A stretch of 40,825 nucleotides of DNA, from contig JAUIEW010000012.1 of the NCBI GenBank assembly GCA_030429365.1, forward strand, positions 1-40,825. Direction: 5' to 3'. The position numbers and the translations under genes were made by a program. Within the stretch, counting starts at the first letter, position 1; the number at the start of each line of letters is the position of its first letter. Below are positions 1 to 40,825 of this stretch, in pieces. The notes under the pieces are model-generated. The model had not been told where the DNA came from. It saw only the letters and a list, made by a program, of their open reading frames with translations, and made no database searches. The stretch is from Phycisphaerae bacterium. Its GTDB lineage: Bacteria; Planctomycetota; Phycisphaerae; UBA1845.

Positions 1-2
1 TC

Positions 3-770
3 CTCGACGTCTTTCTCGGGGACCACGTGTACGGTCTGGTGGAGTGGAGAGGGGACCGTGGAGAGGCCCCGACTGCGGGCTTCTGGGAGGCCCGGGTCGA
101 GCAGGCATACCTCAGCGTCGCCACCTCGTCGGGGGCACTGCAGTTCCAGGCGGGCATCTTCCCGAATCCCTTCGGGGCGTACGCACAACGTCACCTCACT
201 GTGGTCGATCCCTTTCTCCGACCCCCGCTCCCGTACGATTACCGGACCGTGGTTTCGAGGCGATGGTCGCCCGCGAGCGCCGACTGGTTCGTGCGCTGGA
301 GGGACAACCCGTCGGAGTGGCGTCGAGACGGTGCTCCACCGATCTGGGGCGTTCCCTACCAGTGGGGCGGCATGGTGACGGGGGAGGTCGGCATCTTTCG
401 ACTCCGCGTGGCGGGGATGAACAGCGCTCCGTCCAGTGAACCCGTCGACTGGTACGAGTTCGACGTCGTCGAAGAACCATCGTGGGTTGCCCGGATCGAG
501 GCCGTACTGACTCCAGAGTTGACGCTGGGGGGGTCCTGGGACGTGGGCCCGTATGCGCGAACGTCGATCCCGAATGGACCCGACGCTCCACCGGCCGGCA
601 CGACCTACGATCAGAGGCTGTGGGGTGCCGATGCGGCGTTCGCGAGGGGACGGTTCATGGTGCGCGGTGAGTGTAACAAAAAACGCACCCTCAAGGGGTG
701 CGCTTGGATGAATCAAAGAACGGCCGTCGTTGGCTTGGTTTGCTTAAGATCCTGCCTGGGCAGCATTTAG
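3..770 (+). CDS. Outer-membrane porin-like fragment, truncated at both ends
   Basis: The frame is open from the window edge, so the 5' end is missing; the GTG at 27 is probably internal. The protein is rich in alternating aromatic and charged residues typical of outer-membrane beta-barrel strands. A stretch reading FQAGIFPNPFGAYAQR followed by PLPYDYRTVVS resembles porin-like proteins of Acidobacteria and related groups (recalled family resemblance, not searched). Homology-like sequence ends near base 670 (about residue 222 of the visible frame). The remaining codons to the stop at 768-770 run antisense through the rpsT terminator and the rpsT 3' end and do not look like protein. Base composition is GC-richer than the rest of the window. 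The gene is therefore broken, either by a real rearrangement or by an assembly join. Function as a porin is inferred. Confidence 0.5.
   Translation, partial: LDVFLGDHVYGLVEWRGDRGEAPTAGFWEARVEQAYLSVATSSGALQFQAGIFPNPFGAYAQRHLTVVDPFLRPPLPYDYRTVVSRRWSPASADWFVRWRDNPSEWRRDGAPPIWGVPYQWGGMVTGEVGIFRLRVAGMNSAPSSEPVDWYEFDVVEEPSWVARIEAVLTPELTLGGSWDVGPYARTSIPNGPDAPPAGTTYDQRLWGADAAFARGRFMVRGECNKKRTLKGCAWMNQRTAVVGLVCLRSCLGSI
676..703 (-). terminator. Rho-independent terminator of rpsT
   Basis: A 7-bp GC-rich stem pairs 684-690 with 696-702 around a 5-base loop. On the minus strand it is followed by a six-U tract (A run at 678-683). It lies about 40 bases beyond the rpsT stop codon. Confidence 0.85.
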
Positions 771-1016
771 CTTGCGGGCCAGCCGTGATTTCTTGCGGGC
801 GGCGGTATTCTTATGCATGGTGCTGGTGCTCGAGGCCTGGTCCAGAATCTTGGTGACTTTGCGGTATTCGCTTTCCGCGGTGGCAAGGTCGTGAGCGCGA
901 AGGGCGTCTTCAAACTTGCGGATCTGGGTCTTAATCTCCGACTTGCGTGAGACGTTTTGGGCGCGTCGCACGGCATTTTGCCGGATTCTTTTCTTTGCTG
1001 ATGCTGAGTTGGCCAC
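744..1016 (-). CDS. rpsT: 30S ribosomal protein bS20
   Basis: A 90-residue basic protein matching the bS20 family in length and pattern. It opens MANSASAKKRIRQNAVRR and carries the conserved TMHKNTAARKKSRL stretch near residues 65-80. bS20 binds 16S rRNA early in 30S assembly and is a three-helix bundle. The start is GTG at 1016, with GGAG 9 bases upstream. The gene is monocistronic, with a strong terminator just downstream. A small hairpin followed by six U on the same strand (1035-1055) ends about 20 bases before the start codon and could attenuate or insulate the gene. A non-AUG start fits the weak starts known for autoregulated rpsT in enterobacteria, but autoregulation here is only a suggestion. 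Confidence 0.95.
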   Translation of the reverse strand: MANSASAKKRIRQNAVRRAQNVSRKSEIKTQIRKFEDALRAHDLATAESEYRKVTKILDQASSTSTMHKNTAARKKSRLARKLNAAQAGS

Positions 1017-1034
1017 GTCAGTGTTCTCCAGTAC

Positions 1035-1056
1035 AAAAAATCGAAGCGGGCTTCGT
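1035..1056 (-). terminator. Hairpin plus U-tract in the rpsT leader
   Basis: CGAAG at 1042-1046 pairs with CTTCG at 1051-1055 around a 4-base loop. On the minus strand it is followed by six U (1035-1040). It sits between the TPR-like gene and rpsT, so it may end upstream transcription or attenuate rpsT. The stem is only 5 bp. Confidence 0.4.
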
Positions 1057-1113
1057 TCACCCGCCGCTACAGCAAGGCTCGCAGGCAGAATTCGAGCCGA
1101 AAAACAGCAAAAT

Positions 1114-1130
1114 GCCTGTGAAATTCAGGC
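1114..1130 (-). terminator. Possible terminator after the TPR-like gene
   Basis: GCCTG at 1114-1118 pairs with CAGGC at 1126-1130, just beyond the stop codon of the 1138-2595 gene. On the minus strand it is followed by a U-rich but interrupted tract. It is a weak candidate that could work together with the hairpin at 1042-1055. Confidence 0.4.
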
Positions 1131-1137
1131 ATCAAGC

Positions 1138-2595
1138 TCATGCCAGTCCTTCAATTCGGCTGCGAACGTCGCGGTAATTATAATCGACCTGTAATAACTT
1201 TCCATAGGTCTGCTTGGCGTCAGCGGTGTCTTTATTGTCTTCCTGGGATCGGCCAAGCCAGTAGTTCAATTCCTTGGCCATATCGTCGTCTGTGAGCTCA
1301 TAATCGGCGATTGCGTCGGCCAGGATGCTGGCGGCTTGGGAAAACAGGCCCTTCTGGAAGAAGCAGCGTCCCAGATAAAGGGCGCACGAATGACGCACTT
1401 TTGGGTCGGAACGGGCCTGCTGGAGCAGCGGGATGGCTTCGTCGAACTTGCTGACCTGGAAGAGTCGGCGGGCATATTCGTATTTAAGCCGCAGATCCGT
1501 CGGGTATTTGGCGACCCGCTCTTTGTACGCCCCAACCTCAAACGCGAGTCGGCGCTTCATGTTGGCTTTATAGGCCTCTTCGTCGCCGGATTTCTTGGCT
1601 TTTCGGGCGTTTCGGCCCATCTGGCGGATAGCAATGTCGTCGGCGCGAAGCTTGAAGCGGTAGTTGTTGGTCTCTTTGTATTTCTCGACGAGGAGTTTGA
1701 CGGCCTCGGCTTCGCGGGCGTCGTTCTCGTCCTTAACGAGCAGATTGACGTAGGCGATGACCTTGGCCTCCACCTCGGGGTTGGCTTCCATTTCCTCTTT
1801 GGCGTGCTGGACGAGTTCGGCTTGTCGCTCTTCGGACTGGACGATGCGGTCCTGGTCGTGAAGGCGGGCTTGGCTCCCTGAGTCTTGAACGCTGTCTTTG
1901 AAGGAGTCAGCCGTCTGGTAATTCCCGCGGAGGATGGTCAGCTTGGTCGAGAGGTTTCGAATCACGTTGCCCAGATCGCGGTTCTTGGGCTCGGCGGCTT
2001 GTTGGGCGGCGAGCGCTTCCAGGGCGATTTCAAAGGCGGTCAATGCCTCGGTCATTTCCTTGCGGGCTTGGCATCGATCGCCAACTTCCTCGCAATAGTC
2101 TTTGAGTGTCGTGTATTTCTTGGGTTTCTTCTTTTTGTCGTTCCCGATGTTTTCAAGAACGATTGGGGCGATCCAAAGTGCGGCTTTGTCGCAGTGGGCT
2201 TTGTTGGCGTTTTTCAGCAACCCCTCGGCGTATTCTGAGTTTTGCGGATCGTGGGCGAGCAGCCATGCCGCGTTGACCATGCCTTTGACGGGGTCCTTGG
2301 TCGACATCGAATACTTCATCGAGTCGCGCATGCCGGGCTTCTTACCGCCAGTCTGCCAGCGGGCGACGCCGCAACCGCGAAGCGGCTTGAGGCCTTCTTC
2401 GACGGCTTCAGGATTTATGGCCAGCCCTTCGACAAAAGACTTGATTGCGTAATCGTAATTTCGTTGGTCGACCAGTTTTCGCGCCTGCTCAAACCAGCGG
2501 TTTGCCGACTTGCGCTTGGCATCGGTGACTTCGTACCGGGCAATTGCCGGATCAACCGGATCGCTATTGGGGGAATCGGGAAGGTCAGCCGTCAT
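1138..2595 (-). CDS. TPR-like helical repeat protein, cytoplasmic
   Basis: A 485-residue protein with no signal peptide or membrane segment. Residues ~28-75 (ANRWFEQARKLVDQRNYDYAIKSFVEGLAINPE) look like one TPR. More TPR-like helix pairs lie near residues 170-225 and across 350-480 (FDEAIPLLQQARSD, CALYLGRCFFQKGLFSQAASILADAI). The middle (residues ~235-345) is highly charged and probably coiled coil. Such proteins are scaffolds; no catalytic motif is visible and the partner is unknown. A TATAAT on the minus strand at 2603-2608 is followed by only 7 bases before the ATG, suggesting a leaderless or near-leaderless transcript. The next gene on the same strand is rpsT, separated by hairpins, so an operon is unlikely. 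Confidence 0.8.
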   Translation of the reverse strand: MTADLPDSPNSDPVDPAIARYEVTDAKRKSANRWFEQARKLVDQRNYDYAIKSFVEGLAINPEAVEEGLKPLRGCGVARWQTGGKKPGMRDSMKYSMSTKDPVKGMVNAAWLLAHDPQNSEYAEGLLKNANKAHCDKAALWIAPIVLENIGNDKKKKPKKYTTLKDYCEEVGDRCQARKEMTEALTAFEIALEALAAQQAAEPKNRDLGNVIRNLSTKLTILRGNYQTADSFKDSVQDSGSQARLHDQDRIVQSEERQAELVQHAKEEMEANPEVEAKVIAYVNLLVKDENDAREAEAVKLLVEKYKETNNYRFKLRADDIAIRQMGRNARKAKKSGDEEAYKANMKRRLAFEVGAYKERVAKYPTDLRLKYEYARRLFQVSKFDEAIPLLQQARSDPKVRHSCALYLGRCFFQKGLFSQAASILADAIADYELTDDDMAKELNYWLGRSQEDNKDTADAKQTYGKLLQVDYNYRDVRSRIEGLA

Positions 2596-2602
2596 GTTCT
2601 GA

Positions 2603-2608
2603 ATTATA
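2603..2608 (-). promoter_or_regulatory. Consensus -10 box (TATAAT) at the TPR-like gene start
   Basis: A perfect TATAAT reads on the minus strand and ends 7 bases before the ATG at 2595. Initiation at the usual distance would fall at or next to the start codon. I see no clear -35 element. Confidence 0.45.
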
Positions 2609-2823
2609 CTCTTAGTAGGTGGCGACTCTCCACCGCTCGATGCTGCAAATATTGACGCAGCGGGAACTGGCGAGTAGAGTCGAAATTGCTATTAATTCTT
2701 GTAAGAGCGGTTGTTACGAAACGCAACCGGTGGATGCTAGCGAGTTGCACGACCGTGTCAACCTGCACCGCCTCGGAGGCAGGTCTCTGTCTGGGTGAAG
2801 CGGCTCTCTGGAAGGTTCAAGAC

Positions 2824-3393
2824 GTGTTAGATCAGATCGACATAGAGTCGCTCGTTATCGTGAAGTATCCGGCTCCGATTCTCCGCAAGAAGTGCGAGCC
2901 CATCACGACATTCGATGCATCGCTGGGGCAATTGGTTTGCAAGATGTGCGAATTGATGCACGCCCAGAACGGCGTGGGGTTGGCCGGTCCGCAGGTTGGG
3001 CTGCCGCTTCGGATTTTCGTTTGGAATCCGACAGGTGCACCCGATGGCGACCGGGTCTCGATCAATCCCGCCCTCAAAGATCTGCAGGGGCAAGTCGAAG
3101 CCGAGGAAGGGTGCCTTTCGATTCCGGACGTTCATGTTCGGGTGAAGCGGGCGTCGACCGCGAAGCTCGTGGCGTTTGACGCATCGGGCGCGCAGTATGA
3201 GATCGTCGGCGAGGATTTGATGGCCCGCATCTGGCAGCACGAGAACGATCATCTCAACGGGCAGTTGATCCTCGATTATCAATCGCCTGGTGAAGAGATC
3301 GCCCACCGAAGAGCTCTCAAAGAGTTGACGGCAGAGTACAAGAAGTCCCACCCCAAAAAGAAAGCCTCACCCTCCCGCGGGCGGAGACGATAA
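2824..3393 (+). CDS. def: Peptide deformylase
   Basis: Removes the N-formyl group from nascent proteins in the cytoplasm, using a metal ion (usually Fe2+). All three family motifs are present: GVGLAGPQ at residues 50-57 (family usual GxGLAAPQ), EGCLSIP at 95-101 with the metal-binding Cys97, and HENDH at 139-143 with metal ligands His139 and His143 and catalytic Glu140. I chose the GTG at 2824, giving 189 residues, because GGAAGG lies 8 bases upstream and the family sequence begins right after it. A longer open frame starts at 2686 but its extra residues do not resemble the family. The lysine-rich tail (residues ~176-189) is an extension. The stop is 3 bases before fmt, the classic def-fmt operon. 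Confidence 0.95.
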   Translation: MLDQIDIESLVIVKYPAPILRKKCEPITTFDASLGQLVCKMCELMHAQNGVGLAGPQVGLPLRIFVWNPTGAPDGDRVSINPALKDLQGQVEAEEGCLSIPDVHVRVKRASTAKLVAFDASGAQYEIVGEDLMARIWQHENDHLNGQLILDYQSPGEEIAHRRALKELTAEYKKSHPKKKASPSRGRRR

Positions 3394-3396
3394 GCC

Positions 3397-4347
3397 GTGC
3401 GCATTGTCTTGATGGCATCCGGGGATTTTGCGATTCCGACCATGCGATCGTTGCTTGATCACGGGCACGAAATCCCGTTGGTGGTGACGCAACCGGACCG
3501 CGGTAGTGGGCGGGGCCGCAAAACCCAATCAACCCCAACCAAAACCAAGGCGATCGAACTGGGGCTGGAAGTACTGGCGACGCCAAATATCAATGATCCG
3601 GCAATTGTCGAGCGCATCCGCGAGTTGCGTGCCGATGTGGGGCTTGCGATTGCGTTCGGGCAGAAGATTGGGGCGGAAGTCCGCGAGGTTTTTGCCCATG
3701 ATTGCATCAATCTGCATGCGTCACTGCTTCCTGATTATCGTGGAGCCGCACCGTTTCAATGGTGCGTGATCAATGGGGACCAGGAGACGGGCGTGACGAC
3801 GTTTCGCCTCGTGGACCGAATGGACGCGGGGCCCATCTACGTGCAGCGGCGGACGATGCTGCGGGCGCAGGAGCGGGCGTGCGAGTTGCATGATCGATTG
3901 GCTGCGATCGGGGTAGACGCCGTGCATGCCACACTCGACATCTTTGCGTCAGATCCTGGTTTTCAGCCAGTGCCACAAGATGACACTCTGGCGACGCGAG
4001 CGCCGAAGATTTCCAAGGAAGACGGCCATGTGCGCTTTGATCAGCCGGCAACGACGCTGGTCAACAAGATCAACGGTTTGTGGGATTGGCCGGGGGCGCG
4101 GTGCCAGTTTGTCTCGAAAACCACGGGCAAATCCGAAATCGTGATGCTGGCGCTGGCTCGTTTGGGGGCTGACGAGAAACCGGGCGACGGACCGGGAACC
4201 GTGGACTTTCGCCGACAGGTCGCGGCGGCTGACCGGTATGTGGAGATTTTGGAAGTCAAACCGTCGGGCGGCAGACTCATGTCGTTTGAAGATTACGTGA
4301 ATGGGCGCCGGATTCAGCCGGGGGACTTATTCACGCCCATCGACTAA
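3397..4347 (+). CDS. fmt: Methionyl-tRNA formyltransferase
   Basis: Transfers a formyl group from 10-formyl-tetrahydrofolate to initiator Met-tRNA. At 316 residues it is the normal family length. The N-terminal Rossmann-type domain holds the catalytic triad Asn105, His107 and Asp143 in NLHASLLPDYRGAAP and DAGPIY. The C-terminal OB-like tRNA-binding domain covers residues ~205-310 (INGLWDWPGA region). It starts at GTG 3397, 3 bases after the def stop, with the start context inside the end of def. It forms a functional pair with the deformylase next door. Confidence 0.95.
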   Translation: MRIVLMASGDFAIPTMRSLLDHGHEIPLVVTQPDRGSGRGRKTQSTPTKTKAIELGLEVLATPNINDPAIVERIRELRADVGLAIAFGQKIGAEVREVFAHDCINLHASLLPDYRGAAPFQWCVINGDQETGVTTFRLVDRMDAGPIYVQRRTMLRAQERACELHDRLAAIGVDAVHATLDIFASDPGFQPVPQDDTLATRAPKISKEDGHVRFDQPATTLVNKINGLWDWPGARCQFVSKTTGKSEIVMLALARLGADEKPGDGPGTVDFRRQVAAADRYVEILEVKPSGGRLMSFEDYVNGRRIQPGDLFTPID

Positions 4348-4387
4348 CGCAATCACCATTCCAGCCGCGGTCGTATGGCTCGAAACA

Positions 4388-4410
4388 CACTGGGTGGCAA
4401 GCACCCAGTG
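4388..4410. repeat. Perfect 9-bp intergenic palindrome
   Basis: CACTGGGTG at 4388-4396 and CACCCAGTG at 4402-4410 form a perfect stem with a 5-base loop. It lies between two convergent genes (fmt and the small anchored protein) and could act as a bidirectional transcription barrier, although neither side has a U tract. The sequence has the look of a dispersed genomic repeat. A half copy of the first arm is seen at 14330-14338. Confidence 0.6.
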
Positions 4411-4440
4411 GCACACTTGATGCGGCCGAGCGCGGGCAGC

Positions 4441-4857
4441 TTACCGATCGAGCAGGTCATTCATGGTTGGCGGCTTGGAGAGGTACTCGACATCGCCAGC
4501 GGAATCGAACTTGACCATGAACTGCATTTCAGTCGTGAATTTGTAGAGAAACTCGAAACCTTCTGGAAGCGAATCGTTGCCAATTCGATCTTCGAGGTTC
4601 TTGGCGTCGAACGGCATGAACGGGCCTGGCTTGGATATCTCGATTTCGTTGCCACCGATGTTTTTCTTTTGGATGACATAGAAGCGGCACTCGCCGGGTT
4701 TTGAGACGGCGACAACTTTTTGCCAGGACATGCCGGGTTTGATCGCTGCTTTTGCGTCGCGCCCCTGTTGAGCCGGGTCGAATGATAGCAAGCCACCGTA
4801 GTGCATTGCTCCGTATCCGATTCCAACGACCAATACCAAGCCAATCAGGAATTTCAT
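4441..4857 (-). CDS. Small N-terminally anchored protein of unknown function
   Basis: 138 residues. It opens MKFLIGLVLVVGIGYGAMHYGG, a single membrane anchor or uncleaved signal (residues ~3-20), followed by a small soluble domain. That domain has features such as AAIKPGMSWQKVVAVSKPGECRFY and a conserved-looking DSLPEGFEFLYKF. The GMSWQKV segment resembles the SmpA/BamE-like pattern (GMT..qV...lG), but the match is too short to assign. I chose the ATG at 4857 because AAGGA lies 7 bases upstream and the membrane segment follows at once; the longer frame to 4968 adds unlikely residues. A TTGATT-N17-TACAAG promoter candidate lies at 4940-4968. Function unknown. Confidence 0.65.
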   Translation of the reverse strand: MKFLIGLVLVVGIGYGAMHYGGLLSFDPAQQGRDAKAAIKPGMSWQKVVAVSKPGECRFYVIQKKNIGGNEIEISKPGPFMPFDAKNLEDRIGNDSLPEGFEFLYKFTTEMQFMVKFDSAGDVEYLSKPPTMNDLLDR

Positions 4858-4939
4858 GGTTCGATCCTTAAACGAAGAGTAGTCAATTGCCGGCCTATCA
4901 TTTCGCCACTCTGCTGCTGGTAGGGTGCCCTTATTCGTA

Positions 4940-4968
4940 CTTGTATCAAACCACGCAAGCCCAATCAA
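4940..4968 (-). promoter_or_regulatory. Possible sigma70-type promoter for the 4441-4857 gene
   Basis: On the minus strand TTGATT (4963-4968) and TACAAG (4940-4945) are separated by 17 bases, with the gene start about 83 bases downstream. Found by eye only. Confidence 0.35.
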
Positions 4969-4984
4969 ACCAATTGCGCGAGGA

Positions 4985-5689
4985 CTACGCTAAGTTCAGC
5001 AGTAGTTCCGGCAATTTGGCAAGAGAGGTGATTTCATGGGCGGGATGTCCGCCGGATGGGGCGGGGTTGGCGCGATGTATGCCATCTGGACGATCGATAT
5101 GGATTGAAGTCCAGCCGAGTGCGTTGGGGGCGACGAAATCTTTCGCGAGGTTGTCGGCGATGTATGTGCAGGCCTCGTGACTTACTTGGAGTTTGTCGGC
5201 GATCAACTCGAATGCCCGATGATGCGGTTTCCAGAATTCGCGGCCCAAAGCGTCGGTCAAGACGACTTCATCGACTTTGGAATCGACCTGCAGTGACGCC
5301 ACCTTATTCTGCTGTGCGACCAGAAAACCATCCGAGATGATGCCCAACTTGTAGTCGGGGCGCAGCGCTTTCAAAACGGCGGCTGCCTCCGGATACAACT
5401 CGATGGTTGGCGGGTGATTGCGGAACGTCTCGACCATTTTCATGATCGTATTTTCCGCGTCATGGTGGCCAACTTCTTCGAGCATGACGTTGAAGACGCG
5501 GGCGCGATTGGGCGAATCGAACAGTTCGCACATCCGCCGGAAGGCTTTGTCGGCGTCGCCAAGGATGTCGGCGTGGGCTTGGGCGACGGCGCGGTAGCCG
5601 CTGAATGTGTAGGTCTTTTCAGCGTAGAGCGTGTCGTCGAGATCGAAGATGACAGCGTGGATGGGTCGCATCGATTGCCTTACGGTCAT
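4985..5689 (-). CDS. HAD-superfamily phosphatase
   Basis: 234 residues with the HAD core motifs in order: DLDDT with nucleophile Asp16 and Asp18 (FDLDDTLY), motif II Ser119 in IISDGF, motif III Lys154, and motif IV with Asp179 and Asp184 (ADNLAKDF). The helical cap between residues ~25 and 95 fits a subclass I enzyme acting on a small phosphorylated metabolite. The substrate cannot be read from sequence. The ATG at 5689 overlaps the stop of the upstream ATP-grasp gene as ATGA, so the two are translationally coupled and probably act in one pathway. Motif IV reads ADN where GDN or GDs is commoner, a mild variation. Confidence 0.85.
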   Translation of the reverse strand: MTVRQSMRPIHAVIFDLDDTLYAEKTYTFSGYRAVAQAHADILGDADKAFRRMCELFDSPNRARVFNVMLEEVGHHDAENTIMKMVETFRNHPPTIELYPEAAAVLKALRPDYKLGIISDGFLVAQQNKVASLQVDSKVDEVVLTDALGREFWKPHHRAFELIADKLQVSHEACTYIADNLAKDFVAPNALGWTSIHIDRPDGIHRANPAPSGGHPAHEITSLAKLPELLLNLA

Positions 5690-6780
5690 GCCTTGCGTTC
5701 GGTGGAACGGGACTTTCTAGGTGAGGCTTCGGTTAGTAGCGACTTCATGCTGCCATCGACAAAGAGTGACTCGTCGTAGCGGAGCATCGCGATGTTGTCT
5801 TCGTATTGATCGGGATGGATCTTCATGGGCTTGCCCAACAGTTCGGTCATCAACCACCTGGGAAAGTCCGCTCCTGCATGGATGGAAAGCGGTGCGCCGC
5901 CGCCGAATCGCGGATTGATTTCGATGACGCTGATTCGTCCCGTGCGCGTGGCCATGCATTGGACGGTGATGACGCCTTTGAAGCCCGGGATCGCTTCGGC
6001 GACTGAGCGGCCGACCTCGATGATGTGGGGGTCTTTGACGATGAGGCCTTTGCTAACTTCGCCGGTGCGGACTTCGAGCCGCCGCCTGGGTACGACGCAG
6101 CGCGGTACGCCGTCGAAACCGGTATAGACGTCCATCGTGTGCTCGATGCCTTCGACGTATTCTTGCACGACGCAATCGGGTTGACGCTTGATGAAGACCC
6201 GCAGTTCATCGGTGTCGTGGATCTTGAATAAGCCTTGGCCGGCGCTTCCGGAACGTGGTTTGAGAAAATACGGGAATCGATGGCGCTTGCGGGCGAGGAT
6301 CTGTTCGGGGCTCCACGTCTCGGGCGTGTCGATATTGGCTTCGCGCAGCGTTTCGTAGGTTAGTAGTTTGTCTGCACAGGCTTTGATGGCCGACTGTTTG
6401 GAGATGACCACCGTGCAACCGAGTTTGGCGAAGCGCGATGCCGACCTGCTCAGTGCCAAGAGGTCTGAGTCGATCAGTGGAATGATGGCATCGATCTTGT
6501 GTTTCTCGACGAGCGAAACAAGTGCCGAGATATGGTTGCGTTGCCCGATGCGCGGAATCAGGTGGGCGACGTCGGCATTGTGGATCGCAGGCGCGGTGTA
6601 GTTGATGTCGGCTCCGTGTATTTCAAGTTTGATGCGGAGCTTACGGGCCGCCCGTCGAAATGCGTCCAGCAACTCGATGCGCCGTCCCACGCACGTGAAG
6701 AGGATTCGCAAGTCTGGCGCAGCAGCATTGGTCTTGCGTCGGGCGCCGGACTTGGGATTGGCCTTCTTCGTGCGTTTCAT
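5686..6780 (-). CDS. ATP-grasp enzyme, carbamoyl-phosphate-synthase-like (PRK12767 type)
   Basis: 364 residues. An N-terminal Rossmann-like pre-ATP-grasp domain (residues ~24-120, ILFTCVGRRIELLDAFRRA then HGADINYTAPA) precedes an ATP-grasp fold. The latter has PYFLKPRSGSAGQGLFKI (Lys and the Gly-rich loop), VVQEYVEGIEHTMDVY and the metal-binding ISVIEINPRFGGGAPLS. Enzymes of this type ligate a carboxylate to an amine or thiol through an acyl phosphate. The group near PRK12767 is usually of unknown substrate, often in surface-sugar or peptide-modification loci. It is coupled to the HAD phosphatase by a 4-base overlap. The basic N-terminus (residues 1-20) is an extension of unclear use. AGG lies 6 bases before the ATG. 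Confidence 0.8.
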   Translation of the reverse strand: MKRTKKANPKSGARRKTNAAAPDLRILFTCVGRRIELLDAFRRAARKLRIKLEIHGADINYTAPAIHNADVAHLIPRIGQRNHISALVSLVEKHKIDAIIPLIDSDLLALSRSASRFAKLGCTVVISKQSAIKACADKLLTYETLREANIDTPETWSPEQILARKRHRFPYFLKPRSGSAGQGLFKIHDTDELRVFIKRQPDCVVQEYVEGIEHTMDVYTGFDGVPRCVVPRRRLEVRTGEVSKGLIVKDPHIIEVGRSVAEAIPGFKGVITVQCMATRTGRISVIEINPRFGGGAPLSIHAGADFPRWLMTELLGKPMKIHPDQYEDNIAMLRYDESLFVDGSMKSLLTEASPRKSRSTERKA

Positions 6781-6914
6781 GGATTGCCTATGGGAAACTT
6801 CGGTGACTCCCGCTGAATCGTTGAGGCGTTTGGCATGGCACTATACCCTGTTGTGCCTGCCGACTCCACTGGGGCGTGGGGTGGTTATGGGATGTCGCTT
6901 GGTACAGAAGAAAA

Positions 6915-8195
6915 ATGGCGAACAACGTGAACGATTCGACGGGTTTATCGGCCGACATCATCGCGATGGGGACGGAACTGACGACCGGCGCGAGCATTGA
7001 CACCAACAGTGCCTGGTTGTCGTCGCGGCTGGTGGAGTTGGGTGTATCAACCCGGCGGCACGTGACGATCGCGGATGACCTGCCTGCGATTGTGCGCGAG
7101 GTTCGCGAGTCGGCGCAGTCTGCGCGGATTGTGGTGATGACGGGCGGTTTGGGTCCGACGGCTGACGACATGACCCGCGAGGCGCTGGCGATGGCGGCTG
7201 ACGAGGCGCTGGTGTTTGACGAAGAATCGTTCAAGGCGATCGCGGTGTTCTATGCGTCGCTGGGGCGACAGATGCCCGAGACGAATCGGCGGCAGGCGAT
7301 GCGGCCCGCTAGCGCCGAAGTGCTGGCGAATGAGTGGGGGACGGCGCCCGGCGTGCGGATTCGCATCGGGGCGGCGGACATGTTTTCGCTGCCGGGTGTG
7401 CCGCGCGAGATGAAGGCGATGTTTGCGGCGTATGTGGCGCCGGCAGTTGCGGCGATGGCAGGGCGGGGGCATGTGTCGGTTCGGGTGCTGCGGACGTTTG
7501 GGACGGGCGAGTCGAACCTGGCTGAGCAGATCAGCGACCTGATGGAAGTCGGGCGAAACCCTGCTGTGGGGACGACCGCCAGCGAAGGCGTGATCAGTGT
7601 GCGGGTGGTCGCCAACGGTGATTCGGAGGATGCCGCCCGGCGTCTTGCTCAGAACGATATCGACGAGGTGCGCGAGCGGTTGGGCGTGCTGGTGTATGGC
7701 GAGGATGACGATTCGCTGGCTTCGGTTGTGGGCAAGCGGTTAACGGAGTTGGGCAGGACGGTGTCGACGGCTGAGTCGTGCAGTGGTGGGTTGTTGGGGG
7801 CGATGCTTACGGATGTGCCGGGGAGCAGTGCGTATTACCTAGGTGGGTTTATTCCGTATAGCTATGAACAGAAAAATGAATCGCTCGGTATCCCGATGGC
7901 GCTGATCAAAGAGCACGGCGCGGTCAGCGAGCCCTGCGCGGAAGCGATGGCCGAGCGTTGCAGAAACTTGACGAAATCGGACTACGCCCTCGCGATCACC
8001 GGAATCGCCGGACCGGGTGGCGGTACCGAAGACAAGCCCGTGGGCTTGGTTTACATCGCATTGGCCAGCAGCGACGGTGTGAAGGTTAAAGAGTGTCGGT
8101 TCAGTGAGAGAATGAACCGCGAAGTCATCCGCGACAGGTCGGCCCGCACGGCGCTGAATGTGCTTCGGCGGAAGTTAGCCAGGCAAGCAATTTGA
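6915..8195 (+). CDS. cinA: CinA-like NMN amidohydrolase
   Basis: 426 residues with the two-domain CinA layout. The N-terminal MoCF-type domain carries GTELTTGASIDTNSAWL (residues 19-35) and MTGGLGPTADDMTREAL (75-91). The LPGVPREMKAMF motif follows. The C-terminal NMN deamidase domain has TAESCSGGLLGAML with the catalytic Ser, YSYEQKNESLGIP and ITGIAGPGGGTEDKPVGLVY. The enzyme recycles pyridine-nucleotide by-products (ADP-ribose pyrophosphatase and NMN deamidase activities in the family) in the cytoplasm. The start is the ATG at 6915 with AGAAG just upstream; a longer frame from 6876 adds 13 unlikely residues. The gene is divergent from the ATP-grasp gene and converges on the nuclease gene, with only 14 bases between stops. 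Confidence 0.92.
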   Translation: MANNVNDSTGLSADIIAMGTELTTGASIDTNSAWLSSRLVELGVSTRRHVTIADDLPAIVREVRESAQSARIVVMTGGLGPTADDMTREALAMAADEALVFDEESFKAIAVFYASLGRQMPETNRRQAMRPASAEVLANEWGTAPGVRIRIGAADMFSLPGVPREMKAMFAAYVAPAVAAMAGRGHVSVRVLRTFGTGESNLAEQISDLMEVGRNPAVGTTASEGVISVRVVANGDSEDAARRLAQNDIDEVRERLGVLVYGEDDDSLASVVGKRLTELGRTVSTAESCSGGLLGAMLTDVPGSSAYYLGGFIPYSYEQKNESLGIPMALIKEHGAVSEPCAEAMAERCRNLTKSDYALAITGIAGPGGGTEDKPVGLVYIALASSDGVKVKECRFSERMNREVIRDRSARTALNVLRRKLARQAI

Positions 8196-8209
8196 GTCCT
8201 CGAACGCTC

Positions 8210-8971
8210 TTAGGGGCGACTCGAATTGAATACGGCCCTTCTTGATGTGATAAGCTCCGCCTCTAAGGCGCGGCGTTGCACAACGGTTGAGTTTTCTGGC
8301 AGTACATGCAATTCGAGAATTATATTTTCCTGGCCTTGATCCCAAAACCACCTAGCAAGATGCTTATTGTCAGAATGCTCAAGATGCTTCATGACACGCC
8401 GCTTGAGATTGCCTGACTCGCCTACGTAGAGTGTTGTGTTGTTTGTGTAGAATACATAGACGCCTGGCGCGGTCGGTAACTCATTTGGGTTAGTTCTTGC
8501 AATCGGGCCTAAGGTGATTTGGTCACAATCTAGAATTTGCGAAACGATCTCTGGTCGGAGTTTTCTAGTCTTTCGCAAATTCAATGCAGCCCAGCGGTAT
8601 TGGAGTGACGAGAATCCGGGAGCAATTTCATTTGCGTGGTTGTCGAACTCGTTTGCCAGATCAGGATCACAAAGGATGTCGTCGAGTTTGAGTTTGTACT
8701 CTTTCTCCATGTATCGGGCCGAAATCTCTGCTGCAAACCTAAAGTCATCAACCGGTCCGACTTGGGTTCGCCTCGTCGTGCGATAGTTGGAAAGTCCGCC
8801 AGCTTTTCGAAGATTCAGAAGTTTGTGGTTGATTTCTTGGACAGAGATCGCCAAGCCGTTCCTTCGGCACGACCTGATGAATTCCTCGTTGAGCTCGCGA
8901 TCCGCAACAATTCGGTCTGGCGAATATCCACGGCCGCAGTCGCGAAGCGCTTGTTCAATTGCGTGAATCAT
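8210..8971 (-). CDS. GIY-YIG endonuclease with a novel N-terminal domain (restriction-like partner)
   Basis: 253 residues. Residues 12-140 form a domain I do not recognise (RGYSPDR at 14-20, LLNLRKAGGL, RRTQVG, LDDILCDP, APGFSSLQYRWAALNLRK at 117-134). The same domain recurs in the adjacent methyltransferase. Residues 167-249 form a GIY-YIG nuclease domain: GVY at 170-172, YVG at 182-184, catalytic Arg192 (aligned with the Arg of I-TevI), Glu237 in the LEAELI helix and Asn249. All active-site positions are filled, so it should cut DNA with a metal ion. The start ATG overlaps the methyltransferase stop as ATGA, so the pair is coupled. The gene is AT-richer than its neighbours, a sign of transfer. 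The most likely role is the nuclease arm of a restriction-modification-type system; a housekeeping repair nuclease is less likely given the partner. Confidence 0.82.
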   Translation of the reverse strand: MIHAIEQALRDCGRGYSPDRIVADRELNEEFIRSCRRNGLAISVQEINHKLLNLRKAGGLSNYRTTRRTQVGPVDDFRFAAEISARYMEKEYKLKLDDILCDPDLANEFDNHANEIAPGFSSLQYRWAALNLRKTRKLRPEIVSQILDCDQITLGPIARTNPNELPTAPGVYVFYTNNTTLYVGESGNLKRRVMKHLEHSDNKHLARWFWDQGQENIILELHVLPENSTVVQRRALEAELITSRRAVFNSSRP

Positions 8972-10752
8972 GCGGCTCTTGGCGAGTTGTCAGAAGAATG
9001 CAAAGGCCTATGCAAGATCGGCTGCCGTTTTCTAATTGTCTCCGATTGATACCAGAACAACTCGGGTGATTTCGAGGCTGTCCGATTGAGCATGCTAATG
9101 GCCACAGGCGTGTCATTCGCGTATTTTTGCCAGACGGGGCTACTCAAGGCGTCGTTTGTTTGAACCCAATGAGTCACCCAGTCACGGAGATTGTTGCATA
9201 GGCCAACGAAAAGCTTTGATTCTCGGTCCCCATGAATCATGAATACGCGACCATCATTGGGAATGTTGCGTTCTTCGATCTTGGCAAGCGCGTACTTCCG
9301 AGACAATTTTATGGTTGTAGTCTTTGCGTTCAGTTGGCGTCCCCAGCGGTTTGAACGCCCTAATTCTTTTCGGGTGTGTAGACCCGCCCAGCGGTAATGG
9401 AAAGACTCGAATCCTGGGGCGAAACGCTTGGCGATTTCATCGAATTGAACGGCGTATTCAGGCGTGCAAAGTATTTCATCTAGCGATACTCCATACTTTT
9501 CACCGAGAATTCCCCACGCAATCTCGCTTGCAAATTTGCACAGCCAGAGAGTTCGCTTGTCCACTTGCGAGGTTCTCTTTGCATTCACTGGGCCCAATCG
9601 CCCAGATTTCCGAAGCTTTAGTAACTCTAGATTCCAATCTCTTGGGGCACCGCTTACACCCTGCTGTTCGCACGCATCGAGATAGGATGCATTTAGTTCA
9701 GGATCAGTAATAACCCGATCTGTTGAGTATCCACGCGCAGCTTTATTGTACGCACGAACAAGCGCAGCCAAGTGTTCACTTGGCTTTCTTCTCCCGATGC
9801 CAACAGTTGAATTCTTCTGCTTTGCGTGCCCGTTTTTCCTTGAGAATTGCTTCAAATGCCGGCGAACAATGTTTGCCTCTAGTCGCCGGCCATTGGCGGT
9901 GCTGGGGGCGCTGGACAGGGGGTCGGCTGGTCCGGTCAGTGGGTCGCCTTCCTTTGTGTTGGCCAGGCGTTTGCGGGCTTCTTTGGCGTAGTCTTTGGAT
10001 AGTTCAAAGCCCATCCATTCCCTTTTGAGTTTCTTGGCTACCATCAGCGTGCTGCCGCTTCCGGTGAAGGGGTCGAGGACCGTTTCGCCTTCGTTGGATG
10101 AGACGCGGATGATGCGGCCCAGGAGTTGCTCGGGCATTTGGCAGCCGTGGAAGCCGGCTCGCTCTTTGAACGTGCCCGCGACCCTTGGGAAGTACCAGGT
10201 GTCGTCGGACGGTTGAAATCCTTCGGGCAAATCCTGCGGGCGAAGGACCCAGGTGTCGTCGGGGAGGCGGCCTTTGGCGTTGGCCCGCTTGTCGCCGTAG
10301 ACGAGTTGCCGGGCCGAGGGCACGCGGATGTCGTCGGAATTAAACGTGAATTCCTGAGGGTCCATCGTGAAGTGAAACAAGTGCGTGTGCGAGCGCGTGA
10401 ACTTGCGTTTGCAATTCACGCCGAACGTGTAGTACCAAATCACCCAACTGCGACAGTGGAAACCGACTTCGCGCGTCGCGATCGTTTTGAGCTCTGCCGC
10501 ATAGTCGTCGCCGATCGCGAGCCAGAACGTGCCGTTTGGTTTCAACGCGCGGTGGACGCCCGCGATCCACTGTTTGCTCCAGTCGAGATAGGCTTGGTCG
10601 TCCTGCTTGTCGTTGTACTTGTCGTATTCGTAACCGATGTTGAAGGGCGGATCGGCGAAGATGAGGTCGATGCTGTCTTGTGGGAGTGCGGCGAGTCCTT
10701 TGACGCAGTCGCGGCAGGTGATGGCGTTGATGTATTTGCTGATGGACGGCAT
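8968..10752 (-). CDS. Beta-class DNA methyltransferase fused to the shared domain and an inactivated GIY-YIG domain
   Basis: 594 residues. Motif IV DPPFNIGY (34-41) precedes motif I FTGSGST (229-235), the order of beta-class amino-methyltransferases (N6-adenine or N4-cytosine, N6_N4_Mtase type). A low-complexity linker (~265-325) leads to residues 330-468, which match the N-terminal domain of the neighbouring nuclease (RGYSTDR 340-346, LLKLRKSGRL, RTSQV, LDEILCTP, APGFESFHYRWAGL). Residues ~490-582 align with the nuclease GIY-YIG domain, but catalytic Arg becomes Trp525, Glu becomes Gln569 and Asn becomes His581, so this copy should be dead. The start is the ATG at 10752 (AAAGG 6 bases upstream); a longer frame to 10812 would translate an upstream palindrome. 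The core (residues 1-285) is GC-rich like the host, while the C-terminal module is AT-richer. It is coupled to the nuclease gene. Target sequence unknown. Confidence 0.85.
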   Translation of the reverse strand: MPSISKYINAITCRDCVKGLAALPQDSIDLIFADPPFNIGYEYDKYNDKQDDQAYLDWSKQWIAGVHRALKPNGTFWLAIGDDYAAELKTIATREVGFHCRSWVIWYYTFGVNCKRKFTRSHTHLFHFTMDPQEFTFNSDDIRVPSARQLVYGDKRANAKGRLPDDTWVLRPQDLPEGFQPSDDTWYFPRVAGTFKERAGFHGCQMPEQLLGRIIRVSSNEGETVLDPFTGSGSTLMVAKKLKREWMGFELSKDYAKEARKRLANTKEGDPLTGPADPLSSAPSTANGRRLEANIVRRHLKQFSRKNGHAKQKNSTVGIGRRKPSEHLAALVRAYNKAARGYSTDRVITDPELNASYLDACEQQGVSGAPRDWNLELLKLRKSGRLGPVNAKRTSQVDKRTLWLCKFASEIAWGILGEKYGVSLDEILCTPEYAVQFDEIAKRFAPGFESFHYRWAGLHTRKELGRSNRWGRQLNAKTTTIKLSRKYALAKIEERNIPNDGRVFMIHGDRESKLFVGLCNNLRDWVTHWVQTNDALSSPVWQKYANDTPVAISMLNRTASKSPELFWYQSETIRKRQPILHRPLHSSDNSPRAA

Positions 10753-10788
10753 GTTCGACCTTTGGTTGCTTTTGGTTGAATCGATTCC

Positions 10789-10808
10789 CCCACCTTTGAA
10801 AAGGTGGG
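10789..10808. repeat. Palindrome upstream of the methyltransferase gene
   Basis: CCCACCTT at 10789-10796 and AAGGTGGG at 10801-10808 pair around a 4-base loop. It lies 36 bases upstream of the methyltransferase ATG, inside its probable leader. It could be a dispersed repeat or a regulatory hairpin. Confidence 0.55.
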
Positions 10809-10844
10809 TCACCCTTTTGGTGATAGTGCTCTGGCGTTTTTTGG

Positions 10845-10873
10845 ATTGTAGCAGGTTGGACTGACGGCGCGAA
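10845..10873 (-). promoter_or_regulatory. Possible promoter of the methyltransferase-nuclease operon
   Basis: TACAAT on the minus strand (10845-10850), with a poor -35 (TTCGCG at 10868-10873) 17 bases upstream. Transcription would start near 10838 and run through the palindrome at 10789-10808. Found by eye only. Confidence 0.3.
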
Positions 10874-10898
10874 TTTTGGTTTTGTGCGTTTGTCAGTT

Positions 10899-10927
10899 CC
10901 CCCCCCTGGAAGGGCGGGGCACCCCGC
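10899..10927. repeat. GC-rich palindromic segment between gspE-like and methyltransferase genes
   Basis: A run of eight C followed by T (10899-10907) pairs imperfectly with AGGGCGGGG (10911-10919). GCGGGG (10914-10919) also forms a perfect 6-bp stem with CCCCGC (10922-10927). It lies downstream of the GspE-like ATPase on no transcript I can define, and may be a repeat or a strong structural terminator lacking a U tract. The rest of 10813-10957 shows nothing else clear. Confidence 0.4.
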
Positions 10928-10957
10928 GTCTGCTCGTGATTTAGCCTGTGAGATTTT

Positions 10958-12640
10958 TTAGCGGCTTATGTCTACCGTGGTTACGCGGACGGCTTCTTCG
11001 AGCGTGGTCAAGCCGCGGCGGACTTTGGCGAGGGCGTCGTCGCGGAGCATGACCGCGCCGTGTTTGACGGCGTAGGCATACATCTCTTCGGTTGATGCTT
11101 TGTTCATCACCATTTCGGATAGGCCCGGATCGAACGGGACGTATTCGTAGACGCCGAGGCGGTCGTAGTAACCGCTGCGGCCACACCGTGCGCACCCGGT
11201 GCCGCGGAAGAGTTTGACGTTTTCGCGTTCGAGGGGGATGCCCATCATCTGTCGTTCGGCGCGGTTGGCGTCGAACGAGCTGTGGCAATGCTCGCAGATG
11301 CGACGAACGAGGCGTTGGGCCATCACGCCGATGATGGCGCTGGAGACGAGGTACGGTTCGCAGTCCATGTCGAGCAAACGCGTCAGCGCGCCGACGGCTG
11401 AGTTGGTGTGGAGCGTGGCGAAGACGAGGTGTCCGGTAAGCGAGGCTTCGAGCGCGAGGTGGGCGGTCTCTTCGTCGCGAATTTCGCCGACCATGATGAC
11501 GTCGGGGTCGTGTCGGACGATGCTGCGCAGGGCGGCTGCGAAGGTGACGCCGTAAGCCGAATCGACCTGCACCTGGTTGACGCCGGGAATGTGGTATTCG
11601 ACGGGGTCTTCGATGGTGATGATGTGTCGATCGACCGCGTTGATTTGCGCTAGGGCGGCGTAGAGTGTCGTGCTCTTACCGCTTCCAGTTGGCCCGGTGA
11701 TCAGGATGATGCCATGCGGGCGGCGGATGAGGCGCTCGAATGCCTGGCGCGTTTCGAGTTCCATGCCGAGGTGTTCGAGGTTGACGGCCGACCGATCCAT
11801 CGCGAGCAGACGGAGGGTGACGCGTTCGCCGTTCACGGTTGGTATGACGGCTGTTCGGATGTCGATGGTCTGCTCGAAGCTCAAGTGGGCGAAGCGTCCG
11901 TCGAGCGGTTTGCGGTGCTCGGTGATGTCGAGGTTGGCGAGCACCTTGATGCGCGAGACGAGGGCGGCAGTCGCTTCGAGTGGATAGGCCCGCGCTTCGA
12001 TCATGCGGCCGTCAATGCGGTAACGCACGCGAAGGCGATCGTCTTCCGGTTCGATGTGGATGTCGCTGGCGCGGCGGTCGACGGCTTCATCGATCATGCT
12101 GTCGAGTTGCTCGGCCATGTTCAATCCAGCGGCAGATACCGGCGATGCGGATTGCTTCGTGGGCACAGAATGGGCGATGCGGGCGCCTTTTTGGCGAGCG
12201 TGTCCGTAGGCTTCGTCCTGCACCTGAACGATTTGATACGCCGGGCTGACCACGAGTTGGGTTGGCCTGTCGAAACGGGCTGCGAGCATGTGGTGGATGC
12301 TGGAATCGCCCGGGTCGGCGACGGCTGCGACCAATCCGCCCGCGACTTCACCGAAGATCACGCAGCGATGCAAGCGCGAGTCGTTTTCGGGCAGCGCGAG
12401 AAGCCAGCCGGTCGAAGGCTTTCGGCGACTGAGGTCGAGAAAGCGGATGCCATAGTGTTCCGCGAAAATTTGCGCCACTTCCGAATCGCTGATGATGTCG
12501 CGCTGGACGAGGATGTTGACAACTGGTTGGCCGGTGAGCTCGGATTCGATCTTGATGCTCCGCAGCTGCGCCGGGTTCATCTCGTTGCGTTCGAACAAAC
12601 GGTTGAGAATCTTGCCTTGGGCGGCGATGGGAGCGCTCAT
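10958..12640 (-). CDS. Type II secretion / type IV pilus assembly ATPase (GspE/PilB family)
   Basis: 560 residues. The N-terminal MshEN-like region (residues ~10-150) is followed by the secretion ATPase core. Landmarks are Walker A GPTGSGKSTT (316-325), the Asp box ITIEDPVEY (341-349), Walker B VIMVGEIRDE (381-390), the His box TGHLVFATLHTNS (402-414) and a four-Cys zinc site (Cys449, Cys452, Cys483, Cys486) in the place usual for GspE and PilB. It powers pseudopilus or pilus assembly from the cytoplasmic face. The zinc motif and N-domain argue against PilT. It follows the FHA-SpoIIE gene by 50 bases on the same strand. A PilM-type operon lies about 18 kb away and could supply its platform. 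I cannot separate GspE from PilB on sequence alone. No good ribosome site is seen near the ATG. Confidence 0.9.
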   Translation of the reverse strand: MSAPIAAQGKILNRLFERNEMNPAQLRSIKIESELTGQPVVNILVQRDIISDSEVAQIFAEHYGIRFLDLSRRKPSTGWLLALPENDSRLHRCVIFGEVAGGLVAAVADPGDSSIHHMLAARFDRPTQLVVSPAYQIVQVQDEAYGHARQKGARIAHSVPTKQSASPVSAAGLNMAEQLDSMIDEAVDRRASDIHIEPEDDRLRVRYRIDGRMIEARAYPLEATAALVSRIKVLANLDITEHRKPLDGRFAHLSFEQTIDIRTAVIPTVNGERVTLRLLAMDRSAVNLEHLGMELETRQAFERLIRRPHGIILITGPTGSGKSTTLYAALAQINAVDRHIITIEDPVEYHIPGVNQVQVDSAYGVTFAAALRSIVRHDPDVIMVGEIRDEETAHLALEASLTGHLVFATLHTNSAVGALTRLLDMDCEPYLVSSAIIGVMAQRLVRRICEHCHSSFDANRAERQMMGIPLERENVKLFRGTGCARCGRSGYYDRLGVYEYVPFDPGLSEMVMNKASTEEMYAYAVKHGAVMLRDDALAKVRRGLTTLEEAVRVTTVDISR

Positions 12641-12690
12641 CGTTGCGGGTTACATCCTTGGGTTTCGTTGGCCAATGTTTGCGACATGAT

Positions 12691-14301
12691 CTATCCGTGT
12701 CCGACCACGTTGATGGTTGTGTCATCCTCTGGTGACTGCCCGGCAAGGTGTGTTTGCAGCGCTTCACTTACTTGTTTACCGACATGATCTGGAGGACCGT
12801 ACGATGTGGCTTCCAGGAGCAAGTCATGGATGCGCCTTTCGCCGAAGGGTTCGCCAGCATTGTTGGTGGCATCGGTGGTGCCGTCGGTGAATGACACCAG
12901 TCTGAATTGTCCGGGCAATTCGATCGATGTTGTTTCGTACAGATAGGTCACGTCGATTCCCAAGAGGAGCGACGGTTGATCGAGTGTGACAAGGCGGCCT
13001 GGACCCACCATGAGGACGGGCGGGGGCATGCCGGCATTGATGTAGCTGAGCTTGCCGGCAGAGAGGTCGCAAACAACCGCAAGGCTCGCGACGAGTTGTC
13101 GGCCCGTGGTTCGCGCGATTCGCTCGTTGAGCATGTTAAAGACCGGCGCCAATTCCAGGTGTTCCGGGTAGACGCGGGCTGCCGCCTCCAGAGCGGTGCG
13201 AATGCTGATGGCCTGGGCGAGTCCGCACGAGCCTTGTCCGCCGGCATCGACGAGAACGAGAATGCAGGAGTGATCATCGATGCGGATGACGTCGCAAAAA
13301 TCACCACAGCGAGAGATTCCGCCCTGGGTCTTCTGGAATACATCGAACGTCTCGTTGACGGCCGGCTCACTTTGAAGGGCTTCGTGGGCGCGTTTGATTG
13401 AAGAGACCCACGCAAGTTCCTGTTGGCCGATGGTGTCATTGAGGCGTTTGGAGGTTGCAGCCATCGCAGATCCAACAATCGCGCCGGCGGCTAACAGGTA
13501 TTGGACAGCCGTCGGTTTGAACACCTGGCTACCGACGGGCCGATCAGCATAGATCACGCCGATGGGCGTGCCGCGAAAAGTCAGCGGTGCGATGATGGCG
13601 GATGCCGCGTAGCCGGCTTTTGGGTCGATGCGCTTGGGCGATTGTGGGTAGCAGCCAGCCACTTTTTGCAAGATGGGTGCGAGGGCGAAGGTCTGGCTGA
13701 CGGGCATGCGCGACCCGGCGACTTCACGTTCCAATCCGCGATGGGCGATAGGGCGCAGGGCTTGTTTTTCTTCACCGCGCACCGCGATGAATCCGCGCTC
13801 GGCTTGCAACTCGACGATGATTTTCGAGAGGCATGACTCCGCGATGTCTTCTGCGCGCGAGGTGAGACCGAAATCGCTCGACAGGCTTGAGAGTTTTTCG
13901 ATCTGCTCAAGGTTGAGCGTCATCGGCGATTTGATCTTGACCCAGTCGCAGTCGGCCGGGTCGCGCGAGTCGGGCGTCAGGAAATCGGGATCAAGCGGAT
14001 GCCGGTGAAGCCCCGGTTCGAGGTATTCGAGCACATGGTCGCCGACGCGAATCACGTCGCCGGGGATGAGCAGCGACTCGGTGATCTGCTGTCCGTTGAC
14101 GTAGGTCTTGTTGCGGCTGCCCAGGTCTCGAACGCGGTAGCGCCCTTCGGCTTCTCGTTCGAAGCGTGTGTGTTCGCGCGAGATCATATCGTCGACGAAG
14201 GTGATGTCGCACGAATTGACGCGTCCGATGATTGTCGGGTGGGCTCCAAGCAAGAAAGTCTTAAGTGACCCGGAGTCGTCCAGGTAGCGAAGTTCGGGCA
14301 T
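12691..14301 (-). CDS. FHA-GAF-SpoIIE (PP2C-like) phosphatase
   Basis: 536 residues. The FHA domain at ~22-95 has the phosphothreonine-binding signature GR...SREH and GSRNKTYVNG. A GAF-like domain covers ~150-280 (AERGFIAVRG, APLTFRGTPIGVIYADRPVG). A SpoIIE-type phosphatase spans ~320-530, with metal residues in SRCGDFCD, LVDAGGQGSCGLAQA (in place of the usual DxxGHG) and SFTDGTTDATN. Such proteins dephosphorylate anti-sigma-antagonist proteins or other phosphoproteins in response to signals sensed by the FHA and GAF parts. No membrane segment is visible, so it is cytoplasmic. It sits 50 bases upstream of the GspE/PilB-type ATPase, suggesting phospho-control of secretion or pili, which is inference. 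The GQG in place of GHG is a small departure from the family. Confidence 0.87.
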   Translation of the reverse strand: MPELRYLDDSGSLKTFLLGAHPTIIGRVNSCDITFVDDMISREHTRFEREAEGRYRVRDLGSRNKTYVNGQQITESLLIPGDVIRVGDHVLEYLEPGLHRHPLDPDFLTPDSRDPADCDWVKIKSPMTLNLEQIEKLSSLSSDFGLTSRAEDIAESCLSKIIVELQAERGFIAVRGEEKQALRPIAHRGLEREVAGSRMPVSQTFALAPILQKVAGCYPQSPKRIDPKAGYAASAIIAPLTFRGTPIGVIYADRPVGSQVFKPTAVQYLLAAGAIVGSAMAATSKRLNDTIGQQELAWVSSIKRAHEALQSEPAVNETFDVFQKTQGGISRCGDFCDVIRIDDHSCILVLVDAGGQGSCGLAQAISIRTALEAAARVYPEHLELAPVFNMLNERIARTTGRQLVASLAVVCDLSAGKLSYINAGMPPPVLMVGPGRLVTLDQPSLLLGIDVTYLYETTSIELPGQFRLVSFTDGTTDATNNAGEPFGERRIHDLLLEATSYGPPDHVGKQVSEALQTHLAGQSPEDDTTINVVGHG

Positions 14302-14340
14302 GGTGGCGAAGCCTCGTTGAATGGTTGCTCACTGGGTGCG

Positions 14341-14356
14341 CAGTTTCAAGAAACTG
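14341..14356. repeat. Perfect 7-bp inverted repeat between esterase and FHA-SpoIIE genes
   Basis: CAGTTTC (14341-14347) and GAAACTG (14350-14356) are separated by two bases. It lies 3' of the esterase gene and 5' of the phosphatase gene on the minus strand. With no U tract, an operator or a processing hairpin is as likely as a terminator. Confidence 0.4.
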
Positions 14357-14418
14357 GAGCTAATACTCATACTTTAAATCGGACTTTCAAACAAGTGATG
14401 GGCCAAAATGGTAGTGAA

Positions 14419-15789
14419 TCAGCGTTGAACCGCTTTGCCCTTGCGACCGATTTGGAAGTGCACGGGGAACAAGCGCTGGAACTCCCAATCTTCCCTGGCG
14501 ACATCGAGCATGGTTCTTATTTTTCGCTTGGCGATACCTTCGAATCGGACGGTGCCATCGACGATGATCGTGATGGGCTTGTCCAGGTCGACGAGGTCGT
14601 CGTTGAGCAGCACTTCAATCTGGCCACTGAGGTGTGTCTCGATGTTGATGGTTTGCCCATCGATTGTTCCGCCGATGTAACCGAGCTTTTCTTTGAGCAT
14701 GGCGGCCATCGCTTCGGCGACGGTTTCGCCGTTGGCGGGTGATACGATCAGTTGTTGCGAAGTCCAGGGCTTGCCGGAGAACTTCGTTTGTCGCAGCCAA
14801 CCATCGCGGGCTTGTGGGGTGTGGCGGAATCGGTGGGAGACGGTCTTGGGTAGTGGAGCGCGTTTCTGCGAGAGGGTTTCCTTGAGTGCGTCTTTGGGCG
14901 GGATGACGCCACCGTGACCGACATCAGGTAGTTCGATCATGGTGATGGGTAGTTTGAGTTTTTCGGCTTGTTGCTTGATGTAGCGGTTCCAAACGGCGAT
15001 GCCGGCTGGCGCGTTGGTGGCCGGATCTTCGGATTGATCGTTGGCGCCATAGACTGCAAGAACGGGCGTGCTGTGTATGTTGGGCAGCAACACGTCGAGG
15101 CATTCCGCTCCCATTTGAATGGCGCAAGTGCCAGCCAGTGGCACTGCGGCGGCGATTGAATCTTTGTGGAGGGTGGCCATCAAGAATGAAGCATGCCCGC
15201 CTAGTGAATAGCCCATCACGTAAATGCGGTCGGTGTCTATGTGGACGAGGTGTTTGAGTTGATTGATAAGGTGTAGCGGCTCTTCGGATTCGGTTGCTGA
15301 CGATCCCAGCCACATGCCGTTGTAGTCGGTCGGCGCTGCGATGATGAATTCCTTGGCTTGTTCACCGAGCAGGGCAAGTGATGCGCGGATGAACTGCTTG
15401 CCGTCGCCGCCTTGACCATGATATGCGATGAGCAGCGGGTACGCAGTCTTGGCGTCGTACCCTTCGGGGACATGAAGTTCGACTTCGAGTGTCTTAGCCG
15501 CTTGCTTTCGGCCCGTGGGGATCGCGATCTTTCGCGTTGAAATGCCGGCTTCCATGTCCTGCCAAAGTTGGACTTTGGTGATGGCGGCCGCGACTTCCGC
15601 GATTGGATCGTCGGCAAGTTTGCGAAGGGCGTGGCTGCGTTCTGATTTCTGTTCGGACATCATGTACGAGTTGACGTATCCGATGCGCTGCTCGGTTTCG
15701 TCGGGCACGTAAGGGGTGGCTGGCTCGGTTGGATCGAGTCCGGTTGCGAGCAGGGTAGCGGAAGCGATCGCGAGAATGAGGTGAAGCAT
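14419..15789 (-). CDS. Secreted alpha/beta-hydrolase esterase with C-terminal extension
   Basis: 456 residues with an N-terminal signal peptide (residues ~1-16, LHLILAIASATLLATG). The alpha/beta-hydrolase fold spans ~100-310: oxyanion region AYHGQGGDG (122-130), nucleophile Ser195 in GYSLGGHA, acid Asp251 in YGANDQSED and His292 in DVGHGG. This pattern fits the predicted peptidase / PHB-depolymerase-like and feruloyl-esterase-like hydrolases that act outside the cytoplasm; the substrate cannot be fixed. Residues ~310-456 form an extra region (VSPANGETVAEAMAAMLKEKLG, DGTVRFEG) that may be a substrate-binding or export-related domain. A perfect TATAAT reads on the minus strand at 15865-15870. 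It is divergent from the DtxR-type regulator. Confidence 0.8.
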   Translation of the reverse strand: MLHLILAIASATLLATGLDPTEPATPYVPDETEQRIGYVNSYMMSEQKSERSHALRKLADDPIAEVAAAITKVQLWQDMEAGISTRKIAIPTGRKQAAKTLEVELHVPEGYDAKTAYPLLIAYHGQGGDGKQFIRASLALLGEQAKEFIIAAPTDYNGMWLGSSATESEEPLHLINQLKHLVHIDTDRIYVMGYSLGGHASFLMATLHKDSIAAAVPLAGTCAIQMGAECLDVLLPNIHSTPVLAVYGANDQSEDPATNAPAGIAVWNRYIKQQAEKLKLPITMIELPDVGHGGVIPPKDALKETLSQKRAPLPKTVSHRFRHTPQARDGWLRQTKFSGKPWTSQQLIVSPANGETVAEAMAAMLKEKLGYIGGTIDGQTINIETHLSGQIEVLLNDDLVDLDKPITIIVDGTVRFEGIAKRKIRTMLDVAREDWEFQRLFPVHFQIGRKGKAVQR

Positions 15790-15864
15790 CGGGGGCTCCT
15801 TGTGGCCGATGAGGGGCAGGCGATTTTGTAGGGCGATTCGGGTGTGAATCGGCTCCTTGTGATC

Positions 15865-15870
15865 ATTATA
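15865..15870 (-). promoter_or_regulatory. Consensus -10 box upstream of the esterase gene
   Basis: TATAAT on the minus strand, 76 bases before the esterase ATG. No clear -35 match lies 16-18 bases upstream. Confidence 0.35.
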
Positions 15871-15934
15871 CGCCGGATTGGCGTTGGGCGATGCACCGGG
15901 TTGGGCTGGGTGTTTCGGGGCGATTTCTCGCGGA

Positions 15935-15964
15935 TTCGACGGTCGGGGGCGGAATTTCTATAAT
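15935..15964 (+). promoter_or_regulatory. Promoter of the DtxR-type regulator gene
   Basis: TTCGAC (15935-15940), an 18-base spacer and a perfect TATAAT (15959-15964). The predicted start near 15971 leaves a leader of about 78 bases to the ATG at 16049. The 15790-16048 interval is the shared divergent regulatory region with the esterase; I see no further structure in it. Confidence 0.5.
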
Positions 15965-16048
15965 CGAAAGATCGATTGGGTTGCTCCTGTCTGCGCCGGG
16001 GGCGGACTCGATCGTGTAATTCAATTCTTAAGCTTTGGATGGACAGTC

Positions 16049-16543
16049 ATGCACAAGAGCGGTGGGTTGTCAGCCACACACGAGATGTATTTGAAGATTA
16101 TCTATCAGCTTCGCGCGTCGGGCGATCCCGCGCGGGTTGGGCAGATGGCCAAGGGGTTGGGCGTGCATCCGTCGACCGTGTCGGCTGTCGTGCGCACGCT
16201 GGATCGGATGGAACTGGTGACGCACGATCGCTACGGCGTGGTGAAGTTGACGGATGTCGGAGCGAAGCTCGCGGAGTGCGTGGTGCGGCGCTTTGAGGTG
16301 CTGCGCGAGTTTTTTATCAACGTGCTGGGGCTTGACGAAGAGACGGCTGAAGTCGAAGCGTGCGAAACCGAACACGTTTTAAGCCCCGACACGGTTGGCC
16401 GACTCGAGCACATCACCAAGCAGTTGAGCGATGCCGGATTCACCCCACCATCCAACTTCACACCGCCGCTCAGCGCCCTGTGCCACGACTGCATGGAAGC
16501 AGGCACTTGCCAAGCTGCTGACGCCGTGCCGCTGAATAAGTAG
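16049..16543 (+). CDS. DtxR/MntR-family metal-dependent transcriptional regulator
   Basis: 164 residues. The N-terminal winged helix-turn-helix spans ~8-70 (SATHEMYLKIIYQL, MAKGLGVHPSTVSAVVRTLDRMELV). The dimerisation and metal-binding domain spans ~75-135, with the family motif ACETEHVLSPDTVGRLEHI. Family members bind Fe2+ or Mn2+ and repress uptake genes or control metal homeostasis. The C-terminal tail CHDCMEAGTC is cysteine-rich and could add metal or redox sensing. I chose the ATG at 16049 because family homology begins there; a longer frame from 15878 would translate the promoter. No transport gene is adjacent, so the regulon is unknown; the divergent esterase is one possible target. 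Confidence 0.87.
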   Translation: MHKSGGLSATHEMYLKIIYQLRASGDPARVGQMAKGLGVHPSTVSAVVRTLDRMELVTHDRYGVVKLTDVGAKLAECVVRRFEVLREFFINVLGLDEETAEVEACETEHVLSPDTVGRLEHITKQLSDAGFTPPSNFTPPLSALCHDCMEAGTCQAADAVPLNK

Positions 16544-16598
16544 AGCAACTCAACAGTCGCAGGCTTCAATTGATTTGCGAGCTTACGCGGCGAGATGA

Positions 16599-16886
16599 AT
16601 GAGTCCAGCGATGCCGAAGCGCACTAATTTCAAGAAGTACAACAAGAAGCTTTGTGTTGACGACGGTGAAGGCGGTTGGAAGCTCAGGGTCTATCATCGC
16701 TCGGCCAACCGAAAGACATGCGATCGACTCTTGATCAAGTGCGGTGACTGCCATGAGAAGATTCAAGTTTACTACGACGACACATACGGGATAGAAATCG
16801 AGGGCGTTAATGCATCGATCGCAGAATGGCGACGGGTGTTGTTGCCGATTCTGTATCCCAAGGGCGATGGGCCTTCGTTCGACTAA
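16599..16886 (+). CDS. Small basic protein of unknown function with CxxC
   Basis: 95 residues, or 91 from a second ATG at 16611. The N-terminus is strongly basic (MPKRTNFKKYNKK), and a KCGDCHEK motif near residue 50 could hold half of a metal site; only one other Cys pair member is visible (Cys19, Cys41). The tail is acidic and aromatic. I do not recognise the family. It lies between the DtxR-type regulator and a lipoprotein gene, 55 bases after the former. Coding status rests on length, the lack of a competing frame and plausible composition. Confidence 0.5.
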   Translation: MSPAMPKRTNFKKYNKKLCVDDGEGGWKLRVYHRSANRKTCDRLLIKCGDCHEKIQVYYDDTYGIEIEGVNASIAEWRRVLLPILYPKGDGPSFD

Positions 16887-16943
16887 CTCGCCGGAACAAA
16901 GCGAACTGAATGTGAATTAGCCAGATCTGCAGGAGGTGATACT

Positions 16944-17423
16944 GTGTCTTCCAAGGGGCTAGCCGGATTGATGCTGATTGCGGCCATGGGGTTGAACGCG
17001 GGCTGTCATGACGGCGTCAGCGTAGAGCAATCCTGGAAACTGCGAATCACTTATTCGGAAAGCGGAGAGACCGTCGGCGTGGTGCGCGTTTTTGACGTCA
17101 GCTCTGAGAGCACTCGCAGCAAGGCTGAGCGAGGCGAATCTGTTGAGAATATTGTTGGTATTTCATTCATGACCAACTCCAATGGTGTCGTCGAAATCCG
17201 CGATGGCTCTCTGGTTGTGTGCTTTCGAGAGCCTTCTCTGGTTGGCACGGCCTGCAGCGACGTTGTTCCCCCTGACCTTCATACAGGTGAAAGAAAGAGT
17301 GTCTTGATTGACGACGGTTCTGCGTCGGAACTCTTGGATTTTGACTTGATCGTGGGTGGCAAGTCCGAGGGCGATGTATTTGGGGTCGAAGTGGTCTCAA
17401 TTTCTCCACCCGAATTGCGCTGA
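16944..17423 (+). CDS. Small lipoprotein of unknown function
   Basis: 159 residues starting at GTG 16944 behind a near-perfect AGGAGGTGAT at 16931-16940. Residues 1-21 are a lipoprotein signal with lipobox LNAGC (Cys21). The mature part is a small beta-rich domain (WKLRITYSESGETVGVVRVFDV, VVEIRDGSLVVCF) with an additional Cys pair that might form a disulfide. I do not recognise the fold. It ends just before a bidirectional terminator. Likely periplasmic-membrane attached. Confidence 0.7.
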   Translation: MSSKGLAGLMLIAAMGLNAGCHDGVSVEQSWKLRITYSESGETVGVVRVFDVSSESTRSKAERGESVENIVGISFMTNSNGVVEIRDGSLVVCFREPSLVGTACSDVVPPDLHTGERKSVLIDDGSASELLDFDLIVGGKSEGDVFGVEVVSISPPELR

Positions 17424-17454
17424 TTATTTTCATCGTCGAATATGGTTAACCACG

Positions 17455-17500
17455 AAAAAAGCGGATCATCCCGATTGGGGTGATCCGCTTCTGCTTTTTT
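17455..17500. terminator. Bidirectional rho-independent terminator
   Basis: A 12-bp stem with one G-U pair joins 17461-17472 and 17477-17488. A runs on the left (17455-17460) and T-rich sequence on the right (17489-17500) serve both strands. It separates the converging lipoprotein and PEP-CTERM genes. Confidence 0.9.
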
Positions 17501-17521
17501 GACTTGTGTGGCCGTGTCGAA

Positions 17522-18229
17522 TTACGAGCGGCGACGGAGGGCGACTACTGCGCCGAGGCCCAGGAGCAGGGCTGATGCCGGTTCCGGGGCAAGGACGGCC
17601 TCAAACACTGAGTTGACGTCGCACGCGTAGTGGAACGGGAGCAGGATCGGGTTTTCGGGATCGATGGTTGAGGGATCGAGCATGAAGCTGTCGTCTTCCC
17701 ACACCATTGAGGCGGTGCCGTCGATGACGTCGTCGCGAAGGCTGTTAACCGTGAGCGTTCCGAACGAGGTGCTCGGCAGCAACACCGACTGACCCGGGAA
17801 GCCGAACATGCTCAGGTCGTTGGTGAAGGTGATCTCGTAGGTGTCGGTGGTCTCAAAATCATACGTGCCATCGCCGTTGTCGGTGAGGCGGCCCGGCTCG
17901 GAACCGGGGATGATGCTGACGGTGATGGGGCCGGTTTCGACATCTGCCCCGGTGCTGTTGGGTAGTGAGATGGAACCGATCTGCTGCGAGTAGTTGGTGA
18001 ACTTTGCGGTTTCGTTGTCGAAGTCGATTTCCATGCCGAACGTGGTGTTCGAGATTTCGGAATCGCGGACACCACCGTTGCCGAAGAAGTCGAGGGCAAA
18101 GGTGCTCTCGGGGGCGCTTTGCGATTGATCCTGCACGGCGCTGAGGATGTACGGCGCGGCGGACGCGGTTGACGCGGCGAACATGCCGACACATGCGGCG
18201 ACTGCAAAGATTGATCGTGTGCGTTTCAT
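17522..18229 (-). CDS. PEP-CTERM sorting-domain exported protein
   Basis: 235 residues. A signal peptide (residues ~1-24, cleavage after ASA) leads to a beta-rich, acidic, low-Lys mature region. The C-terminus is APEPASALLLGLGAVVALRRRS: the PEP motif, a hydrophobic helix and a basic tail, the hallmark of substrates of the exosortase/archaeosortase system. Such proteins are exported and processed at the envelope, often with exopolysaccharide. The mature domain is not one I recognise. It is preceded by a TTGTCA-N18-TGTAAT promoter candidate and followed by a strong terminator, so it is probably monocistronic. No exosortase gene is in this window. Confidence 0.88.
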   Translation of the reverse strand: MKRTRSIFAVAACVGMFAASTASAAPYILSAVQDQSQSAPESTFALDFFGNGGVRDSEISNTTFGMEIDFDNETAKFTNYSQQIGSISLPNSTGADVETGPITVSIIPGSEPGRLTDNGDGTYDFETTDTYEITFTNDLSMFGFPGQSVLLPSTSFGTLTVNSLRDDVIDGTASMVWEDDSFMLDPSTIDPENPILLPFHYACDVNSVFEAVLAPEPASALLLGLGAVVALRRRS

Positions 18230-18402
18230 ATTTCCTGTTCTCCTTCAGCCCGGAAAAGTTCTCTCCACCTCGCGGCGATTACGATCGTCCGCTGGACGTG
18301 GTTGTGACCGGCAACAAGTGACCAAGAATTGGCGGGCTTGTCAACGTTTGCCGGCCCCTCGTGGGTCGAAGTATGCGCACAACGCGCCCCTGATACAATC
18401 GC

Positions 18403-18432
18403 ATTACATTTATCGCGTACAACATTTGACAA
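18403..18432 (-). promoter_or_regulatory. Promoter candidate for the PEP-CTERM gene, with overlapping hairpin
   Basis: On the minus strand TTGTCA (18427-18432) and TGTAAT (18403-18408) are 18 bases apart, with the gene start about 170 bases downstream. A 7-bp inverted repeat, TTCGGCT (18433-18439) and AGCCGAA (18448-18454), lies directly upstream of the -35 and could be an operator. The whole gap 18230-18562 otherwise shows only the inverted repeat at 18519-18543. Confidence 0.45.
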
Positions 18433-18518
18433 TTCGGCTGATTCCTTAGCCGAAAAAGCGGGTTTGGGGGGCGGTTGAGAAGTCGCGTGCGTTCGCATTT
18501 TGTGTGCGGATCACTACG

Positions 18519-18543
18519 ATTGTGAGCATTCCGTCGTCACAAT
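18519..18543. promoter_or_regulatory. Inverted repeat ATTGTGA-N11-TCACAAT before the PaaK-like ligase
   Basis: A perfect 7-bp inverted repeat lies 20 bases upstream of the likely ATG of the ligase gene. It may be an operator or a leader hairpin. The half-sites look CRP-like, but the spacer (11, not 6) does not fit CRP. Confidence 0.35.
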
Positions 18544-18562
18544 TGCGAGTGCGCCCATCGAT

Positions 18563-19867
18563 ATGCATGCCGACATCACCAACGACATGAGAATGGATCG
18601 GCGCGAGCTTCTCGCCCACCAGCGGCGAAAGTTGGCCCAGCTGTTTGCGGCGATACGCGGCGATGACGGTGGGCACATTGGATCAACATTCTATCGCAAC
18701 AAGTTTGACGGCATCGCGTTCGATCCGGCGCGCGATGATTTGGGCGGGCTCCCACTTACCACCCGCGCCGAGTTGCAAAGCGATCAGCAAACCCATCCGC
18801 CGTATGGCACCATTCTGACTTGCGACATCGATACGTACGTGCGATTTCACCAGACATCGAGTACATCCGGCGCGCCGCTGCGCTGGCCCGATACGCGGGC
18901 GAATTGGGATTGGTGGATTCGATGTTGGCAGTTTGTGCTTGAGGGTGCAGGCGTCACGTCAAAGGATCGCGTGGTCTTTCCGTTTTCGTTTGGACCGTTC
19001 GTGGGATTCTGGTCGGCATTTGATGCTGCTTGTGAGCGCGGTTGTTTGTGTATGCCAGCCGGCGGGATGTCGAGCGCTGCGCGTTTGAAATACATCGCCG
19101 ATAATCACGCGACGGTTGTGTGTTGCACACCGACGTATGCGTTGCGGTTGGCTGAAGTTGCAGCGGAAGAAGGCGTTGATTTGGCGGCGCTTCCAGTGCG
19201 GGCGCTGATCGTGGCTGGTGAGCCGGGCGGGAGTATACCAGCCACGCGCGATCGGATTGAGTCGGCATGGGGCGCGCGCGTGTTCGATCATGTCGGCATG
19301 ACGGAAATCGGCGCGTGGGGATTTCAAACTGAAGGCTACCGCGACGGTGTGTATGTCATCGAAAGCGAATTCATCGCCGAGGTCATCGATCCGAAAACGC
19401 TAGCGCCCGTTGATGAAGGTGAGCTGGGCGAGTTGGTGCTGACGAACCTTGGGCGGTTGGGCAGTCCGTTGATACGATACCGCACGGGTGATCTTGTCCG
19501 GCTGACAACTGAGCCCGGTCCGGATGGCATTGGTTTCGCCCGCGTCATCGGTGGTGTGGTGGGCCGATCAGATGACATGATGGTTGTTCGCGGTAACAAT
19601 GTGTTTCCGTCGGCGATCGAAGATGTGTTGCGCCGATTTGAAGAAGTTGCCGAGTATCGCATCACCTTGCTGGATAACGGGCCACTCAATGATCTGCTGG
19701 TCGAAGTCGAACTTGATACTGCTGCCGGGAGTGCGTCAGGCGGTTTATGTGAACGCATGTCCGATGCCCTTCGCCTTCGCCTGAACTTCGCGCCGAAGGT
19801 CGCAACCGTGGCGGCTAACAGCTTGCCGCGCAGCGAGATGAAATCCCGCCGCGTTGCCCGTCAATGA
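18563..19867 (+). CDS. PaaK-like AMP-forming acyl-CoA ligase
   Basis: About 434 residues from the ATG at 18563. ANL-superfamily features of the phenylacetate-CoA ligase branch are visible: the Ser/Thr-rich P-loop TSSTSGAPLRW, the A5-type MTEIGAW, the A7-type YRTGDLVRL and the GRSDDMMVVRGNNVFPSAIEDVL segment that opens the C-terminal domain. These enzymes activate an aryl or acyl carboxylate as adenylate and usually transfer it to CoA. The substrate is unknown. No clear ribosome site supports a start; a TTG at 18500 and an ATG at 18587 are alternatives. The gene is divergent from the PEP-CTERM gene and lies upstream of a second adenylating enzyme at 23860, which may use related substrates. Confidence 0.83.
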   Translation: MHADITNDMRMDRRELLAHQRRKLAQLFAAIRGDDGGHIGSTFYRNKFDGIAFDPARDDLGGLPLTTRAELQSDQQTHPPYGTILTCDIDTYVRFHQTSSTSGAPLRWPDTRANWDWWIRCWQFVLEGAGVTSKDRVVFPFSFGPFVGFWSAFDAACERGCLCMPAGGMSSAARLKYIADNHATVVCCTPTYALRLAEVAAEEGVDLAALPVRALIVAGEPGGSIPATRDRIESAWGARVFDHVGMTEIGAWGFQTEGYRDGVYVIESEFIAEVIDPKTLAPVDEGELGELVLTNLGRLGSPLIRYRTGDLVRLTTEPGPDGIGFARVIGGVVGRSDDMMVVRGNNVFPSAIEDVLRRFEEVAEYRITLLDNGPLNDLLVEVELDTAAGSASGGLCERMSDALRLRLNFAPKVATVAANSLPRSEMKSRRVARQ

Positions 19868-19929
19868 TGGCGGGGCGCTTGTGTAACAGAATTGTCATGC
19901 GGGCGGTGTCGTTCGCCCCATTCTGATAT

Positions 19930-19958
19930 TTGTTAGAATGCCGTCCCGCTTATATACA
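19930..19958 (+). promoter_or_regulatory. Promoter of the propeller-protein operon
   Basis: TTGTTA (19930-19935), a 17-base spacer and TATACA (19953-19958). The predicted start is about 35 bases before the GTG at 20000. Confidence 0.5.
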
Positions 19959-19999
19959 CGTATGGATTCAACTGTCCGCCAAGTGAAGGAAACCAACAC

Positions 20000-22264
20000 G
20001 TGAAATGTTCATTTATCTCTGCAGCCACACTGAGTCTTCTGCTTTGTGCATTACCGTCGCAGGCCAACGATTGGCCATATTGGCGCGGGCCTGAGCAGAA
20101 CGGATTCTCTCGCGAGAAAGCGCCGGTCACTTCCTGGACGATTGACGGGGAGAACATGGCTTGGAAGTCCGACGTCGGCGGTCGCTCGACGCCGGTCATC
20201 ATGAATGGGCGGTTGTATGAAATCGCTCCTGTCGGTGAAGGCGAGTCGAGGCAGGAGCGAGTGGTCTGCCTCGACGCCAACACCGGCAAGACCCTCTGGG
20301 AGCATCGCTTCAACGTGTTCCACACCGACATCGTCGAGAACCGCGTCGGTTGGACGGCTGTCGTCGGCGATCCGGAAACGGGCAACGTTTATGCCCACGG
20401 TACCGGTGGTGAGATGTTCTGCTTTTCCAAGGATGGCGAGCTTCTTTGGAAGCGTTCGATGACCGAAGAGTTCGGGCGCATCAGTGGATATGGTGGCCGA
20501 CTGCACACACCGATCATCGATGAAGATCGCGTGATCGTCAGCTTCCTCAATTCGAGTTGGGGGCCGATGGCCAAGCCGACCCATCGTTGGTTGGCGCTGG
20601 ATAAGAACACCGGGGACGTGATCTGGTGGTCGGCTCCGGGCGGCAAGCCGCTGGATACGACGTACGCGGTGCCGGCTGTTGCGGTGATCGGCGGCAAGCG
20701 GATGCTGATCGCAGCCGCAGCTGACGGCTGGGTCTATGGCATGCTTGCCCGCACGGGCGAGAAGGTGTGGTCGTACAAGCTGAGCAAGCGCGGGTTGAAC
20801 ACGTCGATTGTGGTCGAAGGGAACTATGCCTACGTGTCGCATAGTGAAGAAAACTATACGACGACGAAGATGGGCGCGGTGCTTTGTATCGACGCGGGCA
20901 AGACGGGCGACATCACGGAAGACGGAGCCGTCTGGCGTCACGATGGATTGACGGTTGGATACGCTTCGCCGGCGCTCGCCAACGGACGTTTGTATGTCGT
21001 CAACAATGCCGCGACGATGATCTGCTTTGACGCCAAGACGGGTAAGAAGTTCTGGGAATATGACATGGGACGCGTCGGCAAGAGTTCGCCGACAGTGACG
21101 GCTGATGGTGTGATCTACTACGGCGAACAGACCGGCATGTTCCATATTCTCAAGGACGAAGGCGACAAGTGCGTGTCGCTGGATATGGATACGTTTGAAC
21201 GCGACGACAACCTGGTGGATGAAATTTACGGTTCGCCGGTGGTGGCCAATGGCCGCGTGTATTTCATGACACGATATGGCACTTACTGTTTGGGCTCTGG
21301 CGAAGGGGGCGCGGTCCCACATCGTGTAACCATTTCGAGCGGCCCTGGGGATGGATTGGCCGGACGTACGGGGTTTCGAGTCGTGCCGGCTGAATTAACT
21401 GTCGCGCCGGGTGAATCTGTGCAACTGAGGGTTCAGCAGTTTAGGCTCGATGGATTTGGCGAATCTTCGACGCCGGTCGACCCTGGCGACTCCTCTGCAA
21501 TTGAGTGGGTCGTAAAAGGCGGCCATGGAAGAGTGTCAGAGGACGGCACTTTCACAGCGAAGGCCAGCGGGTTTGGAGCCGGCATTGTTGAAGCGAATAT
21601 CAAGGTTGGCGACACGCAGTACGCTATCACGCCTGCCCGCGTTCGCGTTTCGCCGAAGCTGCCCTACGCGGTTGACTTTGAAGACATGCCGGCTGGTTCG
21701 GTGCCGCCGGGTTGGATTGGCGTCTCGAAGAAGACCGACATTGTCGAGATGGATGGCGGGCGGGTGCTGCGGAAGATCGCGGACAAGAAGTTCCCGTCGC
21801 CGCCGTTTATGCGACTTCGTTCGTACGTGGGGCCACCGATTGAGGGCGGCTACACCGTGCAGTGCGACCTGATGGGGCGGGCGAAGAAGAAGCGATTTAA
21901 ACCTGATATGGGTTTGATCAACTCGCGCTACCGCATGATCGCGATGGGTATGGGCGGGGTTCTGCGGGTCGAGTCGTGGTCGCCATTGCCGCGTATTCGT
22001 CATGATGTGAAGTTCAAATACGATCCTGAAAAATGGTACACGATGAAGTTTGAGGTGCGGCTGGACGGCGACAAGGCCCACCTGCGCGGCAAGATTTGGC
22101 CGCGCGATGAGTCGGAACCGGCTGAGTGGCTTCTCGATGTGGTGGACTCGTGTCCCAACACCGAAGGCAGCCCGGGCATCTATGCATATTCAACGAACAC
22201 GACCTCCAAGAGCGACGGTCCTGAAAACTATTACGACAATTTCAAGGTGACCAACAATGAATAA
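20000..22264 (+). CDS. Exported PQQ-like beta-propeller protein with Ig-like and LamG-like domains
   Basis: 754 residues with a signal peptide (~1-22, ALPSQA then NDWPYWRGP). Residues ~25-430 are a PQQ-like propeller with repeated blades of the type [31 protein letters not shown] and [28 protein letters not shown] at the mature N-terminus is typical of planctomycete outer-membrane or periplasmic propeller proteins. Residues ~445-555 look like a bacterial Ig-like domain ([35 protein letters not shown]). Residues ~560-754 look like a concanavalin/LamG-type jelly roll ([33 protein letters not shown], ending YYDNFKV). PQQ binding is not implied; carbohydrate or protein binding is more likely. It overlaps the next propeller gene by 8 bases. 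Confidence 0.83.
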
Positions 22265-23783
22265 TCGAATGGCGCGTTCGTATCGCGCGATGGCGGCAGC
22301 CGCTTTGTTCGGATGTGTGGCGACGGCGGTGAATGCAGAACCGTTGGCCAAAGCCAAAAAGGGCGATTGGCCGATGTGGGGCGGATCGATCGACCGCAAC
22401 ATGGTCTCGGGCGAGACGGGCATCGCAGCCGAGTGGGACCTCAAGAGCAAGAAGAACATCAAGTGGGCGGTCGAACTGGGTTCGCAGACGTATGGCAACC
22501 CGGTCATCGTCAACGGAAAGGTGCTCGCGGGTACGAACAACAACGGTCATCTCCGCCCGGGTATCGAGGGCGACAAGGGTGTGATCGTCTGCGTTGATGA
22601 AAAGACCGGCAAGCTTCTTTGGCAGATGACGCACGACAAGTTGCCTACCGGCCGCGTCAACGATTGGCCCGAGCAGGGCATTTGTTCGACGCCGTACGTC
22701 GAAGGCAATCGCCTGTGGTATGTCAGCAACCGGTGCGAGTTGGTTTGCGCGGATTTGGAAGGGTTCCTTGACGGCGAGAACGACGGGCCCTTCAAGGATG
22801 AAAAGTATCACGACAAACACGACGGCGACATCATCTGGAAGTACGACATGATCGAGGAGTTGGGCGTGTTTCCGCACAACCTAGCGACGTCGTCACCGGT
22901 TGGTTACGGCGATTTGATCTTTATCAATACGTCGAACGGTGTGGACGAAGGGCACCTCGACCTGCCAGTGGCTGACGCGCCGGATTTCATTGCGGTGAAC
23001 AAGAACACGGGTGAACTCGTTTGGGAGAACAACGATCCGGCTGACAAAGTGCTGCACGGCAGCTGGTCATCGCCGGCGGTCGGAATGGTCGCGGGCAAGC
23101 CGCAGGTGGTATTTGCGGGTGGTGACGGTTACGCATATTCATTCGAGCCCAAGACCGGAAAGCTGCTTTGGAAGTTCAATTTGAATCCCAAGGATTCGAC
23201 ATGGGAATTGGGTGGCCGGGGTACGAAAAACAACATCATCGCCACGCCGGTGATTCACGATGACAAGGTCTACCTGTGTGTCGGGCAGGATCCGGAGCAT
23301 GGCGAGGGACCGGGGCACTTGTACGCGATCGACGCGACAAAGACCGGCGACATCACCGAGAGCGGTCGCATCTGGCACGTGGGTGACGAGAAGTTCAACC
23401 GTTCCATGTCGACGGTCGCGATTGCGGACGGCTTGCTTTACATCTCGGATTTGAGCGGGTTTTTGTATTGCCTCGACCTCAAGACCGGCAAGGAACACTG
23501 GAAGTACGACACCTATGCTGCGATCTGGGGTTCGCCGTACGTCGTCGATGGTAAGGTTTATCTTGGCGATGAAGATGGCGAAGTCGTCGTGCTCAAGCAT
23601 GGTCCGAAGTTGCAGGAGATCGCGACCAACGACATGTTGAACTCGGTGTACACGTCGCCGGTGGCGGCCAACGGTACGCTGTTTGTGACGAATCGCCGGA
23701 TGATGGTGGCGATTGAGTTGCCGAAAGGCGGCGAGAAGAAGCCAGCCGCTGACGCGGAGGGCAAGCCGAAATCGGACGGGTAA
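22257..23783 (+). CDS. Exported PQQ-like beta-propeller protein
   Basis: 508 residues with a signal peptide (~1-27, ending VNA). The rest is a propeller of repeated blades such as [58 protein letters not shown] and [18 protein letters not shown]. The mature N-terminus [14 protein letters not shown] is a variant of the WPxWRGP start in its upstream neighbour. The start ATG lies inside the 3' end of that gene (8-base overlap), so the two are co-translated and may form a complex in the periplasm. The C-terminal tail ([18 protein letters not shown]) is charged and probably disordered. No cofactor ligands can be assigned. Confidence 0.85.
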
Positions 23784-23790
23784 ATCCGTT

Positions 23791-23853
23791 GTAGGGTGGG
23801 CCATGCCCACCGTCGTTTGAAGTTGATGAATTGGTGGGCACGGCCCACCCTAC
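23791..23853. repeat. Long intergenic palindrome (21-bp arms)
   Basis: The arms at 23791-23811 and 23833-23853 are reverse complements at 20 of 21 positions. They start GTAGGGTGGGCC and end GGCCCACCCTAC around a 21-base loop. It fills the gap between the second propeller gene and the adenylating-enzyme gene, ending 6 bases before the ATG. It has the form of a dispersed REP-like or MITE-like element and would fold strongly in RNA. Confidence 0.75.
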
Positions 23854-23859
23854 GGGTAG

Positions 23860-24960
23860 ATGTTTATGAATAGTGTTTCTGGTGCATCGATAGACGAACG
23901 GGCGACGGCAGCGAAAGCAGCGCTCGACAAGCACACGTGCGAGATTGTCGCGTGGCATTTTGATCCGGCGACGGGTACGCCGTTCTGGCTCGACTATGCG
24001 TCGAAGCTGAATTGGGACCCGCGCAAGGAAATCAAATGCTACAACGATCTCGACAAGTTCGATTTCTTCGAAGACGAATGGCTCCGCCAGGGCAAAGTGC
24101 GCAGTTGGGTGCCCAAAGCTTACGCCAACGATCCGATCTACACGTTCGAGACGGGCGGCAGCACCGGTGTGCCCAAGTCGCGCATCAACATCAAAGACTT
24201 TCGCATCGACTACGAACTGTTCAGCGACACGCTGAGCGACAAGACGTTCCCGCGCGGCGGCGATTGGTTGATGTTGGGTCCGTCGGGACCGCGCCGGTTG
24301 CGGTTGGCGGTCGAACATCTTTGTCAGCATCGCGGTGGAATTTGCTTCTGCGTGGACATGGACCCTCGTTGGGTGGTGAAGCTCATCAAGTCGTCGCGCT
24401 TGCGGGAAATGCATGAATACAAGGACCATGTGGTCAATCAGGGGCTGACGCTCTTGCGGGCGCATAAAAACATTCAGTGTTTGTTCACGACGCCGAAGTT
24501 GCTCGAAGCGTTGTGCGAGCGGGTGTCGCTGGTTGATTACGGCATCAAGGGTGTGTTCTGCGGCGGGACGCAGTTGACCGCGCAGTTTCATCGATTCGCC
24601 CGCGCGGAGTTGCTCGAGGGTAAGATCGATTTCGTGCCAACCTATGGCAACACGTTGATGGGGTTGGCGTGTCACAAGCCATTCGACCCAGCCGACAACT
24701 ACAGTGTGATCTATCACCCGCCTTCACCGCGGGCGATGATTGAAGTCGTCGATCCGGATAGCCCGCGCAAAGTCGTCGGTTATGGGGAGGTTGGCCGGGC
24801 GCGGCTGACGACGTTGACCAAGGAGTTTTTCATGCCGCGCTTCCTCGAGCGCGACGAAGGTATCCGTACGAAACCGTGCGAGGCGTATCCGTGGGATGGC
24901 ATCGCCGATGTGCGGCCTTTCAGCGGTTTTGCGACGCCGATCGTCGAAGGAGTCTATTGA
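23860..24960 (+). CDS. Short adenylating enzyme (LuxE/EhpF-like, ANL superfamily)
   Basis: 366 residues. The Gly/Ser/Thr-rich loop TFETGGSTGVPKSRIN (near residue 100) is the ANL P-loop. CGGTQLTAQFHRFAR and PTYGNTLMG correspond to the middle motifs, and GYGEVGRARLTTLTKEFF to the late motif. At 366 residues it lacks the usual ~100-residue C-terminal lid domain, as do acyl-protein synthetase LuxE and the phenazine-pathway enzyme EhpF. It probably activates a carboxylate as acyl-adenylate for reduction by the aldehyde dehydrogenase encoded next, whose ATG overlaps its stop by one base (TGATG). The first ATG at 23860 is used here; 23866 is an alternative. Substrate unknown. Confidence 0.72.
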   Translation: MFMNSVSGASIDERATAAKAALDKHTCEIVAWHFDPATGTPFWLDYASKLNWDPRKEIKCYNDLDKFDFFEDEWLRQGKVRSWVPKAYANDPIYTFETGGSTGVPKSRINIKDFRIDYELFSDTLSDKTFPRGGDWLMLGPSGPRRLRLAVEHLCQHRGGICFCVDMDPRWVVKLIKSSRLREMHEYKDHVVNQGLTLLRAHKNIQCLFTTPKLLEALCERVSLVDYGIKGVFCGGTQLTAQFHRFARAELLEGKIDFVPTYGNTLMGLACHKPFDPADNYSVIYHPPSPRAMIEVVDPDSPRKVVGYGEVGRARLTTLTKEFFMPRFLERDEGIRTKPCEAYPWDGIADVRPFSGFATPIVEGVY

Positions 24961-26381
24961 TGATCGAGATACCCATCCTTCGCTTCGGCAAGCCTTACGA
25001 AAGTATCGAAACGGTGACGCTCGTGCATCACGCCACGGGCGAGCCTTTCGCCAAGGTGCACCAAGCCAACAGCGGTATGGTGCGGCGCGACATGGTGCGG
25101 ATGGCTGACGATGCGCTGGAGAAGTTTTCGACGGCTGACCTGATCGCGATGGCGCGAAAAGCCGGCAAGTTGTTTATGTCGGCTACGCTTCCTCTGGGAA
25201 AATCGCAGCAATCGTTTGACGAATACATCGCGCAGCTGTCATGCACCACGGGCATGCCGATCACGTATTGTCGCGACAATGCCGGAAAAATCGCTAGCGT
25301 GCTGGAGAAAATGGATCAGGTGCTGGCCGGTTTGACGCGCGGGCTTGATTTGAAAGTGCTCGACGATGGTTACAGCGATGCGTCGGGGCACATGCTGAGT
25401 TTCTATCGCGCGGGACGCGTGTTTGGGGCGGTGCTTCCGAGCAATTCGCCCGGTGTACATTCGCTTTGGGCGCCGGCAATGGTGCTTAAGGCACCGATCG
25501 TATTGAAGCCGGGGCGCGAAGAACCGTGGACGCCGTATCGCATGATCGAAGCGTTTGCCGCCGCGGGCTTCCCGCGCGAGGCGATGGGTTTCTATCCGAC
25601 CGATCACGGCGGCGCCGGCGAACTTCTGCGGACGGCTGACCGGGCGATGCTGTTTGGCGGCGGAGCGACGGTGCGGCCTTATGAAAACGATCCGCGCATC
25701 GAACTACACGGTCCCGGTTATTCAAAAGTCATTCTCGGCGACGATGTTGCAGACGATTGGGCGAAGTATGTTGAGGTGATGGCCACCTCGATCGATCGCA
25801 ACGGCGGACGTTCCTGCATCAATGCGTCGGCGATCTGGACGCCCAGGCATGGACGGGCGATTGCAGACGCCGTGGGTAAGGAACTCGCAAAGCACAAGGC
25901 GCTGCCGGCGGATGATCCGAATGCGACGTTGGCGGCTTTTGCGAACCCAGCCGTCGCCGAGCAGATCAACAACGTGATCGAGCATGCACTGACGGAAGAC
26001 GGCGCGGAAGATGTTTGCGCGACGCATCGGGGTACGCCGCGATTGGCGCACATCGGGCGCTGTGCGTACCTTCAGCCGTCAGTCGTCTGGTGCGAATCGC
26101 GTGAGCATCCGTTGGCCAACCGCGAGTTTCTGTTCCCGTATGCGTCGGTTGTCGAATGTCCGGCTGGGGAAATCGCGGATGCGATCGGTCCGACGTTGGT
26201 GGCGACGGTGATCACGCGCGACGAATCGTTCGCTCATTCCATGATGAATCATCCCAATGTCGATCGATTGAATGTGGGTGTGATCCCAACGTGGCGGATC
26301 AGTTGGGATCAGCCGCACGAGGGCAATCTGTTTGAATTGCTCTATCGTCAGCGGTCGTTTCAGTTCGAGCCAGCCGCCTAA
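24960..26381 (+). CDS. Aldehyde-dehydrogenase-family protein, probable acyl reductase
   Basis: 473 residues of the ALDH superfamily. An Asn in LPSNSPGVHSLW (the oxyanion Asn region), a Glu in IELHGPGYSKVIL, and the catalytic Cys in RNGGRSCINASAIW are visible, with NREFLFPYASVVE near the end. The start overlaps the stop of the adenylating-enzyme gene, so the two are coupled. With an acyl-activating partner upstream and an alcohol dehydrogenase downstream, it most likely reduces an activated acid to an aldehyde, as LuxC and related reductases do, rather than oxidising aldehydes. This direction is inferred from context. A longer frame from 24876 would overlap the previous gene by 85 bases and is rejected. 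Confidence 0.82.
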   Translation: MIEIPILRFGKPYESIETVTLVHHATGEPFAKVHQANSGMVRRDMVRMADDALEKFSTADLIAMARKAGKLFMSATLPLGKSQQSFDEYIAQLSCTTGMPITYCRDNAGKIASVLEKMDQVLAGLTRGLDLKVLDDGYSDASGHMLSFYRAGRVFGAVLPSNSPGVHSLWAPAMVLKAPIVLKPGREEPWTPYRMIEAFAAAGFPREAMGFYPTDHGGAGELLRTADRAMLFGGGATVRPYENDPRIELHGPGYSKVILGDDVADDWAKYVEVMATSIDRNGGRSCINASAIWTPRHGRAIADAVGKELAKHKALPADDPNATLAAFANPAVAEQINNVIEHALTEDGAEDVCATHRGTPRLAHIGRCAYLQPSVVWCESREHPLANREFLFPYASVVECPAGEIADAIGPTLVATVITRDESFAHSMMNHPNVDRLNVGVIPTWRISWDQPHEGNLFELLYRQRSFQFEPAA

Positions 26382-26408
26382 CCGGCGCGCTTATTCCGGG
26401 TCGCAATC

Positions 26409-27587
26409 ATGACCGAGTCGCAGATCAATGGGGCGCAGTTGCCGAATGCGGAATTGCTGGCGCAGTCGCCCGTGCGCGTGGTGGCTGGCGCGGGTTCGCT
26501 GTCGCAGTTGGGCGAGTTGGTGAAGGAACTCGGCGCTTCGCGCGTGCTGCTGGTGACCGATCCGGGGATTGAGAAGGCGGGGCACGCCACACGGGCGGCA
26601 GAGAGTCTTAAGAGTTGCGGCATCGAGATTGTTCTGTTCGATGGTGTTCACGAGAATCCGACGACGGAGCATGTTGCGGCTGGGCTGAAGCTGGCGGACG
26701 GTCAGTCGATCGATGTGATCGTTGGCGTGGGCGGCGGCAGTACGATGGACTGCGCGAAAGGAATTAACCTACTTTTAACAAATGGTGGTGCGATTCACGA
26801 CTTTCACGGCGAAGGCAAAGCCACCAAGCCGATGCTGCCCATGATTGTCGCACCGACGACGGCCGGTACGGGTAGTGAGGCGCAGTCGTTTGCGTTGATC
26901 AGCGATCCGGTGACGCACGTGAAGATGGCCTGCGGTGATCGGCGCGATCCGCGCGAGGGTGGATTGCGACCACATGTAGCGATTTTGGATCACGAGCTGA
27001 CGCGAAGTCAGCCGTCGAGTGTGGCCGCTGCGTCGGCGATCGATGCGATTTCGCACGCGGTGGAGACGGCTGCGACCAAGGTGCGGACGAAACTGTCGCA
27101 ACAGTTTTCATGCGAGGCGTGGAAGCTTTTGGATCGATCGATTGAAGTAGCGCTGGCCAACCCGGGAAATGATGACGCGCGTCGCGATATGCTGTGGGGG
27201 GCGCATTTGGCCGGGGCTGCGATCGAGCAGTCGATGCTTGGAGCCGCCCATGCGTGCGCGAATCCGCTCACCGCGAAGTATGGCATCGTTCACGGGATGG
27301 CCGTCGGGATCATGCTGCCCCATGTTGTACGCTTCAATTCGCAGGCGCAAGCGGATGTGTATGGCTCGCTCGGATTGGACGCGGAATCACTCGCAAATCG
27401 GATTACCCATTTCCTCAAAGTCGCAAATATGCCCGATGGGTTGTCGGCTCTTGGAGTTGGACGGGCAGATGTCGACGCGTTGGCCGACCTGGCTGCCACG
27501 CAGTGGACAGGAAAATTCAACCCCGTCGCGGTCGATGCCGAAGAATTCAGGAACATTTACAAGTCGGCGTTGAATTCGGCACATTAA
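26409..27587 (+). CDS. Iron-containing (group III) alcohol dehydrogenase
   Basis: 392 residues, the usual length. The NAD(P)-binding GVGGGSTMDCAKGIN motif, PTTAGTGSEAQSFALI and the metal-binding region (ASAIDAISHAVET; AAHACANPLTAKYGIVHGMAVGIMLPHV) are all present, with Asp and three His in family positions. It reduces an aldehyde to an alcohol (or the reverse) with NAD(P)H and a divalent metal. It starts 27 bases after the aldehyde-dehydrogenase gene and probably completes an acid-to-aldehyde-to-alcohol pathway. A likely terminator follows at 27602-27634. Confidence 0.9.
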   Translation: MTESQINGAQLPNAELLAQSPVRVVAGAGSLSQLGELVKELGASRVLLVTDPGIEKAGHATRAAESLKSCGIEIVLFDGVHENPTTEHVAAGLKLADGQSIDVIVGVGGGSTMDCAKGINLLLTNGGAIHDFHGEGKATKPMLPMIVAPTTAGTGSEAQSFALISDPVTHVKMACGDRRDPREGGLRPHVAILDHELTRSQPSSVAAASAIDAISHAVETAATKVRTKLSQQFSCEAWKLLDRSIEVALANPGNDDARRDMLWGAHLAGAAIEQSMLGAAHACANPLTAKYGIVHGMAVGIMLPHVVRFNSQAQADVYGSLGLDAESLANRITHFLKVANMPDGLSALGVGRADVDALADLAATQWTGKFNPVAVDAEEFRNIYKSALNSAH

Positions 27588-27601
27588 TTGTCAATTCACG
27601 G

Positions 27602-27634
27602 AATCGCCCATTTGCAGATTGGCGATTTTCATTT
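27602..27634 (+). terminator. Probable terminator after the alcohol-dehydrogenase gene
   Basis: AATCGCC (27602-27608) pairs with GGCGATT (27621-27627) around a 12-base loop. A T-rich tract follows. Confidence 0.5.
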
Positions 27635-27664
27635 CGAGCGGGTGTCGCGATCGGCTTCTTCGAG

Positions 27665-27694
27665 TTGACACTCCATCCGGCGTTGGGCGACAAT
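27665..27694 (+). promoter_or_regulatory. Promoter candidate for the solute-binding lipoprotein gene
   Basis: A perfect TTGACA (27665-27670), an 18-base spacer and GACAAT (27689-27694). The predicted leader is about 105 bases. Confidence 0.45.
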
Positions 27695-27806
27695 GGCGTA
27701 TAGGTGAAATGCGGTCGCGGTCGCTAGTTGGGATCGACTTCCGCAGGGTCTTGGGAATCCAGCGCAATCGCAGCGTCATGCGAATTGCGCAACAACTCTA
27801 ATCGAG

Positions 27807-29207
27807 ATGGGCAATCTCATGCATAGGTTCGCTGCTGGTTTCGGAGCAATGCGCGGTTTTCTTGTGGTGGCGATTTGTTTTGCATTCCTGACCGGGTGCA
27901 AGCCGGCGCAGGAGTCGCCGGGTATCGATGTCCAACCCAAGGCAACGCTGAAACTGACAATCATCTCGCCTCACAGCAAGCGTATTCGAGAAACTTTTGC
28001 GGAAGCGTTTTCCCAATGGTACGACCAGAAGTTTAAACAGAGCGTGTCAGTTGATTGGGTCGTGCGCGGAACCCCGCAATGCGTGAGGTACATCGACGAT
28101 TTGTTCGAAGGGCGCGACTCAGGGGGCACGATGAGCAAGCCCGACCTGATGTTCGGCGGTGGTCTTGAAGATCATCGTGGGCTTGCGGCCCGCAACCGTT
28201 GCTTCAAACTCGAGTTGGGTGATGCGCTTGAAGGGGTGCCAGCCGACATTCACGGTTTGCCCGTTCGTGACGACGAGAATCGATGGGTTGCGACCGGGTT
28301 GTCGAGTTTTGGCATTCTTTACAACGAAGCCGATTGCAATGCCCGCGGGATTGAGCCGCCGCAAACGTGGGCTGATCTTGCGGATCCGAGATTCAGCGGC
28401 TGGTTGGCGATCGCCGACCCTGCGAAGAGCGGTAGCAATCGGCAGTGCATGATGTTGATTTTGCAGCAGCAGGGTTGGGAACAGGGTTGGCGGACTTTGA
28501 TTCAAATGCTGGCCAACGCACGCGTCCTGGAATCGGGCAGCAGCAAGGGGCAGGATCAAATCGCCTCGGGTGTGATGCTGGCTGGCTTTGCGGTGAACTT
28601 TGATGGCTTGCGCCGGGTTCAGGAGAATCCGGGTTCGCTTCAATACATCAACCCGCCTGGTGCGACAGCCATCACGCCCGACATCACTTCGGTGCTCAAG
28701 ACTGCGGAGGATTCACGGCTGGCCCAGCAATTCGTGCAATTTTGTCTGTCTGATGAAGGTCAGGCGATCTGGAGCATGAAGGCGAAAGGCCGCGACGGTC
28801 TGGATCGCACGCTCTATCACTACCCGATCAAACCGAGTCTGTATGACTCGCACAAAGGTCAACTTGCGGTCGAGGACAATCCGTTTCAAAACGACTTTGG
28901 CATTCGCATCGATCAGGATGCGGCGGTCAAGCAGTCGGCTGCCCTTATTCCGATGACCAATGCGATCTGCGGCGAGAATCACATCGTGCTTCAACAGGCC
29001 TGGGCGACGATTCAAGATGGCGGCATGAATGAAGAGGCACTGGCCAAGCTCTGCGAACCGATCATGAGCGCAGACGAGGCGTACGCTGCGGCCAAGAAAC
29101 TGCAAGGTGCTGACGATGATCAGGTCCGAGCATTGCGGCAGGAATGGTCAGACGCTTTTCGTGCGAAGATCGAGTTGGCTGTCCAGCTTGCAACCGGTTC
29201 TGAATAG
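27807..29207 (+). CDS. Extracellular solute-binding lipoprotein (ABC-type, iron/spermidine-like class)
   Basis: 466 residues with a lipoprotein signal (hydrophobic ~17-27, lipobox LTGC, Cys31). The mature part resembles class II periplasmic binding proteins (KLTIISPHSKRIRETFAEAFSQWYDQ, DLMFGGG, GLSSFGILYNEADC, PPQTWADLADPRFSGWLAIADP, AQQFVQFCLSDEGQAIWSMKAKG), closest in pattern to Fe3+ or polyamine binders. It would capture a ligand at the membrane for an importer, but no permease or ATPase gene is adjacent, so it is an orphan here. A second ATG at 27849 would give a shorter, more usual signal. Ligand unknown. Confidence 0.8.
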   Translation: MGNLMHRFAAGFGAMRGFLVVAICFAFLTGCKPAQESPGIDVQPKATLKLTIISPHSKRIRETFAEAFSQWYDQKFKQSVSVDWVVRGTPQCVRYIDDLFEGRDSGGTMSKPDLMFGGGLEDHRGLAARNRCFKLELGDALEGVPADIHGLPVRDDENRWVATGLSSFGILYNEADCNARGIEPPQTWADLADPRFSGWLAIADPAKSGSNRQCMMLILQQQGWEQGWRTLIQMLANARVLESGSSKGQDQIASGVMLAGFAVNFDGLRRVQENPGSLQYINPPGATAITPDITSVLKTAEDSRLAQQFVQFCLSDEGQAIWSMKAKGRDGLDRTLYHYPIKPSLYDSHKGQLAVEDNPFQNDFGIRIDQDAAVKQSAALIPMTNAICGENHIVLQQAWATIQDGGMNEEALAKLCEPIMSADEAYAAAKKLQGADDDQVRALRQEWSDAFRAKIELAVQLATGSE

Positions 29208-29297
29208 GCGGCGCGATTTTGAACCTGGTTTTGTCAGGTTTGAGCGTTGCCTTTCAGCGAATTTGCTTTTCAGGTAATCGCCTAATCAAAGACGCGT

Positions 29298-30122
29298 CTA
29301 ATCTGGGATTTGCAGCACTTCTGCCGTCGGCATTCGGTCGTGTTCGATGCGAGGCAGGCTGAAGTGTTTGTCCCACCAGATGGAATAAGCCTGCACGCTG
29401 GCGTTGATCTCGTCGAGCAATTCCGGGGAGTTGTAGTGCTCAATGGGGCGGGCTTGTAGGGTGAGCGTGACCTCAATTCGGCGGATGGTTTGCTGGGATT
29501 GATCTCTCCGGATAATTCCCAATACAAGTTTCCCGCCAGCACCCTGGTCCTGAATATATTCCGCGAAATCTTCGATGACATCGTTGATCGGTTTGTCGTC
29601 GACCGACACGATCAAATCTCTTGGCCGTAATCCTGCAGCTTGAGCGGCGTGCCCCGGTTCAACTCTGCTAATGATGATCGCGGTTTCGTCAGAAGCGATC
29701 GGTCGCCCGGTGTAGGCTTGATACTGAACGCCCATGAATCCTTTGCGCTTCAAAAGCGTATGCCAGAGATACTGTTTCTTGACAATGTCTTGAATTCGCA
29801 GGCGGACTTCGTAGTCGCGGTTGCTGTAGTAGTGGCGGGAAAGTGCGGTAAACGCGGCAGGTCCGATCGCTTCGATTTTCTTTGAAGCGGCTTCTCTGGT
29901 TTCAAAATCCGGCGAACCCAGATCCTTCAACAGCGGTTCGACCTGTTCGTCGGGCGCGTTTTCAAATCCCAGGTTGAGCTGGTCGTATTGGCTCTCTTCC
30001 GACCCGGATTGTCTGGATCCCGGCTGCGCCCAAGATACGGAGGCTGGCAGCAACACGAATGCGGTCAGCACGCCGAAGCGGATGCTCGGTGCTTGCCATG
30101 TTGCTCGGATCCGGCGGGTCAT
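29298..30122 (-). CDS. Exported PDZ-domain protein
   Basis: 274 residues from the ATG at 30122, which overlaps the stop of the upstream gene as ATGA. A signal peptide (~1-33, ending SWA) is followed by a short HEAT-like helical region (LLKDLGSPDFETREAASKKIEAIG). A PDZ domain then spans ~130-215, with the carboxylate-binding region GFMGVQY and VEPGHAAQAAGLRPRDLIVSVDDKPI. There is no protease domain. As last gene of a PilM-type operon it may be the PDZ component that docks secretion substrates, comparable in role to GspC, but that is inference from position. Confidence 0.78.
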   Translation of the reverse strand: MTRRIRATWQAPSIRFGVLTAFVLLPASVSWAQPGSRQSGSEESQYDQLNLGFENAPDEQVEPLLKDLGSPDFETREAASKKIEAIGPAAFTALSRHYYSNRDYEVRLRIQDIVKKQYLWHTLLKRKGFMGVQYQAYTGRPIASDETAIIISRVEPGHAAQAAGLRPRDLIVSVDDKPINDVIEDFAEYIQDQGAGGKLVLGIIRRDQSQQTIRRIEVTLTLQARPIEHYNSPELLDEINASVQAYSIWWDKHFSLPRIEHDRMPTAEVLQIPD

Positions 30123-31855
30123 CGGCCCTTCTCGTCCCACGCTACACCTTTGTAGATGTCATACAGGTCGCTGTTCTCGTCAAACTCTTCGGTCTGCTCA
30201 AAGACATGCCCTGATGCATCGACGTAAACGAGCGCGGTGGTCTTGGTCGACTGTCTTCTGCGTCCCTTCTTCCAGTACTGTTTGTCAAAGATGATGTCGA
30301 CAACCGTGGCGCCCGTGCTGAAGTCCACTTGATCGTCCTGTCCGCGATGGGTCTTGATGCGCGTGACGATGTCACCGATGGGCTCACCGACTGTCAGCGT
30401 AAATTGTTTTTGGATCCACTCGCCAGCCACCCACTTGAAAAGGTCGACCTTGCACTCATTCTTCTTTGCATTGCCGGAGCGAACAAAGAAGATCGTGTCG
30501 CGGTCGATTGTGACTGGTTCGGAAGGATCGGACCACTCGCCGACCAATTCGACTTTGGCCGCATCCTGTGGTTCGTTGAGAAGCGGCGGTGTTCCGCAGT
30601 ATTGGTTGTAGATCCGCGGGCGCATTCGGTATTGATAGGTTCGGCCACTCTCAACGCTTCCGGGCGCGGCATCGTGCGCCCAGAGGACCTGCTTGCCGAC
30701 GCGGGCCGAATGGGCTTCGGCGGCTTGCAGGGCGATTTCGATTTGTTTCTTCAGTTTCTCGATCTTGCGGGCGTCGCGTTTCTCGGCTTTCTTTTCAGCC
30801 TCTTCCATGAGCTTCTGGGCACGGGCGACATTTCCTGCGTCGAGTTGGACTTCGATCGCTTCAAGAAGTTCTTTGACGTCCAAGGTATTGTCGATGTCGT
30901 CGGCTTTGCATTCGGGATAACGGCAACTCGTGCTGTCGGACAGGTACTCGGCGTCCATCTCCGTCACGTCATACTCAAAGTTGCCACGCGGATAGCGCCA
31001 CTCGTCGCCGTACTCGGTTGGGGGAAAGAGCGGCCGCATCAGCGCCAACTGGTTTTCAGGTTCGCCGATCAAGTCCTTGAACTGATTGACTTCGTCGCGA
31101 TCTTCGGGGGAGACGTTAAAACCCTTGCCGTCTTCGACCTTATAGACATCGGGTTCGGGAACCGGGGGGAGTTTTTGGCCGACAACCGCGTCGATGGGCT
31201 CCCAATCTGAAAATGAACCATCCGCATTGACCGTGCGGCGCTCCAGATCGACTCCGGTGAACAGCGTTTTGACGCGATCGGGGTTGTATCCCGCATCGAC
31301 CGCAAGCGCTTCCTGTTTCTGGCGATCAAAAACGGCAGAGACTGTGACCCAGTTGACATCCCGCAAGGATGCCGCGTCGCGCACGCGGCTGACTGATCCG
31401 CCGAGTTCGCCAGGCGGATTGACATACGTTCCGGTGCGTCCGGTCTGGGTGGTGGGCGGTGTGAGGGCGACAACCTTGATGAGGTCGTGGCGGTCCTGGG
31501 GCGACATGACACCTGAAACCGCCGGGACCTTTGGGGGGAACTCCAGCACGCGCGGAATTCGGGCGTTCACGCCGGCGGCGGCCAGTGGATCGACGAGTTC
31601 GGTGACAGCATTCATCGGGTCTTCAAAGGGCTCGGGTTCCACGTCGGCGTTTCTGAGCCGATCGCGAAGGGCGTCCGCTCTTTCGCGGGTGGCGTTATCG
31701 ACCTGGGCCGGTCCGAGCCATTCACCATCGGATTCAATCTTGTTGGGTGAGACGACGCCGTATTGGGCGATCGCCAGCAACAAGACCGCGCCGGTGATTC
31801 CGAGTATTGCTTTGTCAATGTGCCGGACGATGGGCCCGACGGATTGCTTGGCCAT
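30119..31855 (-). CDS. Bitopic membrane protein of the PilM-led operon
   Basis: 578 residues with one N-terminal membrane helix (residues ~17-35, LGITGAVLLLAIAQYGVV) and a large, probably periplasmic, part. Prolines are frequent at residues 100-150. A coiled-coil stretch (residues ~330-400, VARAQKLMEEAEKKAEKRDARKIEKLKKQIEIALQAAEAHSARVG shape) is visible. A C-terminal beta-rich region ends with DASGHVFEQTEEFDENSDLYDIYKG. I do not recognise a known family; topology and position suggest a lineage-specific structural partner of a PilO- or PilP-like role. It starts 34 bases after the preceding operon gene and overlaps the PDZ gene by 4 bases. Confidence 0.65.
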   Translation of the reverse strand: MAKQSVGPIVRHIDKAILGITGAVLLLAIAQYGVVSPNKIESDGEWLGPAQVDNATRERADALRDRLRNADVEPEPFEDPMNAVTELVDPLAAAGVNARIPRVLEFPPKVPAVSGVMSPQDRHDLIKVVALTPPTTQTGRTGTYVNPPGELGGSVSRVRDAASLRDVNWVTVSAVFDRQKQEALAVDAGYNPDRVKTLFTGVDLERRTVNADGSFSDWEPIDAVVGQKLPPVPEPDVYKVEDGKGFNVSPEDRDEVNQFKDLIGEPENQLALMRPLFPPTEYGDEWRYPRGNFEYDVTEMDAEYLSDSTSCRYPECKADDIDNTLDVKELLEAIEVQLDAGNVARAQKLMEEAEKKAEKRDARKIEKLKKQIEIALQAAEAHSARVGKQVLWAHDAAPGSVESGRTYQYRMRPRIYNQYCGTPPLLNEPQDAAKVELVGEWSDPSEPVTIDRDTIFFVRSGNAKKNECKVDLFKWVAGEWIQKQFTLTVGEPIGDIVTRIKTHRGQDDQVDFSTGATVVDIIFDKQYWKKGRRRQSTKTTALVYVDASGHVFEQTEEFDENSDLYDIYKGVAWDEKGR

Positions 31856-31889
31856 TTTCTACATGCTCCGGATTGCTTGATGCGATGGG

Positions 31890-33104
31890 TCAGGCATCAT
31901 CGGTCTTGGGTTTTTCGGGGCGCTTCTTTTTTAATTGTTCCAGGGTTTCAGTGGGCATGATCGGTAAATAGAACTCGGAGAAGAACTGCGTCTCCATGTC
32001 CAACGTGAGCTTCACCACTGGTTGGTCACCATAGATCTTGCCTTGCATTGACGGGTTCGGCTCGACCTCTTCATAGCTGACGTTGACGATGGTCAGAAAA
32101 CGATCGCGGCACAGTTCTGACATGATCATCGGCATCATCGACGCATCGACGATGAGCACTGTCGACAACTGCATGACTTCGTAGAGTTCGTTCGACTTGT
32201 TGCCCGTAAAGACATCCGAGGCGCTGCCAGGGGGTTCAGCACGGTCTTTCGTACCCCGTGAACTGGAACTCGCTGTCCCTGAATCGGTGACGTAGTACTG
32301 CGTGGTCTGGATGGAAACAAGCTCTTTGATCGGGAGATTGCCGACCCACGGGCGTTCGCCGTCCTGTTCCAATTTAGACGCAGCCGCTTCGTTGATCTCG
32401 GCGATCCGGTCGATGATCAGGCGCTGCGTCCACACTTCCAATTGGGCGTGCCACATTTGCTGAGGTGATGGCGGTTTGCCGACATACATCGGCGCTCCCG
32501 GGCTGCGGTCCGAGACATCGCTCTGCTGGAATGAGTTTTCGGTGGCGTAGCAGTAGATCGACTGTGCCTTGGTGATCGAAGCCCGAACTTCAGGGCGATT
32601 GATCATCGCGTCTTCTTCGGTCTTGGATTCAATGTCGAGCTCCTCGCGTCGCTTCCTGTCTTCGTCGATGCGGTCGCGGGTTTGGGCGATATCGTCCGCG
32701 GTCGGAACGTCGCCGGCTTTCATGATGTTGAGCCAGCTGTTGACCTCTTTTTGGTACGCAAGCTTAAACGCGCTTCGTTCTGCGGGCTCGGTTTCATGGA
32801 AGGGGATGTCGATCAGGGGTGCGTAGTAGTTGATGTCGCGGACCTTGTCGCGAAGGGCTTTGTCTGCGTCCATGATCTTTTCGACGCGTTTCTTGGCCAG
32901 TTCGACGGCGTCCTTGTTGATGAGGTTGCTGGAATTCGCTGCTGTCTTGAGTTCATTTCGAACGCTTAGCGCAGCTTGCATGTCCTGGGTGATGCTGGAC
33001 ATGCTGCTGATCCCCAGATAGATCAGAACGATTCCCCCGATCGCGCCAGCGCCACAGATTATCTCAAACAGAAAGCGTTTGATGATTTCGATCACAGCTT
33101 TCAC
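31890..33104 (-). CDS. PilO-like bitopic membrane protein
   Basis: 404 residues with a single N-terminal membrane helix (~13-33, FEIICGAGAIGGIVLIYLGIS). A coiled-coil stretch (~35-75, ITQDMQAALSVRNELKTAANSSN) and a mostly soluble remainder follow. The C-terminal half contains VMQLSTVLIVDASMMPMIMSELCRDRFLTIVNVSYEEVEPN, a segment that looks like a ferredoxin-like fold of the type seen in PilO/GspM. The topology and the place after PilMN fit a PilO-type platform protein; sequence similarity is too weak to name it firmly. It belongs to the operon 29298-35198. Confidence 0.6.
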   Translation of the reverse strand: MKAVIEIIKRFLFEIICGAGAIGGIVLIYLGISSMSSITQDMQAALSVRNELKTAANSSNLINKDAVELAKKRVEKIMDADKALRDKVRDINYYAPLIDIPFHETEPAERSAFKLAYQKEVNSWLNIMKAGDVPTADDIAQTRDRIDEDRKRREELDIESKTEEDAMINRPEVRASITKAQSIYCYATENSFQQSDVSDRSPGAPMYVGKPPSPQQMWHAQLEVWTQRLIIDRIAEINEAAASKLEQDGERPWVGNLPIKELVSIQTTQYYVTDSGTASSSSRGTKDRAEPPGSASDVFTGNKSNELYEVMQLSTVLIVDASMMPMIMSELCRDRFLTIVNVSYEEVEPNPSMQGKIYGDQPVVKLTLDMETQFFSEFYLPIMPTETLEQLKKKRPEKPKTDDA

Positions 33105-33200
33105 TTTGTTTCTCCAGAACCGTCTTCTGCCTTGAATCGTCTTGCGGTCAACATCCGGTGCGCCTTGCCCGATCTCCGGCCGGGTTGCGCGCGGTGATCG

Positions 33201-35198
33201 TTACTTTTGCTTCTCCTCCGGCAAGTCGGCCAGCACGACTTCGATCATGATGTAGAAGTGATAGTCGTCGTCGGCAATCTCGCCGGTGATCGGGTCCTTG
33301 GTTTTGGGGCCAGCTTGTGCTGGGGGCGGCGTGCCACCGCGTCCCCGTCCCTGCCGTCCTTTACCGCCACCGCCACCGGGCTGATGCTCCTGCGCCACCG
33401 TCAATCCGATTCGGTTGATGAAGAACCCCTGTCCCGGTATGCGTCCGGTCTTGCGCAGCGTGCGGACGAACTCGTTGTTGACGAAGAGACCCTTTTCCTT
33501 GGCTTGGGTTCCGCCGAGTTTCTGGTGCGGGGCGTACCCGCGCAATTCGACGATGAACCCCGGGCGCTTCTCGCCACCTTTTTTCTCGTAGATCTTGATG
33601 CTCTCTTCGGAGTAGTCGCCCTCGATGATGGTTGCGCTGTCAATATCCGGTTCATACTTGGAGGAGAACGACTGAATGAAGATCTCGTTGCGTTTGTCCC
33701 TGGACAGACCCGCCGTCTTAATCGCTTGCACATACTCGTCAGCGTCGGTGGTGGCTTGGATCTCGTCCGAGGGCGCAGGCAATGCCGCGTGAATCGCCGA
33801 AAGGACTTTGATCCAGACCGTTCGGTTGGCCAGCAGCTTCTCGATGGTCTCCGCTTTCTTGATCTCAGCTGAGCCCTGCGAATTGAGGCGCCCGTACTGA
33901 CTCTTCAGCGAACTCGCCGCAGCGGAGATGAGTTTTCCGTATGGCCGCGGCGGTAAATCGGGCGGGTTTAAGATTGTGCCCCATGCGGAATCTTCTGTGA
34001 CCGTTGGCGGTTGGCCCGAGTTGGCTTCGAGCGTTTTGCGGTCGGTCATTCCCCGGAACCAGACGACGCCAGCCGTCAGGAGCAAGCAAGCGGCTGCGGC
34101 TGCCAGGAATGGACGCTTCTTTTTCCACGCCGATGCCAACGCAATTTCGGGCGGGAGCAGGTTGCTCGTGACCTTGCCGAGGTTGAATCCCTGAAGCGCG
34201 AGCCCGTAGGCCACGCTGTAGTTGGACGCATCGCCCGCGCTGCCTTCGTTGCTTGGAATCCTGATCTTGGTGTAATTGTCGATCTTGATCAGGTCGAGTT
34301 GCAAATTCTGCTTGATGTACTTCTGCAACCCCGGCAGCTTGAACGCATTGCCCATGCCGTAAACTTTGCCGATGTCCACGTCGCGGTGGGTGGCTGTGTA
34401 GTAACCAACCGAACGCTGGAGTTCCTGCACGAGGTCGGCGAACACCGGTCGCATCGCCTGGAAAATCTGGCGGGCATACTTGCTGGTCGCCGCAGTTCGC
34501 TTGAGCGTCTCCGCTTTGGAGAACGAAAGTTTGAATGCCTTGACCAGCGCTTCAGTGAAGTTGTTTCCGCCGAGTTGGATCGAGCGCGTCCAAAGCGATG
34601 ATTCCGTGCCGATGATCAGGTCCGTGCTTTCGGTGCCGATGTCGACGATGACCGTGGCTTTTTCGCCGACCAAGCCGTCAAAGTGCATGGCGTTAAAGGC
34701 AGCCAATGGAGCGGCTTGCACTGCGTGGGCTTCGATGCCCTGCGAATCGAAGTGCACCAGGTGGTCGCGGATGAGCTCGCGCTTGATCGCGAAGATGCCA
34801 ACTTCGACATCGGGATTGCCTTCGGCTTCGAACACCTGATAGTCCCAGACGACTTCGTCCATGTCGAAGGGGATCTGCTGGTCGGCTTCGTAGCGGACGA
34901 TGTCGGGGATCTTCTTTTTGTTTTCGACGGGCGGGAGTTTGCTGAACCGTGCGAGGGTTTGCGCCCCGGGCACGCCGATGACGATCTTGTCGTTGGTGAT
35001 GTCGTTCTTGGCGAGGAACTTCTCCAGCGCAGACGACCACAGGGCGTCGGGATCGGCGTCTTGCTGCGACATGATCTTGGAATGTTCGATGTAGTCGGTG
35101 CTGACGACTTCCACGCCGTCACCCGCCGCCCGGAGGCGAACGGCTTTGAATGCTGATTTACCGACGTCGATTCCCCAAACCGTCTGCGGGCCTGCCAT
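33201..35198 (-). CDS. PilM-PilN fusion, type IV pilus / secretion platform protein
   Basis: 665 residues. Residues ~5-340 are a PilM actin-like ATPase domain: phosphate loop WGIDVGKSAFKAV, KLPPVENKKKIPDIVRYEADQQIPFD, VIVDIGTESTDLIIG and the late VYGMGNAFKLPGLQKYI. Residues 346-352 read NLLPPEI, matching the NLLP motif with which PilN binds PilM, followed at once by a basic stretch and a membrane helix (364-381). The rest would be the periplasmic PilN-like part, with a Gly/Arg-rich low-complexity segment near residues 605-625. In most bacteria PilM and PilN are separate. It heads an operon with a PilO-like protein, a large bitopic protein and a PDZ protein, and may work with the GspE/PilB ATPase at 10958-12640. 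Confidence 0.82.
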   Translation of the reverse strand: MAGPQTVWGIDVGKSAFKAVRLRAAGDGVEVVSTDYIEHSKIMSQQDADPDALWSSALEKFLAKNDITNDKIVIGVPGAQTLARFSKLPPVENKKKIPDIVRYEADQQIPFDMDEVVWDYQVFEAEGNPDVEVGIFAIKRELIRDHLVHFDSQGIEAHAVQAAPLAAFNAMHFDGLVGEKATVIVDIGTESTDLIIGTESSLWTRSIQLGGNNFTEALVKAFKLSFSKAETLKRTAATSKYARQIFQAMRPVFADLVQELQRSVGYYTATHRDVDIGKVYGMGNAFKLPGLQKYIKQNLQLDLIKIDNYTKIRIPSNEGSAGDASNYSVAYGLALQGFNLGKVTSNLLPPEIALASAWKKKRPFLAAAAACLLLTAGVVWFRGMTDRKTLEANSGQPPTVTEDSAWGTILNPPDLPPRPYGKLISAAASSLKSQYGRLNSQGSAEIKKAETIEKLLANRTVWIKVLSAIHAALPAPSDEIQATTDADEYVQAIKTAGLSRDKRNEIFIQSFSSKYEPDIDSATIIEGDYSEESIKIYEKKGGEKRPGFIVELRGYAPHQKLGGTQAKEKGLFVNNEFVRTLRKTGRIPGQGFFINRIGLTVAQEHQPGGGGGKGRQGRGRGGTPPPAQAGPKTKDPITGEIADDDYHFYIMIEVVLADLPEEKQK

Positions 35199-35283
35199 CG
35201 TTGCGACTCCTGTCGTCCGTCGTGATCGGTGCGGTTGAAGTGAGACTCAAGCCACCCGTTGTGCGCATCAGATCACGGTGCGG

Positions 35284-35313
35284 TTGCCATTCTTGCGGCG
35301 GTTCTGCTACATT
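35284..35313 (+). promoter_or_regulatory. Promoter candidate for mtaB with almost no leader
   Basis: TTGCCA (35284-35289), an 18-base spacer and TACATT (35308-35313). Start of transcription would fall within a few bases of the ATG at 35323. The divergent PilMN operon starts at 35198; its own promoter is not obvious. Confidence 0.35.
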
Positions 35314-35322
35314 TTCTCTGCA

Positions 35323-36915
35323 ATGGGAGCTAAGTATCGGTTAACCACGCTGGGCTGTAAAGTCAATCAATACGAGACGGAGCAAGTGCGCGAACTGCTC
35401 GAGTCGTTTGGCATGACGCCAGCCGCCAAGGGTGAAGATGCCGATCTTGCCATCGTCAACACGTGTGCGGTGACATGCAGCGCGACTGCAAGAAGTCGGC
35501 AGGCACTTCGTCGATCGTCCAAAAAGGGTGCGACACCCACCATCGCCATCGGCTGCTATGCGTCAGCCGAACCCGACGCCATTCGCCAGATCCCCGGGGT
35601 GACGCAGGTCCTGGGGCACGAAACAGAAACTCTCAGTGCAATCCGTCAAGCCGTGGTTGATCGGTTTGGTGAACCCGAGGTCGTTTCGATTGATCGAGGG
35701 CGGGCAAGTCAGCCCACAGAGGTTGATGACGATTTCGAGCCGTTCGCGGAACCGCTTGTGCCGGTGGGGCTTCGCCTCAAATCCCGAATCGAGCAGGCTC
35801 CCCCCAGATCGACCGAAACGAGGCGAACCCAACCGGGAAAGCCATCTCCTACTAACAGCTATAGTATTGTGCGTGCGCTGCCCATAGTCAATGCAGAAGC
35901 CGATTTTTCGGGGTCAAATTCGGGGTCGGGGGTGGCTGACGTGTCTGAGCCGGTTCCCGATTTTCTGCCGGTTCGCGAGTTTTCGACCCGGACGCGGGCG
36001 TTTTTAAAGATTCAGGACGGGTGCGATGCGTCGTGTACCTATTGCATCATCCCGAAATTGCGGTCGCGGTTGAATTGGAAGCCGATCGACGTTGCGGTGC
36101 GGGAGGCTGAGGGGTTGGTGGCCGCTGGTCATCGCGAGATTGTTCTCACGGGGATTTTTCTGGGGGCGTACGGTCGCGAGACGGCGATCCGCAAGCGCTT
36201 TGTGCCCGGTCCGTCACCGTTGGCTGGCCTTGTTGATGCGCTGGCGAAGGTGGATGGGTTGGCGCGCTTGCGCCTTTCGAGCCTTGAGCCGGGCGATCTG
36301 GATGATGAGTTGTTGGGTGTCATCGCGCGACACTCCAATTGCGTGCCGCATTTTCACCTGCCGCTTCAGCATGCGAGCGATGCGATCCTGCGCCGCATGA
36401 ATCGTCAGTATACGTCCGATGCGTTTGTGGACATGATCGATCGGGTCAACAAGGCGCTGGATAGGCCAGCGATCTCGACGGATATCATCGTTGGTTTTCC
36501 GGGTGAGACCGACGCGATGTTTGAAGAGACGATGGCGATGGCCGGCTATGCGAAGTTCTGCAAGATTCACGCCTTCCCCTTCAGCCCCAGACCCGGGACA
36601 GCCGCTGCCCGTTGGCCCAAAGACTTTGTGCACCAAGGCACGGTCAAAGAGCGGATGAACACGCTGGGAGAACTGGAGCAGCAGTTGGCCCACGACTACA
36701 CCCGCCAGTTCGAAGGCGAAACGCTCCGCGTCATCGTGGAAAACGCCAAGAGCCCGGAAGGCAAAAGCAATTCAAATGAAACCCCAATCGCAGTAGGCCG
36801 CTGTGACCGATACTTCGAAGTGAACTTCGAAGCCCAAGAAAGCAAACCCGGCGACGTCGTGCAAGTAAGAATCGACCGGGTATCAGAACGCCGAGTCCAC
36901 GGTTCGATCGCGTAG
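35323..36915 (+). CDS. mtaB: tRNA (t6A37) methylthiotransferase MtaB, with interdomain insertion
   Basis: 530 residues from the ATG at 35323. The MTTase N-terminal domain carries the three cluster Cys: Cys12 in TLGCKVNQYE (the MtaB/YqeV type opening), Cys48 in NTCAVT and Cys78 in GCYASAEP. The radical-SAM domain has Cys234, Cys238 and Cys241 in CDASCTYCIIP, and a TRAM-like tail follows (~470-530). It adds a methylthio group to t6A at position 37 of ANN-decoding tRNAs. Family members are about 430-450 residues; here residues ~125-220 form an extra, proline- and serine-rich, apparently disordered insertion between the two cluster domains. A longer frame from 35278 covers the promoter. The TAG stop lies inside the repeat arm at 36912-36929. 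Confidence 0.9.
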   Translation: MGAKYRLTTLGCKVNQYETEQVRELLESFGMTPAAKGEDADLAIVNTCAVTCSATARSRQALRRSSKKGATPTIAIGCYASAEPDAIRQIPGVTQVLGHETETLSAIRQAVVDRFGEPEVVSIDRGRASQPTEVDDDFEPFAEPLVPVGLRLKSRIEQAPPRSTETRRTQPGKPSPTNSYSIVRALPIVNAEADFSGSNSGSGVADVSEPVPDFLPVREFSTRTRAFLKIQDGCDASCTYCIIPKLRSRLNWKPIDVAVREAEGLVAAGHREIVLTGIFLGAYGRETAIRKRFVPGPSPLAGLVDALAKVDGLARLRLSSLEPGDLDDELLGVIARHSNCVPHFHLPLQHASDAILRRMNRQYTSDAFVDMIDRVNKALDRPAISTDIIVGFPGETDAMFEETMAMAGYAKFCKIHAFPFSPRPGTAAARWPKDFVHQGTVKERMNTLGELEQQLAHDYTRQFEGETLRVIVENAKSPEGKSNSNETPIAVGRCDRYFEVNFEAQESKPGDVVQVRIDRVSERRVHGSIA

Positions 36916-36929
36916 GGTCCGCTGTGCGG
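36912..36929. repeat. Repeat arm overlapping the mtaB stop codon
   Basis: An 18-base arm (GTAGGGTCCGCTGTGCGG) is reverse-complementary at 17 of 18 positions to 37365-37382. The TAG at 36913-36915 is the mtaB stop. The two arms flank the small gene at 36974-37303. Confidence 0.65.
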
Positions 36930-36973
36930 CTCCTAAATAAACTTCATGCGCCAAGTAAGAACACCGGTGCCGA

Positions 36974-37303
36974 ATGAGTGTCCACAACACATTAACCGCA
37001 AGATTCGCATGCCCTCGGTGTGGCGAGACTGGGGCAATCGAGGTCGAGACCTATCTTGGTTTCGGGAATCTCATTGCTTATGAAATAGGAAGCCGCGTTC
37101 GCTGGGTGGAGGGTAATGTTGCGCCAAAGAATGGCGGAAGACCCACTGGTGGGAACATGGATGGCGAGGGTTATGCCGAGTGCCCACTCTGTGCAAAGGA
37201 CTTTTGGGTGAAGATCGTGGTTCGGTCAGACGTGATTGAGAGGATTGAACCAGATACGGAAAGAATGCCATACATTTCGGATGAGCAGGCCAGATATGAA
37301 TAA
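36974..37303 (+). CDS. Small zinc-ribbon protein of unknown function
   Basis: 109 residues. Two CxxC pairs, CPRCGETG (residues ~13-20) and CPLCAKDF (~70-77), make a classic four-Cys zinc ribbon with a ~55-residue insert. The protein is soluble with an acidic C-terminus. I do not recognise a family. It lies between inverted repeat arms at 36912 and 37365 and is slightly AT-richer than mtaB. It could have been carried in with the repeat or simply have repeats on both sides. Confidence 0.65.
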   Translation: MSVHNTLTARFACPRCGETGAIEVETYLGFGNLIAYEIGSRVRWVEGNVAPKNGGRPTGGNMDGEGYAECPLCAKDFWVKIVVRSDVIERIEPDTERMPYISDEQARYE

Positions 37304-37314
37304 GGGAAGTTCTC

Positions 37315-37382
37315 GCAGGGTCGGCTGTGCGAAGCGATATCAATCGCAGGAATCATAAGCTGGCCCGCATAGCGGACCCTAC
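37315..37382. repeat. Palindromic repeat element after the zinc-ribbon gene
   Basis: The left arm 37315-37331 and right arm 37366-37382 are reverse complements at about 14 of 17 positions. The right arm is also the partner of the arm at 36912-36929. It is the same family in both places. It lies between converging genes (zinc-ribbon protein and the small membrane protein at 37399-37617) and could also act as a transcription barrier. Confidence 0.65.
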
Positions 37383-37398
37383 TGGGCGCGATTGTTGG

Positions 37399-37617
37399 TT
37401 ACTTCTTTTCATCTTGGCCGGCTTCTATGATTCTTTCTATTTCTTCTGCGGTCATGCCTCGCTCTACCATGGAGCGTTTTAGTTCGTTTTTGGATTTGGT
37501 TCTTTCGACCTGGGACCAGATGACGCCAATGATGACCGTCATGCCCGTAAGGCAACCCATGACGATGGCGATCTGCGGAAACTGAAACAGCGACGACCAG
37601 AACGACGTAGCCAGCAT
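37399..37617 (-). CDS. Small single-pass membrane protein
   Basis: 72 residues. One membrane helix (~16-34, AIVMGCLTGMTVIIGVIWS) is followed by a charged cytoplasmic-type helix containing KNELKRSMVERGMTAEEIERIIEAG. The MVERGMTAEEIERII segment resembles short helical tails seen in small envelope-stress proteins (PspB-like appearance), but it is too short to assign. It has no obvious operon partner; the polyferredoxin gene on the same strand ends at 37773, upstream of it by 155 bases. Confidence 0.65.
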   Translation of the reverse strand: MLATSFWSSLFQFPQIAIVMGCLTGMTVIIGVIWSQVERTKSKNELKRSMVERGMTAEEIERIIEAGQDEKK

Positions 37618-37772
37618 TTAGAACCCTCCAAGATTGTCAGCGCCGCGCGGCGGCCGGACAGCCCGACCACCCACCCACGACGCTCATCTTCATATTCGCA
37701 GCTTTGGGCAATTTATTTTAGCGCGGTTGTTTGTGCCACTGTTTGGCGTTTTTTTGCTTTATTCGTGCTCTC

Positions 37773-39773
37773 TTACGGTTGAGTCGTCTCGTGCTGCAGC
37801 TTTCTCAGGAAGGCCTGGGCGTGCGCATCGTTGGGGTCCAGTTGGGTGGCGCGCTCGGCTTCTTTGAGTGCATTGGTAAGGTCGCCCTTCATGTAGTAGG
37901 CGACGGCCAAGTTGTATTGGGCTTTGGTAAATGCCGGTTCGATTTCCATGGCGGCTTGCAGTTGCTCGATGGCCTCGTCGAACAGTTGGGCGTTCAGCAG
38001 CAGGAGGGCGAGTTGTTCGCGGGCCTGGGCCAACTGGGGGTTAAGTTCGATCGCTTTCCTCAGATGCTCGTCGGCGTTTGCGAATTGTCGCATTTCCAGC
38101 GCGAGCCCTCCAAGATAATAGTGGACCTGGGCATCGTTCGGCGCGTGTTCGAGGATGTGTTTGAAGTGCTCGATCGCTTCTCTTGTGCGGCCTGCATCGC
38201 AGAGGACTTGGCCGATCTCGCGTTCGGCATTGTGCAGCGAGTGGTCGAGTTCGACCGCGCGTTGCATGCTGGCGATGGCGTCGTCGTGTTGGCCGCGTTT
38301 GCGCAACACGCGACCAAGCTGAAGGTGAAACGCGGCGACTTGTGGGTTGGCTTCGACGGCGCTGCGGGCGGTTTGTTCGGCTGTCGCGACGTCGCCATTT
38401 AGCATGTGCAGCCAGGTCAACTTGTAGTCGGTGTCGGGGAATTTGATCAGTCCCCAGTTCGTTGCCTTGGCGAAATGCCGAATCGCTTCGTCGCGATGGC
38501 GGGCGACAACGGGGTTGAGATTTGCTTGTGGGTTGAACTGCGGTGACCAGGCGCGATCACCAACGCCGGTTCGATCGAAGTGCCAGGTTGCGGCATAGTG
38601 TTGATACTGGACGGCTGCGTTGTGCGCGGTGGCGACAAGGAGCAATCCGGCGCACGCGAGAAAACCCTTGCCTGCGAGGGTGGATTGGCCGGTGCGTTTG
38701 AGTATGAGGTTTTGAAACGAGACGTCGGCTCTTCGAAGCATGCGTACGAACTGCAACAGCACGAACGCGAACATGCACGAGATGCCGGCAGACATGAGGA
38801 ATGGGAAGCGGCCATAAAGTCCCCACCACGCAAAGAGGAACAGGCCAAACCCGCCGACCAAAACGAGCTCTTCGATCCACGGTAGCATGGACGGTTTGTC
38901 GGTGTCAGCGTCGGGTTTACGCGGGGCGGCGCCGACGGCGATCGGTCCGAATCCGAAACTCAGTGCGGATGTCGGGCACGATGAGATGCAGTCGGCGCAC
39001 TTCATGCACCCGGGGTCGACGACCATCCCGTATTTGCAGACTTCTTCCGCGACGCGCACGTTGGACCCGCACGCTTTCGTGCACTCGCCCGATTGCACGC
39101 ATGAGTCGCTGACGCGGACGCGCAGGGGCGACGCTTTTTCAACGACGGCAAACACGCCGCCATACGGGCAGGCATAGGTGCAAAAGCCTTTGTTGCCGAG
39201 GAAGTAGACCACGCTGAATCCGGCGACGGTGAGCGTGAGGATCGCGAACACCCAGCCGGGGAACGTCTCCCAGAAGTGTTCGGTTGTGAATGCACCAGAC
39301 AGTTGGGGGATGAAGTCGACGCGCCCGGGTTCAGCGATGGCTAAATACCAGCGGTAGATGACCGGCCATGCGAACATGTAGATCGCCATCCCGAGCGGGA
39401 CGAGCATCAGCAGGCGCGAGCGCAGCGGTTTCGGCTGGATACCGATGCGTTTGAGCAGCCAGCCGCAGAGGTCCTGATAGGCGACGAAGTGGCACGCCCA
39501 CCCGCAGACGAAGCGGCCAAAGATGAGCGTCAGCAGGATGGAGATTGAAAAGAAGATAAACCCGGCATTGATCGCGCCGGTCTTGAGCGTCTCCATGGAT
39601 TCTGACGGCTCGACGGGTGTGATGGTGCGCCCGTACTTGAGCCAGTAGGCGATGTGCAGAAGCATGAGCACGTGCACGGTGATGAGCGACGTCATCCGCC
39701 ACTTGCCCGCGCGGGTGACGGGTCGGCGTGGCGGCTGGGCGACGGTTAACGGGATGTTGGTGCGTTTGCTCAT
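37773..39773 (-). CDS. Membrane polyferredoxin fused to C-terminal TPR repeats
   Basis: 666 residues. The N-terminal half is a NapH/CcoG-like membrane ferredoxin with helices near residues 27-45, 70-88, 120-140 and 172-192. It has the motifs FVCGWACHFVAYQDLCGW (87-105) and FCTYACPYGG (198-206). Two 4Fe-4S groups follow, the first using Cys225, Cys231, Cys235 and Cys246 and the second Cys256, Cys259, Cys262 and Cys266 (GCMKCADCISSCPTSAL). More helices lie at ~300-345 and ~370-385. Residues ~420-655 are about seven TPR units (for example AIASMQRAVELD, AREQLALLLLNAQLFDEAIEQLQAAMEIEP). It would pass electrons at the membrane while the TPRs bind a partner protein. The redox partner is unknown. Confidence 0.85.
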   Translation of the reverse strand: MSKRTNIPLTVAQPPRRPVTRAGKWRMTSLITVHVLMLLHIAYWLKYGRTITPVEPSESMETLKTGAINAGFIFFSISILLTLIFGRFVCGWACHFVAYQDLCGWLLKRIGIQPKPLRSRLLMLVPLGMAIYMFAWPVIYRWYLAIAEPGRVDFIPQLSGAFTTEHFWETFPGWVFAILTLTVAGFSVVYFLGNKGFCTYACPYGGVFAVVEKASPLRVRVSDSCVQSGECTKACGSNVRVAEEVCKYGMVVDPGCMKCADCISSCPTSALSFGFGPIAVGAAPRKPDADTDKPSMLPWIEELVLVGGFGLFLFAWWGLYGRFPFLMSAGISCMFAFVLLQFVRMLRRADVSFQNLILKRTGQSTLAGKGFLACAGLLLVATAHNAAVQYQHYAATWHFDRTGVGDRAWSPQFNPQANLNPVVARHRDEAIRHFAKATNWGLIKFPDTDYKLTWLHMLNGDVATAEQTARSAVEANPQVAAFHLQLGRVLRKRGQHDDAIASMQRAVELDHSLHNAEREIGQVLCDAGRTREAIEHFKHILEHAPNDAQVHYYLGGLALEMRQFANADEHLRKAIELNPQLAQAREQLALLLLNAQLFDEAIEQLQAAMEIEPAFTKAQYNLAVAYYMKGDLTNALKEAERATQLDPNDAHAQAFLRKLQHETTQP

Positions 39774-39796
39774 TGCTTAAATCAGTATATCGCCAG

Positions 39797-39833
39797 AAAA
39801 AAAGCGAGCCGCCACATTTCTGTGACGGCCCGC
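39797..39833 (-). terminator. Rho-independent terminator of the modular secreted protein gene
   Basis: A stem of about 13 bp with mismatches joins 39804-39816 and 39821-39833 around a 4-base loop. On the minus strand it is followed by seven U (39797-39803). It lies between the end of the 39880-40825 gene and the start of the polyferredoxin gene. Confidence 0.85.
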
Positions 39834-39879
39834 GGATTGGTGCAGATTTGTGTTCGTCTATGTTGAGGCAGACGACACG

Positions 39880-40825
39880 TTACGGGACGACCGTGCAGCC
39901 GCCGGCTTGCGAATCCGGGCCGGTCATTGCGGTCAATGCGGCGTAGTCGCTGCCGTCCACGTCGCCATCGCCATCGGTATCAAAGCAGGCGCAACCCGCC
40001 GGGAAGACCTGCGGTCCGCTGCCGATGTCGCCGGTGAAACACTGCTGCATCTTCATGTAGTCGGCGAGGTCGATGTCGCAGTCGCCGTCACCATCGCCCG
40101 ACGTCGTCGAGCAGGTTTCGCAACCGGCGCCCGAGTTGGTGAGGTTGATGGTTCCTGAGCCCTGCTCGTTACCGCTCCAGCCACCGACACGCAGCAGGTA
40201 GCTTTGTCCGGCAACGACCGGTGCTTCGAGAAGTGACGTGAATCCGGAACATCCGGGGCCGTCATCGTTGCACGCGAGGAAGTTGCCGACGAGGTTGCCG
40301 CAATCGGTGCCTTCGTAGATGACGAGGTCACTGTCGTAGTTGACCGAGTTGCAGGTGCTGGCCGTCAGCGTACCGGTGCATTCGGCATCGTAGATGAACC
40401 AGATGTCGTTGACGGTGACACCGCCATCGCCATCGACCGCACAGGCTGCGTGCGACGGACCATCGGTTGTAGCGCCGACGGTTGAGAACGTGGTCGGGCC
40501 GTCCGCGATCGGTGAGGCGTTGATGCAATCGTCGGCGGTTTCGATGTCGCAGACCTCATTGCAGCCGTCGCCGGGCGTGGTGTTTCCGTCGTCGCATTCT
40601 TCGCCGGGGTCCTGGTTTCCGTCACCGCAGACGGGTGACAGGTCGACGGGGACGATCTTGTAAACGCTGCTGCCCGCGACGATGTACATTTCGCCGAGGC
40701 CATCTTCGCCAAATGCGACGATCGATGAGAGCGCGCCCAACTCGGATGTGCGGTTGGTCTGCTCGGTGACGGTTGTGCCGTCATACTTGATCGAGAAGAT
40801 CCAGTTGCCACAGAAGTCGGCGTAG
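39880..40825 (-). CDS. Secreted sorbosone/glucose-dehydrogenase-like protein with Cys-rich, PPC-like and dockerin-like domains (3' part)
   Basis: The 5' end lies beyond the window; 314 residues are visible. The first ~45 (YADFCGNWIFSIKYDG, then ELGALSSIVAFGEDGLGEMYIV) match the last blade of GSDH-type propellers (family pattern GDYCsGrIw...ISSFGEDxxGElYv). Next comes a DUF4215-type Cys-rich repeat, CGDGNQDPGEECDDGNTTPGDGCNEVC in outline (residues ~58-84). A beta-sandwich of prepeptidase-C-terminal type follows (NDIWFIYDAECTGTL ... DSDLVIYEGTDCG ... SYLLRVGGW). The C-terminus has two dockerin-like calcium loops (DGDGDCDIDLADYMKMQQCF and DTDGDGDVDGSDYAALTAM). The protein is exported; the propeller may oxidise a sugar or simply bind. 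Ends at a strong terminator. PQQ use cannot be judged from this part. Confidence 0.8.
   Translation of the reverse strand, partial: YADFCGNWIFSIKYDGTTVTEQTNRTSELGALSSIVAFGEDGLGEMYIVAGSSVYKIVPVDLSPVCGDGNQDPGEECDDGNTTPGDGCNEVCDIETADDCINASPIADGPTTFSTVGATTDGPSHAACAVDGDGGVTVNDIWFIYDAECTGTLTASTCNSVNYDSDLVIYEGTDCGNLVGNFLACNDDGPGCSGFTSLLEAPVVAGQSYLLRVGGWSGNEQGSGTINLTNSGAGCETCSTTSGDGDGDCDIDLADYMKMQQCFTGDIGSGPQVFPAGCACFDTDGDGDVDGSDYAALTAMTGPDSQAGGCTVVP

Follow-up and report, generated by a model that had tools for sequence, protein, structure and literature searches.

A planctomycete DNA methyltransferase bearing an inactivated copy of the adjacent GIY-YIG nuclease: a candidate restriction-modification-like cassette

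Introduction

Why should a DNA methyltransferase (MTase) carry at its end a copy of the nuclease encoded by the next gene? The question is raised by two overlapping genes in a stretch of 40,825 nucleotides from a Phycisphaerae bacterium (contig JAUIEW010000012.1), here called the window. A preliminary description of this DNA had proposed that a beta-class MTase gene and a GIY-YIG nuclease gene overlap by ATGA, and that both products carry the same domain of about 130 residues before a GIY-YIG fold. It had further proposed that the two proteins recognise the same site, or dimerise, through this module. We have analysed the anatomy of both proteins, their relatives in other genomes and the history of the locus.

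The Methyltransferase and Nuclease Genes

Both genes are open reading frames on the minus strand and were found as described. The MTase gene (8968-10752) encodes 594 amino acids counted from its ATG, and its stop shares an ATGA (8968-8971) with the start of the nuclease gene (8210-8971, 253 amino acids). The catalytic core of the MTase (residues 1-285; 9898-10752, minus strand) matches the Pfam family N6_N4_Mtase over residues 28-260 (E 1.7e-52), and motif IV (DPPF) precedes motif I (DPFTGSGS), which is the order of beta-class amino-methyltransferases. The nearest folds are CcrM, M.BceJIV and RsrI, with CcrM and M.BceJIV among the best fold matches. The NCBIfam models for YhdJ and CcrM gave 155 and 111 bits, respectively, against the core, both far under the cut-off. 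Judged from the DPPF motif and the relationship to CcrM, RsrI and M.BceJIV, the enzyme is probably of the N6-adenine type. Tail-less relatives of the core are frequent on viral contigs (L121-L199; 253 confirmed places).

The nuclease has a predicted active GIY-YIG domain at residues 165-253 (8213-8479, minus strand), identified by Pfam (residues 170-246, E 4.4e-8), by its AlphaFold2 model and by fold matching. In the model (mean pLDDT 91.9) the GIY-YIG domain comes after a pair of matching units of four helices each. The GIY and YIG strands and the catalytic Arg, Glu and Asn that mark the superfamily are all present, and the whole catalytic set (Y172, Y182, R192, H196, E237, and N249) is intact in the window and has equivalents in all 11 separate nucleases with an alignable GIY-YIG part. 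In a fold search only the GIY-YIG part of Eco29kI and Hpy188I was matched (Z 7.3 and 4.9), and it was again this part of the nuclease that gave the matches to UvrC (Z 10.2), T4 EndoII (8.7) and PD-T4-3 (6.9). A sequence search of the nuclease against PDB chains gave no match that would extend Eco29kI- or Hpy188I-type homology beyond the GIY-YIG core.

The residue offset between the nuclease and UvrC is constant, being 153 for UvrC Y19, Y29, R39, and Y43 and 161 for E76 and N88; R39 and E76 entered this comparison as what we take to be the catalytic positions. Y19, Y29, Y43, and N88 were taken from PDB titles. Alignment and UvrC fold match thus agree with the earlier designation of Arg192 and Glu237 as catalytic residues. 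The spacings R-x3-H and E-x11-N are those of Eco29kI R104, H108, E142, and N154. No second copy of the nuclease was found in the host genome. The nuclease is predicted to cut DNA that does not carry the mark of the MTase.

The Shared Helical Module

When the two window proteins were compared by BLASTP, the C-terminus of the MTase was found to be homologous to the whole nuclease (31% identity over 208 residues, E 5e-30). This similarity is far above what chance would give at the sequence level, and the alignment spans the proposed shared domain and extends into the GIY-YIG domain. In the nuclease the module comprises residues 1-138 (8558-8971, minus strand), as defined by an internal repeat and the AlphaFold2 model. 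In the MTase it comprises residues 328-463 (9364-9771, minus strand), as defined by homology to the nuclease, a module profile and the internal repeat.

The module of about 135 residues is a duplication of a unit of about 60 residues with the pattern D-x-[IV]-x-x-DP-x-L...F...LRK, and a profile comparison of its two halves gave a probability of 96% (E 1.8e-9). Both the nuclease and the MTase copies conserve basic residues at the unit ends (R55-K56 and R133-K134) as well as R126; these could be DNA contacts. The shared part is present in about 70 other proteins among the matches listed. None of the family libraries searched, Pfam included, names a family for it, housekeeping or other, as the preliminary description had supposed. 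A fold search of the helical module gave no clear match; its lists were filled by the GIY-YIG domain and are not evidence of a new fold. The repeat module is a candidate for a new family.

The Methyltransferase Tail Is an Inactivated Nuclease

Beyond the module, residues 494-580 of the MTase (9013-9273, minus strand) form an inactivated GIY-YIG domain, as seen from an alignment of 80 copies and from the model, in which strands and helices follow a GIY-YIG-like order. This end of the MTase has no match in Pfam. In the window, Gln569 replaces the catalytic Glu, Trp525 the Arg and His581 the Asn. A second nuclease-type module had been reported on the MTase; the homologous module is there, but it is not a working nuclease.

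This holds for the whole family. The metal-binding catalytic Glu is found in 11 of 11 separate nucleases and in 0 of 67 MTase tails, where the position is taken by Gln (41 tails), Arg (11) or Lys (8). The Gly, Tyr, Arg (60/68) and Asn (67/68) positions are mostly kept, while the equivalent of H196 is kept in just 6 of 67. By its sequence the tail is a catalytically dead copy of the nuclease, and an active second nuclease was ruled out with the catalytic Glu missing in 67 of 67.

Neutral decay of the tail was ruled out as well. Close pairs of tailed MTases without a nuclease gave dN/dS values of 0.01-0.30 for the dead domain, which is the signature of a domain maintained by purifying selection. 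In a tree of all copies one branch with 98% SH-aLRT support puts the nucleases and the tails on opposite sides. Because this single branch parts them, the tree is best read as one old duplication and inactivation that explains all tails; repeated independent fusion of nucleases onto MTases was ruled out on the same ground.

Distribution of Tailed Methyltransferases, Nucleases and a Third Gene

A GTDB-wide scan was made with the alignment of tailed MTases and the best 80 loci were taken; nearly all of these were named as planctomycetes. Among the matches listed, module-bearing MTases are found in about 70 loci. An adjacent separate nuclease is found in at least about 11 other planctomycete loci among these matches, so that the pair does recur in other genomes, as the preliminary description required. 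These loci are L037 (identical to L066 and G436), L041, L046, L052, L054, L055, L065, L067 (GIY-YIG part missing), L078, L090, and the viral contig L120 (shortened nuclease). More than 50 tailed MTases among the matches listed have no nuclease beside them. The module is therefore not tied to the nuclease, and since most tailed MTases have no nuclease, the tail must by this reasoning also act on its own. A nuclease was found beside 0 of 24 plain MTases and 11 of 68 tailed ones among the matches listed (Fisher p 0.06, suggestive only).

Relics of the nuclease, that is, module fragments without the GIY-YIG domain, were seen at L007:1336-1680 (genome G044, which belongs to the same order and has a plain MTase elsewhere), L120:7665-7919 (the viral contig) and L067:6750-7292 (a lake MAG). 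Searches for the nuclease in phages and plasmids returned matches to the GIY-YIG domain only, with no module, and a scan of viral contigs with the nuclease gave no match.

Besides that of the window, a true separate nuclease was found in just 2 of 392 sampled genomes of the phylum, G436 and G415. The G415 nuclease (L038:8467-9420) retains its catalytic residues, has an N-terminus that is hydrophobic and signal-like, and lies alone in housekeeping surroundings, far from the MTase of that genome. A lone nuclease away from any MTase would suit a methylation-linked repair or housekeeping function, in which a UvrC/Cho-like incision enzyme is guided to MTase sites and has no role against foreign DNA. 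UvrC being the closest of the solved folds to the GIY-YIG domain, and solo MTases with and without tails being widespread in planctomycetes, also speak for such a function. The rarity of the nuclease speaks against it, and a patchy distribution, horizontal grafting and decay fit restriction-modification systems better; of the readings considered here we give this one the least credence.

Directly downstream of the nuclease a third open reading frame of about 115 amino acids is conserved in seven loci (L052:8548-8952, L054:8576-8950, L065:8451-8804, L078:8501-8884, L046:8568-8921, L055:4574-4927, and L090:3596-4189). It also follows nuclease-free tailed MTases at L016:2235-2618 and L062:4055-4525. 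Most copies end in LPSCFCDPxDL. The protein has no Pfam match above chance and no PDB sequence match, and in PADLOC and PHROGs it gave weak single-member matches only. Among the 392 genomes its sole match, in G128, likewise adjoins a tailed MTase; the frame was found solely beside the tailed-MTase/nuclease system, and was not found in the genome of the window. Like the repeat module it is a candidate for a new family. No recurrent helicase-type neighbour was found in the loci with the pair.

The Tail and the Nuclease Were Probably Grafted Together

In three genomes of the same genus (G001, G002, and G004) the locus between cinA and gspE holds a tail-less MTase, with no module and no nuclease. 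These orthologues are 94, 91, and 91% identical to the window MTase over about residues 1-292 and end shortly past the linker SAP-[SN]-TANGRRL; the MTase family as such does not require the tail. DNA similarity to G001 ends at 8185, in the last cinA codons, and restarts at 9884, in MTase codon 290. The segment in between (8186-9883), containing the MTase tail and the nuclease, has a GC of 0.49. Its GC3 is 0.50-0.52, whereas the MTase core has 0.77 and the genes on either side 0.75-0.77. The break in GC3 between core and tail is +0.27 in the window, while 67 other tailed loci have a mean of +0.03 and at most +0.22. Because of the gap in similarity to the tail-less relatives and the GC3 break, the tail and the nuclease most likely came jointly from outside and were joined at the linker to the MTase core, which is the resident part of the locus. 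Ancestry throughout the genus with three losses was considered less likely than a gain at the window locus, given the break in composition.

The second-largest break between core and tail is that of L015 (G374; GC3 0.64 and 0.42), which adjoins a plain MTase in the tree and is possibly a second recent graft. Beside the system lies a GspE/PilB-type ATPase gene (10958-12640, minus strand); it has 20 matches in the host genome (E<=0.001), of which many are long paralogues.

Tailed and plain MTases interleave in the MTase tree across the phylum, and a single clade of module-bearing MTases was ruled out (AU p 2e-6). The distances between nucleases track those between tails (r 0.53, Mantel p 6e-4; ten loci only), and given the tail there is no further correlation with the MTase core (partial r -0.02, ten loci). 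Across 93 tailed and plain members, the region with which the MTase reads its target has a conservation of 0.81, equal to that of the catalytic motifs. Because the two are equally conserved, the cassette may be passed between MTases that share a specificity and leave that specificity unchanged.

Such mobility could also be that of a homing-type cassette. A selfish nuclease would cut, close to the linker, those MTase alleles that have no tail, and tail and nuclease would be copied in by recombination, the tail restoring a working MTase end and destroying the cut site; there would be no methylation-dependent restriction. Homing enzymes do occur among GIY-YIG nucleases, the cassette has replaced the tail-less end at a conserved linker of the MTase, and alleles with an empty site exist. 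The interleaving of tailed and plain MTases and the nuclease relics in G044 and on viral contig L120 would fit as well. We consider a homing origin very unlikely, however, as the split between tail and nuclease is old and single, the dead domain has been under long-term purifying selection, and many loci include the conserved third gene. We also know of no homing enzyme that leaves an inactivated paralogue of itself fused to the host gene.

Discussion

The two genes probably form a restriction-modification-like cassette whose pseudonuclease tail would bring both enzymes to the same DNA. The nuclease, a module followed by an active GIY-YIG domain, would cut DNA without the mark of the beta-class MTase, and the MTase bears, after the conserved linker, the homologous module and the inactivated GIY-YIG domain. 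Most likely the tail would bind, but not cut, the DNA on which the nuclease acts, or would associate with that enzyme, and methylation and cleavage would thereby compete for the same sites. It could hold the MTase at the sites of the nuclease, shield these sites until they are methylated, or pair with the nuclease. Tail and nuclease would travel jointly, and resident tail-less MTases of a single planctomycete family could receive them, as most likely happened at the window locus; the target of such a system would presumably include foreign DNA.

The retention of tails where there is no nuclease favours a function of the tail in cis, of which DNA binding would be the simplest. Such binding is compatible with the missing catalytic Glu, since in Eco29kI the E142A change abolished cutting and nicking and left DNA binding (Kd 45 compared to 16 nM; PMC1952068). 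An E142Q variant of Eco29kI is also among the solved structures, with a PDB title that reads 'DNA binding and cleavage'. Against binding without cutting stands the H196 equivalent, lost in most tails, at a position whose His matters for DNA binding in Eco29kI (PMC1952068). The window tail, having lost the Arg and the Asn too, may bind DNA poorly.

The last observation would be easier to explain if the chief role of the tail were to pair with the live nuclease by way of the module or the GIY-YIG surface, giving one MTase-nuclease complex. In a variant of this the tail would keep the nuclease only half-active until a site without methylation is encountered, and the dead copy would act as an inhibitor, or a licence, built into the MTase. 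Tail and nuclease are paralogues encoded by overlapping genes, and their distances covary. Pairing of live and dead paralogous subunits is moreover a common principle. Yet the tail is under selection in many MTases that have no adjacent nuclease and no known partner, and we regard a complex as the main function of the tail as unlikely. The earlier interpretation is partly supported, by the recurrence of the pair and by a module that matches no named family; its proposal of same-site recognition or dimerisation through that module stays an inference.

Returning to the coupled restriction-modification-like system, we tentatively suggest that it could be a portable restriction upgrade, a possibility we hold with less than even confidence. 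A dead tail and its live twin would be grafted onto an orphan MTase of fixed specificity and turn it into a restriction-modification system, with the tail balancing modification and restriction. The tail would then be a natural mutant of the cutter that binds but does not cut, occupying its sites or pairing with it. Two testable questions follow: how orphan MTases gain and lose restriction partners, for which same-genus relatives with the empty locus exist, and how modification can stay ahead of cutting. A recognition motif from a Kuenenia methylome (PMC5854607) was considered and dropped; the strain may not carry this MTase, and MAGs labelled Kuenenia may be mislabelled.

Comparison With Known Systems

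In the open-access literature we found no paper describing this architecture, that is, an MTase that carries a dead paralogue of its partner nuclease, in line with the view that the arrangement was not previously known. A survey from 2006 reported a GIY-YIG domain fused to a COG4123 MTase in lactobacilli (PMC1564403). A GIY-YIG domain is joined to an MTase-fold domain there too, but the MTase is of another family, the GIY-YIG domain is Slx1-like, and no separate paralogous nuclease was described. The Bacillus DnmA-YeeB-YeeC system resembles the window in that an adenine MTase gene is clustered with a gene for a T5orf172/GIY-YIG nuclease, but a helicase lies in between and the MTase has no dead nuclease copy (PMC9973331). 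In the window the MTase and nuclease genes overlap directly, and their neighbours are cinA-like and gspE-like.

The beta-class adenine MTases CcrM, YhdJ, RsrI, and M.BceJIV, often orphans, share the catalytic core, and the tail-less orthologues of the window MTase are likewise solo genes. Unlike the window MTase they lack both a tail derived from a nuclease and a nuclease partner. Type IIC/IIG enzymes and the artificial RM.Eco29kI fusion (PMC3039593) combine nuclease-type and MTase domains in one polypeptide. Their fused nuclease is active, whereas the fused GIY-YIG domain of the window lacks the catalytic Glu and the live copy is separate.

Among the nearest known systems are also the type II restriction-modification systems with GIY-YIG nucleases (Eco29kI/Cfr42I and Hpy188I), in which, as in the window, the nuclease gene adjoins a DNA MTase gene. 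A separate MTase and an adjacent nuclease with intact catalytic residues were found in the window and in about 11 loci among the matches listed, and with Eco29kI the window nuclease shares both the catalytic set and its spacing. It differs from these enzymes by its N-terminal two-repeat module, and the MTase beside it is a beta-class amino-methyltransferase that carries an inactivated copy of the nuclease.
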